Of a stretch of 50,092 nucleotides of DNA, positions 1 through 50,092 are shown piece after piece. The DNA comes from a virus. Location: positions 1 to 50,092 of IMG/VR virus record IMGVR_UViG_3300032249_000382; one strand, written 5' to 3'. Both the position numbers and the translations under genes were made by a program. Every line of letters starts with the position of its first letter. Position 1 is the stretch's first letter. Below the pieces are notes generated by a model that saw only the letters and a list, made by a program, of their open reading frames with translations, had not been told where the DNA came from and did not search any database.

Positions 1-1
1 T

Positions 2-58
2 GAATATGAGTGCTGGAAAGAATATCAGGAACAAGAAAAAGCATCAGAGGAACAATAA
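2..58 (+). CDS. C-terminal end of an upstream gene (partial)
   Basis: An open frame runs in from the left edge and stops at TAA 56-58. Only 18 codons are visible, rich in Glu, Gln and Lys, and nothing can be said about function. The stop overlaps the ATG of the next gene by one base (TAATG), the coupling seen throughout this window, and the purine-rich GAGGAACAA at its end would be the ribosome binding site of that next gene. Confidence 0.5.
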   Translation, partial: EYECWKEYQEQEKASEEQ

Positions 59-453
59 TGCCTTTATTGCCTGCCTATTATACAACCACTAATTTGAGGA
101 AGCGGAAGGCCAAGAAACCTTCCAAGTCCGCACAGGCGCACGAGGAATGGTTGAAGGTCCAAGGCCTTCACATTTCTCAACTGAAGAAGGCACGTAAGGT
201 AGTGAATAGCGTAAAGGATTGTGCTAAGGATATAAAGGTAGAGCGTCCAGACTATGTTTCCGCAGGTATGTCAGGTACTAAGTATGCCTGCGCTAAACGT
301 GGTGTTATGACTAACCTACATAAGGAACCTAAGCACGTTCAGGAGGCCATCCTTGCTAAAGCAAAGCGAGTTATGCCTTTGTATAACAAGGGTGGTCTCC
401 AGGTATTGACCGAGACTGATGACCTCAAGGCACTCAATAAGGTAGCACGGTGA
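58..453 (+). CDS. Hypothetical basic protein, 131 aa
   Basis: Not recognised. The frame could be opened at position 10, but ATG 58 is chosen because AGAGGA lies just upstream and the start overlaps the preceding stop. The protein is strongly basic in its first third (KRKAKKPSK) and has no membrane segment, so nucleic acid contact is possible but unproven. It is followed, with overlap, by a tiny membrane protein starting at GTG 450. Confidence 0.7.
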   Translation: MPLLPAYYTTTNLRKRKAKKPSKSAQAHEEWLKVQGLHISQLKKARKVVNSVKDCAKDIKVERPDYVSAGMSGTKYACAKRGVMTNLHKEPKHVQEAILAKAKRVMPLYNKGGLQVLTETDDLKALNKVAR

Positions 454-530
454 AAGAGAACCTTTTGGTCATTCTAATCTTTCTTTATTTCACCACACTT
501 TTACTTGCCGCTTTACTACATGGAAAATAA
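450..530 (+). CDS. Tiny membrane protein, 26 aa
   Basis: GTG 450 overlaps the stop of the preceding gene (GTGA) and the frame closes at TAA 528-530, one base before the next ATG. After a short charged start (KEN) almost all residues are hydrophobic (LLVILIFLYFTTLLLAALL), giving one membrane helix with a basic end (HGK). The exact fit between neighbours supports it; its shortness and GTG start are the doubts. Function unknown. Confidence 0.45.
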   Translation: MKENLLVILIFLYFTTLLLAALLHGK

Positions 531-531
531 A

Positions 532-741
532 ATGACTGACTATACAGACCTTGTCCATATATTGCGCCAACTTAACCTAAAATATGGTGATATGGCCGCC
601 GACGCACTAGAAGATCAGGCAAAACGAATTGCTGAACTAGAGAAAGAACTGGATAAACACAGACAGGCGTTGGTGTTTATACAAATGAAGGCACAAGACA
701 CTGTAAGACCAATACCATTCCAGGAGGAAGATGATGAGTAA
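532..741 (+). CDS. Hypothetical coiled-coil-like protein, 69 aa
   Basis: Not recognised. The start at ATG 532 (MTDYTDL) is preferred to position 505 because it follows GGA and the upstream stop closely. The middle is a helical heptad-like stretch rich in Glu, Lys and Leu (residues about 25-45), and the C-terminus is acidic (EEDDE). The 3' end holds the AGGAGGA ribosome binding site for the next gene. Confidence 0.65.
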   Translation: MTDYTDLVHILRQLNLKYGDMAADALEDQAKRIAELEKELDKHRQALVFIQMKAQDTVRPIPFQEEDDE

Positions 742-919
742 ATTTACTTTAGAAATCGACTATGATGTTATGGATGAAATCACTCGGCAAAATCTACAAG
801 CCGCTTATAATCATGCCGAAGATGATGAAATGCGTAATGCCCTTGATCTTGTGATAAGATATTTTTCTAATGATGTCCAATATGCAAAATGGGTTGAGGA
901 GAAAGTGAAATATGTCTAA
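734..919 (+). CDS. Hypothetical acidic protein, 61 aa
   Basis: ATG 731 and ATG 734 are adjacent; 734 has better spacing from AGGAGGA (722-727). The protein is small, soluble and acidic with no motif I recognise. It overlaps the previous gene by a few bases and the next gene by eight, consistent with one translationally coupled early operon. Confidence 0.65.
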   Translation: MSKFTLEIDYDVMDEITRQNLQAAYNHAEDDEMRNALDLVIRYFSNDVQYAKWVEEKVKYV

Positions 920-1202
920 AATCGTATTGGTAGAAACTGTAAGCACCTTTCGTCATATGTATGCCGTAGCGGTAAAAGATGATGAACCAATTGAGTATGC
1001 CCTTGATGATGTGGCCGCATATGCTACTGGATTTGAGAACGAACTAACCGAGTTTGCCCAGAACCATATCGCAGAGGATACATTCTCTCATCGTGAAATC
1101 ACCGAAGATGAATACCTGAAAATCTTTGATAAGGAGAATGATTATCTAAAAGAATGGACTGCTGAACAAAAAAAGCAGTATATCTATAAAGGTGAGAAAT
1201 GA
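912..1202 (+). CDS. Hypothetical protein, 96 aa
   Basis: A soluble, acidic protein beginning MSKIVLVETVSTF. It resembles small conserved proteins found in many large phages, but I can assign no fold or function. GAGGAGAAAG lies before the ATG. The stop TGA 1200-1202 overlaps the next ATG at 1199 (ATGA). Confidence 0.7.
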   Translation: MSKIVLVETVSTFRHMYAVAVKDDEPIEYALDDVAAYATGFENELTEFAQNHIAEDTFSHREITEDEYLKIFDKENDYLKEWTAEQKKQYIYKGEK

Positions 1203-1336
1203 AAAAACTTACTGTAATCCTATGTTGGTTGTTCGGGTTCATCATTCTCGGACAACTATCATTCATCCTGTTCCTTGAGGCCGTCCGCTCTCAACATGTG
1301 GAAAAGACCATCAAGCAGGAACGCTATACTAAATAA
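1199..1336 (+). CDS. Small membrane protein, 45 aa
   Basis: ATG 1199 overlaps the preceding stop; TAA ends at 1336. Residues 4-27 form one hydrophobic segment (LTVILCWLFGFIILGQ and onward), followed by a charged, probably cytoplasmic or periplasmic tail ending ERYTK. The reading frame is too short to be found by length alone, but its placement between coupled neighbours supports it. Function unknown. Confidence 0.55.
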   Translation: MKKLTVILCWLFGFIILGQLSFILFLEAVRSQHVEKTIKQERYTK

Positions 1337-1342
1337 CTAACC

Positions 1343-1444
1343 ATGTTAGACGAAAGAATAAAACTCGCTGTCACTTTGTTTCTTTGTTGGGGCCTTACGG
1401 TTGTAATACTGAAACATGTTGTCATCTATATGCGTTGGTATTGA
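1343..1444 (+). CDS. Tiny membrane protein, 33 aa
   Basis: MLDERIKLAVTLFL opens a frame of 33 codons with one long hydrophobic segment ending in HVVIYMRWY. The stop TGA 1442-1444 overlaps ATG 1444 of the next gene. The ribosome binding site is weak, so coupling or reinitiation from the gene ending at 1336 is likely if the gene is real. Confidence 0.4.
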   Translation: MLDERIKLAVTLFLCWGLTVVILKHVVIYMRWY

Positions 1445-1755
1445 TGTTACGCAAGTGGTATGATACCAACCCATTTCTATTTGGAACTATCTTTATATTT
1501 TTATATGGTATCTTAGACATAACAGATAGTAGATTGTTCATACCACACATTAGACCAGTATGTAACGGAGAATTAACGGATCATCAGGTTAGAGTATGTT
1601 CCAATTGGATCCGATCAATCAAAAAGGAACAGAAAAATGTTCGAGTTAATGAACGACGACCTGGAGGAATGTATAGAGTTCCTACGACAGATGGAAAAAG
1701 CGAATGGTTCAGATCGTTGGAGACTTATGGCGGAAAACCAGATAAAAAGTATTAG
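1444..1755 (+). CDS. Membrane-anchored hypothetical protein, 103 aa
   Basis: Start chosen at ATG 1444, overlapping the preceding stop, rather than position 1384. Residues about 10-26 (FLFGTIFIFLYGILD) form a membrane helix, followed by a hydrophilic region with two cysteines. The last 119 bases overlap another convincing gene (1637-1834) in a different frame, and the tail encoded there (NERRPGGMYR) is less protein-like. The gene may be genuinely overlapping, or may have been extended by loss of an earlier stop. Confidence 0.5.
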   Translation: MLRKWYDTNPFLFGTIFIFLYGILDITDSRLFIPHIRPVCNGELTDHQVRVCSNWIRSIKKEQKNVRVNERRPGGMYRVPTTDGKSEWFRSLETYGGKPDKKY

Positions 1756-1834
1756 AGAAGTAGAAAAAACGGTTGAACTTTGTAATCTTTTGTGCTATTA
1801 TTATGGACGAGTGAAAGAAGGAAAGGATTTATAA
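1637..1834 (+). CDS. Hypothetical helical protein, 65 aa
   Basis: ATG 1637 follows AAAAAGGAACAGAAAA, a good ribosome binding site. The protein is an amphipathic helical protein (MFELMNDDLEECIEFLRQME) without membrane segments. It overlaps the end of the gene 1444-1755 by 119 bases out of frame, and its stop is one base from the next ATG at 1836. Function unknown. Confidence 0.6.
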   Translation: MFELMNDDLEECIEFLRQMEKANGSDRWRLMAENQIKSIREVEKTVELCNLLCYYYGRVKEGKDL

Positions 1835-1835
1835 G

Positions 1836-2051
1836 ATGCTGCTTGCCTTTCTAATAACAGGCTCTCTAATATTGAGTATGTTTATCAATACCTTCATTAG
1901 AGGTTTTGTATATAGTAATGTAGTTGATCAGGAAGATACCGATGAAGAAACAAGCATTGGATTATTATTGACGGCTATTGGTATTGTCCTAGTTAGCAAT
2001 ATGATACCTTTTACATTAGGAGCAATCATTGGACTCTACGCAATCCTCTGA
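1836..2051 (+). CDS. Two-helix membrane protein, 71 aa
   Basis: GAAGGAAAGGA precedes ATG 1836. Two hydrophobic segments (about residues 2-22 and 43-70) flank an acidic loop (DQEDTDEETS), giving a hairpin membrane topology. Such two-helix proteins in phages can be holins or superinfection exclusion factors, but no feature decides between these. It overlaps the next gene, which starts at TTG 2029. Confidence 0.6.
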   Translation: MLLAFLITGSLILSMFINTFIRGFVYSNVVDQEDTDEETSIGLLLTAIGIVLVSNMIPFTLGAIIGLYAIL

Positions 2052-2211
2052 AGAACAAAAGAAAGATCGTGAATTTACATTGGAGATGGCAGAACATGTC
2101 TGGCAAAAAGTCAAAGGTTATCCAATTCCCGACTGCTACTCAGAAGAAGATCGACTCAGCATCTTCGAACGGTATTACCACCGAGCAGTCTCCCAGTCTC
2201 AAGGAGAGTAA
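2029..2211 (+). CDS. Hypothetical soluble protein with TTG start, 60 aa
   Basis: The frame starts at TTG 2029, with AGGAG six bases upstream, inside the end of the preceding membrane gene. The protein is hydrophilic (EEQKKDREFTLEMAEHVWQK). It overlaps another frame (2096-2296) by 116 bases, so one of the two may be spurious; both have a plausible start signal. Confidence 0.45.
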   Translation: MDSTQSSEEQKKDREFTLEMAEHVWQKVKGYPIPDCYSEEDRLSIFERYYHRAVSQSQGE

Positions 2212-2296
2212 ATATTGGATTCAACTAACAGGTTCTATAATTGGAACCACAATCATGTTTACTCTATTCTATCTAGCAGGAAAGGTTATTAAATGA
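2096..2296 (+). CDS. Tail-anchored small membrane protein, 66 aa
   Basis: ATG 2096 (MSGKKSKVIQFPT) is preferred over GTG 2069. The first 40 residues are polar and basic, and residues about 45-63 (IQLTGSIIGTTIMFTLFYLA) form a single C-terminal membrane anchor. It overlaps 2029-2211 out of frame and is coupled to the next gene (ATG 2293 overlaps the stop TGA). Function unknown. Confidence 0.5.
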   Translation: MSGKKSKVIQFPTATQKKIDSASSNGITTEQSPSLKESKYWIQLTGSIIGTTIMFTLFYLAGKVIK

Positions 2297-2457
2297 AAGA
2301 GTTAGTATTTGCGGTTATTTCTATTTGCCTACACACAGGTGAATGTGAAAAACATGAAATCAAAATTGAACCTAAAGTTTGTCATTTGAAATCGGCACAG
2401 GCAAAAGTTAATATGTTTGGTGAATGGAAAGATGCAACAGTAACATTTAAATGTTAA
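2293..2457 (+). CDS. Short protein with signal-like start and four cysteines, 54 aa
   Basis: MKELVFAVISICLH looks like a short export signal, followed by three more cysteines (GEC, VCH, FKC at the last position). Four cysteines in a likely exported 54-residue protein suggest disulphide bonds in the periplasm; this is inference. ATG 2293 overlaps the preceding stop. It is the last gene before a strong promoter and so probably ends the first transcription unit in the window. Confidence 0.5.
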   Translation: MKELVFAVISICLHTGECEKHEIKIEPKVCHLKSAQAKVNMFGEWKDATVTFKC

Positions 2458-2465
2458 AATAATAC

Positions 2466-2494
2466 TTGACATTTGTAAAGACAACCTTTATAAT
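2466..2494 (+). promoter_or_regulatory. Strong sigma70-type promoter
   Basis: A perfect -35 TTGACA (2466-2471), a 17-bp spacer and a perfect -10 TATAAT (2489-2494). It lies in the short gap after the first gene cluster and would start transcription near 2501, ahead of the gene at 2536. A consensus match this good suggests early expression by unmodified host polymerase. Confidence 0.85.
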
Positions 2495-2535
2495 TATAAA
2501 TGATACGTCACAATATATTTACTAGGGAGAATTTT

Positions 2536-2793
2536 ATGGTAGTAGATGAAAAAGTATCCTACCCGGCGTGTAATGAAGCATACTGTCTATTGACGGCATA
2601 CTTACGAGAAGAAGGCAAAATTGGTGCCAAATATAATAAAGAAGATTTGGCCGAATTTGTAGAGTTTCTTGCAGGGATTTTAAAGCATCCGGAGAATTTT
2701 ATTGGTATTGACCGTAAGAAAAAGGAACGTCATCATGATGGTTCTATTAAATTGCCTGATACCGAAGAACATGATGGTACAGGTTTAGCATAG
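2536..2793 (+). CDS. Hypothetical protein, 85 aa
   Basis: The frame opens at 2500, but ATG 2536 has TAGGGAGA upstream and leaves a normal leader after the promoter at 2466-2494. The soluble protein has a Lys/Arg/His-rich patch (DRKKKERHHDG) near residue 65 and an acidic tail. It is not recognised. It is the first gene of a unit that continues into the exported protein at 2808. Confidence 0.7.
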   Translation: MVVDEKVSYPACNEAYCLLTAYLREEGKIGAKYNKEDLAEFVEFLAGILKHPENFIGIDRKKKERHHDGSIKLPDTEEHDGTGLA

Positions 2794-2807
2794 GAGAAAG
2801 GTGATAA

Positions 2808-3044
2808 ATGAAATATATTTTTTTGCTTACAACATTTCTAATTAGTTCTGCTGCATTAGCAGCACCATATGGTACATACTATAATCCGGTTCAGGATCCT
2901 CCTTTTGTCGGTGACTGGTCGGTTCCAGTTCATCGAGGCATGTATTGTGTCAAAGGAACTTGGCATTATGGTTGGCTAAGGCCTTGGGAAAATAGTCCCG
3001 TGATTAAGGATTCTTGTGGTACAGCGATCTATCAGATCCAGTAA
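2808..3044 (+). CDS. Exported small protein, 78 aa
   Basis: AGGAGAAAGGTGATAA precedes the ATG. Residues 1-18 are a clear Sec signal peptide (KYIFLLTTFLISSAALA) with an ALA-A cleavage site. The mature part is short, aromatic and Pro-rich, with two cysteines (YCVKG and DSCGT) that could form a disulphide in the periplasm. Function unknown; it is one of seven Sec-signal-bearing proteins in this window. Confidence 0.7.
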   Translation: MKYIFLLTTFLISSAALAAPYGTYYNPVQDPPFVGDWSVPVHRGMYCVKGTWHYGWLRPWENSPVIKDSCGTAIYQIQ

Positions 3045-3056
3045 TAATCTTTTTTA

Positions 3057-3085
3057 CTAAATATAAAAGTCCTCAAAAGGGACTT
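3057..3085 (+). promoter_or_regulatory. Possible late promoter box followed by a small hairpin
   Basis: CTAAATA (3057-3063) resembles the late promoter box of T4-like phages (TATAAATA in T4). Directly after it lies a 6-bp stem (AAGTCC 3067-3072, GGACTT 3080-3085) with a CTTT tail. The hairpin could instead be a weak terminator for the gene ending at 3044. Either way the next gene begins at 3105. Confidence 0.3.
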
Positions 3086-3104
3086 CTTTATAAAGGAGAA
3101 TATG

Positions 3105-3329
3105 ATGTCACTAAAGAATTTTTCAGCTAACTGGAAGACTACAGTTGTTGGTCTTATTCCACTATTAGCATATGGACTAAAGTATGCTGGTGTATGGCCG
3201 GAGTCAATGCCTCTTCCACCATTGGACGAAGTATGGCCTTTCCTACTTTCAATTGTTGGTCTTGGTGTTGCTGCCAAGGACGGGAACGTTACTAACGCTT
3301 CTCATCCAACAGATCCGTCAAACGTCTAA
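3105..3329 (+). CDS. Holin-like small membrane protein, 74 aa
   Basis: Two start codons are adjacent (3102, 3105); 3105 is better spaced from AAAGGAGAA. The pattern NWKTTVVGLIPLLAYGLKYAG, a second hydrophobic stretch (FLLSIVGLGVAA) and the motif AAKDGNVT match a family of small two-helix phage proteins often listed as putative holins, though direct proof of holin activity is lacking for most. The neighbouring spanin genes on the opposite strand support a lysis role. Expression may come from the late box at 3057. Confidence 0.65.
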   Translation: MSLKNFSANWKTTVVGLIPLLAYGLKYAGVWPESMPLPPLDEVWPFLLSIVGLGVAAKDGNVTNASHPTDPSNV

Positions 3330-3586
3330 TTTTCTATACGAGCCTTAGCGTTCGTTAAATACTGCTTGATGGCATCGACGGAGTTCTTACAACGTTTATT
3401 GTTCTTATATAGTTCAACAATCGTTTTAGCTACGTCGGTGTCATTTAGTTTTTGCCAATTTGGCCATTTCGTTTTTATTGGGCAGTCATACATTTGTTCT
3501 GGTGGTATTATAACTTGTAATCTTGTGGATGTAGCCGTAGATTGACATCCGGCTAACAGTAGTGAAAGGATGATTAGTTTCTTCAT
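3326..3586 (-). CDS. Outer-membrane spanin subunit, Rz1-like lipoprotein, 86 aa
   Basis: The N-terminus MKKLIILSLLLAGC is a lipoprotein signal with lipobox LLAGC, so Cys14 would be lipidated and the mature protein anchored to the outer membrane. The gene starts inside the end of the neighbouring Rz-like gene (ATGA overlap), the usual arrangement of two-component spanins. Unlike lambda Rz1 the mature part is not Pro-rich and contains two further cysteines (YDC, RRC/KRC region). In Gram-negative lysis the o-spanin and i-spanin together fuse inner and outer membranes after the endolysin has acted. Called from architecture, not sequence similarity. Confidence 0.72.
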   Translation of the reverse strand: MKKLIILSLLLAGCQSTATSTRLQVIIPPEQMYDCPIKTKWPNWQKLNDTDVAKTIVELYKNNKRCKNSVDAIKQYLTNAKARIEN

Positions 3587-3921
3587 TGTGATAGTTCCAT
3601 TATTGTTCTTTTAAGAACCTCTGATGATTCCTTTCCATCTTTATGTGTATCTAGATATACTTCTAGTTCACTTAGTTTTTGATTAAGATTAATCTCTTTG
3701 TTTTTTAGATTAGCAATCAGTTCATTACTTTCACGATTGAGTGCTGTAAGATCATCGATAACTGCCTGTTGTGATGCCAACTCTTTTTCCAATGCTTCTA
3801 CCTTGGCTCGGGCCAGTGTAGCTTCTTCTATGGAATCTTTCCAAATGTATATTCCTCCGCCAGCAATAAAAATCATAACTATTCCTAAAACCAAATTTAT
3901 TGTCCAACTATTGACTGACAT
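3583..3921 (-). CDS. Inner-membrane spanin subunit, Rz-like, 112 aa
   Basis: The start at 3921 (MSVNSW) is chosen over 3975 because GGAGGAG lies just upstream on the minus strand. Residues 8-26 (INLVLGIVMIFIAGGGIYIW) are one N-terminal membrane helix, followed by a long coiled coil (about 30-100) rich in Glu, Leu and Lys. That is the architecture of i-spanins, with the coiled coil crossing the periplasm. The Rz1-like lipoprotein gene overlaps its end. The pair is transcribed opposite to nearly everything else in the window. Confidence 0.75.
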   Translation of the reverse strand: MSVNSWTINLVLGIVMIFIAGGGIYIWKDSIEEATLARAKVEALEKELASQQAVIDDLTALNRESNELIANLKNKEINLNQKLSELEVYLDTHKDGKESSEVLKRTIMELSQ

Positions 3922-3922
3922 C

Positions 3923-3950
3923 TTGACTCCTCCACATAATCTGCTATAAT
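3923..3950 (+). promoter_or_regulatory. Sigma70-type promoter for the Bfd-like gene
   Basis: TTGACT (3923-3928), a 16-bp spacer and TATAAT (3945-3950) point rightward toward ATG 3975. The -35 box abuts the start codon of the leftward spanin gene at 3921, so plus-strand initiation and minus-strand spanin transcription share the same 50 bases and could interfere. Confidence 0.65.
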
Positions 3951-3974
3951 ATATATGTATATGAGGAAAGAACA

Positions 3975-4166
3975 ATGATCCTATGTTCCTGTAATACCAT
4001 ATCTGCTAACACAGTAAAAGAAATACTTGACCATCATTCTGGTGGTGTTCCTTCAGTTCAAGAGATTATGGAGAAACATGGATGTTCGGTAGTTTGTGCT
4101 ACTTGTGTCCAAAGTATAAAAATCGAAATAAGGAAACATTATGAAAGTAAAGATCGGACCATATAA
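3975..4166 (+). CDS. Bfd-like [2Fe-2S] protein, 63 aa
   Basis: The protein has the cysteine pattern of bacterioferritin-associated ferredoxin and related BFD domains: C4-x-C6 and C41-x2-C44. It also shares the opening (MILCSCNTIS) and length of E. coli Bfd, about 64 residues. Bfd docks on bacterioferritin and passes electrons to release stored iron. A phage copy could mobilise host iron during infection, which is inference. BFD domains also occur in NifU and nitrite reductases, so another redox role is possible. ATGAGGAAAGAACA gives a good ribosome binding site, and a promoter lies at 3923-3950. It overlaps the next gene by 26 bases. Confidence 0.75.
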   Translation: MILCSCNTISANTVKEILDHHSGGVPSVQEIMEKHGCSVVCATCVQSIKIEIRKHYESKDRTI

Positions 4167-4767
4167 AAAATGGTGGGGACCATATCAACTTGCCGAACTA
4201 ATCCCATTCATTAGCGAAGAAACTCAAGACAGGATCGGATCTTGGCTGTCCAATACTTGGGTTAATGCTGTTTGCGAATGGTTCTATTCCAAGAATGAAC
4301 GCAAGATCAAAGTTCGAATTGACGATCATGATACTTGGAATATGGACAATACACTTGCACACATCATTCTTCCTATGCTTAAACAACTAAAAGCAACAAA
4401 ACAAGGTTCACAGTTAGTTGATGATGAGGATGTTCCGGAACATATGCGTCATACCTTGAGCAAAGGTCCTGATGATTGGGAAACGGACGACCGATGGATT
4501 TATTATAAGTGGGATTGGGTTCTCAATGAAATGATTTGGGCCTTCGAGCAACAATTGAATGATTCCTGGGAAGACCAATTCCGTCACGGAACACCTGTCT
4601 ATGAGGATACTTTGATTGATCCTGATGGAAATTATTATCAGCAGCCTCAATTAATACAAACAAACCCTGATTTCTGGATTGACTTTGCTGGCCGAAAAGA
4701 GTATAATGATAGAATGGACAATGGGTTCAGATTGTTCGGTAAGTATTATCGCGGGCTATGGGACTAA
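4141..4767 (+). CDS. Conserved T4-like phage protein of unknown function, 208 aa
   Basis: AAGGAAAC precedes ATG 4141. The opening MKVKIGPYKKWWGPYQLAE and the many Trp and Tyr residues match a protein I have seen repeatedly in cyanophage-like and other myovirus genomes, always without known function. No catalytic motif or membrane segment is visible. It lies just ahead of the replication cluster. Confidence 0.75.
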   Translation: MKVKIGPYKKWWGPYQLAELIPFISEETQDRIGSWLSNTWVNAVCEWFYSKNERKIKVRIDDHDTWNMDNTLAHIILPMLKQLKATKQGSQLVDDEDVPEHMRHTLSKGPDDWETDDRWIYYKWDWVLNEMIWAFEQQLNDSWEDQFRHGTPVYEDTLIDPDGNYYQQPQLIQTNPDFWIDFAGRKEYNDRMDNGFRLFGKYYRGLWD

Positions 4768-4777
4768 GGAGATTAGT

Positions 4778-4987
4778 ATGATACCTTTTCATGAAAGTAA
4801 GATGCATGTTTTAGAGACTGCTTTTAAGCAGCGTGCCTTCGATGGCAAGTGGGAGCGAATTGTCAAGATTATGGATCTTGATAACTCTTACTCATTTATG
4901 GGTGAGAATGGCAACCGAACGACTCATATTCCTGAGAAATGGGTTACGGTTGGAGTTTATGATTACTTAATGGAGATTGTTGACTAA
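4778..4987 (+). CDS. Hypothetical protein, 69 aa
   Basis: ATG 4778 (MIPFHESK) follows AAGGAGATTAGT; the longer frame from 4679 is a shadow of the preceding gene. A soluble protein with no recognised motif. Its stop TAA overlaps the next ATG by one base. Confidence 0.7.
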   Translation: MIPFHESKMHVLETAFKQRAFDGKWERIVKIMDLDNSYSFMGENGNRTTHIPEKWVTVGVYDYLMEIVD

Positions 4988-5301
4988 TGGCTACAGTAGA
5001 AAATTTAAAGATCCTCCGTCTTTCAACCGGAGAAGAAATCATGGGTGAAGTTACTAGTGATAACGGAACAGTTGTCACTATTAAAAATCCTATCCGTATC
5101 ATTGTTGTTCCTTCACAGTCAGATCCTAAAAATCCTTCAGTAGCATTTGCACCTTTTATGCAATGGTCTGATGATAAAGAGTTGACTTTGAACAAAGACC
5201 ATGTTATAACCATTGTTACACCAATCACCGAATTTGTTAACCAGTATAACGGAATGTTCGGTGGTATTGTTGTTCCTCAAACAAAGATTATTACTCCGTA
5301 A
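4987..5301 (+). CDS. Sm/Hfq-like fold phage protein, 104 aa
   Basis: The pattern LRLSTGEEIMGEVTSDNG, then VTIKNPIRI, a short insert and a final FVNQYNGMFGGIVVP resembles the small beta-barrel proteins conserved next to gene 43 in cyanophage-type T4-like viruses; a structure of one putative cyanophage member was described as Sm-like. Sm/Hfq proteins form rings that bind RNA, so RNA binding is a reasonable but untested idea. It ends on the base where the DNA polymerase starts, suggesting joint expression. Confidence 0.65.
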   Translation: MATVENLKILRLSTGEEIMGEVTSDNGTVVTIKNPIRIIVVPSQSDPKNPSVAFAPFMQWSDDKELTLNKDHVITIVTPITEFVNQYNGMFGGIVVPQTKIITP

Positions 5302-7937
5302 TGAAATTTTATACCAATGCGATAACATGGGGTGGAAACATTCTATATCGTGGCATTGAAAACGGAAGACGGGTGCGACATAAAGTCGATTATCACCCGT
5401 CTTTGTTTGTGCCTTCTCAAAAACCATCAAAATATACGACAATCTATGGTGACTATCTCGGTAAGATTGAACCGGGCACAATCAAAGATTGTCGTGATTT
5501 TTTAAAGCAATATGATGGTGTTGAGAGTTTTAAGATATATGGAATGACCAGATATGAATATTGTTTCATATCAGATGAATTTTCCGAAGTAATAGACTGG
5601 GATATTACCAAGATTAAAATAGCTAACATCGATATCGAAGTTGGCTCGGAATCTGGATTTCCAGAACCTGATGATGCTAAAGAACCACTTACAGCTATAA
5701 CTATAAAGATGGATGGTAAGTTCGTAACATTTGGCTGTGGAGAATTTATCAATACACATGATGATGTGATTTATTTCAAATGCTTTGATGAGTTTGACTT
5801 AATTAGCAAGTTTGTCAGTTGGTGGGAGTCCGATTATCCAGATATCATCACGGGATGGAATGTTGCTAACTTCGATATTCCATATCTAATCAATCGCATT
5901 AACAAATTGGTTGGTGAGAAGGTTTCTCGACGACTATCTCCATGGGGTGTTATACAACCACGAACACTAGACTTTGGTAATAATCGCAAGATTAACTCTT
6001 ATGGATTCCTAGGAATCGCTATTCTTGATATGATCGACCTATATCGACGTTATGCTCCTGATGGTAAATCACAGGAATCCTATAAGTTGGATAATATTGC
6101 ACATGTTGAGTTAGGTGAAAGAAAATTGTCCTATGAAGAATATGGCAATCTTCATAGCCTATATAAGGAAGATTATCAAAAGTTTATTGAGTATAACATC
6201 AAAGACGTTGATCTCGTGGATAAATTGGATGAGAAGCACAAGTTTATTGAACTTGCTCTTACTCTGTCCTATGATAATAAATGTAACTATGAGGACGTGT
6301 TCGCACAGGTCCGTATGTGGGACGTTATCTGTTTCAACCATCTTAAATCCAAGAATATGGTTGTCCCACCATTAGAGAAGCGTGAAAAGGATGAAGCATA
6401 TGTGGGTGCATACGTTAAGGATCCCTTGGTTGGATTTCATAATTGGGTTGCTAGTTTTGACGTTAATTCTGAGTATCCTTCAGTCATTATGGGAAGCAAT
6501 ATTTCCCCGGAGACCATTGTGGAACCTGATTGTTATACTGATAATATGCGTCGTGTTCTGGCCTCCGGTGTATCAGTGGACTCTCTATTGGCCCGTAGGC
6601 TGGATCTGGATTCCCTGAAAGATGAAGATGTCTGCCTAACAGCGAACGGGCAGTTCTATCGTCGTGATAAACAAGGCTTCATGCCCGAAATGATTGAAAA
6701 GATGTTCGCTGATCGTAAAGTTTATAAAAAGGAGATGTTAAATGCAGAAAACGCCTACGAGGAAGAAATCAACAAAATCAAAAACGGAGAATCCGGAAGT
6801 AGAAGCTCCCAAGGTAACCAAGCCTCGGAAACCAAGGGCAAAGAAAGTGACTCCGATAGTAGAGCCAGACTTTCAGAAATTAAAAAGAGAATTGCCAAAT
6901 ACAGAAACCTCCAACTCTCCAAAAAGGTCTCTCTTAATTCCCTTTATGGTGCTCTTGGTAATAAGTATTTTCGCTTTTTCGATATACGCAACGCGGTTGC
7001 AGTCACTACCACAGGACAACTCTCTATCCGATGGATCGAAACTTCCCTCAATGGTTATCTCTCCAAAATTTTAAAAACTGAGGAAGATTATGTCATTGCA
7101 GTTGATACGGACTCGGTGTATCTTCGCCTTGGCCCACTTGTGGACAAAACTATTAACGCAGACGGTGCAGTTAGGGATCCAGCAAGCATCATCACCTTCT
7201 TGGACAAGGTATGTGAAGCTAAAATTCAACCTGTTATTGATAATGCTTGTCGAGACCTTGGCGAATACACTAACGTATTCCAACAAAAGATAATAATGAA
7301 AAGAGAAGTCCTGGCTGATAAAGCTATTTGGACATCTAAGAAACATTATATTCTAAATGTCCATAACTCTGAGGGTGTGCAGTATTCGCAACCGAAAAAG
7401 AAGATTATGGGGCTTGAAATGATCAAGTCATCCACACCTACAGCATGTAGAGACAAATTGAGAGAATCTGTTGATGTTATTTTTGGTGGAACAGAAAGCG
7501 ATGTTCAGGATTTTATTCAAGGGTTCAGAGAGGATTTCAAATCTCTACCTCTATCCGACATTGCTTTTCCTCGTGGAGTCAATGGGTTGGTTAAATATGC
7601 GGATTCTAAGAATATTTATGGATCGGGGTGCCCTATTCATGTTCGCGGTTCTCTCATGTATAATAATCTTCTACATAAGCACGATCTTATTGTTAAGTAT
7701 CCTTTGATACAAAACGGTGAGAAAATTAAATATATACATCTTACGGAACCAAATACCATTCAATCCAATATCATTGCTTTTCCGCAGGGTGACATCCCGG
7801 AAGAGTTTGACTTACATAAGTATATCGACTATAATATACAATTCGAGAAGGCTTTTTTAGATCCTCTAAAGATCATTCTTGAAGCTATCGACTGGAAATC
7901 GGAACGAGTGTCTAGCCTAGAGGACTTTTTCTCATGA
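5301..7937 (+). CDS. 43: Family B DNA polymerase, T4 gp43 type, 878 aa
   Basis: Replicative polymerase with 3'-5' proofreading. Exonuclease motifs: D111 and E113 (NIDIE), F191-D192 (WNVANFD), Y298 to D302 (YNIKD). Polymerase motifs: A at 387-394 (DVNSEYPS), B at 542-550 (K then NSLYG), C at 602-604 (DTD). T4 gp43 is 898 aa, so length is normal. Residues about 493-521, at the tip of the fingers, are a Ser/Gly/Glu low-complexity stretch and coincide with an alternative-frame ORF (6742-7074). The C-terminus SSLEDFFS resembles the clamp-binding tail of RB69/T4 polymerase (SLFDMF). It overlaps the gene before by one base and the gene after by four. Confidence 0.97.
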   Translation: MKFYTNAITWGGNILYRGIENGRRVRHKVDYHPSLFVPSQKPSKYTTIYGDYLGKIEPGTIKDCRDFLKQYDGVESFKIYGMTRYEYCFISDEFSEVIDWDITKIKIANIDIEVGSESGFPEPDDAKEPLTAITIKMDGKFVTFGCGEFINTHDDVIYFKCFDEFDLISKFVSWWESDYPDIITGWNVANFDIPYLINRINKLVGEKVSRRLSPWGVIQPRTLDFGNNRKINSYGFLGIAILDMIDLYRRYAPDGKSQESYKLDNIAHVELGERKLSYEEYGNLHSLYKEDYQKFIEYNIKDVDLVDKLDEKHKFIELALTLSYDNKCNYEDVFAQVRMWDVICFNHLKSKNMVVPPLEKREKDEAYVGAYVKDPLVGFHNWVASFDVNSEYPSVIMGSNISPETIVEPDCYTDNMRRVLASGVSVDSLLARRLDLDSLKDEDVCLTANGQFYRRDKQGFMPEMIEKMFADRKVYKKEMLNAENAYEEEINKIKNGESGSRSSQGNQASETKGKESDSDSRARLSEIKKRIAKYRNLQLSKKVSLNSLYGALGNKYFRFFDIRNAVAVTTTGQLSIRWIETSLNGYLSKILKTEEDYVIAVDTDSVYLRLGPLVDKTINADGAVRDPASIITFLDKVCEAKIQPVIDNACRDLGEYTNVFQQKIIMKREVLADKAIWTSKKHYILNVHNSEGVQYSQPKKKIMGLEMIKSSTPTACRDKLRESVDVIFGGTESDVQDFIQGFREDFKSLPLSDIAFPRGVNGLVKYADSKNIYGSGCPIHVRGSLMYNNLLHKHDLIVKYPLIQNGEKIKYIHLTEPNTIQSNIIAFPQGDIPEEFDLHKYIDYNIQFEKAFLDPLKIILEAIDWKSERVSSLEDFFS
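6742..7074 (+). CDS. Candidate overprinted membrane protein inside the polymerase gene, 110 aa
   Basis: This frame lies wholly inside gene 43, shifted by +1. AAAAGGAGATGTTAA precedes its ATG, a ribosome binding site better than many in the window. The N-terminal half is Lys/Pro/Glu-rich (TKPRKPRAKKVTP) and the second half has one membrane segment (LLIPFMVLLVISIFAFSIYA, about 67-86). In the first 45 polymerase codons of the overlap I count only 6 ending in T, against 16 in the first 45 codons of the polymerase gene, a shift that fits constraint on the second frame. Against it, other shorter open stretches in the same shifted frame are hydrophobic shadows. Confidence 0.45.
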   Translation: MQKTPTRKKSTKSKTENPEVEAPKVTKPRKPRAKKVTPIVEPDFQKLKRELPNTETSNSPKRSLLIPFMVLLVISIFAFSIYATRLQSLPQDNSLSDGSKLPSMVISPKF

Positions 7938-8119
7938 GTAAGAAAGAAGATAAAAATAATCTATATTCCCCAGGTAAGTTATATGAGTTTAAGCCTGACC
8001 AAACTATTAATGTTCATAGTGTTGTAGAGTTATGTGATGTTATTCGAATAGGCGTAGGAGGCCATGTTCTTAAAGAAATGAGTAAAGACTTGCAAAAGTA
8101 TTTCAAAGAGGTTGCATAA
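7934..8119 (+). CDS. Hypothetical protein, 61 aa
   Basis: ATG 7934 overlaps the polymerase stop (ATGA), so it is probably translated by coupling with gene 43. The N-terminus is polar (MSKKEDKNN) and the rest could be a small alpha/beta domain. Not recognised. Its stop overlaps the glycosyltransferase start by one base. Confidence 0.7.
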   Translation: MSKKEDKNNLYSPGKLYEFKPDQTINVHSVVELCDVIRIGVGGHVLKEMSKDLQKYFKEVA

Positions 8120-8898
8120 TGATTCCTAAGATTATACATCAAACCGCACCAACTGATAAAAGTAAGTGGCATCCGGTTTGGTATAATTGTCAATTATCTT
8201 GGAAAAAGAATTTTCCAGAAACACAATTCAAATATACTATGTGGACGGATGAGCAGTTGGAAAACCTTGTTCGTGTTTTTTATCCACAATACTGGGATCT
8301 ATACCAATCTTTTCCATTCCATATTATGAAGATCGACTTTGCTGAGTATTGTATTCTACATCGATATGGTGGTCTCTATGTTGATATGGATATGTATTGC
8401 TATCAAAACTTTTTTGAAGATATTAAAGATCAAGACTTTGTTCTATTGGAATCTTGTATGCCAGATGAGTTTATTCAAAATTGTATGATGGCTTCTTCTC
8501 CGGGTTCAGAGTTCTGGATTTTTTGTATGGATGAAATTAAAAGAACATTCTATAACTTCCCTGATAATACAGACTTACATACTCCCAAGAAGCTCGATGT
8601 TAGTTTCTATATTAAGGATACGGTTTGTTGTTATCATTTAACTAGAATGGCGCTCAGGTATGATAAACCTGTTCCTCTCTTTCCACAAAATCTATACAAC
8701 CCATTATGTAACACATATAGTCCTTTTCACAAGACTAAACATATGCTAACGAATACTTGGGGTGAAGATTTTATTCAAGCTAATATAGATAATATGAATA
8801 CCTGGGGTGACAAATTTGGTAATCTACAGGAATGGTTCTTACATAATTATAAGGATCGTTCTGATCTAGATAAGGATGCTTTAGGCGAGAATGTCTAA
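8119..8898 (+). CDS. GT32-like glycosyltransferase with DXD motif, 259 aa
   Basis: [10 protein letters not shown] at the start and the block [20 protein letters not shown] (residues 74-93) are typical of the Gly_transf_sug (GT32-like) family. D89-M-D91 is the DXD motif that binds the metal and nucleotide-sugar. The acceptor is unknown: phages use such enzymes to glycosylate DNA, virion proteins or host surface sugars. It sits between the polymerase and uvsX, where T4 has other genes. A second glycosyltransferase lies at 19701-20981. Confidence 0.82.
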
Positions 8899-8921
8899 AG
8901 TATAACAATAAGGAGAAACTT

Positions 8922-9971
8922 ATGTCAGATATTTTTAACACGTTGTTGGCAGAGACCGACAACGAATACGCCGGCGTGGTTGATGATGGTGTAGCAGCCG
9001 GTGATGTATCAGGTTTCATTGGTACTGGATCATATGTCATGAATGCCCTATTATCAGGGTCTATTTATGGAGGTCTTCCTCAGAATAAGGTTACAGCATT
9101 TGCTGGTGAACCATCAGTCGGTAAAACTTTCTATGCCCTCAATGTGGTTAAACAGTTCTTAGAGGATAACCCGGATGGATTTGTATTTTATTTTGAATCA
9201 GAGTCCGCTATCTCCAAGCAATTCATTGTTGATCGTGGGATTGACGCAAGGCGTGTTGGTATTGTTCCTGTGGCTACTGTCCAAGAGTTTAGGACCCAGG
9301 CGGTAAAGATCCTTGACAAGTATCTAGAGGGTAAAGAAAAGCCTCCTATGGTATTTGTTCTCGACTCATTAGGTAATCTATCGACCGATAAAGAAATGCA
9401 AGATATTGCCGACGGTAAAGATACTAGAGATATGACCCGTGCCCAGTTGGTTCGAGGTGCATTCCGTGTCCTAACTCTGAAACTTGGTAAGGCACAAGTT
9501 CCACTTATTGTTACCAATCACGTTTATGATGTTGTTGGTTCATATGTTCCTATGAAGAAGATGGGCGGTGGTTCAGGATTAGAGTATGCAGCATCAACCA
9601 TTATCTTTCTATCTAAGAAGAAGGATAAGACACTGGACGACGATAATGGTCGCACCGGTGCAGTCATTACAGCACACCTCAAGAAGTCACGCATGACCGT
9701 TGAGGATCGTAAAGTTGAGACATGGTTAAACTATCAGGAAGGCCTCGATAAGTATTATGGACTACTTGATCTTGCGGAAAAGTATGGCATTGTGAAAAAG
9801 GTTTCCACTCGTTATGAGTTTCCTAATGGTGCTAAAGCATTTGAAAAGGAAATCAAGAAGAACCCAGAAAAGTTCTTTACAAAAGAAATCTTGGATACTA
9901 TCAATGAAGGATGCCAGGCAGACTTTCTATATGGTAAACATAATGAAAAGGAAAAAGACGATGCTGAGTAA
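8922..9971 (+). CDS. uvsX: UvsX, RecA-like recombinase, 349 aa
   Basis: The strand-exchange recombinase of T4-type recombination-dependent replication and repair. Walker A is GEPSVGKT (residues 62-69); Walker B is in [11 protein letters not shown] (about 143-153). The domain order and the position between genes 43 and 41 match T4, whose UvsX is 391 aa. AATAAGGAGAAACTT precedes the ATG. It overlaps the next gene by 11 bases. Confidence 0.93.
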
Positions 9972-10473
9972 GACTGTAACAATGTTTGCCAAAAAGATCA
10001 TTCATGAAGGAATGAAAAATCCATTACTCAAGATGGAAGTATATGAAAATGATAGAGGTGTATCTTTGTCTTTTAAGGAGAGTAACGGAGATTATGTTTC
10101 CTTGAACTATTCAGGATTATATTCCATCTATAGAAAAGTAAATGATAAGTATGAATGTCTATATGTCGGTCAGACCGATCACACGATATATGGAAGATTA
10201 AATCGTTGGGCAAAAGGTGTCGCAGGCAAATTGCGACATGATGAAAGTCACTCTGGTGCTATAAAAGCTAAACGAGATGGCATAACATTAACTGATGAAT
10301 TATATGTCAAAGTAATTGACTATGACACCGTTTATACAATGTGGAAAAATTTTACCAACGATTTTAATCATATTAGTATTTACGGAATTGATGAATGGAT
10401 AGCACCTTTATTAAAGTCAAAATATAATACCATTACATGTGAAGAATCGGCTAGTCTGGAGGACTTTTTCTAA
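9961..10473 (+). CDS. GIY-YIG-like protein with a polymerase-like C-terminal tail, 170 aa
   Basis: ATG 9961 follows AAGGAAAAAGACG and overlaps the uvsX stop. Residues about 45-90 read GLYSIYRK, then [17 protein letters not shown], then Arg/His residues, the layout of a GIY-YIG nuclease domain, although the later catalytic Glu is not obvious. The last residues, ASLEDFF, repeat the end of this phage's DNA polymerase (SSLEDFFS), which in T4/RB69 is the sliding-clamp peptide. A clamp-tethered nuclease acting in replication or repair is the inference. A homing endonuclease is the alternative. Confidence 0.65.
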
Positions 10474-10811
10474 TGGAACTGGGGAGTGATTATAAATTTA
10501 GGGATGACCTGTTCAACTCAAAAGAAGAAGGAACTACTTGCCCCATAGAATTAACACTTGATCCGTTTGAAGGAGTAGTGTATCGTTACACCACAGTGAC
10601 ATTCAAGATGGGTGAGGACAATGTTCCTAGGATGTTATATGACTATGAGATCCTAAAGACTAATGACTTATCCATGATGACACTGAGAAAGAACCAAAAG
10701 TTCAATACGATTATTGGTTTGATTTTGAATGACCTATTACTAGATGCATCAGAAGTGGAAGGTGTGAGTGAGACTAGAACAGACAATCCTAAAGAATCTG
10801 ATAAAGAGTGA
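10473..10811 (+). CDS. Conserved hypothetical protein, 112 aa
   Basis: An acidic soluble protein ([20 protein letters not shown]). Its position between uvsX and gene 41 recalls small conserved proteins in T4-like phages (T4 has gene 40 here), but I cannot establish homology. It overlaps the helicase gene by 44 bases, so the two are probably co-translated. Confidence 0.7.
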   Translation: MELGSDYKFRDDLFNSKEEGTTCPIELTLDPFEGVVYRYTTVTFKMGEDNVPRMLYDYEILKTNDLSMMTLRKNQKFNTIIGLILNDLLLDASEVEGVSETRTDNPKESDKE

Positions 10812-12165
10812 GGACTATACTCGTAAAGTCCTGCCATTCTTAAAAGAAGAATACTTTGGTAATACGGAAGACCGGCTACTTTTCAATGAAGTGGCCGGCT
10901 TCATTCTGAAATATAACCAACAGCCAACTTTTGATGCTCTATCGATTGAGGTTGATAATATCCGTGGAACTACGGATGATACGGTTAAGAATATCCAAGA
11001 GACACTAAAAGAACTTGATGCCGACACAAATCCGACAAATCAGGACTGGCTTATTGAGAACACCGAGAAGTTCTGTCAGGAAAAGGCGATCTATAATGCA
11101 ATCACATCATCACTGGAGATTATGAATGGAAAAGGTAAGCTCACTAAAGGAGCCATACCTTCTCTATTGTCAGATGCTTTGTCCATATCTTTTGATCCTA
11201 ATGTCGGCCACGATTATCTAGAGCAGGCTGATGAACGATTTGAATATTATCATCATCATGAAGAACGTCTTCCTTTTGATCTAGAATTTTTCAACAAGGT
11301 TACGAAGAATGGTGTTCCTAGAAAAACATTAAATATCGTCATGGCTGGTGTTGGTGTTGGTAAATCACTAACACTTTGTCACTTTGCATCGGCTTATATT
11401 AAGCAGGGTAAGAATGTTTTATATATTTCAATGGAGCTTGCAGAAAAAGAAGTTGCTAAACGTATCGATGCTAATGTTCTAAATATTTCTCTTGATGATC
11501 TTATGATCTTATCCAAGGACATGTATTCTGATAAGGTCAATAAGTTGAAACAAAAGACCGATGGTAAACTGATAGTCAAGGAATATCCTACAGCGGCCGC
11601 ATCTACTGTTCATTTTCGGGCTTTGTTGAATGAATTGAACCTTAAGAAAAACTTTATACCAGATGTTATCATGATAGATTACCTAAACATTTGTGCATCG
11701 GCTCGCATAAAACCAGGTAATGGTGTTAACAGCTATACCTATATTAAGTCCATTGCGGAAGAACTAAGGGGATTAGCGGTTGAATATAATGTTCCAATTT
11801 GGTCAGCTACACAGTTGACTAGAAGTGGTTATGGTAGTTCTGATCCTGATTTGACAGATACATCCGAATCTTTTGGTCTACCTGCAACAGCCGACTTCTT
11901 TGTGGCTTTGGTGACCAATGATCAACTTGAACAATTGAACCAATTTGCAGTTAAGCAGTTGAAGAATCGATATGCTGATCCTTCTATGCACAAGAAAGAC
12001 ATCATAGGAGTTGACAAATCAAAAATGAGATTGTATGATGTTGAACAGTCGGCCAAAGATATTGTAGATACAGGATATGGTGATACTCCAATATTGAGAC
12101 CTAAGCCGTTTGATAATAGTGAAAAGCCTAAGATTGCAAATAAGTTCAAAGGATTAAAAGTATGA
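10768..12165 (+). CDS. 41: Replicative DNA helicase, T4 gp41 type, 465 aa
   Basis: DnaB-family hexameric helicase that unwinds the fork and works with the gp61 primase (33983-34996). Walker A is AGVGVGKS (193-200), followed by a RecA-like core with MIDYLN as Walker B (about 307) and an N-terminal helical domain. Length is close to T4 gp41 (475 aa). The start is GTG 10768, chosen because GGAAGGTGT precedes it and because LIKSEDYTRKVLPFLKEEYF aligns with the T4 N-terminus. The stop overlaps the next gene (ATGA). Confidence 0.93.
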   Translation: MRLEQTILKNLIKSEDYTRKVLPFLKEEYFGNTEDRLLFNEVAGFILKYNQQPTFDALSIEVDNIRGTTDDTVKNIQETLKELDADTNPTNQDWLIENTEKFCQEKAIYNAITSSLEIMNGKGKLTKGAIPSLLSDALSISFDPNVGHDYLEQADERFEYYHHHEERLPFDLEFFNKVTKNGVPRKTLNIVMAGVGVGKSLTLCHFASAYIKQGKNVLYISMELAEKEVAKRIDANVLNISLDDLMILSKDMYSDKVNKLKQKTDGKLIVKEYPTAAASTVHFRALLNELNLKKNFIPDVIMIDYLNICASARIKPGNGVNSYTYIKSIAEELRGLAVEYNVPIWSATQLTRSGYGSSDPDLTDTSESFGLPATADFFVALVTNDQLEQLNQFAVKQLKNRYADPSMHKKDIIGVDKSKMRLYDVEQSAKDIVDTGYGDTPILRPKPFDNSEKPKIANKFKGLKV

Positions 12166-12401
12166 AGAACCGTTTATATACATACTATCCCGAATTTGAT
12201 GACGATGATTGCTTGTTATGGCATGTCCATGAAACCGTCACCAATCAAATCATCATATCTTTTGTATTTGAAGATGATGCTCAGGAATGGTGTGACAGGT
12301 TTGAATATGGAATGGGATTTGCAGGATTCACTCCTTCTTTCATACTAACAAAGGTTCCGAAACTTGATATAGATGAGGCATTCTCGGCTGAATTTTCTTG
12401 A
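12162..12401 (+). CDS. Hypothetical protein, 79 aa
   Basis: ATGA overlap with the helicase gene indicates coupling. An acidic, aromatic-rich protein (YYPEFDDDDCLLWHVHE) with no recognised motif. Last gene of the uvsX-41 unit: a small inverted repeat and then a promoter follow. Confidence 0.7.
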   Translation: MKNRLYTYYPEFDDDDCLLWHVHETVTNQIIISFVFEDDAQEWCDRFEYGMGFAGFTPSFILTKVPKLDIDEAFSAEFS

Positions 12402-12413
12402 GGAATATTTCCT
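12401..12413 (+). terminator. Weak hairpin after the helicase unit
   Basis: AGGAA (12401-12405) and TTCCT (12409-12413) form a 5-bp stem with a 3-base loop between the end of a gene and the tRNA promoter. No U-tract follows, so it is at best a weak terminator or an RNA 3'-end stabiliser. Confidence 0.25.
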
Positions 12414-12423
12414 AAAATAACAC

Positions 12424-12452
12424 TTGACAATCCTGTGAGTTACCTCTATTCT
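12424..12452 (+). promoter_or_regulatory. Promoter for the tRNA cluster
   Basis: TTGACA (12424-12429), a 17-bp spacer and TATTCT (12447-12452) lie 21 bases before tRNA-Arg. A near-consensus host-type promoter, consistent with early tRNA expression. Confidence 0.7.
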
Positions 12453-12473
12453 AATAGAACGATAAGAAAATAT

Positions 12474-12550
12474 GGTTCCATAGCTCAACAGGATAGAGCA
12501 GCCGCCTTCTAAGCGGCAGGTTATAGGTTCGAATCCTATTGGGACCGCCA
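12474..12550 (+). tRNA. tRNA-Arg (UCU)
   Basis: Acceptor stem GGTTCCA pairs with TGGGACC, followed by G and an encoded CCA. Anticodon stem GCCGC/GCGGC encloses loop CTTCTAA, giving anticodon TCT, which reads AGA/AGG. The T-arm TAGGTTCGAATCCTA is canonical. An AGA-reading tRNA fits an AT-rich phage that uses AGA more than its host does, which is inference. Confidence 0.93.
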
Positions 12551-12570
12551 GGAACGGTAATATAAAGTGG

Positions 12571-12599
12571 TTGACTTTTATATTTGTTACCTATATAAT
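12571..12599 (+). promoter_or_regulatory. Promoter overlapped by an inverted repeat
   Basis: TTGACT (12571-12576), a 17-bp spacer and TATAAT (12594-12599) precede the gene at 12630. ATATAAA (12560-12566) and TTTATAT (12577-12583), extended by GGTAA (12556-12560) and TTACC (12587-12591), form an inverted repeat around the -35 box. That could be an operator or an RNA processing hairpin after tRNA-Arg. Confidence 0.65.
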
Positions 12600-12629
12600 A
12601 TCCAGATGATTGAGATTGGGAGATAGGAA

Positions 12630-12812
12630 ATGAGAGACGAAACGGTAAAACGGGAATCTTATTGGATAGTAGAGGCGGTTGACCGATCTGGAAGAATATT
12701 ATATAATGGTACTTTCTTTACCTTTGATAAGGCATGGGACAAATACTATTCATTTAAGAACCGGGCCCGCGTTTCTTTGCAACGTAAATTTAAGGAAATT
12801 AAAGCGGCCTAA
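12630..12812 (+). CDS. Hypothetical protein between tRNA genes, 60 aa
   Basis: GGGAGATAGGAA precedes the ATG and a good promoter lies at 12571-12599. The protein is basic, with a compact beta-like N-terminal half (SYWIVEAVDRSGRILYNGTF) and a basic helical end. Not recognised. It splits the tRNA cluster, a common place for small accessory genes. Confidence 0.65.
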   Translation: MRDETVKRESYWIVEAVDRSGRILYNGTFFTFDKAWDKYYSFKNRARVSLQRKFKEIKAA

Positions 12813-12824
12813 TGTATAACAATT

Positions 12825-12899
12825 GCGGGTGTAACTCAGTGGTAGAGTGTCAGCCTTCCAAGCTGTTCGTCGCTGGTTCGAATCCAGTCACCCGCTCCA
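12825..12899 (+). tRNA. tRNA-Gly (UCC)
   Basis: Acceptor stem GCGGGTG pairs with CACCCGC, then T and encoded CCA. Anticodon loop CTTCCAA between TCAGC and GCTGT gives anticodon TCC. T-arm CTGGTTCGAATCCAG is canonical. It reads GGA/GGG. Confidence 0.93.
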
Positions 12900-12904
12900 T
12901 TAAT

Positions 12905-12978
12905 GCGGATATAGTATAAAGGTATTATGTCACGTTTCCAACGTGAAGAAGGTGGGTCAGTACCACCTATCCGCTCCA
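12905..12978 (+). tRNA. Second tRNA-Gly (UCC), with abnormal T-loop
   Basis: Acceptor GCGGATA pairs perfectly with TATCCGC, followed by T and encoded CCA. Anticodon stem TCACG/CGTGA encloses TTTCCAA (anticodon TCC). T-stem GGTGG/CCACC is perfect, but the 7-base loop is GTCAGTA instead of TTCRANY: T54 is G, A58 is G and Y60 is A, so the universal T54-A58 pair is lost. The D-stem has only three pairs, though the D-loop keeps GG. It is either a specialised or a decaying tRNA; intact stems argue against simple decay. Confidence 0.72.
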
Positions 12979-12997
12979 TTATATTGAGATACATCGG

Positions 12998-13074
<77 letters not shown>

Positions 13075-13088
13075 TTTAAGGATAATTT

Positions 13089-13724
13089 ATGGATACTTGG
13101 AACGAATATAGTTATTTTCCAACAAACACTTATACAATTTCAAAGCCTGAATTTCTAGATCAGGTTAAACCGGTAGCATATGAGTATTTAGAAAAAATTA
13201 AATCAGAATATCCTATTAATGAAATGTATCCTGTTTATCATACATACAATTTCCACAATGATGATAGAATATCCGATTTCAGTAACTATATTGTGAATAC
13301 TGCTTGGCAAATCTTAAACAGTCAGGGATATAGTATGCAAGAAAAGACTACAAGGTTCACTTCCATGTGGTTACAATCACATCATAAATATTCCATGATG
13401 GAGAGACATATACATCCAGTTGACTCACAGATTATAGGATTTTATTTCTTGGATACTCCAGAAAATTGTAATCGGATGATAATACATGATCCTAGATCGG
13501 CCAAAGTTCAGATAAGTATGCAAGAAAATGACGCCACCAAACTAAGTTATGCTTCTGATATGATATATTTTGCTCCTGAACCAGGAATGTTATATTTCAT
13601 CAATTCATGGGTGCCACATTCGTTTTCTAAGAATGGATCGGATGATCCTTGTAACTTTATACATTTCAATATAAAAGTGGATAATGCTATCGTAAATATT
13701 CCACCTCCAGCGGAGGTAATATGA
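13089..13724 (+). CDS. 2OG-Fe(II) oxygenase-like protein, 211 aa
   Basis: The second half matches the putative 2OG-Fe(II) oxygenase family common in phages: HIHPVDSQIIGFYFLDTP (H107/H109, D112 as likely metal ligands), MIIHDPR, then PEPGMLYFINSWVPHSF with H177 as the distal ligand and a final FIHFNI strand. The usual Arg that binds 2-oxoglutarate is not obvious. Substrate unknown. AAGGATAATTT precedes the ATG, right after tRNA-Pro. It is one of four such enzymes in the window, all different. Confidence 0.72.
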   Translation: MDTWNEYSYFPTNTYTISKPEFLDQVKPVAYEYLEKIKSEYPINEMYPVYHTYNFHNDDRISDFSNYIVNTAWQILNSQGYSMQEKTTRFTSMWLQSHHKYSMMERHIHPVDSQIIGFYFLDTPENCNRMIIHDPRSAKVQISMQENDATKLSYASDMIYFAPEPGMLYFINSWVPHSFSKNGSDDPCNFIHFNIKVDNAIVNIPPPAEVI

Positions 13725-13963
13725 AGTATAGTATAAGATTTAATAAATCTAGAGGATTAGCAGGTAGGGGATCAATAGACCATGTGTGGCGGGTTTTTGC
13801 GGAGGATAAAGAGTATTTGTTTAAACATGTGAAAATCAATGTAGAATCTTTCAGTGAGAGAGTCGGCGAAGATTGGAATATAGCATGTTATGGTAAAATG
13901 ACTATTGATAGAGATACCTCAACCGCTATAATAGATAAAGATATAGAGAGTTCAAATGGATGA
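13721..13963 (+). CDS. Conserved small phage protein, 80 aa
   Basis: ATGA overlap with the oxygenase gene. MKYSIRFNKSRGLAGRGS and the strand-rich remainder resemble a small protein found beside oxygenase genes in cyanophage-like viruses; function unknown. It ends eight bases inside the next small gene. Confidence 0.65.
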   Translation: MKYSIRFNKSRGLAGRGSIDHVWRVFAEDKEYLFKHVKINVESFSERVGEDWNIACYGKMTIDRDTSTAIIDKDIESSNG

Positions 13964-14069
13964 AAACCAACTACGGCGCCAAGCTATTTTCAGAATGGCG
14001 ATTTTCTTTTTAATTACAATCATTATTGGTTTTATTGCCAGTGATGTTAATATGTTATCTAGCCAGTAA
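13956..14069 (+). CDS. Tiny membrane protein, 37 aa
   Basis: MDENQLRRQ, a hydrophobic stretch of about 19 residues (MAIFFLITIIIGFIA) and a short polar tail. ATG 13956 overlaps the preceding stop by eight bases. The single helix with a basic N-terminal flank predicts the N-terminus in the cytoplasm. Function unknown. Confidence 0.45.
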   Translation: MDENQLRRQAIFRMAIFFLITIIIGFIASDVNMLSSQ

Positions 14070-14079
14070 GGAGACAAAT

Positions 14080-14217
14080 ATGTTTGAGATTTTACCAGAA
14101 ACAAAAGAATCGGCAATTATCGAATTGAACAAAATTCTACCAGGTCATACACCTGATGAATTGGCAGAAGCGTTTGATGCCTGTGTTGATATTGTCAAGA
14201 AGCAATTTGGAATGTAA
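14080..14217 (+). CDS. Hypothetical protein, 45 aa
   Basis: AAGGAGACAAAT precedes ATG 14080. A small helical acidic protein (MFEILPETKESAIIELNKIL) without known motif. Its stop overlaps the start of the oxygenase gene at 14217 by one base. Confidence 0.6.
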   Translation: MFEILPETKESAIIELNKILPGHTPDELAEAFDACVDIVKKQFGM

Positions 14218-14807
14218 TGATAGAGTTAGTTTTACAAGATAACTTTATAGGTGCTTGGTTCTTAGATGATATATCTATATGTGATAAACTGATAGAGTAT
14301 TATGAAAGTTTACCGGATCGACATGTAGATGGTGGTCTAGGTTATTATAGAATAGTAGATATAGATAAGAAAAAATGTAAAGAAATACATCTTAAACATG
14401 AAGAGGTATTAGTTTCATATTATCTTTCATCTTTACAAAAAGTATGTGATGAGTATATAAAAAAATATCCTTTTTGTAATGCTAATAGTCCTTGGAAAAC
14501 TGTATGTCCAGTTAAAATTCAGAAATATAATCCTGGTGATGCATATTATGTATGGCATTGTGAAAGGGGAGGAGTAAGATTACCATCAGGTAATAGACAT
14601 TTAGTTTTTATGACATATTTGAATGATGTTACTGATGCAGGAGAAACTGAATTTTTTCATCAAAAACTTAAAGTTAGGCCACAGAAAGGTTTAACTTTGA
14701 TATGGCCAGCCGATTGGACTCATACACATAGAGGTGTGACAAGTATGACGCAAACCAAATATATTATGACAGGTTGGTTTAATTATATAGATCGTGAATC
14801 TATCTAA
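14217..14807 (+). CDS. Prolyl-4-hydroxylase-type 2OG-Fe(II) oxygenase, 196 aa
   Basis: Residues 108-190 form the catalytic core: YVWHCERGG (H114, E116), HLVFMTYLNDV, ETEFF, KGLTLIWPADWTHTHRG (distal His at 169 or 171) and TKYIMTGWF, where K181 would bind 2-oxoglutarate. These are the hallmarks of the P4Hc branch; the usual HxD is HxE here, which still fits metal binding. P4Hc enzymes hydroxylate proteins or small molecules. The target is unknown. Confidence 0.8.
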   Translation: MIELVLQDNFIGAWFLDDISICDKLIEYYESLPDRHVDGGLGYYRIVDIDKKKCKEIHLKHEEVLVSYYLSSLQKVCDEYIKKYPFCNANSPWKTVCPVKIQKYNPGDAYYVWHCERGGVRLPSGNRHLVFMTYLNDVTDAGETEFFHQKLKVRPQKGLTLIWPADWTHTHRGVTSMTQTKYIMTGWFNYIDRESI

Positions 14808-14826
14808 AAATCAGAAAGGATATATC

Positions 14827-15303
14827 ATGAATAAGTTACTATCAGCCGTAGCGATTTTCATCACGCTGACAACTGCGGCCGCAGCCGATCCGTTATCAGA
14901 TTTTTTCGGTGGTGCCTTTGGCGAGCAACAATCACAACAGAAAGTGACAAGAGATAAACATGGTAAGAGAACTATTTCAAACGGTGCTGTTGATACTGGG
15001 AGCGACTGGTTTGGCCATTCTCATGGTGGCAATCATATGGTTGCTTCATTTTACGGCCATGGTGAACATTTATCCAAACACACCGCATCCGGAGCAGTTT
15101 TCAACCCTAATGCCCACACATGCGCCCACAGAACATATCCTTTCGGCACAGTCCTCCGTGTATGTCACAGAGGTTGTGTAAATGTTACAGTTAATGATCG
15201 AGGACCGTTTGTCCGCGGCCGTAATCTTGATTTGTCTTACGGTGCTGCTAGGGCTATACATATGGGATCGACATCGACGGTAACAGTTGAAAGATTGAAT
15301 TGA
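14827..15303 (+). CDS. Exported RlpA-like double-psi beta-barrel protein, 158 aa
   Basis: ATG 14827 (MNKLLSAVAIFITL) follows AGAAAGGATATATC. Residues 1-20 are a Sec signal peptide. The C-terminal half, from ASFYGHG through TASGAVFNPN, TYPFGTVLRV and VTVNDRGPFVRGRNLDLSYGA, is the double-psi beta-barrel of RlpA (rare lipoprotein A), some members of which are lytic transglycosylases acting on naked glycan at septa. The RlpA aspartate is present in NDRGP. There is no lipobox, so the phage protein should be soluble in the periplasm. Role in lysis or wall remodelling is inferred. Confidence 0.8.
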   Translation: MNKLLSAVAIFITLTTAAAADPLSDFFGGAFGEQQSQQKVTRDKHGKRTISNGAVDTGSDWFGHSHGGNHMVASFYGHGEHLSKHTASGAVFNPNAHTCAHRTYPFGTVLRVCHRGCVNVTVNDRGPFVRGRNLDLSYGAARAIHMGSTSTVTVERLN

Positions 15304-15325
15304 TGTTCTAGTCTAAGGTAATAAC

Positions 15326-16126
15326 ATGGAACATTTTTTACAAAGAAATAATGGCTATCTAGCTAGAAAAGAAATATCTGAGCTATTAGAACAATTTAGA
15401 AATGATCCTATGAGACTTGAGCCATATGGATTTAAAGTCTATAGTCAAGGTGATGAAGATGGTATTATTGAAGAAATCTTCCGACGCCTTGATATAAAGA
15501 AAGGTTCTTTTTGTGAAATAGGTGTTGAGAAAGGTCTAGAATGTAATACTCATTATCTATTACATAAAGGCTGGAGTGGAATATGGATTGATGGTCGATC
15601 TGAATATATTGAATATATCCTAGAGAATTGCCCTCAAGTTAATAAAAAACTCAAAGTAATTCATGCTTATTTGACAAAAAGCAATCTCAATAATACCTTG
15701 GAGTCTATAGGTTTAACGAAAGATAGAGAACTAGACTTCTTATCGATTGATATTGATGGTAATGATATTCATTTATTCACAGAAATGGATATCAGACCTA
15801 AAGTTATTTGTATTGAATATAATGCCAAATGGCCGGCCAATGTATCTCGCATTCCTGTATATAATCCTGATAATATCTGGTGCGGAGATGATTATATGGG
15901 AGCAAGTTTAAAATCACTTGTCGATGTTGCTAAGTTCAAGGCTTATGAACTGGTTGGTACAAATATCACTGGAGCCAATGCTTTCTTTGTAAGAAAAGAT
16001 TTGGTGAAAGATAGATTTTCACTTGCTCCAATTGAAAAGCTATATAACCCTCCTAGATATTGGCTTATATATGATCATTTCTGGCATATTGGCCATCCAG
16101 CAGCTTTTGGTAAATATGATGATTGA
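15326..16126 (+). CDS. FkbM-like SAM methyltransferase, 266 aa
   Basis: YSQGDEDGIIEEIFRRL followed by GSFCEIGVEKGLECNTHYLL (the SAM-binding loop region, about 66-86), GWSGIWIDG and LDFLSIDIDGNDIHLF are typical of the FkbM-like methyltransferase group that methylates sugars in surface polysaccharides. With two glycosyltransferases in the window, modification of a glycan on virion, DNA or host surface is plausible. Start preceded by TAAGGTAATAAC. Confidence 0.7.
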   Translation: MEHFLQRNNGYLARKEISELLEQFRNDPMRLEPYGFKVYSQGDEDGIIEEIFRRLDIKKGSFCEIGVEKGLECNTHYLLHKGWSGIWIDGRSEYIEYILENCPQVNKKLKVIHAYLTKSNLNNTLESIGLTKDRELDFLSIDIDGNDIHLFTEMDIRPKVICIEYNAKWPANVSRIPVYNPDNIWCGDDYMGASLKSLVDVAKFKAYELVGTNITGANAFFVRKDLVKDRFSLAPIEKLYNPPRYWLIYDHFWHIGHPAAFGKYDD

Positions 16127-16186
16127 GACTTTGGTATATTACGCTATTCCATAATTTGAGTTCTTAGGAAAGGCATTGGATTTCAC

Positions 16187-16215
16187 TTGACATTCCTAAT
16201 CGGATAGTGTAGGAT
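16187..16215 (+). promoter_or_regulatory. Promoter for the exported Gly-rich genes
   Basis: TTGACA (16187-16192), a 17-bp spacer and TAGGAT (16210-16215). It lies in the 122-base gap 16127-16248, where I see no gene, and precedes the gene at 16249. Confidence 0.7.
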
Positions 16216-16248
16216 TAATCATAATCGAAGTGGTGAAAGGAATATGTA

Positions 16249-16551
16249 ATGAATAAGGTTTTCGGAATAGTTCTGTCTCTTTTCCTTATGGTCAGCCCGG
16301 CCATGGCCCAAGTTAACGGATATGGTCCTTTTGGTGGTGCTGGAATGGGTGGTCTCATGCCTTTCGCAGGAATGGGTGGGTATATGCCCTATGTGGGCAT
16401 GATGAATGGGTTTGAAGGTCAGTTTATGTCCAATATGTATTCAAATGCTTTTTATGGACCAGGTTATGGTGCTGGTAATTATGGACCTGGTCCCGGTGGT
16501 TCTTGGGGTGGTGGATCTGTTTATACTCCGTCAGCTCCTTTTACTTGGTAA
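16249..16551 (+). CDS. Exported Gly/Met/Tyr-rich protein, 100 aa
   Basis: Residues 1-20 are a Sec signal peptide ending SPAMA-Q. The mature 80 residues are almost entirely Gly, Met, Pro, Tyr, Phe and Asn (GGAGMGGLMPFAGMGGYMPY) with no charged clusters, so probably disordered or self-associating in the periplasm or outer membrane. Function unknown. It is followed by a second protein of the same style 12 bases later, and both are served by the promoter at 16187. Confidence 0.72.
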   Translation: MNKVFGIVLSLFLMVSPAMAQVNGYGPFGGAGMGGLMPFAGMGGYMPYVGMMNGFEGQFMSNMYSNAFYGPGYGAGNYGPGPGGSWGGGSVYTPSAPFTW

Positions 16552-16563
16552 AGGAATAATCAA

Positions 16564-16947
16564 ATGAAAAAGAAACTAATCACAATTGTATCCTTATTAG
16601 GCATTTCACTAGCCTCCGCGTCACCTGCTAATGCTCAGTGGGGTGGATGGGGAGGATATGGTGGATGGGGAGGTTATGGTGGTTACGGTTGGGGAGGATA
16701 TGGTGGTTACGGTTGGGGAGGATATGGTGCTGGCCTAGGTGTTATGGCTGGTGCAGGTCTCCTTGGCGGTATCATTGGTGGTGCCATTGCCTCTCAAAAT
16801 TATGGATATGGTGGCTATGGTGGATACGGAACATATGCACCAACCTATGCTCCAACATATAATAATTATTATGGTCCTACTCGTAGAGTTATTAGGAAAC
16901 GTGTGAGACAACCTGTATATATAGAAGAAGATTACTTTGGCTGGTAA
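16564..16947 (+). CDS. Exported Gly/Tyr/Trp repeat protein, 127 aa
   Basis: A signal peptide (1-24, ANA-Q) precedes repeats of GGYGGW/GGYGWG (about 25-55). Then comes a hydrophobic Gly-rich segment, LGVMAGAGLLGGIIGGAIA, resembling glycine-zipper membrane domains, a second GYGG stretch, YAPTYAPTYNNYY, and a basic then acidic tail (RRVIRKRVR, EEDYFGW). Glycine-zipper proteins can insert into outer or inner membranes; a role in blocking superinfection or perturbing the envelope is speculative. The DNA carries a perfect 24-bp tandem repeat. Confidence 0.72.
   Translation: MKKKLITIVSLLGISLASASPANAQWGGWGGYGGWGGYGGYGWGGYGGYGWGGYGAGLGVMAGAGLLGGIIGGAIASQNYGYGGYGGYGTYAPTYAPTYNNYYGPTRRVIRKRVRQPVYIEEDYFGW
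16681..16728 (+). repeat. 24-bp perfect tandem repeat (2 copies)
   Basis: GGTTACGGTTGGGGAGGATA followed by TGGT occurs at 16681-16704 and again, identical, at 16705-16728, encoding GYGWGGYG twice. Imperfect relatives flank it. Identity at the DNA level suggests recent slippage and possible length variation between isolates. Confidence 0.85.
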
Positions 16948-16961
16948 TAAAAGGATATAGG

Positions 16962-17243
16962 ATGTGTTACTATACCATTACAACAGACCTTCAAAATAAA
17001 GAAGGTCAAACTCAAGCTATCATGATTATTGATGCTAAAGATGAAGAAACTGCTAAACTTGAGTATATTAGAACTTTCAATCTACCTAAGTTCACTATAA
17101 CGAAAGGTATTACTATTGATAATGATTTTGCGGGGTTGATAACATCACCAATCCGCAAGATAATTACAAAGTATAAGAGCGGCAATTCCGATGTCTCTCT
17201 TATAAGCTATTGTAATTCTATACACACGAAGTATGATAGATGA
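16962..17243 (+). CDS. Hypothetical protein, 93 aa
   Basis: AAAAGGATATAGG precedes the ATG. A soluble alpha/beta protein (MCYYTITTDLQNKEGQTQAI) with no recognised motif. It overlaps the next gene by four bases (ATGA). Confidence 0.65.
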   Translation: MCYYTITTDLQNKEGQTQAIMIIDAKDEETAKLEYIRTFNLPKFTITKGITIDNDFAGLITSPIRKIITKYKSGNSDVSLISYCNSIHTKYDR

Positions 17244-17656
17244 CTAGAAGTTGTGATGGATGTACCGCGTGTTGTGAAGGTTGGCTATGGTCAGAAGCAT
17301 ATGGTAAAAAGTTCTGGCCAGGCCGTCCATGTCATTTTAAGGGTGAGAAAGGTTGTACCATATATCATGATAGGCCTGTTGATCCTTGTAAGAATTTTGC
17401 CTGTGCATGGATCAAAGACGATTATTTTCCAGCATGGATGAAACCTAACCTAAGTAAGGTTTTGATAGTAAATAGACATGATAATGGCCATGACTATATT
17501 GAGTTGTATGAAATGGGTGAGAGATTAGATTCTAGAGTCCTATCTTGGTTCTTTATGGAATTTTCTGCCGGTAATATTAAAAACCTAAAGTATCAAATTG
17601 ATGGTGGTTGGAATTATATTGGTGATATAGATTTTATTAACAGGGTAGGCAAATGA
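17240..17656 (+). CDS. YkgJ-type cysteine-cluster protein, 138 aa
   Basis: The N-terminus CDGCTACCEGW is the CxxCxxCC signature of the YkgJ family (putative zinc- or iron-chelating domain), and more cysteines follow (RPCHF, KGCTIY, DPCKNFAC), which fits the family's second cluster. The metal and reaction are unknown; some family members act beside oxygenases or flagellin methylation enzymes. It is coupled by ATGA overlap to both neighbours. Proximity to several Fe(II) oxygenases and a Bfd-like protein suggests iron chemistry, which is only an inference. Confidence 0.75.
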   Translation: MTRSCDGCTACCEGWLWSEAYGKKFWPGRPCHFKGEKGCTIYHDRPVDPCKNFACAWIKDDYFPAWMKPNLSKVLIVNRHDNGHDYIELYEMGERLDSRVLSWFFMEFSAGNIKNLKYQIDGGWNYIGDIDFINRVGK

Positions 17657-18591
17657 CAGATGTAAGCATTTGGGATATAAATGGTATAGAAGTTGATAAA
17701 ATTCATATCGATGATACTATAATCCCTGTTAATGGGAGAGTTTCTAAAGGTAAAAACTCTTATTATAAAGGTGTGGGTGTTGTATATACTGGTCACAATC
17801 TGTTTCCATTAAAACCTGAAACCAATATACATGGATATTCAATATTACAACCTTCTACCGTTTTCTATATGGGTCCCCATGTCTCTAAGCGGGTATATGA
17901 AGGTAAAGTTGGTATTTTTAGAGAACCATATCAGCCACAATTCAATGATTGGATTGGATCTTGTGGAGTTAAAGAACTATCATTGATTGAAAACTCGGAA
18001 GACTTTGAGTTGTCCTCAGTAGAGTTTCTTAATGTGGTAAACTATGATAGCGATAATCAACAATATTATTTTGAGTTAGATTATCTATGCAATCGTAAGA
18101 AGTATTTGGATGAAGGTGATCCAATTAAATTAAGAACTCTACTAGACTATATGGTCGTTAATAACTGGAATTTTATTTGGGATAAAACTTCTATCACCGA
18201 TATATCTTATGATGGTCGAGTTTCCGATATAGCAGACTTGTTCCAATCTAAGTATGGGCTACATCATAAACTTGGAAGCGTATATTCTGTTCTTTACAGT
18301 TTAGGTAATATCGATCATGATAAGTATTTGGAGTTTGTTAAGTCGAATGGTATGGAACATGAAAACTCTATGTATTACGTCCTTAACAGTATTGAGATAC
18401 TAAAACAAAACGGAGTTGATGTTACAGAACTTTTTCCACACTCTGATCAATATGATAATTATAAACACACTGTTCTAAATTATCTAGTGACAGGTAAGAA
18501 TTGTGGTGATTGTTGTTACTTAGACGTAGGAGAAAAAATCCGTGAGGCATATGTAGTTAGAGCTAAAAAGCAGTTTGGTATAGTGGACTAA
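17653..18591 (+). CDS. Unrecognised protein, 312 aa
   Basis: A soluble, Tyr- and Asp-rich protein without membrane segments or motifs I know. It contains a late cysteine trio (GKNCGDCCYLDVG, near residue 287) that could bind metal. The stop of the YkgJ-type gene overlaps its start, so the two may act together. Confidence 0.65.
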   Translation: MTDVSIWDINGIEVDKIHIDDTIIPVNGRVSKGKNSYYKGVGVVYTGHNLFPLKPETNIHGYSILQPSTVFYMGPHVSKRVYEGKVGIFREPYQPQFNDWIGSCGVKELSLIENSEDFELSSVEFLNVVNYDSDNQQYYFELDYLCNRKKYLDEGDPIKLRTLLDYMVVNNWNFIWDKTSITDISYDGRVSDIADLFQSKYGLHHKLGSVYSVLYSLGNIDHDKYLEFVKSNGMEHENSMYYVLNSIEILKQNGVDVTELFPHSDQYDNYKHTVLNYLVTGKNCGDCCYLDVGEKIREAYVVRAKKQFGIVD

Positions 18592-18617
18592 TATGAAACA
18601 GCATCTTGGAGAATGAA

Positions 18618-18968
18618 ATGAATAAGATTGCATTACTAATTCTTACCGGTTTTCTTGCATCTAACTTTGCAAATGCCAAAGAAACACCAAAGACTAGCGC
18701 AAATAAGCAGATAGTTTGTTTAACCAACACAGAGTTGGATAAAATCATGACTGATAAGGGATATGACATTCTTCTCAATATGACAAACAATGATGGTGTC
18801 GTGGAGTCAGTTTGGTATGGTGGTAAGTCAATCGTTATTACCGCTTCTGTTCCAAATGAAAAGAAAAGCTGCTTGTTAGCCACGATGAGTGATGTGACAT
18901 ATAACCCAAAGGCAGTTGAAGAAATTTGGGAAACATATAAGAAGCAAACAAAGCAAAAAGATATCTAG
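18618..18968 (+). CDS. Exported hypothetical protein, 116 aa
   Basis: ATG 18618 follows TTGGAGAATGAA and begins a signal peptide (MNKIALLILTGFLASNFANA-K). The mature domain has two cysteines (IVCLTN, KSCLLA), probably a disulphide, and an alternating strand pattern. Not recognised. A noncoding structured region follows. Confidence 0.65.
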   Translation: MNKIALLILTGFLASNFANAKETPKTSANKQIVCLTNTELDKIMTDKGYDILLNMTNNDGVVESVWYGGKSIVITASVPNEKKSCLLATMSDVTYNPKAVEEIWETYKKQTKQKDI

Positions 18969-18982
18969 AACTTTCAAGTTTG

Positions 18983-18989
18983 CTAAATA
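18983..18989 (+). promoter_or_regulatory. Possible late promoter box CTAAATA
   Basis: CTAAATA sits just after the gene ending at 18968 and a few bases before the first hairpin of the structured region. By analogy with the T4 late box, transcription would start near 18995, so the RNA would begin inside or right at that hairpin. No -35 motif is visible, as expected for late promoters. Confidence 0.4.
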
Positions 18990-18992
18990 GAT

Positions 18993-19137
18993 TTCACAGG
19001 CTTGCGACTTTGCGGTCTGTGAATAGCCGTTGTCCACGAAGGTACTGGCAACGGCACCCAACCCCGACTCCTCGTCAGGCTATCGCCTAAAACAATCCTC
19101 ACATTTCTATTCATCTTTCGTTATCGTGAGGTATTGT
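18993..19137 (+). ncRNA. Structured leader or small RNA with four hairpins
   Basis: No reading frame of note lies here. Stems found by eye: TTCACAG 18993-18999 with CTGTGAA 19017-19023; GCCGTTG 19026-19032 with CAACGGC 19049-19055, extended inward by CCA/TGG past a one-base bulge; AGGC 19077-19080 with GCCT 19085-19088 around a TATC loop; ACAATCCTCAC 19092-19102 with GTGAGG-T-ATTGT 19126-19137. The region sits between a possible late promoter and the M15-like lysis gene at 19170, so it is either a 5' regulatory leader or a separate RNA. No known riboswitch class is recognised. Confidence 0.6.
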
Positions 19138-19169
19138 GCGTGGTGTCGTATAAACAGAAAGGTACTACA

Positions 19170-19667
19170 ATGAAGAAGGTTTTATTTGCTATCATTACGG
19201 TACTTGCTATTTGCGGTACCGCAGAAGCAAGAAGCCGCTATTCAGCGCAATCCGTTGCTGAGGACCAAGATCCTATTGCTGCTCTATTGGGCGGTGAGGA
19301 TTGGAACGTCTCACCTCAGCCACGTTTCAAAAACAAGAGACAGGCTAGAGCATATAGTGAGGAGCAAGAAACAAACTGGGGTTTCGGTCATGCTTCAAAC
19401 TCCTTAGTCGCTCTAGGCTATGACTTACAGCGTAGAGGCTTCCGTGTATCGGAGCATCCATCATTTGGAGGAGTCCATCATGTTCATCATGGTTGGGCAC
19501 ACTACGCTGGCCGTGCCATCGACGTTAATGTGGGTCGTGGCGTGGTTGAAGCACGTTCTGGTCATGCACATCGATTTGATCAACTCGCTCAAGAACTAAG
19601 AAGCGAGGGATATACGGTGCTGTGGCGTGTTGCCGGGCACTTTAATCATATGCATATTCAGCGATAA
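19170..19667 (+). CDS. Exported M15-type peptidase, 165 aa
   Basis: ATG 19170 (MKKVLFAIITVLAI) follows GAAAGGTACTACA and starts a signal peptide ending AEA-R. The C-terminal domain has the M15 D-Ala-D-Ala carboxypeptidase/L-Ala-D-Glu peptidase signature: HYAGRAIDVNV (first His and Asp zinc ligands) and HFNHMHIQ (final His ligand). Such enzymes cut peptide stems of peptidoglycan and are common endolysins. The Sec signal means it reaches the wall without a holin. It is preceded by a structured leader and followed by a strong terminator. Confidence 0.82.
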   Translation: MKKVLFAIITVLAICGTAEARSRYSAQSVAEDQDPIAALLGGEDWNVSPQPRFKNKRQARAYSEEQETNWGFGHASNSLVALGYDLQRRGFRVSEHPSFGGVHHVHHGWAHYAGRAIDVNVGRGVVEARSGHAHRFDQLAQELRSEGYTVLWRVAGHFNHMHIQR

Positions 19668-19696
19668 AAAAAAAAGGGCGGGGAAACCCGCCCTTT
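19667..19696. terminator. Bidirectional rho-independent terminator
   Basis: A-tract, then GGGCGGG (19676-19682), loop GAAA, CCCGCCC (19687-19693) and TTT. The 7-bp all-GC stem between the converging M15 gene (+) and glycosyltransferase gene (-) has A-tract and T-tract on its two sides, so it can stop transcription in both directions. It is the clearest terminator in the window. Confidence 0.95.
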
Positions 19697-19700
19697 AACT

Positions 19701-20981
19701 TTAGACTTTTGGAACTCTAATTTCTACCCTAGGCCCCCATCCTTTATCTCCTATCGATTGATTAGCAGAAAACGGCCAGACAATTACTTTATCAGGTATG
19801 ATCTTTGTATGGAACTGTCTCCATACATTGTACCAGTCTCCTTCGATTGATTTTAACCTACCAATCTCATTTCTATCAACATCCTGTCGATGTAGAACAG
19901 TCCCATCGTCCATTTCAAATGCAACAACCCAACCATCCCAATCTTCATCAGGAATAGACTTTTTATAAACATCCAAGCAATGTCTAAAGATGTTCAAGAA
20001 AGAGTCGGTGTATGCCTGTTCTGTGGCATATGTAGTGTTTGGTGGATCAAAGTAACTCAAAGTATATTGTTGAACAGCACGGTCTTCAAAACGAATACCG
20101 GCGTAACGTTCATATTCTTCTTTGGTTCTCACTGTGCCGAATCCATAATCACCAAAATCGGTAACGTGAGTAGCACCATCAACACCAAGTAGGGACTTAG
20201 CTCTCTTTAGAGAAGCGACATTCAAGGTTTCCCATCTCTTGTTTTCATCCCAGTGACGAATACGACCCTTACGAGTATATTCATGCCAAGCGATAATCTG
20301 GTTTGGAATGAATAGATCGTAACCATGTGTGAACGCACGGACCGCTAGAGTGATTTCCTCTCCATGGAAATAGAGATTTGGATCGTATGGTACTTCTTTG
20401 TTAAACTCACCTAGTGTAAAAACGAAATGAGCCGAGAAGAACCTAGTCGGCACTGGTTTTTTTCTGCTTTCCCAATCTTCTAATACTGCGGGAAGCATAA
20501 AGATAATACCCTCTGGGGTGAAGCGGTCAAAATTCAACTTCCAGATTTCTTTAACCCTATCTTGAGGATCATTCTCTGGGTTATAAGATGGAAGATAAGC
20601 TGTCAGAAGAGGTTTCTTATGTCCATCAGCTTGTAATTGTGTGATCATATTTTTACATTTGGTATCCCATCCCTTTACAAATCGGTGATGTGAATCCAAT
20701 TGTAGAGTATATTGTTCATCGGTATATTTGGATTGAACTAAGCTGCGGGCCCAGCAGGTACCATCAGACTTATCGTATGGTATATCGATAATCTTGAAAC
20801 GATCATCTGTGACAAACTCTTCGAGAGTGTCCCAATCATCTTCTTCCGAGTGTTGCCAAGCAATACTGAATACCAGGTTCTCCGGTTTATCTGCCCTCTT
20901 AATACACTCTCTAATTGTAGTTAAAAGTTCTGGGTCACGGTAGGAAGCAATAGAAATAAAAATCTTTTCATTAGCGGTCAT
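19701..20981 (-). CDS. GlcNAc-transferase-type glycosyltransferase, 426 aa
   Basis: The start at 20981 (MTANEKIF) is chosen because GAGGTG lies seven bases upstream on the minus strand. FISIASYRDPELLTTIREC near the start, GTCWARS, LQLDSHHRF (a DSH variant of the DXD metal site, about 98-106) and FHGEEITLAVRAFTHGYDL define the GlcNAc family (PF11397), related to enzymes that add GlcNAc to Ser/Thr or hydroxyproline. That acceptor preference is notable next to a P4Hc-type oxygenase. Weak minus-strand boxes (TTGTTT, 18 bp, TATACT at 21049-21020) could drive it. Confidence 0.82.
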   Translation of the reverse strand: MTANEKIFISIASYRDPELLTTIRECIKRADKPENLVFSIAWQHSEEDDWDTLEEFVTDDRFKIIDIPYDKSDGTCWARSLVQSKYTDEQYTLQLDSHHRFVKGWDTKCKNMITQLQADGHKKPLLTAYLPSYNPENDPQDRVKEIWKLNFDRFTPEGIIFMLPAVLEDWESRKKPVPTRFFSAHFVFTLGEFNKEVPYDPNLYFHGEEITLAVRAFTHGYDLFIPNQIIAWHEYTRKGRIRHWDENKRWETLNVASLKRAKSLLGVDGATHVTDFGDYGFGTVRTKEEYERYAGIRFEDRAVQQYTLSYFDPPNTTYATEQAYTDSFLNIFRHCLDVYKKSIPDEDWDGWVVAFEMDDGTVLHRQDVDRNEIGRLKSIEGDWYNVWRQFHTKIIPDKVIVWPFSANQSIGDKGWGPRVEIRVPKV

Positions 20982-20994
20982 ATTTTTCACCTCA

Positions 20995-21002
20995 TATAAA
21001 TA
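20995..21002 (+). promoter_or_regulatory. Late promoter box TATAAATA
   Basis: An exact match to the T4 late promoter consensus TATAAATA, 46 bases before ATG 21049 and in the gap between divergent genes. Transcription would start near 21008. Confidence 0.5.
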
Positions 21003-21048
21003 GTATTGTTCATACTAATAGTATATAGTAATGTTGTGGAGATAAACA

Positions 21049-21252
21049 ATGGTGAATCTTATTAGCCCATATCTGAAAATGTTAAAGATTTCAGAAGAAA
21101 GATTGGATATCTGTAGACAGTGCCCAGACTTTGTTGAAGAAACTAACAAGTGTAAGAATTGTGGTTGTTTCATGGATTTTAAGACGATGATACCGTTTGA
21201 GAAATGTCCTGTTGGAAAATGGGGCAAAGTGGAGAAAGAAAAGGAAGAATAA
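21049..21252 (+). CDS. Small zinc-ribbon-like protein, 67 aa
   Basis: Cysteines are arranged as CRQC (about 23-26), CKNCGC (36-41) and EKC (54), then PVGKWG. This spacing matches a small Cys-rich protein frequently found in cyanophage-like myoviruses and probably binds one zinc ion. Function unknown. It follows a TATAAATA box and its stop overlaps the next start. Confidence 0.7.
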   Translation: MVNLISPYLKMLKISEERLDICRQCPDFVEETNKCKNCGCFMDFKTMIPFEKCPVGKWGKVEKEKEE

Positions 21253-21863
21253 TGTTTTTATTTTCTGATTATTGGCCACAACCAAAAGTTGGTGAGTTGG
21301 CAGTATTTGATTTTGGCCTCGGTGCTGATAACAAACAATATTCATTCATTGTTTGGAACTCAGGTGATAACAGACATTTCTATCAGGAAGATTACCATGA
21401 TAATAAATGGCAATCAACTTGGCACAATGACTATTTTGATAAAAGAGGTATTGTAGAAACCGCAGATGATTATCCAAAGTATTCATATCAGATATGGACC
21501 AGTTATAGAACAACAGCATTTAAACCTGGTAAAGAAATCCTTTGGGGCGGCACTCAGGAGATTGGTGAGGAATTTAATGCACCTTGTGATATTGATTCCT
21601 TACGATCAACAAAGTTTGAAGCACCTACTAAAGGTAATCAGAGAGTGAAGTTTTGTAGTCTCAAGAAAGATATACTGGAGATTGAATACGACCAGACCTG
21701 GGGTGATAAACCATCTACTGGTTGGAGAGCATTCCATAAGAAAGGTGTTGGTATCACAAAGATCATTTGGAGATACAAAGGACAAGATGTTGGTAATCCT
21801 ATACCATCAAAGGTAAACATCATCAAAGGAACAATCAAAAATAAATATCCTGTTATTGGTTGA
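21252..21863 (+). CDS. Hypothetical protein, 203 aa
   Basis: ATG 21252 (MFLFSDYW) overlaps the preceding stop. Trp- and Tyr-rich, probably beta-structured (WNSGDNRHFYQED; WGDKPSTGWRAFHKKG). No family recognised. Confidence 0.65.
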   Translation: MFLFSDYWPQPKVGELAVFDFGLGADNKQYSFIVWNSGDNRHFYQEDYHDNKWQSTWHNDYFDKRGIVETADDYPKYSYQIWTSYRTTAFKPGKEILWGGTQEIGEEFNAPCDIDSLRSTKFEAPTKGNQRVKFCSLKKDILEIEYDQTWGDKPSTGWRAFHKKGVGITKIIWRYKGQDVGNPIPSKVNIIKGTIKNKYPVIG

Positions 21864-21888
21864 TTTTTTAGCTTAACTCTGATATAAT
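21860..21888 (+). promoter_or_regulatory. Promoter placed to give a leaderless transcript
   Basis: TTGATT (21860-21865), a 17-bp spacer and TATAAT (21883-21888). The start codon of the deaminase gene is at 21894, so the message would begin at or within a base or two of the ATG. Confidence 0.6.
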
Positions 21889-21893
21889 GTATT

Positions 21894-22310
21894 ATGAAAA
21901 AAGTGAATGAAGGAATACTCCACACATTGGCAAAAGTTGCCGAAGCTAACGATGATAGTAATATCCGTTTTGCTGCGGCAATTGTCCGTGGAAATAAGAT
22001 TATATCTATTGGATTTAATCGTAACAAATCTCATCCTTTTCAAGCAAAATTTGCTAAGAATGAAATGGCCATTTTTCTCCACGCGGAAGTTCATGCCATA
22101 AAAAATGCATTAAGGGAAATTAGTGTGGATGAACTTTCAAAGTGTGACATTTATATCACACGAGTAAAAAAGAAAAAAGCAGGTGATGATCATTTTGTTT
22201 GGGGTTTGTCTAGACCTTGTCCCGGTTGTGAGAAGGCCATAACAGAATTTGGTATTCGTAGAACTGTTTATACATGCGATGAAACTGGAAACTATGAGGT
22301 ACATGACTGA
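21894..22310 (+). CDS. Cytidine/dCMP deaminase-like protein, 138 aa
   Basis: Zinc motif HAE (H63-A-E65, in LHAEVHAI) and PCPGC (C109, C112) are the cytidine deaminase fold signature. The dCMP deaminases of T4-like phages feed dUMP to thymidylate synthase, and ThyX (35402-36145) is present here. The protein is shorter than T4 Cd (193 aa), so the substrate is uncertain. Start ATG 21894; an in-frame GTG 21903 is also possible. No Shine-Dalgarno is seen and the promoter ends six bases upstream. Confidence 0.78.
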   Translation: MKKVNEGILHTLAKVAEANDDSNIRFAAAIVRGNKIISIGFNRNKSHPFQAKFAKNEMAIFLHAEVHAIKNALREISVDELSKCDIYITRVKKKKAGDDHFVWGLSRPCPGCEKAITEFGIRRTVYTCDETGNYEVHD

Positions 22311-22864
22311 TGCTTCAAGATATAATTGTAATAGATGATTTCTTCAAAGATCCTGATAGTATTGTGGAATTTGCTAATAAACAGGCCTTTGAGGAAAATG
22401 ATTTTGAAAAAACTAGATCATATTGGCGGGGATTGAGGACAGAAGAATTACATGATTTAAATATAGAAAAAACGAATGAAATAACTAAAGAATTTTTCAA
22501 TAACATTTTTTATAATAAATTTAATAATTTTAAGAAATATTCTTTCCATTATTCATGGAAAGCAAGTTTTTATTTTCATAGATTATCGGATATATCAAAA
22601 TTTGAATATAAATGGATTCATCATGACCCTGTCATATACGCCGCTGTAGTTTATCTTAACAAAAATCCTCCAGAAGATACAGGCACTCTTATCATTAAAA
22701 AAAATGAGAAAATACCAATAGAAAACAAATACAATAGATTAGTATTATATAATTCGGACTATCTTCATTCTCCTATGAGTGGTTTTGGAGAGGGTAAAAA
22801 TTCGAGGTTAACTTTGAATATATTTATCGATTCAATCGATATTAAATTGGAAAAGGTACATTAA
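22310..22864 (+). CDS. 2OG-Fe(II) oxygenase-like protein, 184 aa
   Basis: KWIHHDPVIYAAVVYLN (His104/105 and D106 as HxD-type ligands), GTLIIKK, then LVLYNSDYLHSPMSGFG (H153) and SRLTLNIF (R166 for 2-oxoglutarate). This is the pattern of the DUF6445-type oxygenase-like proteins of phages and bacteria. Substrate unknown. Its start overlaps the deaminase stop by one base. Confidence 0.68.
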   Translation: MLQDIIVIDDFFKDPDSIVEFANKQAFEENDFEKTRSYWRGLRTEELHDLNIEKTNEITKEFFNNIFYNKFNNFKKYSFHYSWKASFYFHRLSDISKFEYKWIHHDPVIYAAVVYLNKNPPEDTGTLIIKKNEKIPIENKYNRLVLYNSDYLHSPMSGFGEGKNSRLTLNIFIDSIDIKLEKVH

Positions 22865-22912
22865 TGAGTAGATTGAAAACACCCCTAAGATATCCTAGAG
22901 GTACATGACTGA

Positions 22913-22962
22913 CAACCGCAGGTGGTTGACATTTTCCCTAAGACCAGTACCATACCTAAATA
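22913..22962 (+). promoter_or_regulatory. Composite control region before the virion-protein block
   Basis: A small hairpin (CAACC 22913-22917, GGTTG 22924-22928) runs into TTGACA (22926-22931). With a 16-bp spacer the -10 would be TACCAT (22948-22953), a moderate match. CTAAATA (22956-22962), a possible late box, follows directly. The region could serve both early and late transcription of the gene at 22995. The only frame in the gap 22865-22994 is a 14-codon one. Confidence 0.4.
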
Positions 22963-22994
22963 GGATAGAAAACTTCCTACAGAGGGTAGAATAA

Positions 22995-24224
22995 ATGGTA
23001 GCTGCTCCAGAAGAAACTAAGATGCCAGCTAGACCTTTAGCAATGTCTAGCCTATTTGATGAAATTGACCCTAGAAGGGTAGACAATAAGCCTTATATAG
23101 CAAAAGGCTATAAAATTCGCATGGAAATTTTCCTTGATATGATAAAGCAAGGAAGTCCTTTTCGAGATGCTAACGATTATGAAAAGACTTTCACTTTATC
23201 CGTTTCTGGTAGTGATGCTGGGTTGATTAATAAGGCAGTTAAAGAATTTAAAGAAAGCTATTATGATAGGTCAGTTCCTTATGAAGTAAGAAAAGAAATA
23301 AAGAAAAACATAACAAAGCCTCTGCGTGATGTTACTTTCACTAAAAGTGATGGAACAAAGATAAAAGTCACCTCTATCTATAAGACTAAGGCTTTTGGTG
23401 GTACAGAAAAACTTGAAGCGGCTGGAAAGCAGCATGAGTTTAAGACTATCGATCAGCTTAATAATATCATACAAAGTAGTATAAAAAAGTATGGTTCTTT
23501 CTATAAGGACAGTCCTAATTATATTCGTTTACGTGTTGATGGAAGAATTTATAAGGTTTCAAAATGTTTCGAGACTCCCAATATCAAAGGTCAGACTGTA
23601 AAATCGGATTTCCATATTGTAGATAACACAGGAAAAAATGTCATTTTCATTTCATATAAAGAAAGTGCAAAGCCCAGTGACGTTCAACAATGGGGTGGAT
23701 TAACAGAAGGTAAGATGCCGGATTATGCACAATCAAAAGATTTTATTGCAAAAGTTAAGAAACTGTATCCATTAGGGCTTCCTAATGCTACTGCTGTTGC
23801 GATGAAGATTGTTGGAAATAAAAGCACAGAAATCAAAAACAAATCTGTATTTGGCATTGATTGGATGCCGGGTGCAGCACCCGGATATCAAAACGTTAAT
23901 GTTGTGGCTAAAGGTAGATTGAGACTAAATCAAGTTACACCACCTAAACAAGGCGTACCTCCTCTTTATGAATTTACAGCAGCTCACTTTTTCTTTGGTG
24001 GCGATACACCTTCAGGCGAGACTGAGCCGGTATTTTATGCAAGATATGATAAAAGATCAGCTTTTGGCATAGGCAACGTTAGAATGTCTGTATTCCCAAA
24101 AGGCGGTATTAAAGGTTCGACACAGTGGATTGATCCTGCATCTAGTCCATCATCACCAAAAATAATAGGACAAAGTAAACTACAAACATATAAGCAAATT
24201 GAAAAAAGAAAAGGTGTGAAGTGA
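22995..24224 (+). CDS. Hypothetical virion-block protein, possible nuclease fold, 409 aa
   Basis: AGAGGGTAGAATAA precedes ATG 22995. The N-terminal 30 residues are Pro/Ala-rich and contain SSLFDEIDP, which recalls the tag of T4 Alt. A core segment near residues 207-225 reads SDFHIVDNTGKNVIFISYKE, an arrangement (Asp, then strand with Tyr-Lys) seen in PD-(D/E)xK nucleases, but the full motif cannot be confirmed by eye. The C-terminus is basic. It overlaps the ligase-like gene by four bases, so the two are probably made together. Confidence 0.6.
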   Translation: MVAAPEETKMPARPLAMSSLFDEIDPRRVDNKPYIAKGYKIRMEIFLDMIKQGSPFRDANDYEKTFTLSVSGSDAGLINKAVKEFKESYYDRSVPYEVRKEIKKNITKPLRDVTFTKSDGTKIKVTSIYKTKAFGGTEKLEAAGKQHEFKTIDQLNNIIQSSIKKYGSFYKDSPNYIRLRVDGRIYKVSKCFETPNIKGQTVKSDFHIVDNTGKNVIFISYKESAKPSDVQQWGGLTEGKMPDYAQSKDFIAKVKKLYPLGLPNATAVAMKIVGNKSTEIKNKSVFGIDWMPGAAPGYQNVNVVAKGRLRLNQVTPPKQGVPPLYEFTAAHFFFGGDTPSGETEPVFYARYDKRSAFGIGNVRMSVFPKGGIKGSTQWIDPASSPSSPKIIGQSKLQTYKQIEKRKGVK

Positions 24225-25465
24225 TCAGACTTAAAGATTATCTCACAGAAGCGGCCGCTGAAAAAGATCGGCATCTGACACACATTGAAGATGCCGTTCT
24301 GGAAGGTGGTGTTGCTGGCACTCGCAATGCTATTCAGTTCCTAATCTCCCTCCGTGATATGTTTGCTGATGATGGTAAAACTATCTCAGAAGCTAGAGGT
24401 GGTTTAATTCTTCGAACTAAGTTCGATGGCGCGCCCGCACTCTACGCAGGAATAAATCCTGAAAATGGAAAATTCTTCGTAGGTTCTAAAAGTATCTTTA
24501 ATAAAGGTGCTAAACTAAATTATACACAATCAGATATTAGAAGAAATCATTCTGGTGGATTAGCAGACAAGTTATCGCTTGCATTAAAATATCTACCAGA
24601 ATTGGGCATCAAAGATATCATTCATGGTGATTTTATGTATTCGAGAGATGAACTAAAATCAGAGACCATAGATGGTAAAAAATATATTACTTTTCGTCCA
24701 AATACTATTACTTATGCTGTTCCTGAGGGTACAACACTCTCTCGCCAAATACTTTCTTCTCGAATGGGAATTGTTTTCCACACTACTTATAGTGGTGCCA
24801 CTATGTCTACTCTCCAAACTCATTTCGATGTTGATATTGGTAGGTTAAGGGCATCCAAGAATGTGTGGTATCGTGAAAATAAATTTATGGATGTTACCGG
24901 TGCTGCTAGATTAACAAAAGTGGAAAATGATAGGCTATCTCTTATTCTTAAAGAAGCAGGCTCATTGTTCAGAACAATTCCGTCAGCATTACTAAATGAG
25001 ATTTCTACTAATGAAATGTATCGTGAACCAATAATGACATATTATAATCAAAAGGTTCGTGCTGGCCAGCAACACATGGGTGCAGGTCATATAAACGATA
25101 TTATTAAATTTATCACCGATAGATTCAATAAGAAGATATCGGAAGCTAAGATGCCTGCTACCAAAGCAAAGCGTAAAGCTGAAATGAATTTAATTATTAA
25201 ATGGTTCAGATCACACTCTGGTAATCTCAAGCTAATATTTAAATTGCAGAATATGTTGATTGATGCTAAGTTGATACTAATTCGCAAATTCAATCAAGTG
25301 AATGATATAGGTACATTCGTTCATACACAAGGTGGAGGATATCGTGTTACTAGTCCTGAAGGGTATGTTGCTGCTTGGAGTTCTGGTGGTGATGCTGTTA
25401 AGTTAATTGACCGAATGGACTTCAGTAGAGAAAACTTCTTAGCTGTAAAGAATTGGGGAAAATGA
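24221..25465 (+). CDS. ATP-dependent ligase-like nucleotidyltransferase, 414 aa
   Basis: LRTKFDGAPALYAG (about 66-79) holds the KxDG nucleotidyl-lysine motif of DNA/RNA ligases and capping enzymes. FFVGSKSIF follows, then IIHGDFMYS (motif III-like), ITFRPNTITYAVP (motif IIIa-like) and MGIVFHTTY (motif IV-like). I recall this as a conserved protein (DUF6267-type) of cyanophage-like viruses; ligase activity is unproven. The start MIRLKDYLTEA resembles the T4 capsid-targeting sequence with a prohead-protease site (LTE). Translation is coupled to both neighbours. Confidence 0.7.
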   Translation: MIRLKDYLTEAAAEKDRHLTHIEDAVLEGGVAGTRNAIQFLISLRDMFADDGKTISEARGGLILRTKFDGAPALYAGINPENGKFFVGSKSIFNKGAKLNYTQSDIRRNHSGGLADKLSLALKYLPELGIKDIIHGDFMYSRDELKSETIDGKKYITFRPNTITYAVPEGTTLSRQILSSRMGIVFHTTYSGATMSTLQTHFDVDIGRLRASKNVWYRENKFMDVTGAARLTKVENDRLSLILKEAGSLFRTIPSALLNEISTNEMYREPIMTYYNQKVRAGQQHMGAGHINDIIKFITDRFNKKISEAKMPATKAKRKAEMNLIIKWFRSHSGNLKLIFKLQNMLIDAKLILIRKFNQVNDIGTFVHTQGGGYRVTSPEGYVAAWSSGGDAVKLIDRMDFSRENFLAVKNWGK

Positions 25466-26091
25466 AAAATTTTACTGAATATCTAACAGAGGTAAAAAAA
25501 TCTAAAGTGGGACAAGGAACTCTTAATATATTTGATATAGATGATACCTTGTTTATGCCTAATGCTAAAACAAAAGTGGTTAAAGATGGTAAGATTGTTG
25601 GCCGTCTTTCGTCCGAACAACTAAAACATTATAAGACAAAACCTGGTGAGAGATTGGACTTTGGTGAGTTTCGTTCTGGTAAGCATTTTCATGATGCTGC
25701 CGAACCTATTGAAAAGATGATTAGACGGGCACAGTTAGTCGTTAAACACCAAGGTGGTAATTCAAGAACTATTATCGTAACTGCCAGGTCCGACTTATCA
25801 GATAAAGATGTATTCTTGAAAAAGTTCCGCGACCATGGATTTCCAATCGATCAGGTCCATGTCGAAAGGTCTGGTAATGTGTTTGGTGGTGGTAATGCTG
25901 CTCCATTATCAAAAGCAATTGTTATTCGTAAGTATATCAATAGTGGAAAGTTCAATAAGATTAGAATGTGGGACGACCACGAGGGAAACCTAAATATGCT
26001 ATTGAAGCTGGCCGAATTACATCCAGAGATTTCATTTGAAGCATATTTGGTAAATCCAAAAACAGGTACACCGACAAGATATGGAAAATAA
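25462..26091 (+). CDS. HAD-family phosphatase-like protein, 209 aa
   Basis: Start ATG 25462 overlaps the preceding stop (ATGA). FDIDDTLF (motif I, about 24-31), IIVTARS (motif II) and MWDDHEGN (motif III acidic pair) define a HAD hydrolase; T4 Pnkp (PseT) uses the same fold as its 3'-phosphatase. The first ten residues, MKNFTEYLTE, look like T4's capsid-targeting tag (MKTYQEFIAE), with a likely cleavage after Glu10. The substrate is not determined. Placement after a ligase-fold gene and before a kinase-containing gene suggests nucleic acid end repair. Confidence 0.75.
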   Translation: MKNFTEYLTEVKKSKVGQGTLNIFDIDDTLFMPNAKTKVVKDGKIVGRLSSEQLKHYKTKPGERLDFGEFRSGKHFHDAAEPIEKMIRRAQLVVKHQGGNSRTIIVTARSDLSDKDVFLKKFRDHGFPIDQVHVERSGNVFGGGNAAPLSKAIVIRKYINSGKFNKIRMWDDHEGNLNMLLKLAELHPEISFEAYLVNPKTGTPTRYGK

Positions 26092-26188
26092 AGAAGAAAA
26101 ACCTATTACTGAAACGGCTATAGTATCAATACTGGAGACGATTAAACGCATAGTCCGTAAGTTTAGGGAAAAAGAGAAACATAAATAA
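26081..26188 (+). CDS. Tiny helical protein, 35 aa
   Basis: ATG 26081 lies 11 bases inside the end of the HAD gene. MENKEEKPITETAIVSILET is followed by a basic helix (IKRIVRKFREKEKHK). The ribosome binding site is poor, so coupling is needed. The possible late box at 26180 overlaps its end. Confidence 0.4.
   Translation: MENKEEKPITETAIVSILETIKRIVRKFREKEKHK
26180..26187 (+). promoter_or_regulatory. Late promoter box CATAAATA
   Basis: Seven of eight positions match T4 TATAAATA. It lies 29 bases before the start of the multidomain gene at 26216, with GGGAGAGGA as that gene's ribosome binding site. Confidence 0.45.
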
Positions 26189-26215
26189 TCTATATAAACC
26201 CGCAGAGGGAGAGGA

Positions 26216-28234
26216 ATGAAAAAAGTTATATTCACGTTTGGTAGATATAATCCACCTACCACAGGCCACGCAGAACTAATCAATTATGCGGTAAGATTAG
26301 CACATAGAACAGGCGCCGAGCACCGCATCTATACATCCCAATCACATGACTCCTCCAAAAATCCATTAGCACCAAGGCAGAAGATGGCCTTTCTTCGTCA
26401 GGTATTCCCTGGTGTAAACTTTGTTGATGACCCATCCATGAAAACTGCCTTTCATATCTGTAAGAAATTGGCAGAAGAAGGTTATGAGGATGTGGTATTT
26501 GTGGTTGGTGATGACCGTGTAGCAGAGTTTTCAAACTCACTTGGTAAGTATGTTAAATCAAGAACTGCTAAAGATTTTGACCCTAAGAAACATTATCCAT
26601 TTAAAAAGTTTAAGGTAGAGTCCTCAGGTGCTAGAAAGAAAGGCATCTCTGGTACAGACCTTCGTGCCGCCGTTCGCAAGGGAGACTTTGCTACATTTGC
26701 TAAGGCCTCGGCTGCAAAAGATAAAACTTTGGCACGAAAAATATTTACGGCAACCAGAACTCAACTAAAAGAAGAATATCTCAGTGAAGAGAATAATGGA
26801 ATATCTCGTAAAGAGTTTCACGATAAACTAAAATCTTTTGTTGATTTTACTTGTGAAAAACTAGGTATTGATGAAAAACCTTCAATTAGATATAAAGAAG
26901 ATAGTAAAGATGGTCAGCAACCTTCATTTGGTGGATATGCACCTCATACAAAAGAATTGGTTGTGGTATCCAAGAACCGTCACCCAATGGACATTTTCAG
27001 AACTGTAGCTCATGAGTTGGTTCATCATAAGCAAAATGTAGATGGTCGATTAGGTAAGAATATTGAACAAGAAGGTGCTACAGGTTCAGATATTGAAAAC
27101 GAAGCAAACGCAGAAGCAGGTAAAATTATGCGTTATTTTGGAAAAGAAAATCCATTTTACTTCGATATGCAATATGTTACAGAAAATAAAGCTATTCTAT
27201 TAGGTGGTGTACCGGGTTCCGGTAAAGATAAAATCCTAAAAGAAGCAATTTTACCATTAGGTTATAAAGAATATTCACAAGAAAACTTCTGGGCCCACCA
27301 TGCTACAGGAGAAAATCTTGTTATTAACGGAACAATGTCTGGATATGAACAGACAAAACAAATCAAAGATATATTAGAGAGTGCCGGCTACGAAACTATT
27401 ATGGTCTTTGTCAATACCTCCAACGAGGTATCGAAACAGCGAAACGAAGCCAGAGCCGGTACTGGTGGTCGTGTAATCACTGAAACAACTAGATTTGCTA
27501 AGTGGAAGGCCGCCCAAGATAATCTTGATAGATATGATAGTTTATTTGAGAAAGTTATAGAGGTTAAGAATGATTTTAATGCTGATGATCTAGGAGAGAC
27601 CTGGTTTAAGCTCATTGAATCAATTTCTAAAGAATTGCATGATTTTACATTAACTGAATCAGATCGCAGATTTGAAACGATGTTGAATGAGGTTGGTGGT
27701 GCAGGCAATTGGGGAACCGCAAAACTTACTCGCAGATATCAGAAAGATACTCCTGGGCAGTTACCTAGCAAACCACAACCCATGAAAGTATTGAGACTGA
27801 AAGCGAAAATGAAAGAAGATAATAATACCTCACTGAAAACTCCAAGAATTTCTCCGGGCAGTATGCCTATTGGAGGAGATAGAATTGGCGATGAAATTGG
27901 GCTCCCAAAGTCACCAACATTTGGAGATAATCAAACAATTCCAACCATTGGTAATAGTGATCCTATTGCTAGATGGATGATGAAAGAAGAAACCAAGAAA
28001 AAGTTTCGTGAGAGATATGGTTCTCTTGCGGAGCAGAAAATTAGAGAAACTGCATCTAGACTGGCAAAATGTGAAAGTTTGGATGACCCTTATACAGGTG
28101 GAATGTCCGATGTATCGGTCACAGGTGGTCCTCCAGAAGATGTTATGTATGGTGGTAAAAGAATGGTCGGAGCAGACCAAGAAAAAACCAGCCTATTTGG
28201 GAAAAGAAAAAGACTAAATACCAAAAAGAAATAA
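26216..28234 (+). CDS. Multidomain nucleotidyltransferase / metalloprotease / P-loop kinase protein, 672 aa
   Basis: Domain 1 (1-185): NMNAT/NadR-type nucleotidyltransferase with FGRYNPPTTGHAEL (TxGH) and GISGTDLR. Domain 2 (about 192-318): SprT/minigluzincin-like zinc peptidase with HELVHH (266-271). Domain 3 (about 324-475): P-loop kinase with GGVPGSGKD (330-338), like zeta toxin or polynucleotide kinases. Tail (480-672): polar, with NEVGGAGNWGTAKLTRRY, a phrase I associate with cyanophage virion-linked proteins. Each junction carries an LxE-like site: YLSE 188-191, YVTE 320-323, TLTE 478-481, MLNE 489-492. It may be a packaged polyprotein cut by the prohead protease. Confidence 0.8.
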   Translation: MKKVIFTFGRYNPPTTGHAELINYAVRLAHRTGAEHRIYTSQSHDSSKNPLAPRQKMAFLRQVFPGVNFVDDPSMKTAFHICKKLAEEGYEDVVFVVGDDRVAEFSNSLGKYVKSRTAKDFDPKKHYPFKKFKVESSGARKKGISGTDLRAAVRKGDFATFAKASAAKDKTLARKIFTATRTQLKEEYLSEENNGISRKEFHDKLKSFVDFTCEKLGIDEKPSIRYKEDSKDGQQPSFGGYAPHTKELVVVSKNRHPMDIFRTVAHELVHHKQNVDGRLGKNIEQEGATGSDIENEANAEAGKIMRYFGKENPFYFDMQYVTENKAILLGGVPGSGKDKILKEAILPLGYKEYSQENFWAHHATGENLVINGTMSGYEQTKQIKDILESAGYETIMVFVNTSNEVSKQRNEARAGTGGRVITETTRFAKWKAAQDNLDRYDSLFEKVIEVKNDFNADDLGETWFKLIESISKELHDFTLTESDRRFETMLNEVGGAGNWGTAKLTRRYQKDTPGQLPSKPQPMKVLRLKAKMKEDNNTSLKTPRISPGSMPIGGDRIGDEIGLPKSPTFGDNQTIPTIGNSDPIARWMMKEETKKKFRERYGSLAEQKIRETASRLAKCESLDDPYTGGMSDVSVTGGPPEDVMYGGKRMVGADQEKTSLFGKRKRLNTKKK

Positions 28235-28237
28235 ATA
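28230..28237 (+). promoter_or_regulatory. Late promoter-like box AATAAATA
   Basis: AATAAATA overlaps the stop of the preceding gene and lies 31 bases before ATG 28268. A second TTAAATAA and an upstream CTAAATA (28214-28220) make the true box uncertain. Confidence 0.35.
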
Positions 28238-28267
28238 ATTATTAAATAACTTTTAAAGGAACCAAAA

Positions 28268-29788
28268 ATGTTTAATAACCCATTTCTAAAGAAAGATCCT
28301 CTCTTAGAGGCTGTCAAAGGAGCCATGCAGGATGGCGATATCCGTCGTCAGGCTATTGCACATGTAAACGAAGAGTTTGGTGTGTTTAACCGTAATGGTC
28401 TCGTTCGTGAAAACCTTGCTGCTTATGATGCTCGTATTGAAGAGGTCTATAAATCTATGAAGGAAAATGAAGAAGATGATGAAGCAGAAAAACAAATGCA
28501 AAGTGGTGTAAAAGTCACCAGAAAAAATAGCGATGGATCAGTAACAGATTTAGGTAGATCAAAAGAAGGTGCTGCAAATGACGCTGCGAAAAAAGCAGCA
28601 GGAGAAATGCAGAGTTCTGGAGGTTATACTCCTGGTGGATCATCTTCATCAGGTTCCTCATCAGGTTCTTCAAGTTATAGCCGAGTTAATAAATTTGAAG
28701 AGGCATATAAGTGCATGAAAGAAGGTAAGCCTCTTTCTCCAAAACAAGAAAAAATGGCTGCTATTGCTGGTGATCCAAAGAAGATTGATGCCGCAGACCT
28801 TAAAGCTCTCCGTTCTGGTAAGAAAATGAATGAGAAGAAAGGTTGCTACGAAGAAGGCAATGATGGTAACCTTGCTAACAATTATCCTCCATATGACAAA
28901 GTAACTCGTGGTGATGTTATTGCCGGCCGTCTTGGTAAAGATCAGATGGGTGGTAAGAAAAAAGTTGATGAGAAAAAAGGTTGCTACGAAGAAGGTGCTA
29001 TGGACTCCGATGTTGTCGGTGGTGGTTCAGTAACTAAAGATAATAAACCAGTTGTTTCTTCAACAGCATCAAAAGTAAATACATCAGGCCCATCTGCCGC
29101 AGATAGAGCAGGTCTTGCTGCCAAGATCGGTGCTATGAAAGAAGCAAAAAAAATGGAAGAAGGTAAGAAATGGATCTCTAAGGCTATTAAGAAGCCGGGA
29201 GCCCTCTCAAAGCAATTGGGTGTTCCAGAGAAAGAAAACATTCCTGCCAAGAAATTGAAAGCTGCTGCTGATCAACCTGGTAAACTCGGTAAGAGAGCTA
29301 GACTAGCACAGACATTAAAGAAAATGGCTCGTAAGAGAACCATGGAAGAAGAACTAAACATTGCAAAGGGTGATACACTATCAAGCCTAGCAAAAAAGAA
29401 TAATACTTCGGTCGACGCTCTAGCGAAAGCAAATAATATTAAAGATGTGAACAAGATTCAGGCCGGTTCATCCCTAAAATTGCCAACTGTTGATAAGACA
29501 CCTGCACCTACAACTTCATGGGTCAATCCATCAACAAAAGATTATTCAGCTTCAAACAAGGGAGTTGATAAGCCAACTACATCCGCTCCTCTACCATCAA
29601 TGTCTACCGCATCACCGAAAACCGGTGCTGGTGCAGGAGTCTCTTCTCTACCTGGGGCTAGTCAGACCGCATCTATTGCTAACCCTAAGCCTTCTATGGA
29701 CCCTGGTTCAATGGAAAATGCAAAGCGTCAAACCGGTTCACTGAATGAATGTGTTCAGGTTGGTGATAAGTCCTATAGGATTATTTAA
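28268..29788 (+). CDS. LysM-containing virion-type protein with repeats, 506 aa
   Basis: A low-complexity modular protein. A helical N-terminus (DPLLEAVKGAM) leads to a Gly/Ser-rich linker (about 115-140) and two copies of EKKGCYEEG (about 190 and 236). KKWISKAIKKPGALSKQLGV to LGKRARLAQTLKKM (about 298-358) is a motif widespread in phage proteins but of unknown role. A LysM domain follows (about 363-404: NIAKGDTLSSLAKKNNTSVD, then NNIKDVNKIQAGSSLKLP), which binds peptidoglycan glycan. The tail is Pro/Ser/Thr-rich. Position suggests an internal or surface virion protein. AAAGGAACCAAAA precedes the ATG. Confidence 0.7.
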   Translation: MFNNPFLKKDPLLEAVKGAMQDGDIRRQAIAHVNEEFGVFNRNGLVRENLAAYDARIEEVYKSMKENEEDDEAEKQMQSGVKVTRKNSDGSVTDLGRSKEGAANDAAKKAAGEMQSSGGYTPGGSSSSGSSSGSSSYSRVNKFEEAYKCMKEGKPLSPKQEKMAAIAGDPKKIDAADLKALRSGKKMNEKKGCYEEGNDGNLANNYPPYDKVTRGDVIAGRLGKDQMGGKKKVDEKKGCYEEGAMDSDVVGGGSVTKDNKPVVSSTASKVNTSGPSAADRAGLAAKIGAMKEAKKMEEGKKWISKAIKKPGALSKQLGVPEKENIPAKKLKAAADQPGKLGKRARLAQTLKKMARKRTMEEELNIAKGDTLSSLAKKNNTSVDALAKANNIKDVNKIQAGSSLKLPTVDKTPAPTTSWVNPSTKDYSASNKGVDKPTTSAPLPSMSTASPKTGAGAGVSSLPGASQTASIANPKPSMDPGSMENAKRQTGSLNECVQVGDKSYRII

Positions 29789-30006
29789 TGGGTAAACAGA
29801 TGGGTAGCCCAGAAGAAGGTTCTAGAACACTGGGTGTAATTGAAAAGAGATATGGTACAACAAAGAAACTTGCGGCAGAGGGTTCCAAAGGTGCCCTCTC
29901 CAAAGTAAAAAACATGAAGGCCAACAAGACCGATACAGGAAAACCTGCTGATCCCGTAGAGTTGGATCCGGTAAAAAATGATATTATTGGTCAAGGCTAT
30001 AACTAA
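29788..30006 (+). CDS. Small basic hypothetical protein, 72 aa
   Basis: The ATG overlaps the preceding stop by one base. MGKQMGSPEEGSRTLGVIEK and Lys/Ala-rich helices; no known motif. Its place between two virion-type genes suggests a structural or packaged protein. Confidence 0.6.
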   Translation: MGKQMGSPEEGSRTLGVIEKRYGTTKKLAAEGSKGALSKVKNMKANKTDTGKPADPVELDPVKNDIIGQGYN

Positions 30007-30026
30007 CAAAGAAAAGGATAAGTAAA

Positions 30027-30647
30027 ATGCCATTATGGGGTAATAAAGATAACGCTGCCAATTCAGATATTGCCGGCGTTGCATACATTAACAGAACAAG
30101 AACTACTGCTAACCAAACAGCACTATACGGTAATACCCGTATCGGTCAGTTCATCACCAACACATCAATCGGCCAGTTCGCCGTTGATACAAACGAAATG
30201 CAGGCTTCTCAGACTACCGCTCATCCTCAACATTCAGGTTGGGTTATTCGTCGTGAAGGAACCGGCCTTCGTGCAGGTCGAGTTACATATGAAACCTTGG
30301 TTGCTATGGGTTCAATTGCAACCGACGGATCCGATGATACGAACTTCCCTGATTATAAATTGACTATCACCACACAGCCATCTAGTGCAAATGGTGCTGG
30401 TAACGTAACACTAACTGTTGCTGCAACATCCACACCATCTGGTGCCACATTGTCTTACCTTTGGCAGCGTAATCCGGGTTCTGGCTGGGTCACAGTTGCT
30501 AATACTGCTGGTGTATATTTCAAAAATACTTCACCATCATTTATTGCAAATGCTGCTGTTGCAAACGCCAATACATTCCGAGTCATCGTTTCGGCAACAG
30601 GTGCAAACAGCGTAACATCTTCAAATGCATCCGTAACCACACCATAA
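30027..30647 (+). CDS. Virion decoration-type protein with Ig-like domain, 206 aa
   Basis: AGAAAAGGATAAGTAAA precedes the ATG. The N-terminal 110 residues (MPLWGNKDNAANSDIAGVAY; GWVIRREGTGLRAGRVTYET; LVAMGSIATDG) match a structural protein common in cyanophage-type T4-like viruses. Residues about 114-206 (LTITTQPSSANGAGNVTLTV; LSYLWQRNPGSGWVTVANTA) are an immunoglobulin-like domain of the kind displayed on capsids and tails. Such domains may bind host-surface glycans, which is inference. Confidence 0.72.
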   Translation: MPLWGNKDNAANSDIAGVAYINRTRTTANQTALYGNTRIGQFITNTSIGQFAVDTNEMQASQTTAHPQHSGWVIRREGTGLRAGRVTYETLVAMGSIATDGSDDTNFPDYKLTITTQPSSANGAGNVTLTVAATSTPSGATLSYLWQRNPGSGWVTVANTAGVYFKNTSPSFIANAAVANANTFRVIVSATGANSVTSSNASVTTP

Positions 30648-30658
30648 GGAGAGTTTAA

Positions 30659-32044
30659 ATGAAAACTTTCCTTAATTATTTAAAAGAGGAAGTAACACCA
30701 ACCGCTCTAAGCGATGGTAGTATTGATATCGAGAAAGATTCTGTTCGTCAGGAGATTAATGGAATCCTTTCTGGAATTAGCACATATTCTTGTGTAACTC
30801 CATATAGTGCTTTGACTAAAATTCGCAAGGCACTGGCCTACTTTCATGTTTATCTTCCAAAAAGATCATACATGGAAGGAAATCATGGTGTAGAAGTTTG
30901 GGAGATTCACCAATTCGGACAGAAAATGGGTATGACTGATCAAGGTGAGTTCATTAATGATACTCCTGTAAAGTTCTATCTATTCTTCCACTATCATCTA
31001 ATTGGTTCAATGTTTATGATTAATGCTAAAGTTGTTGATAAGAATCAATTAGAGAAAGAGTTGGACTTTGCTGAAAGTATGATCAAAGAAGATGCTGAAA
31101 TGCGTCAAGGTCGTGCTAAAGCAATAGCACCAAAAGAAGAACCCCATACCGCATTAGGAGACTGCGATTGTAGTCAGGGTGATTCTCCAAGTACCAAATC
31201 TGCCGTATCTGTAATGATGCGTAGGAAAGATAAGAAACTATCTTCTGGTGAATTAGATGAAGGTCGTATGCCTGCTTCTGTTATTAAGCATAAGCAGAAA
31301 CTTGCCAGCATGTCACCAGATGACTTGAAAAAGAAGTTTGCTGGTAAGTCAGAGCAAGAATTAAAGTCAATGGCTCGTCGTCATGGTTATGGCCCAGACA
31401 GCGATGTCTATTCTAAGCATGTCGCTGTTAAAGAAGAAACCGATGCTGCCGATGAAACAAATATGGCCAAATCACAACTAAAGGCCATAGGAGCAAAGTC
31501 GTCAAATCTAGTTTCACTGATGAAAAAATCAAAGAATCTTCCAGCATGGGTTCAGAGTAAACTATCTGTTGCTAAAGATGGCATCACTTCTGTTGATGAC
31601 TATATGACCCATAGTGATAATAAACTTGATGAGGTTTCTCTAGGCAAACTTGTTCGCTATAAGAACAAGGCTGGCGAAGGTCGTGAAAAGGGTGTTGCTC
31701 TTGCTGATAAGAAGATGAAAGGCAAAGCCAAAGTCAATGCTTCTATGCCTAAGCATCCTTACATGGAAGGTCTTACTGTTGAACCAGTAGATAGACCTAA
31801 GGATTCAAGTTCTTCTCCTAATCCAACATCTTCTGATATTTCAAATCCATCACAAGAAACCAAAAATCGTGCAAGAATGGGTGCAACACCGGCTGTTCGG
31901 GAATCAGCACCTTCAGGCGCCAAGTTTGAGCGTATGGTAAAGCATATTAAAAAGGGTTACTCTAAAGATGGTCTAACAGCCAAAGAAAAGGGTATCGCTT
32001 ACGCCACAGCATGGAAGGCCAAGAAGAACGAAAATTCAGAATAA
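30659..32044 (+). CDS. Virion-associated modular protein with capsid-targeting-like tag, 461 aa
   Basis: AGGAGAGTTTAA precedes the ATG. MKTFLNYLKEEV closely resembles T4's capsid-targeting start (MKTYQEFIAEA), with LKE as a possible cleavage site. The N-terminal domain (about 20-145) is globular and unrecognised, followed by a polar linker (ending near 180-210). The last 35 residues (FERMVKHIKKGYSKDGLTAK, then EKGIAYATAWKAKK) are a short module found at the end of many cyanophage and marine myovirus proteins. Function unknown; packaging inside the head is inferred from the tag. Confidence 0.68.
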   Translation: MKTFLNYLKEEVTPTALSDGSIDIEKDSVRQEINGILSGISTYSCVTPYSALTKIRKALAYFHVYLPKRSYMEGNHGVEVWEIHQFGQKMGMTDQGEFINDTPVKFYLFFHYHLIGSMFMINAKVVDKNQLEKELDFAESMIKEDAEMRQGRAKAIAPKEEPHTALGDCDCSQGDSPSTKSAVSVMMRRKDKKLSSGELDEGRMPASVIKHKQKLASMSPDDLKKKFAGKSEQELKSMARRHGYGPDSDVYSKHVAVKEETDAADETNMAKSQLKAIGAKSSNLVSLMKKSKNLPAWVQSKLSVAKDGITSVDDYMTHSDNKLDEVSLGKLVRYKNKAGEGREKGVALADKKMKGKAKVNASMPKHPYMEGLTVEPVDRPKDSSSSPNPTSSDISNPSQETKNRARMGATPAVRESAPSGAKFERMVKHIKKGYSKDGLTAKEKGIAYATAWKAKKNENSE

Positions 32045-32050
32045 TATGTA

Positions 32051-32440
32051 ATGATAAATGATTTAAATGATGGCAACTTTTTGATATATGCTGCTAAGTT
32101 TTATGATCGTCCTCATATAATCCAGTCGGAGTTTGAGGACGATCTAAAACGAATCAAGTATGTTAAAAGATTATTAAGAAAATATAAACAAACTGGTGAG
32201 TTCAAGGAGAGGCTTGTTCTAAACCACGTTATCATTTTATCAAATGTTTTTGGTATCGAACCTGCTGTTAATATGCTTTTCTATAAAGTTGACCAAGAAG
32301 ATTATCCTCTACTAAAAACAATTCTCATATTTTTAAACTATATGCCCTCTCAATTAAAAGTCTCGTTTGATAAATACCATATAAGACAGGAAGAAATACC
32401 TGTAGATTTATATATCGCCAATAGGCTGAGGAATATCTGA
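32051..32440 (+). CDS. Conserved T4-like hypothetical protein, 129 aa
   Basis: MINDLNDGNFLIYAAKFYDR and LVLNHVIILSNVFGIEPAVN recall a small conserved protein family of cyanophage-like viruses (DUF7207-type) without known function. Mostly helical, no membrane segment. The stop overlaps the next ATG. Confidence 0.72.
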   Translation: MINDLNDGNFLIYAAKFYDRPHIIQSEFEDDLKRIKYVKRLLRKYKQTGEFKERLVLNHVIILSNVFGIEPAVNMLFYKVDQEDYPLLKTILIFLNYMPSQLKVSFDKYHIRQEEIPVDLYIANRLRNI

Positions 32441-32838
32441 TGGATAAGATACAGAAAGAAGATGCTCCTACTAATGCTGTAGCACAAAATAGTGTAGCAG
32501 GAATCACTGGCGATCCACCGGTATCTGTCAAAACACAGAAAAGAATACAGAAGAAACAGAAAACTACATCTACTCCAGTTATTATGTCAATGTTACGCCG
32601 TAAATTAGTATCGGAAGAAACTTTTGCTGGTGCAGTAGTATTCGAGGTTTCAACAACAGTTTTCCATACAGCAAAGATGGAAAAGCGTAAAGGTAAACAT
32701 TGGAGAACATATCTAGAAGAAGATGATTGTTTTCGACATATAAGAGAATATGCACAAAAGAATCCAAAAAAAGGCATTATCCTTCGTAATGAGCGTACCG
32801 GTGAAATGTTCTATGCCAGGTATGGAAAGAAAGGATAA
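32440..32838 (+). CDS. Conserved T4-like hypothetical protein, 132 aa
   Basis: A disordered basic N-terminus (about 1-50, with TQKRIQKKQKTTSTP) precedes a compact C-terminal domain (VFEVSTTVFHTAKMEKRKGK; HWRTYLEEDDCFRHIREYAQ). I recall similar proteins at the same site in cyanophage-type genomes. Function unknown. It lies just before the endolysin. Confidence 0.68.
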   Translation: MDKIQKEDAPTNAVAQNSVAGITGDPPVSVKTQKRIQKKQKTTSTPVIMSMLRRKLVSEETFAGAVVFEVSTTVFHTAKMEKRKGKHWRTYLEEDDCFRHIREYAQKNPKKGIILRNERTGEMFYARYGKKG

Positions 32839-32841
32839 AAC

Positions 32842-33570
32842 ATGAATTATAAAATTACACCAGAAATACTAAGACAAATTGCTGGTGCACCCGTATCTAA
32901 TCACATTGTTGATGGAATAGTTGAACATCTACCTGAGGTTATTGAAAGATATAAGATAAATACTGATCTAAGATTGGCTCATTTTCTAGCACAGTTAGCA
33001 CATGAAAGTGACCACTTTAGAACTTATGAAGAATATGCCTCAGGTTCAGCATATGAAGGTCGTCGTGATTTAGGAAATGTTAAGAAGGGTGATGGTCGTA
33101 GATACAAGGGTCGTGGACCTATTCAGATCACCGGTAGATATAACTATCGTAAGTATGGTGAACTACTAGGTTTGAATTTGGAAAATAATCCAGAACTAGC
33201 AGAAGATCATAAAATCGGTTTATTACTTGCTGGTGAATACTGGCACCAAAAATCGTTAAACGATCTTGCCGATAAAGATAATGGGAAGCAGATCACTAGA
33301 AAAATTAACGGTGGTTATAATGGCCTGAAGGATAGACTCGCAAAAGTTGTCAGAGCGAAAAAGGCATTGTCACATTCTCATATAGATGCACCGGTTGTGC
33401 ATCATGTAGAGGTTGCTGTGGAAACACCTCATCAAACACCAGTCGTTCCTGAGCCAGTTGTTACACCTGCACCGGTTGAATATACTCTACCGTTGTTTGC
33501 ACAGGAACCAAAAGATGAGAGGTTGGATCCTCCTACCAATCTCACACATAATATTCATTCAGGAGGATAA
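32842..33570 (+). CDS. GH19-type endolysin, 242 aa
   Basis: The glycosidase domain (1-175) has HFLAQLAHESDHFRTYEE (catalytic Glu at E55, second Glu near 63-64) and YKGRGPIQITGRYNYRKYG, hallmarks of GH19 chitinase-like phage lysozymes that cut the glycan strand. From about residue 180 a Pro/Val/Glu/Thr-rich tail (VVPEPVVTPAPVEYT) follows; it is probably a flexible spacer. No signal peptide is present, so release needs a holin. Two candidate membrane partners are the gene directly downstream and the holin-like protein at 3105. Confidence 0.88.
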   Translation: MNYKITPEILRQIAGAPVSNHIVDGIVEHLPEVIERYKINTDLRLAHFLAQLAHESDHFRTYEEYASGSAYEGRRDLGNVKKGDGRRYKGRGPIQITGRYNYRKYGELLGLNLENNPELAEDHKIGLLLAGEYWHQKSLNDLADKDNGKQITRKINGGYNGLKDRLAKVVRAKKALSHSHIDAPVVHHVEVAVETPHQTPVVPEPVVTPAPVEYTLPLFAQEPKDERLDPPTNLTHNIHSGG

Positions 33571-33591
33571 TAGAAAGGGTTGGAAGCACTG

Positions 33592-33924
33592 ATGTCTAAT
33601 AGAAACACCAACGATGATGATGAAGTTGGTGGTCTAATGGAAAAGGCCCCACATTTAGTTACCGCTGTAATTGCGGTCGGAGGGCTTATTGCCGCTTATT
33701 TTATGACAATAGGTGATTTCAAAATGAAAGATTTGGAACTAACTCAAAGAGTGACTTACCTTGAAACTAAGGTAAATCACATAGAGGAAACCGTGGAAGT
33801 TATCAAGGGTAAACTTGATGCACGATTCCCTTTGGTGGATGCTGATCGTGAGCGTCTACATCAAGAATTGGAAAGACTGAAGGAAGTTCTTCAGCAAATG
33901 AAACCTATGTTACAGAAAAAATAA
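33592..33924 (+). CDS. Membrane protein with coiled coil downstream of the endolysin, 110 aa
   Basis: ATG 33592 (MSNRNTNDD) is chosen over TTG 33580; either is possible. One membrane segment (APHLVTAVIAVGGLIAAYFM, about 20-40) is followed by a coiled coil rich in Glu/Lys/Leu. This resembles an i-spanin or signal-arrest holin, and its place right after the lysozyme gene supports a lysis role. A spanin pair exists elsewhere (3326-3921), so its exact part is unclear. Confidence 0.62.
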   Translation: MSNRNTNDDDEVGGLMEKAPHLVTAVIAVGGLIAAYFMTIGDFKMKDLELTQRVTYLETKVNHIEETVEVIKGKLDARFPLVDADRERLHQELERLKEVLQQMKPMLQKK

Positions 33925-33927
33925 TAG

Positions 33928-33956
33928 TTGACATAGAGTCAAAAACTGTATATTAT
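33928..33956 (+). promoter_or_regulatory. Promoter for the primase gene
   Basis: TTGACA (33928-33933), a 17-bp spacer and TATTAT (33951-33956), 27 bases before ATG 33983. It separates the lysis gene from the nucleotide-metabolism and primase unit. Confidence 0.75.
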
Positions 33957-33982
33957 ATGGTTTCATTATGATTAGGTGATAT

Positions 33983-34996
33983 ATGTCGGTATACATCGAT
34001 AAAAAATACATTTCTCTCCTCGCTCCTAAACTTCCTTTGTTTAAACAGCGAGGGGAGTTTTTATGGAACTTCCGTTGCCCAGTTTGCGGAGATTCTCAAA
34101 AGAATAAGATTAAGACCCGTGGATATATCTACAAGCGTAAAGACAACTTTGGATTCATGTGTCACAACTGTGGCTCTACTATGGGTCTTTCAAAATTTAT
34201 AAAGTATGTTGATCCAGCATTATATAATGAATATCAACTGGAAAGTTTTGTTCAATCTAATACATCTAATAGTAAAGTAGATGTCAATGAGTTTATAGCA
34301 ACTCCAATATTTAAAGAAAAAACTAAATCTATTTCAAATACTGATGCGGTTAAAATATCGAGTTTAGGGCACTATCATATTGCTAGATCATATTTAGAAA
34401 ATAGAAAAGTTCCTCTTGATAGTTTTTATTATGTCGAAAACTTTGCTAAGTTTGTAAAAGACATATTTCCAGAGAATACCAAACAACTATATAGAGAAGA
34501 GAGAATTATTATTCCTTTTTATGATAAATATGGTGATCTTCTAGGTTTTCAAGGACGAGCAATTGGGCCGTCCAAGATTAAATATATAACAATTAAGGCA
34601 GATGAAAACAATCCTAAAATTTTTGGTTGGGATAGAATTGATGTTAGTAGAACTATGTATGTGGTTGAGGGCCCCATTGACTCTATTTTTCTTTCTAATA
34701 GCCTGGCTACTATGGATGCAAATCTGTATATTGCGGCTAATATCGTAGGCCTTGACAAAGAGTATGTTTTTGTATATGATAATGAACCTAGAAATAAGCA
34801 GATTGTTTCCAATATGAGGAAAACAATTGATATTGGAAGAAGCGTGTGTGTATGGCCTAATACGATCCAACAAAAAGATATTAATGAAATGGTAATTTTC
34901 GGTATGCACCCAAGTGAAATCCAACATATCATAGATACCAATACATTCTCAGGATTACAAGCCGTTATGATGATTAATCAATGGAGTAAGATATGA
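33983..34996 (+). CDS. 61: DNA primase, T4 gp61 type, 337 aa
   Basis: Makes RNA primers and works in complex with the gp41 helicase. An N-terminal zinc site is formed by C32/C35 (RCPVCGDS) and C60/C63 (CHNCGS). A Toprim core follows: MYVVEGPIDSIFL (catalytic Glu and Asp, about 222-234) and VFVYDNEPRNKQ (acidic pair). Length matches T4 gp61 (342 aa). AGGTGATAT precedes the ATG, and the stop overlaps the next gene (ATGA). Confidence 0.92.
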   Translation: MSVYIDKKYISLLAPKLPLFKQRGEFLWNFRCPVCGDSQKNKIKTRGYIYKRKDNFGFMCHNCGSTMGLSKFIKYVDPALYNEYQLESFVQSNTSNSKVDVNEFIATPIFKEKTKSISNTDAVKISSLGHYHIARSYLENRKVPLDSFYYVENFAKFVKDIFPENTKQLYREERIIIPFYDKYGDLLGFQGRAIGPSKIKYITIKADENNPKIFGWDRIDVSRTMYVVEGPIDSIFLSNSLATMDANLYIAANIVGLDKEYVFVYDNEPRNKQIVSNMRKTIDIGRSVCVWPNTIQQKDINEMVIFGMHPSEIQHIIDTNTFSGLQAVMMINQWSKI

Positions 34997-35199
34997 AAAT
35001 GCTCAGATTCACCAACACAAATCGGCAAAGGCTTGGTGATCCCATTTACATCAACTCTGATTGGATCGTTGCAGTATATGAAAACCATGTTGAAGGAGGA
35101 TCACTTGCAACTGTAGTATTTGGTGGTCCACATAATACCGAATGGTTTGTTGAAGAAAGTCTTAATGAAACCATAAAGATTATTAATGAAGGAAATTGA
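34993..35199 (+). CDS. FlbD-like small beta protein, 68 aa
   Basis: Strand-rich pattern IYINSDWIVAVYENH, then ATVVFGGPHNTEWFVEESLNE. The same pattern recurs in the next gene (IYLNPDHIVSLRPY; TEISMINGEKFHVKETFNE), so the two are probably divergent tandem duplicates. The pattern resembles FlbD-type proteins (NPDLI ... TNGKKYVVKES), a small fold of unclear biochemical role. Coupled to the primase by ATGA overlap. Confidence 0.62.
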   Translation: MKMLRFTNTNRQRLGDPIYINSDWIVAVYENHVEGGSLATVVFGGPHNTEWFVEESLNETIKIINEGN

Positions 35200-35201
35200 T
35201 T

Positions 35202-35411
35202 ATGAAAATAATGAAATTATCATTAAATGTCCATGATAATACAACATCAGGTAAAGAAATTTATTTAAACCCCGATCATATCGTTTCACTTCGCCCTTAT
35301 ACCTTTTCATCAGGAAATTATACTGAGATATCTATGATTAATGGTGAAAAGTTCCATGTTAAAGAAACATTTAATGAGATTGAAAAGATTGGTGGTAAAA
35401 AATGGATGTAA
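35202..35411 (+). CDS. FlbD-like small beta protein, 69 aa
   Basis: ATG 35202 follows GAAGGAAATTGATT; the TTG at 35196 is less likely. IYLNPDHIVSLRPY and TEISMINGEKFHVKETFNEI match FlbD-type spacing better than the paralogue upstream. The start MKLSLNV (from 35211) is shared word for word with the gene at 45578-45826, pointing to a small N-terminal duplication. It overlaps thyX by ten bases. Confidence 0.65.
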   Translation: MKIMKLSLNVHDNTTSGKEIYLNPDHIVSLRPYTFSSGNYTEISMINGEKFHVKETFNEIEKIGGKKWM

Positions 35412-36145
35412 TCAATACAGCGAAAATTATTGCTTTAACTAATCCTATTCTTTCTGCTTGGGAAACACAAACAGAAAGACCGATTGGTGCAGAGGCATTC
35501 ATTGCTTACACAGCCAGAGTATCTAACCCATCTAATCAGCATAACACACTAACAGCACCAAAACTTCTATCGTATCTAATCAAGAACAAACACTGGTCAC
35601 CGTTTGAAATGGTTTCTATCACAATGGAAATCAATACAACCCGTGATATCTCACATCAGATTATCCGTCATCGTTCATTCTCGTTTCAAGAGTTTAGCCA
35701 GCGTTATGCTGATCCAACTAAGGATATGCAGTTTGTAACGAGAGAAGCGAGACTACAAGACGCTAAGAACCGTCAGAATAGTATTGAGACGAATGATGAA
35801 GGGATTGCCAAAGAGTGGCATTATGCTCAAGATTATGTGGCAAAACTCGCTCAAGAATACTATAAGAGTGCGGTTGAAAATGGTATTGCTAAAGAACAAG
35901 CCAGAGCAGTTCTACCAGAAGGTCTAACTACAACCCGTCTATATATGTCGGGGACGTTGAGAAGTTGGATTCATTATATTGATGTCCGTGCGGAAGCAGG
36001 CACACAGAAAGAACATCGTCAGGTTGCTATAGCAGCACAAAAAGAAATACTACAACATTTCCCATCATTGAGAGACTACTGGTTTCCTATAAATGAAATC
36101 AAATCACCGGATGCTAAAGACAAACCATGGTGGCCATTTTGGTGA
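35402..36145 (+). CDS. thyX: Flavin-dependent thymidylate synthase ThyX, 247 aa
   Basis: Converts dUMP to dTMP using FAD and methylenetetrahydrofolate. The ThyX signature is RHRSFSFQEFSQRY (89-102), a variant of RHRxxSxNExSxRY, and the C-terminal LRSWIHYIDVRAEAGTQKEH matches the family's second conserved block. T4 carries the unrelated Td instead. It stands beside the class II reductase, so the two form a dNTP-supply unit. Confidence 0.93.
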   Translation: MDVINTAKIIALTNPILSAWETQTERPIGAEAFIAYTARVSNPSNQHNTLTAPKLLSYLIKNKHWSPFEMVSITMEINTTRDISHQIIRHRSFSFQEFSQRYADPTKDMQFVTREARLQDAKNRQNSIETNDEGIAKEWHYAQDYVAKLAQEYYKSAVENGIAKEQARAVLPEGLTTTRLYMSGTLRSWIHYIDVRAEAGTQKEHRQVAIAAQKEILQHFPSLRDYWFPINEIKSPDAKDKPWWPFW

Positions 36146-36173
36146 TGCATAGCAAGAACAAGAGGAAGTAATA

Positions 36174-38066
36174 ATGGACAGTTTATATCAAGAGTTTATT
36201 TACAAATCAAGGTATTCAAGATACCTACCAGAACTAAATCGTCGTGAAAACTGGGAGGAAACCGTTGAACGCTATCTTACCTTTATGCATAACCATCTCA
36301 CCAGTAATTATAGCTACGATATGGCTCCTATTCGTGAGAAGGTGAAGAAGGCTATCATTGATCTAAAAGTTATGCCATCTATGCGTGCCTTGATGACATC
36401 TGGCAAAGCATTAGAACGTGATAATACATGTGGATATAATTGTTCATTTTTACCTATTGATGATCCAAAAGCCTTCGATGAGGCCATGTTTATTCTTCTT
36501 TGTGGCACTGGTGTTGGATTCTCTGTTGAACGTCAGTTTATCAATCAGTTGCCAGAAATTCCAGAGAAACTATTTGACTCTGAAACCGTAATCGTCGTAA
36601 GAGACAGTAAGGAAGGATGGGCAAAGGCTCTCCGTATGCTTATTGCGCTTCTCTATACAGGCGAAGTTCCAAAGTGGGACCTGGGTAAGGTAAGACCTGC
36701 CGGTGCTCCTTTAAAGACATTTGGTGGTCGTTCATCTGGACCAGGTCCACTTTCGGAATTATTTAAGTTTGTTGTCAAGTTATTCCGTAACGCTCATGGT
36801 CGTCGCTTGACTTCCTTAGAATGTCATGATATAATGTGTAAAATTGGAGAGGTTGTAGTAGTTGGAGGTGTTCGTCGTTCCGCTATGATTTCACTTTCTA
36901 ATCTATCAGATGACCGTATGCGTCATGCTAAGGCTGGTGCATGGTGGGAAGCAAATCCACAACGAGCATTATCAAACAATTCTGCCGTGTATAATGAGAA
37001 GCCAGAGGTCGGCACATTCATGGCAGAATGGATTTCATTGTATGAAAGTAAATCAGGTGAGAGAGGACTATTCAGCCGTGAAGCATGTCAAACAATCGCA
37101 AAGAGAAATGGCAGAAGAAATAGTGAACAACTATTTGGCACAAACCCATGTAGCGAAATTATCCTTCGCCCATATGGATTCTGCAATCTTACGGAAGTTG
37201 TTATCCGATCCGATGACACCATGGAAACTATTCGTGATAAAATTGAGGTTGCGACTATTCTTGGTACTTTTCAATCTACTCTTACGGATTTTCCCTACCT
37301 AAGAAAGATTTGGGTTAAGAACGCTGAAGAAGAAAGACTACTTGGTGTTTCTCTTACAGGCATCTATGACTCCAAACTATTCAATAATCCCGCAGACAAA
37401 GAGATCAAGGCTCGTCTTGCTTCTCTCCGTGATTATGCTATTGAGGTGAACAATGGACTGGCTGAAAAACTTGGTATTAATCCTGCCGCTGCTATTACTT
37501 GTGTCAAGCCTTCTGGCACAGTATCGCAACTATGCGACTCAGCGAGTGGTATTCATCCACGGCATTCTAATTATTATATCCGTCGTGTTCGGGCTGATAA
37601 TAAAGATCCTCTCACACGGTTTATGAAAGACAAAGGTGTGCCTTGGGAAGCAGACGTTATGAAGCCCGAGTCCACAACTGTATTCTCCTTCCCACAGAAA
37701 GCACCAAAGGGTGCAGTAGTGAGAGACGATATCGATGCAATCAAGCACCTGGAGCTATGGGCAGTCTACCAAGAAGCATGGTGCGAACATAAACCATCCG
37801 TCACTATCAACGTCAGAGAAGATGAGTGGATGAAAGTCGGTGCTTGGGTATATGATCACTTTGATGAGATGTCCGGTGTATCATTCCTTCCACATGATGG
37901 AGGTTCGTATCGTCAGGCACCTTATGAGGAGATTACAAAGGATTTATATGAAGCAATGCTACCTTCTATTCCAAAATCACTTGATTGGGATAGCTTGGTT
38001 GAAATGGATGATAATGTTGAAGGTGTGCAGACTCTCGCCTGCACAGCCGGCGGATGTGAAATCTAA
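36174..38066 (+). CDS. nrdJ: Class II (adenosylcobalamin-dependent) ribonucleotide reductase, 630 aa
   Basis: Reduces ribonucleotides using B12 as radical source, with no second subunit. Features: NTCGYNCSF (C86/C90), LLCGTGVGFSVER (about 109-120), FGTNPCSEIILRPYGFCNLT (active-site cysteines, about 318-337), and a C-terminal redox pair LACTAGGCEI (C623, C628). The layout matches monomeric NrdJ. The N-terminal allosteric region is short (T4 NrdA is longer). B12 dependence implies a host that makes or imports cobalamin. The glutaredoxin at 39433 may re-reduce it. GAGGAAGTAATA precedes the ATG. Confidence 0.92.
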   Translation: MDSLYQEFIYKSRYSRYLPELNRRENWEETVERYLTFMHNHLTSNYSYDMAPIREKVKKAIIDLKVMPSMRALMTSGKALERDNTCGYNCSFLPIDDPKAFDEAMFILLCGTGVGFSVERQFINQLPEIPEKLFDSETVIVVRDSKEGWAKALRMLIALLYTGEVPKWDLGKVRPAGAPLKTFGGRSSGPGPLSELFKFVVKLFRNAHGRRLTSLECHDIMCKIGEVVVVGGVRRSAMISLSNLSDDRMRHAKAGAWWEANPQRALSNNSAVYNEKPEVGTFMAEWISLYESKSGERGLFSREACQTIAKRNGRRNSEQLFGTNPCSEIILRPYGFCNLTEVVIRSDDTMETIRDKIEVATILGTFQSTLTDFPYLRKIWVKNAEEERLLGVSLTGIYDSKLFNNPADKEIKARLASLRDYAIEVNNGLAEKLGINPAAAITCVKPSGTVSQLCDSASGIHPRHSNYYIRRVRADNKDPLTRFMKDKGVPWEADVMKPESTTVFSFPQKAPKGAVVRDDIDAIKHLELWAVYQEAWCEHKPSVTINVREDEWMKVGAWVYDHFDEMSGVSFLPHDGGSYRQAPYEEITKDLYEAMLPSIPKSLDWDSLVEMDDNVEGVQTLACTAGGCEI

Positions 38067-38079
38067 ACAGGAGTATATA

Positions 38080-38481
38080 ATGAGAAAACTACTTATTACT
38101 ATGATGTTATTTGCTACACCTGCGATGGCACAAACTGATATTACTATCAGCAAGAGCCATCAGATGATGCAGGTTGATACAGACACAGGTTCTTACCAAT
38201 GGCCAGTATCAACCGCAAGAAAAGGATACTATACACCAACTGGAACATTTTATCCATACTCCCTTCAACCAATGCACTATTCAAGGAAATATGACAATGC
38301 GCCGATGCCTCACTCCATCTTTTTTAGTGGCGGTTATGCTATCCATGCTACTCCACATACTGGCAATTTGGGGCGTCCTGCATCTCATGGTTGTGTTCGG
38401 CTTAGTCCCAGTCATGCAGCGATTCTTTATGGGATCGTAAAGAATGATCGAGAAGGAACAACAATCAGAATTACTAACTGA
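38080..38481 (+). CDS. Exported L,D-transpeptidase (YkuD), 133 aa
   Basis: AACAGGAGTATATA precedes ATG 38080. The signal peptide ends AMA-Q (residue 17). The YkuD signature is YAIHATPHTGNLG (H89) and ASHGCVRLSP with catalytic C105. L,D-transpeptidases form 3-3 crosslinks in peptidoglycan or attach proteins such as Braun lipoprotein. A phage copy is unusual: it could stiffen or remodel the wall during infection, or act in reverse as a hydrolase. It overlaps the next gene by 38 bases. Confidence 0.88.
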   Translation: MRKLLITMMLFATPAMAQTDITISKSHQMMQVDTDTGSYQWPVSTARKGYYTPTGTFYPYSLQPMHYSRKYDNAPMPHSIFFSGGYAIHATPHTGNLGRPASHGCVRLSPSHAAILYGIVKNDREGTTIRITN

Positions 38482-38746
38482 TGAATTAGATATTATATTA
38501 GCAGAACAACTATATTCAGCAAGGCGTAGGTTAAAGGCTATAAATAGATTTCTGAAACTTATGCCTAATGAACCTTGGTTGTCAAAAGCCAAAAAAAGAT
38601 GTGAGATGAATATAATTTGGTTTGAAAGTCTAATAAACGATAAGAAATTGAAGAAGCGGAAGAGAATAAATATAGTAAGAACTTTAACAAATGTAAAGTA
38701 TTATGTAAGGTTCTTCCGCTTCTTCACAATAAAAAGGAAAAAGTAA
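38444..38746 (+). CDS. Basic hypothetical protein, 100 aa
   Basis: ATG 38444 lies inside the end of the transpeptidase gene. MIEKEQQSELLTDELDIILA is followed by strongly basic helices (LYSARRRLKAIN; DKKLKKRKRINIV) and ends FFTIKRKK. Possible nucleic-acid binding. Its 3' end carries a 14-bp inverted repeat. The stop overlaps the next ATG. Confidence 0.6.
   Translation: MIEKEQQSELLTDELDIILAEQLYSARRRLKAINRFLKLMPNEPWLSKAKKRCEMNIIWFESLINDKKLKKRKRINIVRTLTNVKYYVRFFRFFTIKRKK
38650..38725. repeat. 14-bp inverted repeat with 48-base loop
   Basis: GAAGAAGCGGAAGA (38650-38663) and TCTTCCGCTTCTTC (38712-38725) are exact reverse complements, at the 3' end of the gene 38444-38746 and 20 bases before the ATG at 38746. 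In RNA it would make a long-stem hairpin just before the next ribosome binding region, so it may affect translation or RNA decay. Confidence 0.7.
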
Positions 38747-38973
38747 TGGCTTCTTGGACTACAGGTTCTCAAATATTAGACCAGATCATCGAAAATCTGG
38801 TAGATAGTGAAATTTCATATGATGATCGTAAAATCGTTTATGAGATTTTGCTCGAAGTCTTTGAGGACTTTGATGCCAAGGATCTTGAGATATGTTTGGA
38901 TATGGATAAAGCCTTTGATGAGGTTTGGAACGAAAAATATCCTCCAGAACTAGAAGAATACGAGGACGAATAA
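38746..38973 (+). CDS. Acidic hypothetical protein, 75 aa
   Basis: A very acidic protein (EDFDAKDLEICLDMDKAFDE, ending EEYEDE), predicted helical, without known motif. It follows the long inverted repeat and a weak AAAGGAAAAAGTA ribosome binding site. The strong negative charge may mimic nucleic acid, which is speculation. Confidence 0.62.
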   Translation: MASWTTGSQILDQIIENLVDSEISYDDRKIVYEILLEVFEDFDAKDLEICLDMDKAFDEVWNEKYPPELEEYEDE

Positions 38974-38985
38974 CTATATAGTTGT

Positions 38986-39384
38986 ATGACATGGTTATAC
39001 AACAGAGAACCTCTCTCAGAAATTCCCGAAGGTGCTATTGGTTTCGTTTACCTCATAACAAACCAAGCCAATGGTATGAAATACATCGGTAAGAAAAACT
39101 TTTACTTTTCTAAAACAAAGCAAGTCAAAGGTAAAAAGAAAAGAATAAAAGTTGAGTCCGATTGGAAAGAATATTATGGATCAAACAAAATTCTTACTGA
39201 ACATGTCTCTCTATTCGGAGAGGATAAGTTTATCCGTGAAATAATCCATCTTTGCTATAGTAAGGGGGAAATGACATATTACGAAACAAAGGTAATCTTT
39301 GCCAATGATGCAGTTATTTCCGAAAAGTATTATAATGATTGGGTAATGTGTCGAGTAAGGAAAAATCATATAAAAAAGACTTGA
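38986..39384 (+). CDS. GIY-YIG-like endonuclease, 132 aa
   Basis: GFVYLITNQANGMKYIGKKN (about 18-37) is the GIY-YIG core, followed by a Lys-rich insert, DWKEYYGSN and YETKVIFAND with a Glu in the catalytic position. It resembles small GIY-YIG proteins (SegE-like) in T4-like phages. It may be a homing nuclease or a repair nuclease. Start ATG 38986 lacks a strong Shine-Dalgarno. Confidence 0.72.
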   Translation: MTWLYNREPLSEIPEGAIGFVYLITNQANGMKYIGKKNFYFSKTKQVKGKKKRIKVESDWKEYYGSNKILTEHVSLFGEDKFIREIIHLCYSKGEMTYYETKVIFANDAVISEKYYNDWVMCRVRKNHIKKT

Positions 39385-39409
39385 CATTCCGTTCTTGAAG
39401 TGATAATAT
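39381..39409 (+). promoter_or_regulatory. Promoter for the glutaredoxin unit
   Basis: TTGACA (39381-39386) overlaps the stop of the preceding gene. A 17-bp spacer and TAATAT (39404-39409) follow, with the glutaredoxin start at 39433. Confidence 0.72.
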
Positions 39410-39432
39410 ATAACATCATGAAAGGAAGCACT

Positions 39433-39672
39433 ATGAAAGTTGTTGTATATTCCAAAGACTCCTGCCCTTATTGCGTTAAGGCAATAAACCTCCTTGAAAC
39501 CACCGACCTTGAGTTTGAGGTAATGAAACTTGAGGAACACTTTTCTAGTGAAGAACTCTTGGAATGGTATCCTTCTGCAAAAACTTTTCCTGTAATAACA
39601 CTTGACAACATGTGGATAGGAGGATATAATGAGCTGGTAGAAGTTGTTGATGAGTGGAAAAAGGAAGATTAA
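39433..39672 (+). CDS. Glutaredoxin, 79 aa
   Basis: ATG 39433 follows AAGGAAGCACT; ATG 39418 is almost at the predicted transcript start and less likely. MKVVVYSKDSCPYCVKAINL holds the CPYC redox site (about 11-14), and TFPVITLDNMWIGGYNEL gives the cis-Pro and GG motif of glutaredoxins. T4's NrdC reduces ribonucleotide reductase; the same role toward the class II enzyme here is likely. Confidence 0.9.
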   Translation: MKVVVYSKDSCPYCVKAINLLETTDLEFEVMKLEEHFSSEELLEWYPSAKTFPVITLDNMWIGGYNELVEVVDEWKKED

Positions 39673-39684
39673 GGAGATATTGAA

Positions 39685-39957
39685 ATGATCGACAAGTTTG
39701 CTCTTAAGGAACAGTTACAGAATGGTGTAGTTACCGTGGTATTTGAGAAGAAAGACGGAACAGAACGCTCTATGCGGGCTACGCTTTCCGATCTATATAT
39801 ACCACAAGTTGAACCTCAGATGTTATCTGAATATGATGGTCAGGTTCCAAAGAATACTCGGCAACTAAATGATAATGTCCAGCCTGTTTGGGACATTGAT
39901 GCTGGAGGTTGGAGATCATTTCGTTTAGATTCAATTAAGCAGATACTAAGTGAATAA
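39685..39957 (+). CDS. DUF2693-type SH3-like barrel protein, 90 aa
   Basis: VVTVVFEKKDGTERSMRATL at the start and VWDIDAGGWRSFRLDSI at the end are typical of a small beta-barrel family conserved in T4-like phages (DUF2693-type), function unknown. AAGGAGATATTGAA precedes the ATG. Eight bases overlap the next small frame. Confidence 0.78.
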   Translation: MIDKFALKEQLQNGVVTVVFEKKDGTERSMRATLSDLYIPQVEPQMLSEYDGQVPKNTRQLNDNVQPVWDIDAGGWRSFRLDSIKQILSE

Positions 39958-40048
39958 ACCTTTATTTGCGGCTGTGGTATTATCAACTTCTCTATGGTTG
40001 GTACTCAAAGTTTTAGCATTTATTTTATATGGAGTGAAAGTTGAATGA
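39950..40048 (+). CDS. Tiny membrane protein with GTG start, 32 aa
   Basis: GTG 39950 overlaps the previous stop, and the frame ends at TGA 40046-40048. Most of it is a single hydrophobic helix (LFAAVVLSTSLWLVLKVLAF) with basic N-terminal flank. It fills the gap exactly up to the next ribosome binding site, but has no Shine-Dalgarno of its own. Confidence 0.4.
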   Translation: MNKPLFAAVVLSTSLWLVLKVLAFILYGVKVE

Positions 40049-40060
40049 AGGAGATTTATC

Positions 40061-40159
40061 ATGGCTCACCCGCATAAGAACCGTCCTAGAAAAGGACGTA
40101 GAAAAATTGGTTCAACGAAACGTAAGGCCCGACGCCTCAAAGGTAGAAAGAGAAATTAA
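40061..40159 (+). CDS. Protamine-like Arg/Lys-rich mini-protein, 32 aa
   Basis: AATGAAGGAGATTTATC gives a strong ribosome binding site for ATG 40061. Of 32 residues I count 9 Arg and 7 Lys (MAHPHKNRPRKGRRKIGSTK, then RKARRLKGRKRN). This resembles small ribosomal proteins such as bL34 in composition but not clearly in sequence. It should bind RNA or DNA. The stop is directly adjacent to ATG 40160. Confidence 0.6.
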   Translation: MAHPHKNRPRKGRRKIGSTKRKARRLKGRKRN

Positions 40160-40453
40160 ATGTCTGCTGATAATGGAATATACGTCTTATTGACCGTCTC
40201 TGAAAAAGGTCCAGAATATCGTGTTACATATGCTAACGCAATTGGTAACATTTATGGTGAATGGAATAACGAAACGGCTAGATATGAAGGAGATATCGAA
40301 AACATTCGAGAGACCTTTGGGCAAGTTCCTGTATTCTATAGTCTAAACGAGGCGCTTGACTTTGCAGAAGAATTAGAGCATAATCTAGATCCTACAGAGG
40401 ATGGTGTATGCGTAATCAACGAGTTTAAGGACCATGGATACATCTTCGAATGA
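40160..40453 (+). CDS. Conserved phage hypothetical protein, 97 aa
   Basis: MSADNGIYVLLTVSEKGPEY is a start I associate with a small conserved phage protein family of unknown function. Soluble, acidic, strand-rich N-terminus and helical end. The stop overlaps the next gene (ATGA). Confidence 0.72.
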   Translation: MSADNGIYVLLTVSEKGPEYRVTYANAIGNIYGEWNNETARYEGDIENIRETFGQVPVFYSLNEALDFAEELEHNLDPTEDGVCVINEFKDHGYIFE

Positions 40454-41043
40454 AAATTTTACACGATGCTGTGCCTTATTCATTATTCCACCGATTAAAA
40501 ACATTCATAGAAGATGAAAGTTTTTCGTGGTATTATTGTAAAGCGACAGCTTATGGTTCTGATGCTATAAGTAATTTATATAGTGGAAGTTTTTCCCATA
40601 CAGCGTTTTCACACCAACATGGAAAAAATAGTAGTTTTTCAGACTTCTCGGAAAGTTGTCTATACACAATACTTGATAAAATGGAAGTAAAAATTAAAAA
40701 ATTAATTAGAATAAGGGTAGGTTTTATTCCTATATCAGGAGAATATTATATACATTCTCCTCATGTAGATTTTACTATTCCTCATAAAGTTGGTATACTT
40801 TATATGAATGATAGTGATGGTGATACAATATTATATAATGAAAAATATGATCCAAATCATCTAGAGGGATCTTTTTCATATTATCAAAAAGTTTTAAAAG
40901 AAAAGGTTTCTATTTCCGAAAGGTCAACACCAAAAGAGAACAAATTTATAATGTTTGACGGAGCATCATATCACTCAAGTTCAACACCAATTAAAACAAA
41001 AAAAAGAATATCTATAAACTATACGTTTGAAACACATGACTGA
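40450..41043 (+). CDS. 2OG-Fe(II) oxygenase, 197 aa
   Basis: IHSPHVDFTIPHKVGILYMN (H105 and D107 as metal ligands), GDTILYN, then KFIMFDGASYHSSSTP (H175) and KKRISINYTF (R186 for 2-oxoglutarate) give a complete HxD...H...R set. Fourth oxygenase of the window and the clearest by motif. Codons are more AT-rich than in neighbouring core genes, which suggests later acquisition. Substrate unknown. Confidence 0.8.
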   Translation: MKILHDAVPYSLFHRLKTFIEDESFSWYYCKATAYGSDAISNLYSGSFSHTAFSHQHGKNSSFSDFSESCLYTILDKMEVKIKKLIRIRVGFIPISGEYYIHSPHVDFTIPHKVGILYMNDSDGDTILYNEKYDPNHLEGSFSYYQKVLKEKVSISERSTPKENKFIMFDGASYHSSSTPIKTKKRISINYTFETHD

Positions 41044-42163
41044 AGAGGAGAAGAAAGTGAAAACCGCCGTCAAGCCGCGTGGTAAATTTGCTGATGAGAA
41101 GTATATGGGATCCGAACCTAGGGTCACATCCTTATCAAGTGAATCCGATATGGCCATGGCTTATAACTGGTTTAATTATTTTTATACCAGTGATGATGCC
41201 AAAGCATTTACTATATCCTACCTAAAGAGTATCAAGTATGACAAACATGTTATCGCAAAGCTGGGAGCAATCAAGTCCATCGATCTACACAATATCGGTT
41301 GGAACTGCCGATTGGCTGAAAACGGTTCAACATTGCCAGAAGGTCTATGGGAAAAGTGTGAGCAAAGAATTATATCCTTGGCCGGAGAAGTGTTGGATGT
41401 TTCGTCGATTGAGGAAGATCAACCGCAAAAAAATGTAGTCTCAATACAGGACCGCGTTAAGGAACGTGCTTCAGAGTTGATTGGAGAACTCGAAGAAGAA
41501 ACCGATGTATTCTTTCAAGAGGGAGTAATACAATTTGACATTAAGAAGTGGTCCCTTGAGAAGGGAATTAAACCGCAAATTGCGAAGAGGATTACAGACC
41601 ACTTCCGTCCTCAATACGAAGAAATATGTGAGGCCCTCGAAGGTAAAGACCCAGACTTGGTGGAAGCATATTCTGGATGGCGTGCTCCAGTTCTTAAAGT
41701 CATGGCTATCTTTATCAAAAAAATCATAGACCATCTTGATGGTGCTGCTGAGGCCGGTAAGGCTTTACGCAAACCTCGTAAGAAGAAGGTAAAACCGCCG
41801 TCAGTATTGGTCTCTAAAATGAAGTACCGTCTTGATTGGCCGGATCTAAATATCAATAGTATTGACCCGAAAGGAATCATCGGTGCCTCACAACTCTGGG
41901 TTATCAATTCCAAAACTCGCAATCTTTCTGTTTACCATTCCGTGGGTCCTGATGGCCTTTCGGTCAGAGGGTCAACGATTACAGGATATGATGAGGTATC
42001 TTCTATCACTAAGAAAGTCCGTAAACCAAGAGAGGTGTTACCACAAGTCCTGAATGATGGCAAGGTTGGTCTCCGTAATATTATGAAGAATTTAACCACA
42101 ACCGAAATGCAGGCGAATGGGCGGATTAATGCGGATACAATTTTACTGAGAGTGCTAAAGTAA
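41036..42163 (+). CDS. Conserved cyanophage-type T4-like protein, 375 aa
   Basis: ATG 41036 (MTEEEKKVK) overlaps the oxygenase end. The basic segment AGKALRKPRKKKVKPPS (about 244) leads to VSKMKYRLDWPDLNINSIDP and KGIIGASQLWVINSKTRNLS, a C-terminal domain I recognise from a conserved protein of cyanophage-like viruses with no known function. Probably nucleic-acid related because of the basic linker, but unproven. Confidence 0.75.
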   Translation: MTEEEKKVKTAVKPRGKFADEKYMGSEPRVTSLSSESDMAMAYNWFNYFYTSDDAKAFTISYLKSIKYDKHVIAKLGAIKSIDLHNIGWNCRLAENGSTLPEGLWEKCEQRIISLAGEVLDVSSIEEDQPQKNVVSIQDRVKERASELIGELEEETDVFFQEGVIQFDIKKWSLEKGIKPQIAKRITDHFRPQYEEICEALEGKDPDLVEAYSGWRAPVLKVMAIFIKKIIDHLDGAAEAGKALRKPRKKKVKPPSVLVSKMKYRLDWPDLNINSIDPKGIIGASQLWVINSKTRNLSVYHSVGPDGLSVRGSTITGYDEVSSITKKVRKPREVLPQVLNDGKVGLRNIMKNLTTTEMQANGRINADTILLRVLK

Positions 42164-42230
42164 AGAGGATTAAAACCTAATTCTCAACAAACACAACTGT
42201 ATGAAGATACAAGACAAGAGGTGTTGGACT

Positions 42231-42368
42231 ATGGTTACAAGTATTTTGAAAACAACCGAAATTGATGTGATCTGGACTTTCATCTATACCGGTATGGTTA
42301 TGGGTATAGTGGCTACCGTATTTGTTTTATATGGAACTTACCAAGAATATAAAAATAAGGATAAGTAA
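42231..42368 (+). CDS. Small membrane protein, 45 aa
   Basis: GAGGTGTTGGACT precedes ATG 42231; an in-frame ATG at 42201 lacks a ribosome binding site. One membrane helix (IWTFIYTGMVMGIVATVFVL) with a charged tail (YQEYKNKDK). Ends on the base before the next ATG. Function unknown. Confidence 0.55.
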   Translation: MVTSILKTTEIDVIWTFIYTGMVMGIVATVFVLYGTYQEYKNKDK

Positions 42369-42761
42369 ATGACCGATAAAGTTATCGAGTTTCCAAAAAA
42401 TAAAGTAGTTAGAGATTTACCCGAAGAGGTTCACAAAGCTAGACAAGCAAAAGCGGATCAAAAGTTTGCTGATAGTGTTGTCGATGAACTTTCAGGTATC
42501 TTAATTACAGAATTGGATAACTATGGTGTTGAAGTGACCAATAAGGTGTTTGCTAAAGATTTTATTCTAGTGGCAGATGCTCTACGAGCTTCCGTTTATC
42601 GCCAGTTTGATCTAGAACATCACCTACACGACTTTATTGATGAAAATGTGAAAATCATTGAAGGAAAAGATGGTTTGTCTAAGGAAGAATTGGCAGATAA
42701 GATTTCTTCCATAATAGAAGATATGATCAAGGAACAGGTTGACAGCGAAGAAAAAGAGTGA
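42369..42761 (+). CDS. Conserved T4-like hypothetical protein, 130 aa
   Basis: MTDKVIEFPKNKVVRDLPEE and the helical acidic remainder match a conserved small protein near rnh in cyanophage-type genomes. Function unknown. Its last codons contain the -35 box and the stop lies in the palindrome that controls the next gene. Confidence 0.72.
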   Translation: MTDKVIEFPKNKVVRDLPEEVHKARQAKADQKFADSVVDELSGILITELDNYGVEVTNKVFAKDFILVADALRASVYRQFDLEHHLHDFIDENVKIIEGKDGLSKEELADKISSIIEDMIKEQVDSEEKE

Positions 42762-42776
42762 TACTATATAGTATCA
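42739..42776 (+). promoter_or_regulatory. Promoter with 18-bp palindromic operator before rnh
   Basis: TTGACA (42739-42744), a 17-bp spacer and TACTAT (42762-42767). TGATACTATATAGTATCA (42759-42776) is a perfect 18-bp palindrome covering the -10 box and the probable start point. That is the usual place for a dimeric repressor to block initiation. The RNase H gene starts at 42793 after AAGGAAATTATA. Confidence 0.7.
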
Positions 42777-42792
42777 TAATAAGGAAATTATA

Positions 42793-43653
42793 ATGTCTTA
42801 TATCTTGGTAGACCTTAATCAGGTGTTGATATCTAATCTAATGCAACATCTAAAGCAAGTTTCAAAATCACATTCTATTGAAGAAGATTTGATTCGGCAT
42901 ATGTGTATCAACACTATTCGAGCAAATGTCCGTCAGTTCAAATCAAAATATCAAAACGTTATCCTTTGTTGTGATAACCGCAAATATTGGCGTAAAGAGT
43001 ATTTTCCTTTCTATAAGTCTCAGCGTAAGCACGACCGAGAAGCCTCCGGATATGATTGGGGTATGATATTCGATACCTTAAATAAACTCCGCGATGAAAT
43101 GAAGCAATATTTTCCATATAAGGTGATTGATGTCGATGGTGCAGAAGCGGATGACGTTATTGCCGTATTAACTGCAAGATTGTCGCCGCACGCCAACATT
43201 TTGATTTTGTCGTCGGACAAAGACTTTGCCCAGCTACAGAAATATCCTAATGTTTCCCAGTATAGTCCTATTCTAAAGCGGTTCATTAAGATTGATAACC
43301 CTAAGACTTTCATTAGAGAACATATCATCAAGGGAGACCGTGGTGATGGCATTCCTAACTTTTTGTCTCCTGATAACACCTTTGCAGCAGGTGAACGTCA
43401 AAAGGTGATAAATAGTAAGAAACTCAATGTATGGATTAATCAGCCGGTTGAGGAGTTTTGTACCACTGATGCAATGCTTCGAGGTTTCAAGAGAAATCAA
43501 ACTCTGGTAGATTTTGATTATATTCCTAAGAATATTCAGGAAGGTATTGTAAATGCTTATGAAAATACCAAACCTGCTCCTAAAGAGAAAATGTTAAACT
43601 ATTTTATCGATAATGGTCTCAAGGCTATGATCGAATCGATAAACGATTTTTGA
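42793..43653 (+). CDS. rnh: RNase H / 5'-3' exonuclease, T4 Rnh type, 286 aa
   Basis: FEN-family nuclease that removes RNA primers from lagging-strand fragments. MSYILVDLNQVLISNLM (first Asp), ILCCDNRKYWRKEYFPFYKS (about 57-76), VIDVDGAEADDVIAVL (acidic cluster, about 111-126), LILSSDKDFAQLQ and IIKGDRGDGIPNFL (about 176-190) are the family's metal-binding motifs. T4 Rnh is 305 aa. Confidence 0.93.
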   Translation: MSYILVDLNQVLISNLMQHLKQVSKSHSIEEDLIRHMCINTIRANVRQFKSKYQNVILCCDNRKYWRKEYFPFYKSQRKHDREASGYDWGMIFDTLNKLRDEMKQYFPYKVIDVDGAEADDVIAVLTARLSPHANILILSSDKDFAQLQKYPNVSQYSPILKRFIKIDNPKTFIREHIIKGDRGDGIPNFLSPDNTFAAGERQKVINSKKLNVWINQPVEEFCTTDAMLRGFKRNQTLVDFDYIPKNIQEGIVNAYENTKPAPKEKMLNYFIDNGLKAMIESINDF

Positions 43654-43665
43654 GGATAGAAGAAA

Positions 43666-44100
43666 ATGAGTAAGAAAAATATCTATGAGGTTTTTGATGA
43701 CTTTAAAGCGGCTAAAACAAAAGCCGACAGGATTGCAGTTCTAAGAAAGAATGATAGTTTTGCACTAAAGAATGTCCTTCTAGGAACATTTCATTCAAAA
43801 GTATCTTTTATTTTTAAGAAGATTCCTGATTATAAGTCCGAAGATGTTCCTCCTGGATTTGGATATAATAATATCACAAAAGCCTTGGACATGATTTATC
43901 TTTTTATGGAAAATCATCCTCGTGTTTCACCAAATCTATCACTCGACCGCAAAACTCAACTATTGGTACAGACCTTGGAATCTCTAGAGCCTAGAGAAGC
44001 AGAAGTGTATACCAATATCATATTGAAAGATCAGAAGGTTCCTTACTTGACAGAGGCTTTGATTAATGATGCGTTCCCCGACTTACTTCCAAAATCGTAA
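43666..44100 (+). CDS. Conserved T4-like protein (DUF6433-type), 144 aa
   Basis: IYEVFDDFKAAKTKADRIAV, LLGTFHSKVSFIFKKIPDYK and PREAEVYTNIILKDQKVPYL recall a protein family conserved in T4-like cyanophages (DUF6433-type), predicted helical and of unknown role. Placement after rnh suggests replication linkage. It overlaps the next gene by 35 bases. Confidence 0.75.
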   Translation: MSKKNIYEVFDDFKAAKTKADRIAVLRKNDSFALKNVLLGTFHSKVSFIFKKIPDYKSEDVPPGFGYNNITKALDMIYLFMENHPRVSPNLSLDRKTQLLVQTLESLEPREAEVYTNIILKDQKVPYLTEALINDAFPDLLPKS

Positions 44101-44482
44101 GATATTGAAAGAGTTACACTATGATAATGAGAAGTTTAGACCTACACCAGAAATTGCCTGGAAATGGTTCCATATAATCAATGAACAAGTTTTTGGTAAT
44201 AATCTGATACCTGTTGATAAGATAACCATTTCAAATCATAAAGGTGATGGTGTATATGCTTATTACTATTACTATACTAAGAATGATCCTAAACACGGGC
44301 AGACAAGCATAAGTCTAGCAAAATCTTTTAAGAATGAAAAGTTTTTCGTAGAAATATTAGCACACGAAATGATACACCATTTTCAACATCTATATAATGA
44401 ACCATCTGGGCACGGGCCATCGTTTCTAGTATGGAATGAACATTTCAAACTTAGAGGACTTAAACTGTATAAGGTGGCATGA
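44066..44482 (+). CDS. SprT-like metallopeptidase domain protein, 138 aa
   Basis: FFVEILAHEMIHHFQHL (about 90-106) holds the HExxH zinc site, and GHGPSFLVWNEHFKLRG has the third ligand region of SprT-like proteins. The first half (TPEIAWKWFHIINEQVFGNN) matches the start of that domain. In cells SprT-like proteases cut DNA-protein crosslinks; for the phage this is inference. Two adjacent ATGs (44066, 44069) can start it. A second HExxH domain is fused in the protein at 26216. Confidence 0.8.
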   Translation: MMRSPTYFQNRKILKELHYDNEKFRPTPEIAWKWFHIINEQVFGNNLIPVDKITISNHKGDGVYAYYYYYTKNDPKHGQTSISLAKSFKNEKFFVEILAHEMIHHFQHLYNEPSGHGPSFLVWNEHFKLRGLKLYKVA

Positions 44483-44483
44483 C

Positions 44484-44684
44484 ATGAAAACAACCAAATT
44501 AAATAGTCGTAAAATTGATCCATTATATGCAGAGCTTTATGAAGAAGATAGAAAGTATGGTGGAAAAAGGTTAGAAAAGCCACAGACTGATATCAACAAG
44601 AAACGTCCTTTGAAAAACTTAAAAAAAGCGTGGATGGAACATACCGAAGATTATGATGAAGTAGACGATTTTTACGAACATTGA
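44484..44684 (+). CDS. Hypothetical charged protein, 66 aa
   Basis: ATG 44484 (MKTTKLNSRK) follows AAGGTGGCATGAC. A basic middle (KNLKKAWMEH) and an acidic end (DYDEVDDFYEH). No known motif. It is the last gene before the first regulatory cassette. Confidence 0.62.
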   Translation: MKTTKLNSRKIDPLYAELYEEDRKYGGKRLEKPQTDINKKRPLKNLKKAWMEHTEDYDEVDDFYEH

Positions 44685-44696
44685 TTTAAGTCAAAG

Positions 44697-44769
44697 AACA
44701 GGTGTGCGGTTTTGTCACACCTGTTTACATACCTTTTTGCTTGCATGTTTTTTCCTTTAGTGCTATCCT
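44697..44769 (+). promoter_or_regulatory. Regulatory cassette 1: stem-loop, GTTTACAT element, promoter
   Basis: AACAGGTGTG (44697-44706) and CACACCTGTT (44716-44725) form a 10-bp stem that can terminate the upstream gene. CACCTGTTTACATACCTTTT (44718-44737) is the conserved block, then TTGCAT (44741-44746), a 17-bp spacer and TATCCT (44764-44769). The same order and spacing recur three more times. It drives the small gene at 44797. Confidence 0.8.
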
Positions 44770-44796
44770 TGAGAATAATTAGAAAGGATTGTAAAC

Positions 44797-44934
44797 ATGC
44801 TTCTTTATATTCGACGCAAAATAACTGTAGCATTTGCTAGAGCTACCCTAGAGCTACCCTGGCCTTTATGTAAACATGCGTTGACATTACAATGTAAACT
44901 TGGGTTTACATACGATAATCTTCCCGAAGAATAA
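44797..44934 (+). CDS. Small hypothetical protein, 45 aa
   Basis: AGAAAGGATTGTAAAC precedes ATG 44797, and the promoter of cassette 1 ends 28 bases upstream. MLLYIRRKITVAFARATLEL then two cysteines (PLCKHALTLQCK) and an acidic end. Its coding sequence contains GTAAACAT and a perfect ATGTAAAC/GTTTACAT inverted repeat, so the DNA may be a binding region as much as a gene. Confidence 0.5.
   Translation: MLLYIRRKITVAFARATLELPWPLCKHALTLQCKLGFTYDNLPEE
44892..44911. repeat. Inverted repeat of the GTTTACAT element
   Basis: ATGTAAAC (44892-44899), TTGG, GTTTACAT (44904-44911): a perfect 8-bp inverted repeat with 4-base centre, using the same octamer found in each cassette upstream of -35. A further overlapping ATGTAAAC/GTAAACAT lies at 44868-44877. 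Confidence 0.7.
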
Positions 44935-44945
44935 CAATGACTTAT

Positions 44946-45014
44946 GGTGCGACATCGTGTCGCACCTGTTTACATACCTTTTCTCTTGACTCTTCCGTTT
45001 CCTTGTGTTAGGAT
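44946..45014 (+). promoter_or_regulatory. Regulatory cassette 2
   Basis: GGTGCGACA (44946-44954), loop TCG, TGTCGCACC (44958-44966) form a 9-bp stem. GTTTACATACCTTTT (44968-44982) follows, then TTGACT (44986-44991), a 17-bp spacer and TAGGAT (45009-45014). The next start codon is at 45021, so the transcript would be leaderless or nearly so. Confidence 0.82.
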
Positions 45015-45020
45015 TACCGT

Positions 45021-45347
45021 ATGATAAAAACTCAAAAACGGAAATCTAGGTCTGATCGTAAACACCTGATTTATTCCTTATCGGTAAACGGTCAGGAATA
45101 TATTGGTGTTACCTTTGTGGAAAAAAGTGCTGTTAAAAAATCCTTAACTAGGAGGTGGCAAAAGCATGTCCAACGTGCCCTAAACGAAAATAAAAACTGG
45201 AAGCTCTGTGTTGCTATACGCAAATATGGTCCTGACTCCTTTGACGTTACTGTATTGGACGTGGTACGTGGTAAGTCCGCTGCTCATACATTAGAACGTG
45301 AATTAATTCGCAATCGTAAACCTAAATTAAACACGGATGTGAGATAA
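45021..45347 (+). CDS. GIY-YIG endonuclease-like protein, 108 aa
   Basis: LIYSLSVNGQEYIGVTFVEK (about 16-35) is the GIY-YIG pair, followed by LTRRWQKHVQRAL with the catalytic Arg/His region and a C-terminal HTLERELIRNRKPKLN with the conserved Glu and Asn (N/K near the end). This is a compact, apparently complete nuclease domain. The start has no Shine-Dalgarno and coincides with the expected transcript start of cassette 2. Confidence 0.78.
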   Translation: MIKTQKRKSRSDRKHLIYSLSVNGQEYIGVTFVEKSAVKKSLTRRWQKHVQRALNENKNWKLCVAIRKYGPDSFDVTVLDVVRGKSAAHTLERELIRNRKPKLNTDVR

Positions 45348-45496
45348 TGAACAATCGTTTTGCTCCTAAAAAAACTCCTACTATTCTTTCTCTGGTTATT
45401 ATTGACACCGCCCGCGGTGTTCCAGTAACCGTATGTAAACCTGCCAAACGACCTAAGAAGGGTTATACAGTTGGCAAGAAACCAAAGGTGGCATAA
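45347..45496 (+). CDS. Small basic protein, 49 aa
   Basis: ATG 45347 overlaps the stop of the nuclease gene. MNNRFAPKKTPTILSLVIID then a Lys/Pro-rich end (KPAKRPKKGYTVGKKPKVA). The DNA contains ATGTAAAC at 45433-45440 in a context like the cassette block reversed. Function unknown. Confidence 0.5.
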   Translation: MNNRFAPKKTPTILSLVIIDTARGVPVTVCKPAKRPKKGYTVGKKPKVA

Positions 45497-45576
45497 TGAT
45501 TGAACTAATTGTCTTTATTGCATCGCTCGCTATTCCAGTTTCATTTGCCATTGTCGCTCTATTATCGGAGAATTGA
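45496..45576 (+). CDS. Tiny membrane protein, 26 aa
   Basis: ATG 45496 overlaps the previous stop (TAATG). MIELIVFIASLAIPVSFAIV is a single hydrophobic helix with a short SEN end. GGAG for the next gene lies inside its last codons. Function unknown. Confidence 0.45.
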   Translation: MIELIVFIASLAIPVSFAIVALLSEN

Positions 45577-45577
45577 T

Positions 45578-45826
45578 ATGATTAATATGAAATTGTCATT
45601 GAATGTAGGTGATAAGGTATATAATCGTGGTGGTAAGAATATTTGGACAATAATAAAAACCGATATAGGTAGCGAAGTTACTTCCTGGCAGGGAAGATGG
45701 TTTAAGCTGCAAAATGAAAAAGGTGATAAACATACACATGCTTATGCGAGTGATCTTACTCTAATTCTTGAAATAGAAAAGAGTGAAGATTTCAATATTG
45801 CTATATTGGAGAAACAATATGCTTAA
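45578..45826 (+). CDS. Hypothetical protein, 82 aa
   Basis: ATG 45578 is best spaced from CGGAG; ATG 45587 is an in-frame alternative. VGDKVYNRGGKNIWTIIKTD and HTHAYASDLTLILE suggest a small beta-barrel. The word MKLSLNV is identical to the start of the FlbD-like gene at 35202-35411. It overlaps the next gene by eight bases. Confidence 0.65.
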   Translation: MINMKLSLNVGDKVYNRGGKNIWTIIKTDIGSEVTSWQGRWFKLQNEKGDKHTHAYASDLTLILEIEKSEDFNIAILEKQYA

Positions 45827-45926
45827 ATGGAAAGATGATGAACAATACGTTCAGTGCCTTGCGCTGTTCTTAACTCTCGTCGGTCTTATGTTCGGCGTTG
45901 GTCTTATTGCTTACTTCGGAGGTTAA
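45819..45926 (+). CDS. Tiny membrane protein, 35 aa
   Basis: TTGGAGAAACAAT precedes ATG 45819, and the frame ends at TAA 45924-45926. MLKWKDDEQY is followed by one membrane helix (CLALFLTLVGLMFGVGLIAY). Function unknown; a small membrane protein in an early-type cluster could affect the host envelope or exclude other phages. Confidence 0.5.
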   Translation: MLKWKDDEQYVQCLALFLTLVGLMFGVGLIAYFGG

Positions 45927-45927
45927 T

Positions 45928-46053
45928 ATGGTTGTCTTTTACTCAGAAACGTCGATTGGTGAACGTCGAATTGATTTTATCACCTGGTTACACAATACTA
46001 TTCTACCAGTTGATATCTCATATTGGGCTGTTCCTGGAACTTTGGAGGATTAA
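45928..46053 (+). CDS. Small hypothetical protein, 41 aa
   Basis: CGGAGGTTAAT precedes ATG 45928. MVVFYSETSIGERRIDFITW and a Trp-containing end (YWAVPGTLED). No motif recognised. Tightly packed between neighbours. Confidence 0.5.
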   Translation: MVVFYSETSIGERRIDFITWLHNTILPVDISYWAVPGTLED

Positions 46054-46055
46054 TA

Positions 46056-46208
46056 ATGGCTAATGTGAAAACTTTCAATCTGACGATTTGGGGTAATAAC
46101 GGTATGTCTATTACATTCCGTGGTATTTCACGGGTTGCTGTTGATCGGTATATTGCTCACTATACCAAGGATCCGAACTATGTGACTTGGAGCACGGAGG
46201 AAAGATGA
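46056..46208 (+). CDS. Small hypothetical protein, 50 aa
   Basis: TTGGAGGATTAATA precedes ATG 46056. MANVKTFNLTIWGNNGMSIT and a helical end; predicted small alpha/beta protein. Its last bases contain the ribosome binding site GGAGGAAAG for the next gene. Confidence 0.55.
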   Translation: MANVKTFNLTIWGNNGMSITFRGISRVAVDRYIAHYTKDPNYVTWSTEER

Positions 46209-46315
46209 AAAAGAAACCTAATCCAATTGCCAAAGCACTCCGCAATCCTGTATGTAGACAGAGGATTGTCAACAGCAAACGTGTTTACAATCGCAAAAGA
46301 TTACCAAAAATATAG
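46205..46315 (+). CDS. Small basic protein, 36 aa
   Basis: CACGGAGGAAAG precedes ATG 46205 (ATGA overlap). MKKKPNPIAKALRNPVCRQR then VNSKRVYNRKRLPKI: about a third of residues are Lys or Arg. Likely nucleic-acid binding, unproven. Last gene before cassette 3. Confidence 0.5.
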   Translation: MKKKPNPIAKALRNPVCRQRIVNSKRVYNRKRLPKI

Positions 46316-46321
46316 ACTAGT

Positions 46322-46390
46322 GGTGCGTCAACCTGTCGCACCTGTTTACATACCTTTTCTATTGACTCTTCCATTCCTTTATGCTATCCT
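46322..46390 (+). promoter_or_regulatory. Regulatory cassette 3
   Basis: GGTGCG (46322-46327) and CGCACC (46337-46342) form the outer stem, with a T-T mismatch and two more pairs inside. GTTTACATACCTTTT (46344-46358) follows, then TTGACT (46362-46367), a 17-bp spacer and TATCCT (46385-46390). The stem differs in sequence from cassettes 2 and 4 while the block and spacing are kept. It drives the gene at 46424. Confidence 0.8.
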
Positions 46391-46423
46391 TTCCTCAAGA
46401 TGAAAACAGTAAAAGGAATATGA

Positions 46424-47065
46424 ATGATTAATCTATCTAAAGCGTCTAAAATGCCTGCTAAATCTTGGTCATTACAGGCTGGTTCAACTTGTCCTGGATC
46501 TATAGATCCGGTTACTAAGCAACCTCTTCCTGTTTGTGCTGGTTGTTATGCAAAAGACGGCATGTATAATATGCCTAATGTTAAGTCCGTGCGTGACGCT
46601 AATCGTGAGGATTGGAAACGTGCCGAGTGGGTAGATGAAATGGTTACATTGCTTAAAAAGCAAAAGTATTTCCGCTGGTTTGACTCTGGAGACGTTTATC
46701 ATCCTGCTCTAGCTTTTAAAATCTTTCTTGTTATGCAAAAGACTCCTTGGGTTAAACATTGGCTCCCTACTAAGTCTTATAATATACCAAAAATTCGTGC
46801 TATACTTGATCGTATGAAAACACTAGAAAATGCTTCTATTCGATATTCTTCACCATCTATCGTAGGTGAATTTACCGAAGAGCATGGTTCAACCGTTATT
46901 GCATATGCTGATGATAAAACAAATGCAACGGTCTGTGGTGCATATTCTCGAAATGGCAAGTGTGGTGATTGTCGTGCCTGCTGGGATAAGAATGTTTCCG
47001 TTGTTGCATATCCTGCTCACGGCCGTCGTATGATGGCTAAAGTTCGTCGTTTACAAGCTGCTTAA
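46424..47065 (+). CDS. GP88-type Cys-rich phage protein, 213 aa
   Basis: SKASKMPAKSWSLQAGSTCP, VCAGCYAKDGMYNMPNV, YFRWFDSGDVYHPALAFKIF and a C-terminal CGAYSRNGKCGDCRACWD are the pattern of the GP88 family (named for a mycobacteriophage gene product), whose function is unknown. Seven cysteines in two clusters suggest metal or Fe-S binding. AAAAGGAATATGA precedes the ATG. A seven-codon frame (46400) in the leader could be a small leader peptide. Confidence 0.78.
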   Translation: MINLSKASKMPAKSWSLQAGSTCPGSIDPVTKQPLPVCAGCYAKDGMYNMPNVKSVRDANREDWKRAEWVDEMVTLLKKQKYFRWFDSGDVYHPALAFKIFLVMQKTPWVKHWLPTKSYNIPKIRAILDRMKTLENASIRYSSPSIVGEFTEEHGSTVIAYADDKTNATVCGAYSRNGKCGDCRACWDKNVSVVAYPAHGRRMMAKVRRLQAA

Positions 47066-47077
47066 AAGGAGATTAAT

Positions 47078-47284
47078 ATGTCAAAGATGTCCGATCTTGC
47101 TTTGCAAGTAGATGAATTGGTTGTTCAGGCAATTGAGTATGGTGCTCAAACCGAACAACAGGTTCAAACCTATGTAAATGATCGACTTAGTATCCATATT
47201 GATATTGGCCAAATTGACCGTATCATCAATGACTTTTACGGTCATTATGGTCAGTTACCGCCTTCATCTTTAACAATCGATTGA
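47078..47284 (+). CDS. Hypothetical acidic protein, 68 aa
   Basis: AAAAGGAGATTAAT precedes the ATG. A helical acidic protein (DLALQVDELVVQAIEYGAQT) with a C-terminal aromatic segment. Not recognised. Part of the cassette 3 unit. Confidence 0.62.
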   Translation: MSKMSDLALQVDELVVQAIEYGAQTEQQVQTYVNDRLSIHIDIGQIDRIINDFYGHYGQLPPSSLTID

Positions 47285-47293
47285 GGTAATAAA

Positions 47294-47515
47294 ATGGTCC
47301 GTCAATTCACAAATGCCATTATAGAAGCTAAAGACGAAGGTGTTTTGGATCGTGATGAACTTATCCGAGACCTTCTCAATTATCTGTCCGAGTCCGAGGT
47401 CGCAAACTTTTTGAGTAATTATTATGCCGAGTTTTATGGTGAACTTGCTGAGGATGAGGACGATGGTCAGCCAACTGAAATGCAGGAATGGTATGACTTC
47501 GACCATGGGTGCTGA
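47294..47515 (+). CDS. Hypothetical acidic protein, 73 aa
   Basis: TTGAGGTAATAAA precedes the ATG. Very acidic (ELAEDEDDGQPTEMQEW) and predicted helical. No known motif. Last gene before cassette 4. Confidence 0.62.
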   Translation: MVRQFTNAIIEAKDEGVLDRDELIRDLLNYLSESEVANFLSNYYAEFYGELAEDEDDGQPTEMQEWYDFDHGC

Positions 47516-47524
47516 ATGTATACC

Positions 47525-47606
47525 GTTTACATTCAAGGATGCGACATCGTGTCGCACCTGTTTACATACCTTTTTGCTTGACTTATGATCCGTTACCTGT
47601 TATCCT
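47525..47606 (+). promoter_or_regulatory. Regulatory cassette 4
   Basis: An extra GTTTACAT (47525-47532) precedes the stem TGCGACA (47540-47546), loop TCG, TGTCGCA (47550-47556). Then comes GTTTACATACCTTTT (47560-47574), TTGACT (47578-47583), a 17-bp spacer and TATCCT (47601-47606). It drives the gene at 47648 after GGAGAATGTGA. Confidence 0.82.
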
Positions 47607-47647
47607 ATCCGTATAAATGATGAATTATAAACATATGGAGAATGTGA

Positions 47648-48235
47648 ATGCCTAGAGTTGCTGCTTCTAACGGAATTAAACCTTACCTCCGTGCCCTTGC
47701 TGTTATCAAGATGGGTGTACCTGTTACTCCTACCGAGATAAACGATTATGTAGGTACCGGAGATTATGCTGCAAAGTATATCTCCTTCCTACGCACCCGT
47801 AACGGTTTCGAATTTACTATCCAGAAAGATGGTCGCAAGGTCGTCTCTTATACAATGATCAAAGAACCTGCCGATGTTGAGGCATTGCGTAACTTGCAAC
47901 CCAAGGCCAAGACGACTAAAGCACCTAAGGCTAAGGTTGCTAAAGCTCCTAAGGTAAAGGCCTCTAAGGTATTAGGTCTTACTATGGCTGAAGCAAATGA
48001 AATCCGTGAGGAAGTTGCTTCTGAACGTGCTTTAGAAATCAAGGCAAAGAACCTTGAGACAATGAAAAAGGTTGCTGCTAAGTTTAAACCTACTAAAGCA
48101 AAGAAGGCTAAGAAAGTCCGTGAGTTTGATGATGTTACTGAACAATTTGGTACATCTGGTGAGGTTGGTACCTCATTCAGTGTTGAACGTGATTGGGACT
48201 CCATCGAAGGTCTTGACCTTCAGAAATTGCTTTAA
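47648..48235 (+). CDS. Winged-helix-like protein with Lys/Ala/Pro linker, 195 aa
   Basis: The N-terminal 75 residues (PYLRALAVIKMGVPVTPTEI; AAKYISFLRTRNGFEFTIQK) look like a winged-helix DNA-binding domain. Residues about 84-110 are repeats of KAPKAKVAKAPKVKASK, histone-H1-like, and a second Lys-rich patch lies near 150-160. The C-terminus is acidic. A DNA-binding regulator or host-chromosome factor is plausible. It is expressed from cassette 4. The stop overlaps a possible next ATG. Confidence 0.68.
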   Translation: MPRVAASNGIKPYLRALAVIKMGVPVTPTEINDYVGTGDYAAKYISFLRTRNGFEFTIQKDGRKVVSYTMIKEPADVEALRNLQPKAKTTKAPKAKVAKAPKVKASKVLGLTMAEANEIREEVASERALEIKAKNLETMKKVAAKFKPTKAKKAKKVREFDDVTEQFGTSGEVGTSFSVERDWDSIEGLDLQKLL

Positions 48236-48252
48236 TGTCAGGAGTGTGCTGC

Positions 48253-48606
48253 ATGGCCCTTATGAAATTTCTATACAAAACGGCTCGTAATCCAAGTAAC
48301 TCTGATGTTTATCCGTGTCCGTCGGAAGTTGAATATGTTGGCCATGTGGTACCTCGACAATCATGGTTATCTAAAGAAGAATTTGCATTAACTACTGGAG
48401 ATATGGATGCACCAGTTCGCATACTCGACAAAAGAAACATTATACAGGCCTGGGTCGACCGGTCTAATCATAAAGATAATGTTAATATTGTGGATGGTAA
48501 GTATGTTGTAACAAGAGGTGCTTTCAATCGTCATTCATGTACCTGTACCGCATACAAATACCGAAATCGTTGTTCTCATATAGATGGAGTGAAACATGGG
48601 TCTTGA
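48253..48606 (+). CDS. SWIM-type zinc finger protein, 117 aa
   Basis: ATG 48253 (MALMKFLYK) has TCAGGAGTG eight bases upstream and is preferred over ATG 48235. The C-terminus SCTCTAYKYRNRCSHIDGVK has the CxC...CxH pattern of SWIM zinc fingers. The N-terminal part (VYPCPSEVEYVGHVVPR) is unrecognised. SWIM domains occur in DNA and protein binding factors. Confidence 0.7.
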   Translation: MALMKFLYKTARNPSNSDVYPCPSEVEYVGHVVPRQSWLSKEEFALTTGDMDAPVRILDKRNIIQAWVDRSNHKDNVNIVDGKYVVTRGAFNRHSCTCTAYKYRNRCSHIDGVKHGS

Positions 48607-49063
48607 TATGAACCTCTATGGTGATAAGTCCGTTTCTTCTAAATTTGAAAAAGACCCTGTTATGGAAGATGGGTTCGTTCTTGGCTCTAAAATACTCGAC
48701 ATGGGTTATTGGCGTAAACATGCTAACCTTCATGGTTATATTGTTGATACATTTGCAGGCGGTGAAGATGAGTGCCAGAAAATCCATCTTGGTGAAGAAG
48801 AACTGGTTCAACTTATAGAAGCATTAAAAAATGATGCTCTATATGAACATGGTGAGGTCACCGGTTTCTTCTTTGGCCGTTCTTATTTTCCTGGTGACAA
48901 AGATTTTTTTGGTTCATATGAGGAACAGAAGGCCAAAGATATTGACATCTTTACTAGAGCATTAGAGTGGTTGCGTAATGCGGCACCCTCTTCTGGTGAA
49001 ATTGGTACAGATAGTTATAAGTTTCCTGAGTGGCGTTCGGTTTATTATCAAGCATCTTGGTGA
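48596..49063 (+). CDS. Conserved phage hypothetical protein, 155 aa
   Basis: MGLDMNLYGDKSV, MGYWRKHANLHGYIV and GFFFGRSYFPGDKDFFGSYE belong to a family found in many phages, usually unnamed, with no known activity. It overlaps the preceding gene by 11 bases. Confidence 0.75.
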   Translation: MGLDMNLYGDKSVSSKFEKDPVMEDGFVLGSKILDMGYWRKHANLHGYIVDTFAGGEDECQKIHLGEEELVQLIEALKNDALYEHGEVTGFFFGRSYFPGDKDFFGSYEEQKAKDIDIFTRALEWLRNAAPSSGEIGTDSYKFPEWRSVYYQASW

Positions 49064-49072
49064 GGTGTGACA

Positions 49073-49258
49073 ATGCAAGAGTTTCTGTCTAAAGATCCCG
49101 CGAAAGCACTAGTGGAAGTAAAAGAGAAACTGTATGAGCGGATTAATATACTCCGCTCATGTATTAGTCCAGATGGTCCTATTGACCGTTTGGATCATCA
49201 TTTTAATAATGAAGTAGAGTTTCTTACCGATGTATTGGACTTAATCGAGAGGTCATAA
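49073..49258 (+). CDS. Hypothetical protein, 61 aa
   Basis: GGTGAGGTGTGACA precedes ATG 49073, which is preferred to GTG 49067. Helical and mixed charge (MQEFLSKDPAKALVEVKEKL). The start resembles the capsid-tag pattern only loosely. No motif recognised. Confidence 0.62.
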   Translation: MQEFLSKDPAKALVEVKEKLYERINILRSCISPDGPIDRLDHHFNNEVEFLTDVLDLIERS

Positions 49259-49584
49259 TGGGTCCCAATCAGGCAGCAAGATTACTTATTATGTCGGCCT
49301 ATTTGTATTATCGTTGTGACACGAATGTTATTGATGATGGTGAATATGATAAACTATCATTATATGTTGCTAAGAACTGGGATAAACTGGATACTCAATT
49401 ACAATGGCAGTTGGTGGACGCCGATGCTATTCGTGCTACTGGTAGTGGTATACTTATTACACAGATGGGCGTAGGTGCTGCCCTTGCCTGGTATAAAAAG
49501 AAGAAGAACAAAAACCTTAAAGGGTATGAAATGGATTGGATGGGCCCTCATCCTGAATTTAACTGTTTATATGCGGTGATATAA
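49258..49584 (+). CDS. Protein with NAD-ligase Ia-like segment, 108 aa
   Basis: AARLLIMSAYLYYRCDTNVI followed by DDGEYDKLSLYV resembles the Ia subdomain of NAD-dependent DNA ligases (YY...I.D.EYD.L), which binds the nicotinamide part of NAD. The rest of a ligase is absent, so it is a stand-alone module seen in several phages. NAD binding is only a suggestion. Coupled to both neighbours. Confidence 0.6.
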   Translation: MGPNQAARLLIMSAYLYYRCDTNVIDDGEYDKLSLYVAKNWDKLDTQLQWQLVDADAIRATGSGILITQMGVGAALAWYKKKKNKNLKGYEMDWMGPHPEFNCLYAVI

Positions 49585-50092
49585 TGAATATATTTTATAT
49601 ACATGAAGATCCAAAAATGTGTGCCGAATGGGCGGTTGATAGCCATTGTATCAAAATGATCCTTGAGAGTGCTCAACTTTTGTCCACGGCTCACCGAGTG
49701 CTAGACGGTCATGAGTATATTGATGATGGTGGAAAACGTAAGGTAAAGCGTTGGCGTCTTGATGATGACCGCAATGTTACATTATACTCCGCAACTCATG
49801 TAAATCATCCATCGGCCGTGTGGGCCCGTGAGAATAATAATAACTATAACTGGCTCTGGTGCTATCTAGATGAACATTGCAAAGAATATACTTATCGTTA
49901 TGGTAAAGTTCATAAAGTAGAGAAAGATGGTCTACTAAAAGCATTACAAACACCACCTAATAATATTCCAGTTTCATATAAAACTCAACCGCCAAGTGCG
50001 ATGGATCCTAAATACATCATATCACAAGATGCGGTAACAAACTACCGAAACTATTATAAACATGGTAAGGCGCATTTACACAAGTGGAAAAA
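49584..50092 (+). CDS. Conserved phage protein, 5' part (169 codons visible)
   Basis: ATG 49584 overlaps the preceding stop, and the frame is open to the end of the window. MNIFYIHEDPKMCAEWAVDS, HCIKMILESAQLLSTAHRVL and THVNHPSAVWARENNNNYNW recall a conserved protein of T4-like cyanophages and other large phages with unknown function. The ordered His, Asp and Trp residues suggest an enzyme, but no fold is assigned. Confidence 0.75.
   Translation, partial: MNIFYIHEDPKMCAEWAVDSHCIKMILESAQLLSTAHRVLDGHEYIDDGGKRKVKRWRLDDDRNVTLYSATHVNHPSAVWARENNNNYNWLWCYLDEHCKEYTYRYGKVHKVEKDGLLKALQTPPNNIPVSYKTQPPSAMDPKYIISQDAVTNYRNYYKHGKAHLHKWK

Follow-up and report, generated by a model that had tools for sequence, protein, structure and literature searches.

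The locus analyzed here raises the question of whether a T4-like phage packs enzymes into its head and delivers them to the host together with its DNA. The window, that is, the whole stretch of DNA analyzed (50,092 nt), is a T4-like phage contig that encodes DNA polymerase, UvsX, helicase, primase, and ribonucleotide reductase and that carries, between the helicase and primase genes, a cluster with three proteins whose first ten residues resemble the capsid-targeting sequence of T4 internal proteins. Because there are three such head-packing tags, and because one of the tagged proteins is ligase-like, it is probable that the phage delivers enzymes to its host. As an account of the locus as a whole we favor a T4-style internal-protein system that carries enzymes, and we consider it likely. 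The T4-style system is known; what would be new is a variant with enzyme cargo that includes a predicted divergent enzyme of the ligase superfamily.

N-terminal tags on three proteins

The tags are MIRLKDYLTE (24221..24250, + strand; DUF6267 protein, predicted cut after LTE), MKNFTEYLTE (25462..25491, +; HAD protein), and MKTFLNYLKE (30659..30688, +; the protein starting at 30659). All three have hydrophobic residues at positions 4, 7, and 8 and Glu at position 10, which is the T4 pattern, and all end in LxE: LTE, LTE, and LKE, respectively. The called starts of 24221 (a GTG codon) and 25462 (an ATG codon) are supported by the overlap of each start (GTGA and ATGA) with the stop codon of the preceding gene, and 30659, which starts with ATG, is preceded by AGGAG, a good ribosome-binding site. 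The first-pass annotation had described three T4-like capsid-targeting tags, each finishing in an LxE prohead-protease site; the sequences, the starts, and the LxE ends are confirmed, and the tags are above chance and conserved in homologues, as set out below.

The hydrophobic motif is short, and a looser version of the pattern also matched UvsX in the window (8922), a false positive that led us to replace the loose pattern with a strict one; that all three tags match by coincidence is an explanation to be weighed. To estimate chance, we shuffled the N-terminal residues of all ORFs of at least 120 aa and recounted the tags. The window has 3 tags at protein starts, against 0.09 expected, and four near-complete relatives (165-174 kb) have 2-5, against 0.07-0.27 expected. 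Across 80 related loci, the strict pattern matches 112 sense ORFs and 0 antisense ORFs. The tag is present in 75 of 79 homologous ORFs of the DUF6267 family, in 12 of 12 of the 30659 family, where it is kept down to 35% identity, and in 16 of 31 of the HAD family, so that about half of the HAD homologues have a missing or degenerate tag; in the related loci, other neighbor families are almost untagged (1 of 24 P-loop homologues and 0 in the remaining families). As a positive control, a strict pattern of the same type, applied to 50 kb of T4, matches exactly IPII and IPIII, which share the start MKTYQEFIAE, whereas IPI escapes it. With these counts, and with the link between tag and virion detection described below, coincidence is very improbable. 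We conclude that the tags are real and that they very probably have a capsid-targeting role.

According to T4 mutagenesis, residues 4 and 7 act in targeting and residues 8 and 10 in processing, with cleavage by the prohead protease gp21 after L/I-x-E (PMC9026906). Among 53 distinct 10-residue tags, entropy is low at positions 4, 7, 8, and 10 and high at positions 3, 5, 6, and 9, a contrast that is partly built in, because the pattern itself fixes the allowed residues at the four low-entropy positions; an alignment of DUF6267 homologues picked without regard to the tag shows the same contrast. The conserved residues of these putative targeting tags coincide with the T4 functional positions 4, 7, 8, and 10. 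A gp21-type prohead protease (PF03420) is present in 4 of 4 near-complete relatives and absent from the 50 kb window, the window being a genome fragment. The likeness to T4 IPI, IPII, IPIII, and gp21 therefore comprises the 10-residue N-terminal tag, its key positions, its LxE end, and a T4-type protease found in relatives of the window phage. The difference is that the T4 internal proteins are small inhibitors, whereas the cargo predicted here includes enzyme-like proteins.

We propose that, as the head assembles, each tagged protein would be docked in the prohead core by its first ten residues, chiefly residues 4 and 7, that a T4-type prohead protease would then cut behind the LxE at residues 8-10, and that the trimmed protein would remain with the DNA and reach the next host by ejection. 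Cargo carrying the tag would comprise the DUF6267 protein with its ligase/capping-type catalytic domain, the HAD phosphatase, and the basic 30659 protein. Packaging of the tagged proteins in this phage is, in our assessment, highly likely.

Further tagged proteins occur in relatives of the window phage. A protein of 353-361 aa is tagged in some of them (MQGFKTFLSEAK, MKNFKQFISEEV; L083 10923-12008, in Melnitz; L052 1489; L053 3593); in Melnitz the gene sits directly upstream of DUF6267, and its positional counterpart in the window (22995) is untagged.

Tagged proteins in virions of related phages

Published virion proteomics of cyanophages bears on whether tagged proteins are packaged. In S-SM1, the T4-GC190 cytidyltransferase was detected in virions by mass spectrometry (PMC3037559); its N-terminus, MKKFSAFLNEAE, is tagged, and this is the sole tag within the 49 kb of S-SM1 examined. 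In S-SZBM1, the protein S-SZBM1_140, with the tagged N-terminus MRFRQFIIEA, was likewise detected, and two further tagged proteins, both small, are absent from the detected set (PMC9146016), so that the rule linking tag to packaging is imperfect. In S-CREM2, the strict pattern picks out six annotated proteins, and five of them were detected (proteomics: PMC10665884): gp6 (SAM hydrolase), gp13, gp14 (APH-like kinase), gp136, and gp154 (cytidylyltransferase). The corresponding figure for the other CDS is 47 of 213 (Fisher p=0.003), and with non-structural CDS only, the association of tag with detection gives p=2e-4; with the looser pattern it is weaker (5 of 9 tagged proteins detected, p=0.04). 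The results show that, in relatives, tags are associated with detection in virions. In line with this, the cytidylyltransferase of S-PM2, which lies in an untagged fusion protein, is reported as encoded but missing from the proteins detected in S-PM2 virions (PMC3037559).

The authors of the S-CREM2 study warn that carry-over through CsCl purification is possible (PMC10665884). The cyanophage virion papers examined do not tie packaging to a tag and report no trimmed N-termini in what was examined, and among the papers searched, capsid targeting and cyanophages are mentioned jointly only in one T4 review. Virion proteomics of marine phages has repeatedly yielded enzymes that are left unexplained or are suspected of being carry-over; a T4-type packing tag would account for them, and would offer a simple sequence rule for listing the injected proteins of marine and freshwater T4-like phages. 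What such phages inject at entry thereby becomes a directly testable question.

Two S-CREM2 proteins detected by mass spectrometry would be striking injected cargo: the SAM hydrolase gp6 (L091 3837-5081), tagged MKDFDSFLEE, and a Cas9, gp12 (L091 7704-10313), which has the tag-like sequence LRFASFMAEA ~17 residues in.

Predicted folds of the tagged proteins

The DUF6267 protein (24221..25465, +; 414 aa; PF19782, E=2e-97) had been described as a KxDG ligase-fold protein. Pfam labels its family a domain of unknown function; the family is widespread, with matches in 470 phage records, and none of the papers searched names it. Its invariant residues occur in the order of a covalent nucleotidyltransferase: motif I, KFDG (24419..24430, +), whose K is the predicted nucleophile K67 and whose K, D, and G do not vary across 39 homologues; an Asp where motif III would lie; and motifs IV (EGYV) and V (25358..25414, +), with E380, G381, V383, and K394 invariant in the homologue alignment. 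DNA ligases, T4 Rnl2, Trl1, and capping enzymes have KxDG, EGxV, and the motif V Lys in the same order. The DUF6267 protein differs from these enzymes in having GD/AD at the motif III position, a helical insert, and no OB domain, the protein ending ~20 residues past motif V.

The model of the window protein (pLDDT 75) has mixed PDB matches, the first ten of which include DNA ligases and T4 Rnl2; this search was set aside, because the helical insert confused the matches, and a shorter cyanophage homologue was modeled instead (pLDDT 87, pTM 0.83). For this compact homologue, the 13 best PDB matches found by Foldseek are all DNA, tRNA, or RNA ligases (best E=0.04, none individually significant). 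A sequence search of the PDB with the DUF6267 profile returned chance matches only. The KxDG motif of the earlier description stands, a ligase-superfamily fold is highly likely, and the OB domain of the ligases is missing; as far as the sequence tells, the protein is a ligase-type nucleotidyltransferase, predicted to be a divergent one of the ligase/capping type, and we do not file it as a ligase. A widespread family thereby gains a predicted catalytic fold and a predicted place in the virion.

The second tagged protein (25462..26091, +; 209 aa) is, as had been claimed, a HAD protein: a HAD-like phosphatase with DIDDT, TARSD, and WDDHEGN motifs, in which D25, D27, T29, D171, and D172, comprising the DxDxT and DD motifs, are invariant in 22 homologues. 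Its family scores are weak (polynucleotide kinase phrog_415, 5e-6; DUF2608, 5e-4). The HAD profile gave only chance matches in a sequence search of the PDB; tblastn found no homologues in phage records, and IMG/VR loci contain 30. Membership in the Swiss Army Knife RNA-repair HAD group was considered and rejected, a single family member having matched (E=0.035). The third tagged protein (30659..32044, +; 461 aa) is basic, has no enzyme domain recognizable in Pfam and PHROG profile searches, and is a candidate internal head protein.

The character of the 30659 protein invites the proposal that the tags serve head assembly only and that their bearers are structural or scaffold-like proteins of the prohead core with no catalysis in the host, as does the fact that in T4, gp21 cleaves core proteins too (PMC9026906). 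However, the DUF6267 protein retains invariant catalytic-type motifs, the HAD protein retains its DxDxT and DD motifs, and among the tagged proteins of S-CREM2 are a SAM hydrolase and one that resembles kinases, which makes a purely structural role unlikely.

The untagged partner and the possible function of the set

The gene between the HAD and 30659 genes (26216..28234, +; 672 aa) had been read as a P-loop kinase, a nucleotidyltransferase, and a metalloprotease in one protein. All three domains are present: an HxGH nucleotidyltransferase (GRYNPPTTGH, 26240-26269; CTP_transf_like and cytidyltransferase PHROGs), a zincin (HELVHH, 27011-27028), and a P-loop (27206-27229), all on the + strand; the best score of the P-loop is to zeta toxin/AAA_33 (Pfam; Zeta_toxin). 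The protein has no tag in the window or in the window's clade. The first-pass annotation mentioned neither this missing tag nor the lack of a recognizable enzyme domain in the 30659 protein.

The tagged virion cytidylyltransferase/NMNAT-like proteins of S-SM1, S-SZBM1, and S-CREM2 are homologous to the N-terminal part of the 26216 protein, and those of S-SM1 and S-SZBM1 adjoin DUF6267. In these three phages, the nucleotidyltransferase is tagged and detected in virions; in the window, DUF6267 is tagged and the nucleotidyltransferase is not. DUF6267 and the HxGH nucleotidyltransferase adjoin in many of these phages, and the bearer of the tag depends on the clade: DUF6267 in the window's clade, the partner in cyanophages, where contigs show a tagged nucleotidyltransferase in 32 cases and an untagged adjoining DUF6267 in 36. 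S-PM2 combines both in a single untagged protein of 591 residues, and PHROG 455 covers both domains. From the adjacency, the clade-dependent position of the tag, the S-PM2 fusion, and PHROG 455, we infer that DUF6267 and the nucleotidyltransferase work jointly and that a single tag suffices for each unit; the untagged 26216 protein may ride in bound to the DUF6267 protein.

Proteins of the 26216 family have 9-16 LxE sites each, compared with ~5 in shuffled sequences; most of the replication genes checked lack such a two- to threefold excess. This excess is a weak hint that the 26216 protein may also meet the protease.

As to function, it had been proposed that ligase, phosphatase, and kinase would together heal and seal nucleic-acid ends. 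The domain types fit, and repair or modification of nucleic-acid ends on entry is our first choice, held tentatively; the 26216 protein, which would supply the kinase, is untagged. The set resembles the T4 Pnkp and Rnl1 tRNA-repair system in encoding ligase-like, phosphatase-like, and P-loop domains together; T4 Pnkp and Rnl1 are not known to be targeted to the capsid.

Since the 26216 protein is untagged, has a P-loop of zeta toxin/AAA_33 type, and has a nucleotidyltransferase with weak resemblance to NMN adenylyltransferase and NadR models, NAD restoration is a real rival to end repair. The packaged set would then serve NAD/nucleotide metabolism: the HxGH domain would be an NMN adenylyltransferase and the P-loop a NadR-like kinase (NadR combining an adenylyltransferase with a P-loop kinase), delivery at entry would restore NAD against NAD-depleting defenses, and AMP transfer in a related reaction would fall to DUF6267. 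The S-PM2 fusion matches TIGR00482 at 3e-6, cyanophage authors name these virion proteins NMNAT-like (PMC9602691), and NAD-synthesis enzymes are carried by phages as a counter-strategy (PMC9503650). However, the 26216 protein passes none of the curated NMNAT/NadR models (its best NadR match scores 15.6 bits, the cut-off being 341), its P-loop has its best score elsewhere, and the HAD and KxDG domains are left without a role; we regard a metabolic function as possible but less likely than not. Under end repair and NAD restoration alike, counter-defense at entry is a natural setting, because T4 IP1-3 are injected and inhibit type IV restriction enzymes (PMC12373910).

A more speculative combination, which we consider improbable, is that DUF6267 and its partner form one capsid-delivered machine whose tag shifted between subunits in evolution: a nucleic-acid ligase that arrives with the genome and has its own nucleotide-cofactor supply, for example through an HxGH domain recycling NMN to NAD. 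Such a machine would seal ends ahead of any phage gene expression.

Two minor observations concern other genes. An untagged LysM-domain protein is encoded between 26216 and 30659 (window 28268-29788). The relative G004 encodes additional tagged proteins of 109-309 aa, at 56990, 140482, 166344, and 570 (L119, L124, L125, and L117, respectively), which are candidate injected cargo.
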